Shown here in pieces: positions 1 to 12,451 of a DNA stretch of 12,451 nucleotides. Each line of letters begins with the position of its first letter. Position 1 is the first letter of the stretch. The notes beneath the pieces are model-generated. The model was not told where the DNA came from and made no database searches. It saw only the letters and a program-made list of their open reading frames with translations. Both the position numbers and the translations under genes were made by a program. Origin of the DNA: an uncultured Aquabacterium sp. (lineage in GTDB: Bacteria; Pseudomonadota; Gammaproteobacteria; Burkholderiales; Burkholderiaceae_C); the NCBI GenBank assembly GCA_937923225.1, contig CALAKR010000457.1, positions 1-12,451 on the forward strand. The letters are read 5' to 3'.

Positions 1-2
1 TT

Positions 3-383
3 GGCCTGTACGAGCCGCTGGGCGGCACTTTCCTGATCGGCGCCTGGCTGGGCCAGGAGATGGTCGGCATGATCGGCCTGGAGCGCCACAGCCTGCCCAA
101 GCTGCGGCACAGCGCCGAGCTCAACAGCATGCTCGTCAAGCCCAAGCATTGCGGCAAAGGCATCGGCATGAGCCTGATCAAGGAGTGCCTGGCACAGGCC
201 CGCAAGGCTGTCGGACTGGAGTTGCTTACCTTGCGCGTGAGCACAGACACCGCTGATGCCGTGCGCTTGTACGAACGTGCCGGCTTCAAGGCCTGCGGGG
301 TCGTGCCACACGCTGTGCGCCTGATCGACGGTGCCGGCCAGGTCCGCTACGTCGACCGCCTCACGATGGCCCTGATCCTCTGA
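3..383 (+). CDS. GNAT family N-acetyltransferase, 5' end missing
   Basis: The frame is open from the left edge (from base 3) to a TGA at 381-383, giving 126 residues of a protein whose N-terminus lies outside the window. It looks like the acetyl-CoA-binding half of a GCN5-related N-acetyltransferase. A beta-strand segment (LNSMLVKP) leads into the pyrophosphate-binding loop HCGKGIG and its helix, followed by the typical late-domain motif DAVRLYERAGFKACG. These families move an acetyl group from acetyl-CoA to an amine; the substrate cannot be told from the sequence. The loop has Cys where Arg or Gln is usual in the (R/Q)xxGx(G/A) motif. An internal ATG at 60 exists, but coding clearly continues upstream of it. 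The gene converges on rnhA with 33 bases between stop codons and no clear terminator. Assignment to the superfamily is secure; anything finer is not. Confidence 0.85.
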   Translation, partial: GLYEPLGGTFLIGAWLGQEMVGMIGLERHSLPKLRHSAELNSMLVKPKHCGKGIGMSLIKECLAQARKAVGLELLTLRVSTDTADAVRLYERAGFKACGVVPHAVRLIDGAGQVRYVDRLTMALIL

Positions 384-416
384 TCAAGGCGGACGCTGCC
401 CGCAGACTTCAACGCA

Positions 417-869
417 TCAGCGCGAGGCGTCGTAAACACCCCGGTTGGCCAGGGCATCCGCGCGCTCATTGCCCGGATCGCCCGCGTGCCCCTTCACCCA
501 GCGCCAATCCACCTTGTGGCGTGAGGCCGCTGCCTCCAGTTGCTGCCACAATTCGGCATTCTTCACGGGCTTGTTGTCGGCGGTCTTCCAGCCACGGCGC
601 TTCCAGCCCGTGATCCACTCCGTGATCCCCTTGCGCACGTACTCGCTGTCCGTGTAGACCACGACCTCGCAGGGCTTCTTGAGCACGCCCAAAGCCTGGA
701 TCACAGCCGTGAGCTCCATGCGGTTGTTCGTGGTGCCGTCTTCGCCGCCCCACATTTCCGTCTCGTGCGGGCCGCTGACCATCCAGACACCCCAGCCACC
801 TGGCCCGGGGTTGCCCTTGCAGGCACCATCCGTGTAGACCACCACCTTGGGCGCCACCGTCTCACTCAT
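417..869 (-). CDS. rnhA: Ribonuclease HI
   Basis: This is a 150-residue type 1 ribonuclease H, close to the usual length (E. coli about 155). It cleaves the RNA strand of RNA/DNA hybrids in the cytoplasm, removing R-loops and primer remnants. All four metal-binding carboxylates are present: D14 ([16 protein letters not shown]), E52 (TTNNRMEL), D74 (YTDSEYV) and D138 (GNERADALA). The flexible catalytic His is H128 in VKGHAGD, and the basic substrate-binding segment WKRRGWK is also seen. The ATG at 869-867 is chosen because the family begins a few residues before the first beta strand. Longer in-frame starts would add a nonconserved N-terminus lying over the upstream gene. That upstream gene ends in TGA at 871-869, so stop and start share a base (TGATG). 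This suggests translational coupling in a two-gene unit. Confidence 0.97.
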
Positions 870-1735
870 CACGTCGAATCCGTTTGCGTGGCGGGCGCAG
901 GCGCGCCCACCGATTGAACATGGCGGTTGGCCACCACGGCCGGCGCCGCCTGCGGAGCCACCTTGGCCCGCTTGAGCTTGCCCACCAGGCGCATGCCGCG
1001 CACGCGCTTGACGGCCACCACAAAATAAACCGAGCCCAGCACCGGCCACCAGCGTTCGCCCATGCGCTCCATCCACTCGAAGCGCGACCACCAGGCCGGG
1101 TTGCGCAGCATCGGCCGGTAGCAGCCGAAGCTGCCCCCTTCGACCTCCAGATCAAGCAGGCGCAGCCAGTCACGCAAGCGCCAGTAGGCGATGAACTCGC
1201 CCTGCGGCAGCACCATGGTCTGGCCCATGCCCCAGCGGCCCATGCGCTGGCGCATGCCCCACAGGCTGGCCGGATTGAACCCGGCGATCACCACCCGCCC
1301 TTCGGGCACCAGCACACGCTCCACCTCGCGCAGCGTGTCATGAGGATCCCGTGCCAGCTCCAGGCCATGGGGCAGCACGACCAGGTCCAGGCTGGCACTG
1401 GGAAAGGGCAACGATTCGAAATCGCAGCGCAGGTGAACGCCTTCGGTCGGCTGCAGCGCATCCGCAGGCGCGACCTCCACCGCCGGGCTCGGGGCCACCG
1501 GCACATCGGCCGGCGGCACCCAGCCCTGGTAGGCCGCATCCAGGGCCAGCCAGCGATGGGGCATGCGGTTGGCCCGCAGGGCATCGACCTCGGGCAAACC
1601 GAGCTGCAGCGCATGAAAGCCGAACACATCGGCGACTAGGCGGTCCATCTGAGCCTGCTCCCACTCGAGCAAGGCCCTGCCGGCGGGCAAGGCCAGCCAG
1701 GGATGCAACTCTATAATCGGTTCGACTTTCGTCAT
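869..1735 (-). CDS. YafS-like methyltransferase-fold protein
   Basis: The gene encodes 288 residues resembling the class I methyltransferase-fold protein YafS of E. coli, which also sits between gloB and rnhA. Shared landmarks I recognise are an N-terminal FGFHALQLG segment, [18 protein letters not shown] (post-motif-I strand and motif II region), the [17 protein letters not shown] helix, and [11 protein letters not shown]. The usual glycine-rich SAM loop (motif I, GxGxG) is not visible, so methyl transfer is an inference from the fold and no substrate is known. The C-terminal 40 residues are basic and Ala/Pro-rich, probably disordered. I chose the ATG at 1735-1733, just before the conserved LHPWL segment. 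An in-frame TTG at 1768 would add 11 residues. No strong ribosome-binding site precedes either. The start overlaps the divergent gloB start codon. It is coupled to rnhA downstream. Confidence 0.8.
1712..1717 (+). promoter_or_regulatory. Perfect -10 box (TATAAT) for gloB
   Basis: TATAAT lies 16 bases before the gloB ATG, so transcription would begin around 1724-1725 and leave a leader of about 10 bases without a ribosome-binding site. No convincing -35 hexamer is visible 16-18 bases upstream. The box lies inside the N-terminal codons of the opposite-strand YafS-like gene, where it encodes Ile-Ile. The six-of-six match in a GC-rich region makes it a credible promoter, but it is untested. Confidence 0.6.
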
Positions 1736-2519
1736 GAAACTGCTTGCCCTGCCCGCCTTCTCGGACAACTACATCTGGATGATCAGCGATGGTACTCGCG
1801 CCCTCGTGGTCGATCCGGGGGATGCCGCGCCGGTGCTGCAGGCCTTGCAAGACCAACAACTGGCACTGGCCGCCATTCTAGTGACCCACAAGCATGCGGA
1901 TCACGTGGCCGGTCTGCCCGAGTTGCGGCGCATCGTTCAAGGCCCGGTCTATGGCCCTCGCCACGAGGCCATCAACGGCATCGACATCCCTGTGGGCGAT
2001 GGCGACAACGTGCATGAACTGGGCCTGACATTCGACGTTTGGGACACCCCTGGGCACACCGCGGGGCATGTCAGTTACGTCGCGCTACCAGCCCAGGGTA
2101 TGCCTTGGCCCCAGAGACTGGTATTCTGTGGGGATACCTTGTTTTCTGCTGGATGCGGGCGCATTTTCGATGGCACCGCAGAGCAATTGCTGCACTCGTT
2201 GGATCGCCTGGCTGATTTGCCGGCCGATACTTGGCTGTGCCCCACCCACGAATACACCGTGTCGAACCTGCGATTTGCCAGCGCTGCCGAACCGGGCAAC
2301 CCCGATGTGGCCCAAGCCTTGGCGCACAGCCTGGCACTGCGCGCGCGCGGCGAGTACACGCTGCCCACCAACGTGGCCCGCGAACGGCTCATCAACCCTT
2401 ACCTGCGCTGCCGCCAGCCGACGGTGGCCGCGCAAGCCCTGAAGCAAGGCGCGCCCGACGCCTCCGCCCTGTCGGTCTTCACCACCTTGCGTCAGTGGAA
2501 GAACACATTCACAGCATGA
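1734..2519 (+). CDS. gloB: Hydroxyacylglutathione hydrolase (glyoxalase II)
   Basis: This 261-residue metallo-beta-lactamase-fold enzyme hydrolyses S-lactoylglutathione to lactate and glutathione, the second step of methylglyoxal detoxification in the cytosol. Metal ligands are seen as T51-H-K-H-A-D-H57 (H52, H54, D56, H57), the TPGHTAGH motif (His 108/112), D134 in FCGDTLFSAGCGR and H172 in PTHEYT. The glyoxalase II C-terminal domain ends with the INPYLR signature that contacts glutathione. The length suits the family (E. coli 251). The ATG at 1734 starts the conserved [15 protein letters not shown] sequence. It lies close behind a TATAAT box and lacks a Shine-Dalgarno sequence. The stop overlaps the start of the next gene (ATGA at 2516-2519), implying co-translation with the lytic transglycosylase. 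Confidence 0.96.
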   Translation: MKLLALPAFSDNYIWMISDGTRALVVDPGDAAPVLQALQDQQLALAAILVTHKHADHVAGLPELRRIVQGPVYGPRHEAINGIDIPVGDGDNVHELGLTFDVWDTPGHTAGHVSYVALPAQGMPWPQRLVFCGDTLFSAGCGRIFDGTAEQLLHSLDRLADLPADTWLCPTHEYTVSNLRFASAAEPGNPDVAQALAHSLALRARGEYTLPTNVARERLINPYLRCRQPTVAAQALKQGAPDASALSVFTTLRQWKNTFTA

Positions 2520-4372
2520 GCATCCTGCACACCCTACCCGCCCTGGGCCGATCGGCCTGCACCCTGCTCACCACCGCCTCCCTCCTTCTCCTGACCGCCT
2601 GCAGTTCGCTGGACCTGCCTTTCGCCAAGCGCGATGCAGCCGGCACGCTGGCCGATGCACCGCCCGCCAGCGGTCCAGCACCCGAGCCGCGCAACGCGCG
2701 CCTGGCGCTGGCCAACGCCTCCAAAGACAACGTGCCCCTGGCCGTCGAAGGTGCCCGCGCACCCAACGCGCCCTCGGTGATCACGCGCAGCCTGTCGCTC
2801 GATGCCCTGCGCGGCGGCAACACGGCCGCACCGGCCGTGAATGACGAGGACGAAGCCAAGGACGCCGCCGGCCCGCCGACGGACCCGCTGCGCCCCGAAG
2901 CCACGCTCAACCTCGATGACCGCGAAGCCGCCAAGGACCTGTGGGGCCGTGTGCGCCAGGGCTTCACCTTGCCACCGTTGGAATCCGAGCTGGTGGCCGA
3001 CCACGAGCGCTGGTACGCCAGCCGACCCGACTACGTCCAGCGCATGACGGACCGGGCCAACCGCTACCTCTTCCACGTGGTCGAAGAGGTCGAGCGCCGC
3101 GGCATGCCGTCCGAGCTGGCGCTGCTGCCCTTCATCGAAAGCGCCTTCAATCCGCAGGCCCTGTCGTCGGCCCGTGCATCGGGCATCTGGCAGTTCATGC
3201 CCGCCACCGGCAAGGATTTCGAGCTCAAGCAGAACCTGTTCCGCGACGACCGCCGCGACGTGCTGGCCTCCACCCGCGCGGCCATGGACTACCTGCAGCG
3301 CCTGTACCGCATGTTCGGAGATTGGCACCTGGCCCTGGCCGCCTACAACTGGGGCGAAGGCAATGTGCAGCGCGCCATCGCCCGCAACACCAAGGCCGGC
3401 CTGCCCACCGACTACCTCAGCCTGAACATGCCGGCCGAGACGCGCCACTACGTGCCCAAGCTGCACGCCGTGCGCAACATCGTGGCCAACCCAGACAACT
3501 TCGGCCTGGCCCTGAGCCCCATCGAAAACCACCCCTACTTCGTCAGCGTGCCCATCCAGCGCGACATGGACGTCGCCCTGGCCGCGCGTTTGGCCCAATT
3601 GACACAGGCCGACTTCCAGGCGCTCAACCCGTCGATGAACAAGCCCGTCATCCTGGCAGCGGGCACCCCCCAGATCCTGCTGCCCTACGACAACGCCAGC
3701 AGCTTCATGCACAACCTGTCGCGCCACAAGGGCACGCTGGCCAGCTGGACCGCCTGGGTCGTGCCCAAGACGATGCGCCCCTCCGACGCGGCCAAGCGCC
3801 TGGGCATGAGCGAATCCGACCTGAGAGAGATCAACCGCATCCCGCCGCGCATGCTGGTCAAGGCCGGTTCGACCCTGCTGGTGCCGCGCTCGCAGCACCG
3901 CGAGCAGGATGTGTCGGAATCCGTGGCCGACAACGCCATGATGACGCTGGCCCCGGACCTGCCGCCGATGCGCCGCATGACCGTCAAGGCCCGCAAGCGC
4001 GACACCGTGGCCAGCATCGCCCGCCGCTACAAGGTGAGTGAAGCCCAAGTGGCCCAGTGGAACAAGGTGCGCGCAGGTGCCACCTTCAAGCGCGCCCAGG
4101 CGGTGGTGGTGTATGTGCCTGTGAAGGCCGCACGCGCCGTTGCCTCGCGTGACGATGACGATCGTCCCAAGGCCCGCAGCCGCTCGACCTCGTCGGCCAA
4201 GGCCAGCGCGAAGAACACGCGTGCCTCGACCAAGGTGGCGGCAAGCAAGCCCGCAGGCAAGGCCAAGGCCCGCCAGGTGGCGTCTTCGCGCAATCAGGGC
4301 AAAACCAAGGTAACGGCACCGAGCCGTCAGCAGCCGCGCGCCCGTGTGGTGGCAGCCAACAGCAACCCTTGA
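2516..4372 (+). CDS. mltD: Membrane-bound lytic murein transglycosylase D, LysM lipoprotein
   Basis: The 618-residue product is predicted to be a lipoprotein. Its hydrophobic signal segment (about residues 13-28) ends in a lipobox LTAC with the acylated Cys at 29. After an Ala/Pro/Asp-rich spacer (about 30-140) comes the SLT family 1 transglycosylase domain. Catalytic Glu208 lies in LLPFIESAFNP, followed by ASGIWQFMPATGK and ALAAYNWGEGNVQRAI. These enzymes cleave the MurNAc-GlcNAc bond of peptidoglycan and form 1,6-anhydro ends. Two LysM-like peptidoglycan-binding repeats follow at about 411-460 and 487-535. An 82-residue Lys/Arg/Ser/Ala-rich tail closes the protein, with 21 basic residues and one DDDD cluster. 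The start at 2516 is fixed by the signal peptide and by its ATGA overlap with gloB; the open frame continues upstream but lies over gloB. The gene converges on recR with six bases between stops. Confidence 0.95.
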   Translation: MSILHTLPALGRSACTLLTTASLLLLTACSSLDLPFAKRDAAGTLADAPPASGPAPEPRNARLALANASKDNVPLAVEGARAPNAPSVITRSLSLDALRGGNTAAPAVNDEDEAKDAAGPPTDPLRPEATLNLDDREAAKDLWGRVRQGFTLPPLESELVADHERWYASRPDYVQRMTDRANRYLFHVVEEVERRGMPSELALLPFIESAFNPQALSSARASGIWQFMPATGKDFELKQNLFRDDRRDVLASTRAAMDYLQRLYRMFGDWHLALAAYNWGEGNVQRAIARNTKAGLPTDYLSLNMPAETRHYVPKLHAVRNIVANPDNFGLALSPIENHPYFVSVPIQRDMDVALAARLAQLTQADFQALNPSMNKPVILAAGTPQILLPYDNASSFMHNLSRHKGTLASWTAWVVPKTMRPSDAAKRLGMSESDLREINRIPPRMLVKAGSTLLVPRSQHREQDVSESVADNAMMTLAPDLPPMRRMTVKARKRDTVASIARRYKVSEAQVAQWNKVRAGATFKRAQAVVVYVPVKAARAVASRDDDDRPKARSRSTSSAKASAKNTRASTKVAASKPAGKAKARQVASSRNQGKTKVTAPSRQQPRARVVAANSNP

Positions 4373-4378
4373 ATTGGC

Positions 4379-4966
4379 TCAGCGGCGGTCCATCAGCGCG
4401 TGGGCGATGGTGCCCAGGTCCACGTATTCCAGCTCACTGCCCACGGGCACGCCGCGGGCCAGGCGCGTGACGCGCACACCGCGCTGCCGCAGTTGCTCCG
4501 ACAGCACGTGGGCCGTCACCTCGCCCTCGGCGGTGAAGTTGGTGGCCAGCACCACCTCATCGACCACACCGTCGCTGGCGCGGTCCAGCAGGCGTGTCAC
4601 GCCGATGTCGTGCATGCCCACGCCGTCCAGCGGGCTCAGGGCACCGGCCAGCACGAAGTACAGACCACGGTAGCTGCCGCTGCGTTCCAGCGCGGCCTGG
4701 TCCGCCGGTGTCTCGACCACGCACAGCAGGCGCGCGTCTCGGGTCGGGTCCAGGCAGGTGGCACAGATGCGGTCGCGGCTGAAGGTGTGGCAGCGCTCGC
4801 AATGGCCGATCTCATCGACCGCCTGCAGCAGTGACTGCGCCAGGCGCACAGCGCCATTGCGGTCATGCTGCAGCAGATGGAAGGCCATGCGCTGCGCCGA
4901 TTTCTGCCCCACGCCCGGCAAGGCCCGCAAGGCCTCGATCAAGCGGTTGACGACGGGATCGGTCAC
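4379..4966 (-). CDS. recR: Recombination mediator RecR
   Basis: RecR (195 residues) forms a ring or clamp on DNA and, with RecF/RecO, loads RecA at single-strand gaps. Visible domains in order are an N-terminal helix-hairpin-helix ([19 protein letters not shown], about 10-32), a C4 zinc finger with Cys 56, 59, 68 and 71 (HCERCHTFS...[11 protein letters not shown]), and a Toprim domain (about 79-173) beginning [16 protein letters not shown]. The C-terminal segment holds the family sequence [25 protein letters not shown]. Translation starts at a GTG (4966-4964), preceded by AGAAGG about 8 bases upstream. It is the last gene of the dnaX-ybaB-recR unit, 19 bases after the ybaB stop. Confidence 0.98.
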
Positions 4967-4985
4967 GACAAGGCCTTCTGCGCGA

Positions 4986-5312
4986 TCAGAACGGGAACTT
5001 CATGCCCGGCGGCATGGGCATGCCGGCCGTCAGCTTGCCCATCTTCTCGGCGGAGGTGGCCTCGGCCTTGCGCACCGCGTCGTTGAAGGCGGCGGCCACC
5101 AGGTCTTCCAGCATGTCCTTGTCATCGGCCAGCAGGCTGGGGTCGATGGTGACGCGCTTGACATCGTTCTTGCAGGTCATGATGACCTTGACCAGGCCGG
5201 CACCGGACTGGCCTTCCACCTCGACCAGGGCCAGTTCGTCCTGGGCCTTCTTGAGGTTGTCCTGCATTTGCTGGGCTTGCTTCATCAAGCCGGCCAGTTG
5301 TCCTTTGAGCAT
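4986..5312 (-). CDS. ybaB: YbaB/EbfC family nucleoid-associated protein
   Basis: The 108-residue protein matches the small dimeric YbaB/EbfC family of DNA-binding proteins. It has an N-terminal amphipathic helix ([20 protein letters not shown]), the core strand sequence [28 protein letters not shown] (about 35-62), a second long helix with [15 protein letters not shown], and the characteristic Met/Pro/Gly-rich tail [11 protein letters not shown]. Members bind DNA as tweezer-like dimers and are almost always encoded between dnaX and recR, as here. The ATG at 5312-5310 has an AAAGGA ribosome-binding site about 10 bases upstream. It lies 57 bases downstream of dnaX and 19 bases upstream of recR. 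The precise cellular role is not settled for the family. Confidence 0.97.
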
Positions 5313-5369
5313 GGGGTGTGTCCTTTCGTTCAGATGCCGTGATTGTCCGCCATGGCGGCACGGGTGAGG

Positions 5370-7412
5370 TCAAAGTGGGGCGATCGATCCGCCCACGATC
5401 CGGGCGCCGGGGTATTGCGACAGCAGCGCATTGACCAGCGGATCCTGCTGGATCAGTGTTTCGGCGGCGGCCTGGCGGCCTGCGCGCGCGGCCTGTTCGC
5501 GCAATGCGGGTGTGTCCTTGGCCACGCCTGCCTCCAGTTCGAGACGGGACTCGTCGCCCAGCACCTTGCGCACGGCGGCGGTCAGGCGTTCCCGTTGCGT
5601 GTCACTGCGCAGCGTTTCGCGCTCGACACGAAGCTTCCAGACCGAGGTGCCGCCTTCGTCCTGCACGCCCACGCATTCAGCCTGCATGGCCAATTCGCGC
5701 ACCAGGGCAGCCAGCAGGCCCTCCTGCTGCATGCGGGCCACCAGATCGGCCCAGCGGTCACCCAGGGGCGTCGTGGGCACGACCGGGACCACGGTGCGTT
5801 CCGGCACGAGCAAGGCGGCTGGCAGGGGCGCGTCAGGCTCAGAGGCTGGTCGCTGGGGCGTGGCCACCCGGGCGGGCCGCTCCTTGGGCAGGTCGAAAGA
5901 CACATCCTGCCCGTAGGACGGTTCGTCATCGACGAGCGGGATATCCTGATCCCAAGGGGGGACATCGTCTGCCGCAGAGGGGCGTGCAGAGGCAACCGGT
6001 TCACGACGCGGCTCAGCAGGCGGCACAGGGCGCGCAACCGGCGGTGGCGCGACGGGCGTCGGGGCTTGCTGCGCCACAGGGCGGGCCTGAGGCATTGCCG
6101 GGCGGGGCTGCGAAGCCACGGAAGGCTGTGCCTGTGATGCCGGCGCCGGTACGGGTGCAGGTGGAGGTGCTGGTAGCACCCTGCGTTCGGCCACCGCTTC
6201 GCCGGCCAAAGGCCTGGGTGCGGCCGCCGCGAGCGGTGCCGTAGCCTGCTCGGAGGGCCCGGCCGGCTTGACAGCCACCGGGCCTTCAGCTTTTGGGTGG
6301 TCGCGACTCCCGTCCTGGGCCGGCTTGAAGGCCAGCCAGCGCAACAGGATCATCTGCAGGCCGGCGTGTTCGTCCGGCGCCAGGGCCAGCTCTGCACGGC
6401 CATGCAGCGCCAGGCTGTAGAACAGCTGACATTCGTCCGGCGCGAGGCGGCGCGACAGCGCCAGCCAGGGGGCCTTGTCGGGATCGCTCTCGGCCAGCCC
6501 AGGCACGCTTTGCAGCACCGCGATGTTCTGCAGGGCCGAGGCCAGGTCATCCAGCGTGCCCTGGGCCGACAGCCCCAGGCGGCGCAGGTTGTCACCCGCC
6601 TCGATCAGGGCCGGGCCATCGCCATTGGCCACGGCTTCCAGGATGGCCAGCACATGCTGACGATCCACCGAGCCCAGCATCTGGCGCACCACGGCTTCGT
6701 CCAGTTGCCCGCCGCCATAGGCGATGGCCTGGTCGGTGAGCGACAAGCCATCGCGCATCGAGCCCCGGGCCGCACGCGCCAGCAGGCGCAAGGCGCCCGG
6801 CTCGAAGGGCACGTGCTCTTGCGACAACACCTGCTCAAGGTGCTCGTGCACGGTCTGCATGGCCATGGGCCGCAGGTTGAACTGCAGGCAGCGCGACAGC
6901 ACCGTCACCGGCACCTTCTGCGGATCGGTGGTGGCCAGCACGAACTTCAGGTAATCCGGCGGCTCCTCCAGCGTCTTGAGCATCGCGTTGAACGCGGTGT
7001 TCGAGAGCATGTGCACTTCATCGATCATGTAGACCTTGAAGCGCCCCACCACCGGCTTGTAGACCGCCTGGTCCAGCAACTGGGAGATCTCTTCGACGCC
7101 ACGGTTCGACGCAGCGTCCATCTCGACGTAATCGACGAAGCGCCCGGCATCGATGTCACGACAGGGCTGGCACTGACCGCAAGGCGTGGCCGTGATGCCG
7201 CCCTGGCCATCAGGCCCCGTGCAGTTGAGCGACTTGGCCAGGATGCGCGACACCGTGGTCTTGCCGACACCCCGGGTGCCGGTGAACAGGTAGGCGTGGT
7301 GCAGCCGCTGCTGCGTGAGCGCGTTGGCCAGCGCCTGGACCACATGGCCCTGGCCCACCATGGCCTCGAAACTGAGAGGGCGGTACTTGCGCGCCAGAAC
7401 CGTCGATGTCAT
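5370..7412 (-). CDS. dnaX: DNA polymerase III subunits tau and (by predicted frameshift) gamma
   Basis: The full-length product, tau (680 residues), is the AAA+ motor of the clamp loader that opens the beta sliding clamp and links polymerase cores to the helicase. Domain I carries Walker A GTRGVGKTT (K51), a zinc site with Cys 64, 78, 81 and 84, Walker B with D131-E132 (MIDEVHML) and sensor motif SRC at 173-175. Domains II-III run to about residue 372. A Pro/Ala-rich linker follows (about 375-540), then the tau-specific C-terminal domain (about 545-680) for helicase and polymerase contact. A slippery heptamer at codons 372-374 would yield a 375-residue gamma consisting of domains I-III only. 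The zinc loop has five more residues between the first and second Cys than in E. coli. The ATG at 7412 follows a TACAAT box by seven bases, suggesting a leaderless message. First gene of dnaX-ybaB-recR. Confidence 0.97.
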   Translation of the reverse strand: MTSTVLARKYRPLSFEAMVGQGHVVQALANALTQQRLHHAYLFTGTRGVGKTTVSRILAKSLNCTGPDGQGGITATPCGQCQPCRDIDAGRFVDYVEMDAASNRGVEEISQLLDQAVYKPVVGRFKVYMIDEVHMLSNTAFNAMLKTLEEPPDYLKFVLATTDPQKVPVTVLSRCLQFNLRPMAMQTVHEHLEQVLSQEHVPFEPGALRLLARAARGSMRDGLSLTDQAIAYGGGQLDEAVVRQMLGSVDRQHVLAILEAVANGDGPALIEAGDNLRRLGLSAQGTLDDLASALQNIAVLQSVPGLAESDPDKAPWLALSRRLAPDECQLFYSLALHGRAELALAPDEHAGLQMILLRWLAFKPAQDGSRDHPKAEGPVAVKPAGPSEQATAPLAAAAPRPLAGEAVAERRVLPAPPPAPVPAPASQAQPSVASQPRPAMPQARPVAQQAPTPVAPPPVARPVPPAEPRREPVASARPSAADDVPPWDQDIPLVDDEPSYGQDVSFDLPKERPARVATPQRPASEPDAPLPAALLVPERTVVPVVPTTPLGDRWADLVARMQQEGLLAALVRELAMQAECVGVQDEGGTSVWKLRVERETLRSDTQRERLTAAVRKVLGDESRLELEAGVAKDTPALREQAARAGRQAAAETLIQQDPLVNALLSQYPGARIVGGSIAPL
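6256..6311 (-). promoter_or_regulatory. Predicted programmed -1 ribosomal frameshift signal in dnaX
   Basis: Read on the minus strand, the parts in order are as follows. GGGAG (6311-6307) is a Shine-Dalgarno-like stimulator, then a 9-base spacer. The heptamer CCCAAAA (6297-6291) is in the phase C CCA AAA, with Pro373 and Lys374 in frame zero. A 6-base spacer follows. The hairpin has a 7-bp outer stem (6284-6278 with 6262-6256, GGCCCGG/CCGGGCC) and a 4-bp inner stem (6276-6273 with 6268-6265, GGCT/AGCC) around a GTCA loop. After slipping, the -1 frame reads AGC then TGA (6288-6286), ending a product of 375 residues. The same three-part arrangement drives gamma synthesis in E. coli dnaX, where the heptamer is A AAA AAG. 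Function here is inferred. Confidence 0.78.
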
Positions 7413-7419
7413 GGCCGCG

Positions 7420-7425
7420 ATTGTA
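7420..7425 (-). promoter_or_regulatory. -10 box (TACAAT) immediately before dnaX
   Basis: On the minus strand TACAAT ends seven bases before the dnaX ATG, so the expected transcription start coincides with the initiation codon. No TTGACA-like -35 is visible at the right distance in the GC-rich DNA upstream. The match is five of six, and the flanks resemble the other -10 candidates in the window. Confidence 0.5.
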
Positions 7426-7524
7426 GAGGCGCCCGGAGCACGCTCGCGCTGGCAGATGCTGCCCCCTCATTCATGGGGAGCAATTTGGACGGCTGGCGGG
7501 TTTAGGCCACAGATCTGGACCAAA

Positions 7525-7549
7525 ATCCAGGCCTTTGATACGCCTGGAT
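7525..7549. repeat. Perfect inverted repeat, 8-bp arms, 9-bp spacer
   Basis: ATCCAGGC (7525-7532) is repeated as its reverse complement GCCTGGAT (7542-7549) around a 9-base spacer. An overlapping CTGGA/TCCAG pair (7515-7519 with 7526-7530) could form an alternative stem. There is no T-run after it, so it is not a standard terminator. It could be a protein-binding dyad in the dnaX/rhlE control region or a chance structure. Confidence 0.5.
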
Positions 7550-7616
7550 ACATTTGCCGCGTGATTCGACCACAATGCCCCCTGAATCCGGCCTATCAAT
7601 CCCCTGCGTCCGGATC

Positions 7617-7622
7617 TACAAT
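7617..7622 (+). promoter_or_regulatory. Candidate -10 box (TACAAT) for rhlE
   Basis: TACAAT with flanks TC...TCGCGGC resembles the other -10 candidates here. Transcription would start near 7629 and give a leader of about 155 bases. No good -35 hexamer is visible, so the assignment rests on the -10 match and position. Confidence 0.4.
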
Positions 7623-7650
7623 TCGCGGCATCCAGACGCACGTTAAACGC

Positions 7651-7672
7651 CGCTCGGGTTTACCCCTGAGCG
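7651..7672 (+). other. Hairpin in the presumed rhlE leader
   Basis: CGCTCGGG and CCC-(CT)-GAGCG can pair as an 8-bp stem with a two-base bulge and a TTTA loop. It lies between the candidate promoter and the rhlE ribosome-binding site. No poly-T follows, so it is not an obvious attenuator. Confidence 0.4.
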
Positions 7673-7784
7673 TGTTGGGCAGATGCTGACCGTGTCAAGA
7701 ATCATATTTTTGTTCAGGTCCGAAATTTATTCGACGCATCGTCCCTGAATTTTTGCCCCTCTTAGCTTTTAAGGGCCAGCAGTC

Positions 7785-9125
7785 ATGTCGTTCGAAAATT
7801 TGGGATTGGCTCAGCCAATTCTGAAAGCAATTTCGGAAGCCGGCTATGAAACGCCTACGCCGATTCAGTTGCAAGCCATTCCCGCGGTGCTCAGTGGCAC
7901 CGACCTCCTTGCCGGCGCCCAAACCGGCACGGGCAAAACTGCGGGGTTTACCCTGCCTTTGCTCCATTTGATGTCGGGCGCGGGTAAACCACGCCCCCAG
8001 GAGCCCCGCCGCGTTCGCGCGCTGATTCTCACGCCAACGCGTGAACTGGCTGCCCAGGTCGAAGAAAGTGTCCGCACTTATTCCAAATACCTGCCGCTGC
8101 GCTCCATGGTGATTTTCGGCGGCGTGGGCATGAATCCCCAGATCGACGCCCTGCGCCGTGGCGTGGATATTCTGGTGGCCACGCCTGGCCGCCTGCTCGA
8201 CCACCACCAGCAAGGCACGGTGGACCTGAGCCATGTCGAGTACTTCGTCCTGGACGAAGCCGACCGCATGCTGGACATGGGCTTCATCCACGACATCCGC
8301 CGTGTGCTGGCCATCCTGCCGGCCAAGAAGCAGAGCCTGCTGTTCTCGGCCACCTTCTCCGATGAGATCAAGGCCCTGGCCGAGCGCCTGCTCAACCAGC
8401 CCAAGAGCATCGAGGTTGCCCGCCGCAACGCCACGGCCGACACGGTCGAGCAGGTGGTGCACCCGGTCGATCGCGATCGCAAGAAGGAACTGCTGGCCCA
8501 CCTGATCACCAGCAACAACTGGTTCCAGGTGCTGGTGTTCACGCGCATGAAGCACGGCGCCAACCGTCTGGTCGAGTTCCTGCAGAAGCACGACATCACC
8601 GCCATGGCCATCCATGGCAACAAGAGCCAGAGCGCGCGCACCCGGGCCTTGTCCGAGTTCAAGAGCGGTGATCTGCAGGTGCTGGTGGCCACGGACATTG
8701 CCGCCCGCGGCATCGACATCGACCAGTTGCCCCACGTCGTCAATTTCGAGCTGCCCAACGTGCCCGAAGACTACGTGCACCGCATCGGCCGCACCGGCCG
8801 CGCGGGCTCGGAAGGCCGCGCCATCTCGCTGGTGTGCATCGATGAAGAAGGCTTCCTGGCCGACATCGAGCGCCTGATCAAGCGCCCCATCCCGCGTGAG
8901 ATGGTGAAGGGTTACGAGCCCGATCCGAACGCCAAGCCGGAACCGATCCAGCTGGGCCGCCGCGTGCTGCATGGCGGCGCCCGCCAGGGCGGTGATCGTG
9001 CCGGTGCTTCCGGTGGTCAGGGCCAGCCCCGCCAAGGCGGCCGCCCGGGTGGCCGCGCACCGCAAGGCAGCGGTGGCGCACGGCGTGGTCAGGGCGGCGG
9101 TGGTGACCGTAGCCGCTTCCGCTGA
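7785..9125 (+). CDS. rhlE: ATP-dependent DEAD-box RNA helicase RhlE
   Basis: The 446-residue protein is a DEAD-box helicase that unwinds short RNA duplexes during ribosome assembly and RNA decay. Motifs in order are the Q motif around GYETPTPIQ (20-28), Walker A AQTGTGKT (45-52), TPTRELA, GG, TPGR, DEAD at 157-160, SAT at 188-190, and in the second RecA domain [23 protein letters not shown] and HRIGRTGR (332-339). The last 60 residues form a Gly/Arg/Gln-rich RGG-like tail, typical of RhlE and likely to bind RNA non-specifically. The ATG at 7785 has AAGGG nine bases upstream (7771-7775). The first hundred or so codons use more A/T-ending codons than the rest. The gene stands alone, with a long A+T-rich leader and a strong terminator. 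RhlE is the best subfamily match, judging by MSFENLGL and the tail. Confidence 0.95.
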
Positions 9126-9138
9126 GTCTCAACTCAGC
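9121..9138 (+). other. Small hairpin spanning the rhlE stop codon
   Basis: GCTGAG (9121-9126) pairs perfectly with CTCAGC (9133-9138) around a 6-base loop, and the TGA stop (9123-9125) lies in the first arm. It sits 13 bases before the terminator stem region. It may only be fortuitous, or it may protect the message 3' end. Confidence 0.4.
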
Positions 9139-9151
9139 ACGCCCCAGCAAC

Positions 9152-9179
9152 AAAAAACCCGGCCTATGCCGGGTTTTTT
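9152..9179. terminator. Bidirectional rho-independent terminator
   Basis: CCCGGC (9158-9163) and GCCGGG (9168-9173) form a GC stem with a CTAT loop, flanked by six A on the left and six T on the right. It therefore works as an intrinsic terminator in both directions. It ends rhlE 27 bases after its stop and the small minus-strand gene 42 bases after its stop. Confidence 0.95.
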
Positions 9180-9220
9180 GTTTCACTGCTCACGGGGCAT
9201 TCACCCCGCGTGGCACTGAA

Positions 9221-9409
9221 TCACTTCGAGGCAGCAGCCGAGGCGGCGGAAGCAGCCTTCTTGGCCTTCTTGGCGGCCTTCTTGGCCTTCTTGGCGTGGG
9301 CGGAAGCAGCCTCCGAAGCAGCCGGGGCGGCGGCAGGGGCAGTGGCTTCAGCAGCGAAAGCACCAACGGCGAACATGGAAGCGATCAGGGCAGCGGTCAG
9401 CTTTTTCAT
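9221..9409 (-). CDS. Small exported Lys/Ala-rich protein
   Basis: The product has 62 residues. Residues 1-19 form a clear Sec signal peptide (MKKLTAALIASMFAVGAFA) with an AFA cleavage site. The 43-residue mature part is low complexity, made almost only of Ala, Lys, Ser, Pro and Glu, with the repeat KKAKKAA-KKAKKAA near residues 39-52. It has no Cys or aromatic residue. Similar short Ala/Lys-rich secreted proteins are common in Burkholderiales, and the composition recalls the enterobacterial acid-shock protein Asr, but I cannot assign a function. The ATG at 9409 has a GGAG ribosome-binding site about 8 bases upstream. A bidirectional terminator follows it. An open frame on the opposite strand over the same bases is judged a shadow. 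Confidence 0.82.
   Translation of the reverse strand: MKKLTAALIASMFAVGAFAAEATAPAAAPAASEAASAHAKKAKKAAKKAKKAASAASAAASK
9255..9296. repeat. Exact 21-bp tandem duplication inside the small exported gene
   Basis: The block 9255-9275 is repeated without change at 9276-9296. Each copy contains two CCTTCTTGG units and encodes one seven-residue KKAKKAA-type block on the minus strand. Identity at every base, including third positions, points to recent slippage or duplication. Confidence 0.9.
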
Positions 9410-9564
9410 GGACTAGGCTCCAGAAAGGGTTGAAGTGAGATTGACTTCTAAAGTCAGGCCTGAAACCCAGGCCTGTGCGTGTTCAACGCAGGCCTCAAGA
9501 GCACGGTTGACAGCCATTCACACCCGGCAATCAACCTGACTGGAAGCTGAAAACATCTGCAGAT
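9410..9564. other. Intergenic region upstream of the small exported gene, with three CAGGCCT palindromes
   Basis: These 155 bases lie between the small gene start and the end of the prolyl hydroxylase-like gene. They contain CAGGCCTG at 9455-9462 and 9468-9475 and CAGGCCTC at 9489-9496 (centres 13 and 21 bases apart), plus a short inverted repeat GACTT-CTA-AAGTC (9443-9455). No clear -35/-10 pair can be picked. The repeats lie 46-87 bases upstream of the start codon, where a promoter or operator would be expected. Confidence 0.5.
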
Positions 9565-10422
9565 TCAGTCAAAGCGCCCCTGGCGCAGCCACTTGGTGGC
9601 CACCCATTTCTCGCCCTGGAGTACGGGGGCGCCGCCATGCAGTGTCTTGGTGGCCGCCACGGGCTGGCTGTAGCTGAAGAACACGGCATGCCCTTCGATC
9701 GGGTGAACCGTGACGCCGGCATCCGGGAACACCGTGGCCCCGCCCTGCTCCGGCGTGTTCAGGTACATCACCACTGTGCCGACACGCTGCCCGCCTCGCC
9801 GCAGCACGGCCGCTGTGCCCGGCTGCACCGGATCGAAATAATCGAAGTGCGGTTTGTACTCGGCCCCCGGCGCGTAACGCAGCACCTGCAGGCCTTCGCC
9901 ATTTTCAAGCGGCCAGTTCAGCAGCGCGGCCAAGCGGGCCTCGATGCGGCCCACCAGCTCGTTCTCGCCCCGGTTGAAGAACATGCCCTCGCTGGTGCGC
10001 GCGGCATTGACTTCGCTGCCACCGGTGGCGTGCACCACGGTTTCCGAGCGGGCCAGGCGGCCGGCTGCCAGCGCCCGCAGGCTCTCACACTCTTCGGCGG
10101 ACAACAGGTCGGCAAACACCACGATGTTGGGATGCTCCATGCTGAGCACCACCCGCACCATGCGGTCACCCGCCCAGACCTGATGGCCGGCGCCTTCCGC
10201 CAGCGCAGGAACCGCCACGGCACTGCTCGCGGCCTTGCCCTGTGGGTCTGGCACCTGGCGATGCCCGTTCAACACCTCTTCCATCGCAGACATGGCGATG
10301 TCTTCCTGCCAGCCGCTGGCCTTCATCGCCTGCAGCACTTCGTCCGCGCCATGGCCTGCGCGGGCCTGGTCCACGATCCATTGGCGCAGTTCGTCGGTGA
10401 TGACCTGGGCCGTTTCCGTCAT
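9565..10422 (-). CDS. 2-oxoglutarate/Fe(II)-dependent prolyl 4-hydroxylase-like oxygenase
   Basis: The 285-residue protein carries the full catalytic set of the prolyl 4-hydroxylase (P4Hc) superfamily: iron ligands H192 and D194 (HFDYFDP) and distal H262 (TLHGGAPV), with K272 (GEKWVATKWL) to bind 2-oxoglutarate. The double-stranded beta-helix spans about residues 90-285. Such enzymes couple 2-oxoglutarate decarboxylation to hydroxylation. The bacterial protein target is unknown here, although EF-Tu is known for a Pseudomonas member. Residues about 10-53 form a separate helical module ending in VLQAMKASGWQEDIAMSAMEEVLNGH, UBA-like in pattern. The ATG at 10422-10420 overlaps the yaaA stop (ATGA), indicating coupled translation. 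Longer in-frame starts would overlap yaaA extensively and are rejected. Confidence 0.9.
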   Translation of the reverse strand: MTETAQVITDELRQWIVDQARAGHGADEVLQAMKASGWQEDIAMSAMEEVLNGHRQVPDPQGKAASSAVAVPALAEGAGHQVWAGDRMVRVVLSMEHPNIVVFADLLSAEECESLRALAAGRLARSETVVHATGGSEVNAARTSEGMFFNRGENELVGRIEARLAALLNWPLENGEGLQVLRYAPGAEYKPHFDYFDPVQPGTAAVLRRGGQRVGTVVMYLNTPEQGGATVFPDAGVTVHPIEGHAVFFSYSQPVAATKTLHGGAPVLQGEKWVATKWLRQGRFD

Positions 10423-11198
10423 GCGGCCTCCAGTTTGCGCCGGAACACCAGCCGATCTGCCTCGGAGGCTTCGGGCACGTGAGCGTAGCCTTCTGACTTG
10501 AAGCTGGTCAGCGCCTTGAGCGTGGTGGCACGCTTGAGGATGGCATGGCGGGCCATCAGGCCACGAGCCCGCTTGGCGTGGAAGCTGATGACCTTCCACT
10601 GGCCGTTCTTCCAGTCTTCGAACACGCACTCGACCACACGGGCCTTGAGCGCCTTGCGCTTGACGGCCTTGAAATACTCCTGCGAGGCCAGGTTGACGAT
10701 GAGGTCGTCCTTCTGCTCAGCCAGCACCTTGTTGAGGTGTTCGGCCAGCGTGTCGCCCCACCAGGCGTACAGATCCTTGCCACGCGGGTTGGCCAGCTTG
10801 GTGCCCATCTCCAGGCGATAAGGCTGCATCCAGTCGAGCGGGCGCAGGATGCCGTACAGGCCGCTGAGGATGGCGACGTGGTCCTGCGCCCAATCCAGGT
10901 CGGCGGGCTTGAGCGAGGCGGCCTGCAGGCCCTCGTAGACATCGCCATTGAAGGCCAGCGCGGCCTGCTTGCTGTTGGCCTTGGAGAATTTGCGCGACCA
11001 GGCGCCGTAGCGGGCCACGTTGAGCTGCGACAGCGCCTCGCTGAGGTCCATCAAGGAGGCGATCTGTGCAGGCGTGTAGGGCTTGAGCACCTCGATCAGG
11101 GCGGCCGATTCATCCACGAACTGCGGCAGGGTGTGTCGGTCCGTGACCGGGGCGGTCTCGTAGTCCAGGCTCTTGGCGGGGGAAAGCAGAATCAGCAT
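10419..11198 (-). CDS. yaaA: Peroxide stress protein YaaA (DUF328 family)
   Basis: The 259-residue product matches YaaA in length (E. coli 258) and in its landmarks: LLSPAKSLDY at the N-terminus, FNGDVYEGL near 90, and LSGLYGILRPLDWMQPYRLEMG near 115-136, followed by YFKAVKRKAL and SFHAKRARGLMAR. YaaA is a DNA-binding-fold protein that limits intracellular free iron and so protects DNA and proteins from Fenton damage during hydrogen peroxide stress. In E. coli it belongs to the OxyR regulon. The ATG at 11198-11196 is the conserved start; the longer in-frame GTG-type starts upstream add unrelated sequence. No strong ribosome-binding site or OxyR-like box is seen in the 122 bases upstream. The downstream oxygenase gene overlaps its stop codon. 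Confidence 0.96.
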   Translation of the reverse strand: MLILLSPAKSLDYETAPVTDRHTLPQFVDESAALIEVLKPYTPAQIASLMDLSEALSQLNVARYGAWSRKFSKANSKQAALAFNGDVYEGLQAASLKPADLDWAQDHVAILSGLYGILRPLDWMQPYRLEMGTKLANPRGKDLYAWWGDTLAEHLNKVLAEQKDDLIVNLASQEYFKAVKRKALKARVVECVFEDWKNGQWKVISFHAKRARGLMARHAILKRATTLKALTSFKSEGYAHVPEASEADRLVFRRKLEAA

Positions 11199-11320
11199 GT
11201 CAGGGCGCCAACGGCGCAGGCGGCAAAAACAGGGCGTGCGAAACCCCAAGCGTACCAGGGGTGTCACGCCAGAATGGGGCAAGCCTACAATCCGCAGTCC
11301 CTTCCCTGGAACCCCACCTC
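11199..11320. other. Divergent control region between yaaA and the carbonic anhydrase-like gene
   Basis: These 122 bases separate two divergent units. The plus-strand promoter candidate is the TACAAT box at 11286-11291. On the minus strand I see no convincing -10/-35 pair for yaaA. No ATAG-N7-CTAT type OxyR repeats are visible. Confidence 0.6.
11286..11291 (+). promoter_or_regulatory. Candidate -10 box (TACAAT) for the carbonic anhydrase-like gene
   Basis: TACAAT is followed by CCGC, like the other -10 candidates. Transcription would begin near 11298, leaving a leader of about 23 bases. The -35 region has only a weak TGTCAC-like hexamer 18 bases upstream. Confidence 0.5.
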
Positions 11321-11845
11321 ATGGCCCTGTACCGCATCAAAGACAAAGCCCCCGACGTGCACCCCAGCGCCTATGTGGCTGAATCGGCCGACGTGATCGG
11401 CCATGTGATCCTGTCCGAAGGCTCCAGCGTGTGGTCGCACGTGGCCATCCGGGGCGACAACGAGACCATCCGCATCGGCGAGCGCTCCAACGTGCAGGAG
11501 GGCTCCGTGCTGCACACCGACATCGGCTTTCCTTTGACGATCGGACAGGACGTGACCGTGGGCCACCAGGTGATGCTGCACGGTTGCACCATCGGCGACG
11601 GCGCCCTGATCGGCATCCAGGCCGTGGTGCTCAATGGCGCGGTGATCGGCAAGGGCTGCCTGGTGGCGGCCGGTGCCCTGGTGACCGAGGGCAAGGTGTT
11701 CGAAGAAGGCATGCTGATCATGGGCTCGCCGGCCAAGGCGGTGCGCCCCTTGACGGATGCCGACCGCATGCGCATGAACATCGGCACGGCCCTTTACGTG
11801 CAGAAGGCGACGGAGTACAAGACGGACATGGTCCGCGTGGATTGA
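11321..11845 (+). CDS. yrdA: Gamma carbonic anhydrase-like hexapeptide-repeat protein
   Basis: This 174-residue left-handed beta-helix protein belongs to the YrdA/gamma-carbonic anhydrase family of trimeric zinc (or iron) enzymes. Hexapeptide repeats run from about residue 12 to 140. The three metal-ligand histidines are present as H65 (SVLHTD), H82 (TVGHQV) and H87 (MLHGC), with the family residues R44 and D46 (AIRGDN) and Q59 (NVQEG). The proton-shuttle loop of the archaeal Cam enzyme is absent, as in other YrdA-type members, so carbonic anhydrase activity is plausible but not certain. The ATG at 11321 follows a TACAAT promoter candidate; a longer in-frame GTG start would lie upstream of that promoter. 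Only weak Shine-Dalgarno complementarity (GGA) is seen. hslO begins nine bases after its stop, so the two are likely co-transcribed. Confidence 0.92.
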   Translation: MALYRIKDKAPDVHPSAYVAESADVIGHVILSEGSSVWSHVAIRGDNETIRIGERSNVQEGSVLHTDIGFPLTIGQDVTVGHQVMLHGCTIGDGALIGIQAVVLNGAVIGKGCLVAAGALVTEGKVFEEGMLIMGSPAKAVRPLTDADRMRMNIGTALYVQKATEYKTDMVRVD

Positions 11846-11854
11846 GAAGAATCG

Positions 11855-12451
11855 ATGAGCGACGAACTGCACAAATTCCTGTTTGAAGGCCTGCCCGTGC
11901 GGGGCATGCTGGTCCGATTGACCGACAGCTGGCGCGAGGTGCTGCGTCGGCGTGAGGGCTCCGAGCCCTTTGCCACACCGGTGCGCCAGTTGCTGGGCGA
12001 GATGGCCGCAGCCGGCGTGCTGATGCAGGCCAACATCAAGTTCAACGGGGCCGTGATCCTGCAGATCATGGGCGATGGCCCGGTGAAGCTGGCCGTGGCC
12101 GAAGTCCAGCCTGATCTGGCCTTCCGCACCACCGCCAAGGTGGTGGGCGATGTGCCAGCCACCGACAACGGCCATCTACCACTGGAAGTGCTGGTGAACG
12201 TGGGCGGCAAGGGCCGCTGCGCGATCACGCTGGACCCGAAGGACCGCCTGCCCGGCCAGCAGCCCTACCAGGGCGTGGTGCCGCTGCATGGCGATCAGCG
12301 CGAGCCCCTGCAGGCGCTCAGCCAGGTGCTGGAGCACTACATGCTGCAGTCGGAGCAACTGGACACCAAGCTGATCCTGGCCGCCGACGACGACATCGCC
12401 GCCGGGCTGCTGATCCAGCGCCTGCCCGTGCAGGGCGAAGGCAACCTGGGC
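11855..12451 (+). CDS. hslO: Redox-regulated chaperone Hsp33, 3' end missing
   Basis: The first 199 residues of Hsp33 are present and the frame is open at the right edge. Recognisable segments are DELHKFLFEGLPVRGMLVRL at the N-terminus, QLLGEMAAAGVLMQANIKF with GAVILQIMGDGPVKLAVAEV, PYQGVVPL, and the hallmark YMLQSEQLDTKLILAADD...AAGLLIQRLP (about 161-192). Hsp33 is a cytosolic holdase activated when oxidation releases zinc from four cysteines. That C-terminal switch (CxC and CxxC) would lie beyond the window, so it cannot be checked. The ATG at 11855 follows the upstream stop by nine bases, with AGAAG just before it as a weak ribosome-binding site. Confidence 0.95.
   Translation, partial: MSDELHKFLFEGLPVRGMLVRLTDSWREVLRRREGSEPFATPVRQLLGEMAAAGVLMQANIKFNGAVILQIMGDGPVKLAVAEVQPDLAFRTTAKVVGDVPATDNGHLPLEVLVNVGGKGRCAITLDPKDRLPGQQPYQGVVPLHGDQREPLQALSQVLEHYMLQSEQLDTKLILAADDDIAAGLLIQRLPVQGEGNLG

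Follow-up and report, generated by a model that had tools for sequence, protein, structure and literature searches.

Frameshifting in dnaX is textbook knowledge. In E. coli, a Shine-Dalgarno (SD)-like element, the slippery heptamer A_AAA_AAG and a stem-loop are arranged along the gene in this order, and translation terminates one codon after the slip, according to two reports (PMC5009743, PMC3711429); the short product is described in a third as retaining domains I-III (PMC3290774). The dnaX gene of Thermus thermophilus arrives at the same outcome, a gamma-like product, by slippage at a run of nine A (PMC1088944, PMC5009743). With respect to the slippery sequence itself, a study in E. coli ranks V_VV.A_AA.R among the most efficient classes of frameshift motifs, and C_CC.A_AA.R motifs combined with IS911 or IS3 stimulators were shift-prone there; these tests concerned constructs and insertion-element contexts, not dnaX, and the record holder, with 54% in the presence of the IS3 pseudoknot, was C_CC.A_AA.G and not C_CC.A_AA.A (PMC4066793). 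Most other bacteria keep no dnaX frameshift signatures and may not make gamma, according to one review (PMC3290774).

The window, i.e., the whole stretch of 12,451 nucleotides that was analysed, stems from an uncultured Aquabacterium sp. whose genome (G000) is represented by 505 contigs and 2.6 Mb and is 54% complete. Its minus strand carries dnaX (7412..5370) as an open reading frame of 680 residues, the length of tau, followed by a gene of the YbaB/EbfC family (4986..5312, minus strand) and recR (4379..4966, minus strand), both identified by Pfam and NCBIfam matches, so that the gene order is dnaX-ybaB-recR. The window DnaX matches TIGR02397 of NCBIfam, contains, according to Pfam, domain III (PF12169, residues 238-361) as well as tau domain V (PF12170, residues 549-667), and aligns with the E. 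coli gamma chain in 1jr3 over residues 2-365. Thus, the clamp-loader AAA, the lid, domain III and tau domain V that define DnaX gamma/tau were all found. The nearest relative among the 80 DnaX matches listed, which may omit records of the window's own genome, is that of Candidatus Aquabacterium excrementipullorum, with 94% identity in the best segment, residues 1-389.

Codons 372-374 of this gene, CAC CCA AAA, include the heptamer CCCAAAA (6297-6291) in the X XXY YYZ phase, i.e., as C_CCA_AAA. The SD-like sequence GGGAG (6307..6311, minus strand) is located 9 nt before the heptamer, and a predicted stimulatory hairpin (6256..6284, minus strand) starts 6 nt past it. The -1 frame reads CCC AAA AGC TGA, with the stop at 6288-6286, one codon past the heptamer. 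The AAA in the heptamer is the only one among the 16 lysine codons of the gene, the other 15 being AAG. A first-pass annotation of the sequence had already pointed out the phased heptamer, the upstream GGGAG, the two-part hairpin, the adjacent -1 stop, the solitary AAA codon and the frame-zero length of 680 residues, and each of these proved correct on inspection of the window; only the hairpin needs an adjustment, as its outer stem has the seven Watson-Crick pairs described but eight pairs when a G-U is counted, next to an inner part of 4 bp with a bulge. After a -1 shift, the predicted product (6286..7412, minus strand) would have 375 residues and end in Pro-Lys-Ser, in agreement with the same annotation, which had also placed the break at the end of domain III. 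Since residue 361 is the last one of domain III and domain V is matched only from residue 549 on, such a gamma-like product would retain domains I-III.

We consider it very probable, judging from the sequence and its relatives, that this arrangement is a programmed -1 ribosomal frameshift cassette, from which a predicted gamma-like clamp-loader subunit of 375 residues would be made beside the 680-residue tau. A share of dnaX translation would then end just after domain III. The tail of the 16S rRNA of the elongating ribosome would pair with the upstream GGGAG, and the ribosome would meet the hairpin while CCA is occupied by tRNA-Pro in the P site and AAA by tRNA-Lys UUU in the A site. Both tRNAs could re-pair one base back, onto CCC and AAA, after which one further codon, AGC, would be read before the TGA. 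Slipping itself, its efficiency and a product that would work like E. coli gamma are what we infer from these elements.

The search in the genus covered 42 genomes and yielded 41 dnaX genes; one genome (G034) gave no full dnaX match, and two weak matches with paralogues (L002, L003) were excluded from the counts. An in-phase CCCAAAA was present in 39 of the 41 genes, among them that of the cultured Aquabacterium sp. CECT 9606 (L025), and absent from two, L120 (G021) and L123 (G014). A FastTree tree was made of 184 DnaX sequences, including 25 of the 80 listed DnaX loci and 10 of 68 loci from a scan of the class, all of which were trimmed after domain III and, hence, lack the linker and the slip site. 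In this tree, the 39 heptamer-bearing genes form one clade with a local SH support of 98, to which L120 and L123 do not belong. Because the clade was found on a tree that does not contain the site, the presence of the heptamer in all 39 members is not merely the result of selecting genes by the heptamer. Loss of the heptamer among close relatives, named in the first-pass annotation as an outcome that would speak against frameshifting, is therefore not seen, as the heptamer is kept in 39/39 genes of the clade. On the tree made here, the C_CCA_AAA signal is of single origin; it is conserved and strongly selected.

The selection acts at the level of nucleotides. At the slip site, Pro is encoded by CCA and Lys by AAA in 39/39 genes, whilst elsewhere in those genes CCA accounts for 12.1% of the Pro codons and AAA for 22% of the Lys codons. 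Domains I-III of the 39 genes contain 205 columns with one invariant degenerate amino acid, of which 11 use a single codon, including 0/10 Pro columns and 1/8 Lys columns (AAG); the 39 genes are related by descent, and such counts do not represent independent draws. Synonymous variation, which the annotation had named as a second outcome that would speak against frameshifting, is thus suppressed at the site, and an in-phase slippery heptamer under nucleotide-level selection, as characteristic of -1 frameshifting, was found. The linker between domain III and the slip site varies in length and sequence in the dnaX genes of the genus, and the heptamer persists while the residues after it vary (PKAEG, PKSEG, PKALG, PKAPG). 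One might argue that the site is conserved only because a peptide Pro-Lys-Ala-Glu-Gly-Ser is needed, with the nucleotide pattern as a by-product, and PKAEGS and similar forms do recur within the otherwise variable linker. However, the codon choice is frozen here, unlike in the other columns of conserved Pro or Lys, the residues past Pro-Lys vary where the heptamer and the -1 stop stay, and the paired bases of the downstream stem covary. A constraint on the protein alone is, therefore, exceedingly improbable and considered ruled out by the covariation and the single-codon column test.

The stops in the shifted frames constitute the next part of the evidence for -1 frameshifting. With CCA counted as codon 0, the -1 frame is closed at codon 3 in 32 of the 39 genes, at codon 10 in five and at codon 13 in two. 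A near -1 stop is, thus, present in 39/39 genes; the conservation of the -1 stop, as anticipated in the first-pass annotation, holds in this general sense, whereas the exact place, one codon after the slip, is kept in 32/39 only, the remaining seven genes having their stop 8 or 11 codons on. In 32/39 genes the codon after AAA ends in T, and in 32 the next one begins with GA, which creates the TGA in the -1 frame. As a control, at 913 of 24215 in-frame positions (3.8%) of the same genes, the -1 frame is closed within the following two codons. In the +1 frame, the first stop is 9 to 262 codons off, within 12 codons in 5/39 genes and beyond 40 codons in 21. The regular occurrence of a near stop in the -1 frame and not in the +1 frame favors ribosomal -1 slipping.

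The downstream hairpin is kept as well. In 39/39 genes, the heptamer is followed at 6 or 7 nt by an uninterrupted stem of at least 7 bp, compared with 1909/23551 control positions (8.1%); this stem provides the downstream RNA structure typical of -1 frameshift sites. The mean folding z-score in 40-nt windows was -4.6 at offset +10, -4.1 at +12 and +13, and -3.0 at +14, whereas it ranged from -0.6 to +0.4 at offsets off the stem (39 sites). In an alignment of the 39 sites, 93.8% of the cells of a ten-pair stem were paired, against at most 46.7% for structures slid along the alignment, and RNAalifold independently recovered nine of the ten pairs. The covariation score of the stem was 0.331 versus 0.148 for shuffled alignments, and none of 500 shuffles scored as high; six pairs were changed on both sides, where the mean in shuffles was 3.7 and 7/500 were as high. 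The hairpin is, hence, kept through compensatory changes, which answers in the affirmative the question of its conservation raised in the first-pass annotation. As an in-phase heptamer is joined by a near -1 stop and an equally spaced stem in 39 of the 41 dnaX genes of the genus, the cassette exceeds what chance would produce.

A covariance model of the cassette matched dnaX in 39 of the 42 genus genomes. Second full-length matches (L349-L363) were obtained in 15/42, with a further partial match in G040 and G025. These second matches were rejected as frameshift sites, as they look like intrinsic terminators with a GC-rich stem and at least three T after it in 12 of the 13 that a sequence pattern captured (all but L353 and L362). 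They are preceded by CCCAAAAGCTCAAG or a similar sequence and, in several cases, followed by a TTGACA...TATAA-like promoter. The overlap in sequence style between the cassette and these terminator-like sequences could suggest that the dnaX hairpin is itself an RNA regulatory or (antisense) terminator-like element rather than a frameshift stimulator. In the sense direction, however, no T run follows the dnaX stem, in the antisense direction TTTT appears only after 6 nt, and a terminator would explain neither why the heptamer is in phase nor the presence of the -1 stop and the SD-like element, which makes this a most improbable alternative to stimulation of frameshifting.

When the model was run on 300 genomes of the order, with strict filters and 18 candidates scored per genome, by which weak cassettes may be missed, five genomes had a match at an E-value of 0.01 or better. 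In the window's own genome it was located in dnaX, whereas the other four had weak matches elsewhere than in this gene. The weak matches in other genomes of the order (L344-L348) show no similarity to dnaX and were discarded. One of them, L345 in G621, has C_CCA_AAA in phase around position 1501, followed by the same TGA in the -1 frame and, 6 nt on, by a perfect stem of 10 bp, within a long frame that we take to be CheA-like. Among 23 genomes of its genus, six gave any match with this cassette at an E-value of 0.5 or better, and the best one beyond G621 was a full-length match with an E-value of 0.03 (G645); the L345 cassette does not look conserved in its genus.

The SD-like element is the weakest of the four elements of the cassette. 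In the 24 nt before the heptamer, the best pairing with the anti-SD sequence had a mean of -8.8 kcal/mol over the 39 sites. The mean was weaker both for 2879 other windows (-4.2) and for 780 synonymous shuffles of this region (-6.6). AGGA, GGAG or GAGG was found within these 24 nt in 27/39 genes versus 477/2879 windows, and a distance of 5 to 14 nt separates the end of the best segment from the heptamer. Thus, an upstream SD-like stimulator, as present in many bacterial cases, is indicated by the overall enrichment in pairing energy; with respect to the conservation of GGGAG proposed in the first-pass annotation, the pairing is indeed enriched, but the core motif is absent in 12/39 C_CCA_AAA genes and the spacing is varied.

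The other route to a gamma-like product is transcriptional slippage at an A run, which gives mRNAs of altered length as in Thermus. This route is used by the same gene in Thermus (PMC1088944, PMC5009743), and runs of 8-10 A are present in 65 of the 108 dnaX relatives examined in the family. In the C_CCA_AAA clade, however, the longest A run after domain III has only four (36 genes) or five (3 genes) A, and near stops occur in the -1 frame in 39/39 genes and in the +1 frame in 5/39, unlike the stops in both frames in 56/65 relatives with an A run. Moreover, the covarying hairpin and the SD-like element would be idle under slippage, and the A-run sites lack a hairpin signal (mean z-score of -0.5). 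Slippage is, therefore, very unlikely at the C_CCA_AAA site, and we regard it as ruled out by run length, stop pattern and hairpin, in line with the first-pass annotation, which had doubted it on account of the four A. A single shifted frame with a near stop, together with the heptamer, the stem, the SD-like element and an A run of four or five, is the mark of ribosomal -1 slipping, and the clade-wide heptamer and stops, the frozen codons and the covarying stem all support the programmed -1 frameshift that the annotation had predicted.

The situation is different in other genera of the family, where dnaX loci were obtained from 108 of 160 genomes searched. The runs of 8-10 A in 65 of these genes, exactly nine in 63, are located within 60 codons after domain III, at 3-40 codons from it (among L127-L154 and L183-L262). 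In 56/65, the two frames that result from one A more and from one A less are both closed no farther than 12 codons from the run. The mean folding z-score of -0.5 downstream of the runs refers to 67 sequences, two of which come from outside the family, from the class scan. On the domains I-III tree, in which an A run of at least eight overrides the heptamer in the labels, so that L238 with both was counted among the nine-A genes, 64 of the A runs are found in one clade of 68 sequences, and a separate clade of 52 sequences has neither the A run nor the heptamer signal. The nine-A and C_CCA_AAA clades join in an open fork. By analogy, the nine-A runs look like candidates for transcriptional slippage of the Thermus type across a large clade.

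Neither signal was found in 41/108 family dnaX genes, and A_AAA_AAG with a near stop in 2/108. No other slip signals were seen by eye in 47 dnaX linkers with neither site (41 from the family and six from the class). The scan of the class, in which 140 genomes were searched and 68 dnaX loci were considered of 134 with a match, three of them incomplete (L162, L180, L267), revealed a run of at least eight A in 9/68 loci but, beyond domain III, no C_CCA_AAA accompanied by a near stop (0/68, the three incomplete ones included). L188 (G129), L258 (G068), L264 (G304) and L288 (G319) have A_AAA_AAG as in E. coli, and their -1 frame is closed 1-3 codons later. A stretch of nine A with CTGA directly behind it is present 67-184 codons after domain III in Oxalobacteraceae, for example in Collimonas antrihumi DSM 104040 (L061), and in some further records. 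Records of this type (L058, L059, L061-L064, L066, L069, L072, L073, L075, L077, L078, L081, L083) contain AAAAAAAAACTGA farther down the linker, which leads to a -1 stop one codon after A_AAA_AAA. Some genes combine features. L238 has, 7-12 codons after domain III, a nine-A run and then CCCAAAA in phase, the -1 stop being 3 codons away, a double signal that is possibly due to chance and possibly what would be seen in a transition. L203 has an A run and a CCCAAAA 76 codons after domain III, with a stop 5 codons on. In L130, the end of domain III bears a CCCAAAA whose -1 stop is 96 codons away; in L270, the heptamer is found 31 codons after domain III and its stop 59 codons away.

The choice of AAA in the heptamer may be related to the lysine tRNAs. 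Both tRNA-Lys CUU and tRNA-Lys UUU were matched, with exact patterns, in 19/19 sampled genomes with C_CCA_AAA, and ARAGORN detected tRNA-Lys CUU and UUU and tRNA-Pro TGG and CGG in G009. With a dedicated tRNA for AAG, an AAA codon in the A site would permit cognate re-pairing. The simple rule that users of A_AAA_AAG lack tRNA-Lys CUU found no support, as G129 and G304 match the CUU pattern and G068 and G319 match neither; nine genomes with an A run gave no exact match to tRNA-Lys CUU, and the exact pattern misses diverged genes. A review suggests that the possession of two lysine tRNAs may be the reason for which Thermus relies on slippage instead of frameshifting (PMC5009743). The Aquabacterium clade, which has both lysine tRNAs in the 19 genomes sampled and yet a cassette for frameshifting whose A-site codon is AAA, makes this suggestion testable.

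As to the role of the frameshift, it could serve to lower the output of tau or to destabilise the mRNA, with a short product that has no job. The 41/108 family members with neither signal show that a short product made in this way is not required in all. However, the break is located soon after domain III (Pfam end at residue 361), a point at which a functional clamp-loader subunit could stop, and the run of most A-run relatives falls into this same short segment past the domain; we therefore find a role confined to tau or mRNA levels unlikely, though less so than the alternatives discussed above, and prefer a working gamma-like subunit. Two clades of one family with distinct signals, a selected ribosomal one in the first and a slippage-like one in the second, argue that the short subunit matters to them. 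Perhaps some of the members with neither signal make it by proteolysis. The route to the short subunit may have been rewired within the family, with RNA polymerase slippage at nine A in one clade, a separate -1 cassette in the Aquabacterium clade and neither in a third; the ribosomal version would have been forced onto AAA because a separate tRNA-Lys reads AAG, which would bar A_AAA_AAG. We give this scenario an even chance.

How, then, does the window compare with the systems described? The E. coli gene is the closest, as it is the same gene with the same layout of SD-like element, heptamer and stem-loop, the same termination one codon after the slip and a short product with the same domains I-III. 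The likeness, as the first-pass annotation had put it, is one of layout with a different heptamer: C_CCA_AAA was encountered in one clade only among the genomes searched, and it is accompanied by both tRNA-Lys species in 19/19 sampled genomes. The Rfam model DnaX (RF00382) did not match the slip site of the window and stayed below its gathering cut-off in eight genomes, whilst 8/14 controls matched, E. coli among them, with one, not named, over the cut-off; the sole Rfam match at the site was a chance miRNA match on the other strand. No description of C_CCA_AAA in dnaX or of dnaX signals in these genera was found in the open-access literature searched. Compared with Thermus, the clade of the window has four or five A, no regular +1 stop, and a hairpin and SD-like element. 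The nine-A dnaX genes of other family genera have their run at nearly the same position after domain III as the window has its slip site, but differ from it by stops in both frames and the lack of a hairpin signal. C_CC.A_AA.A belongs to V_VV.A_AA.R, ranked among the most efficient classes in E. coli, which counts in favor of -1 slipping at the window site. Altogether, the C_CCA_AAA signal looks different from the known dnaX version and of separate origin.
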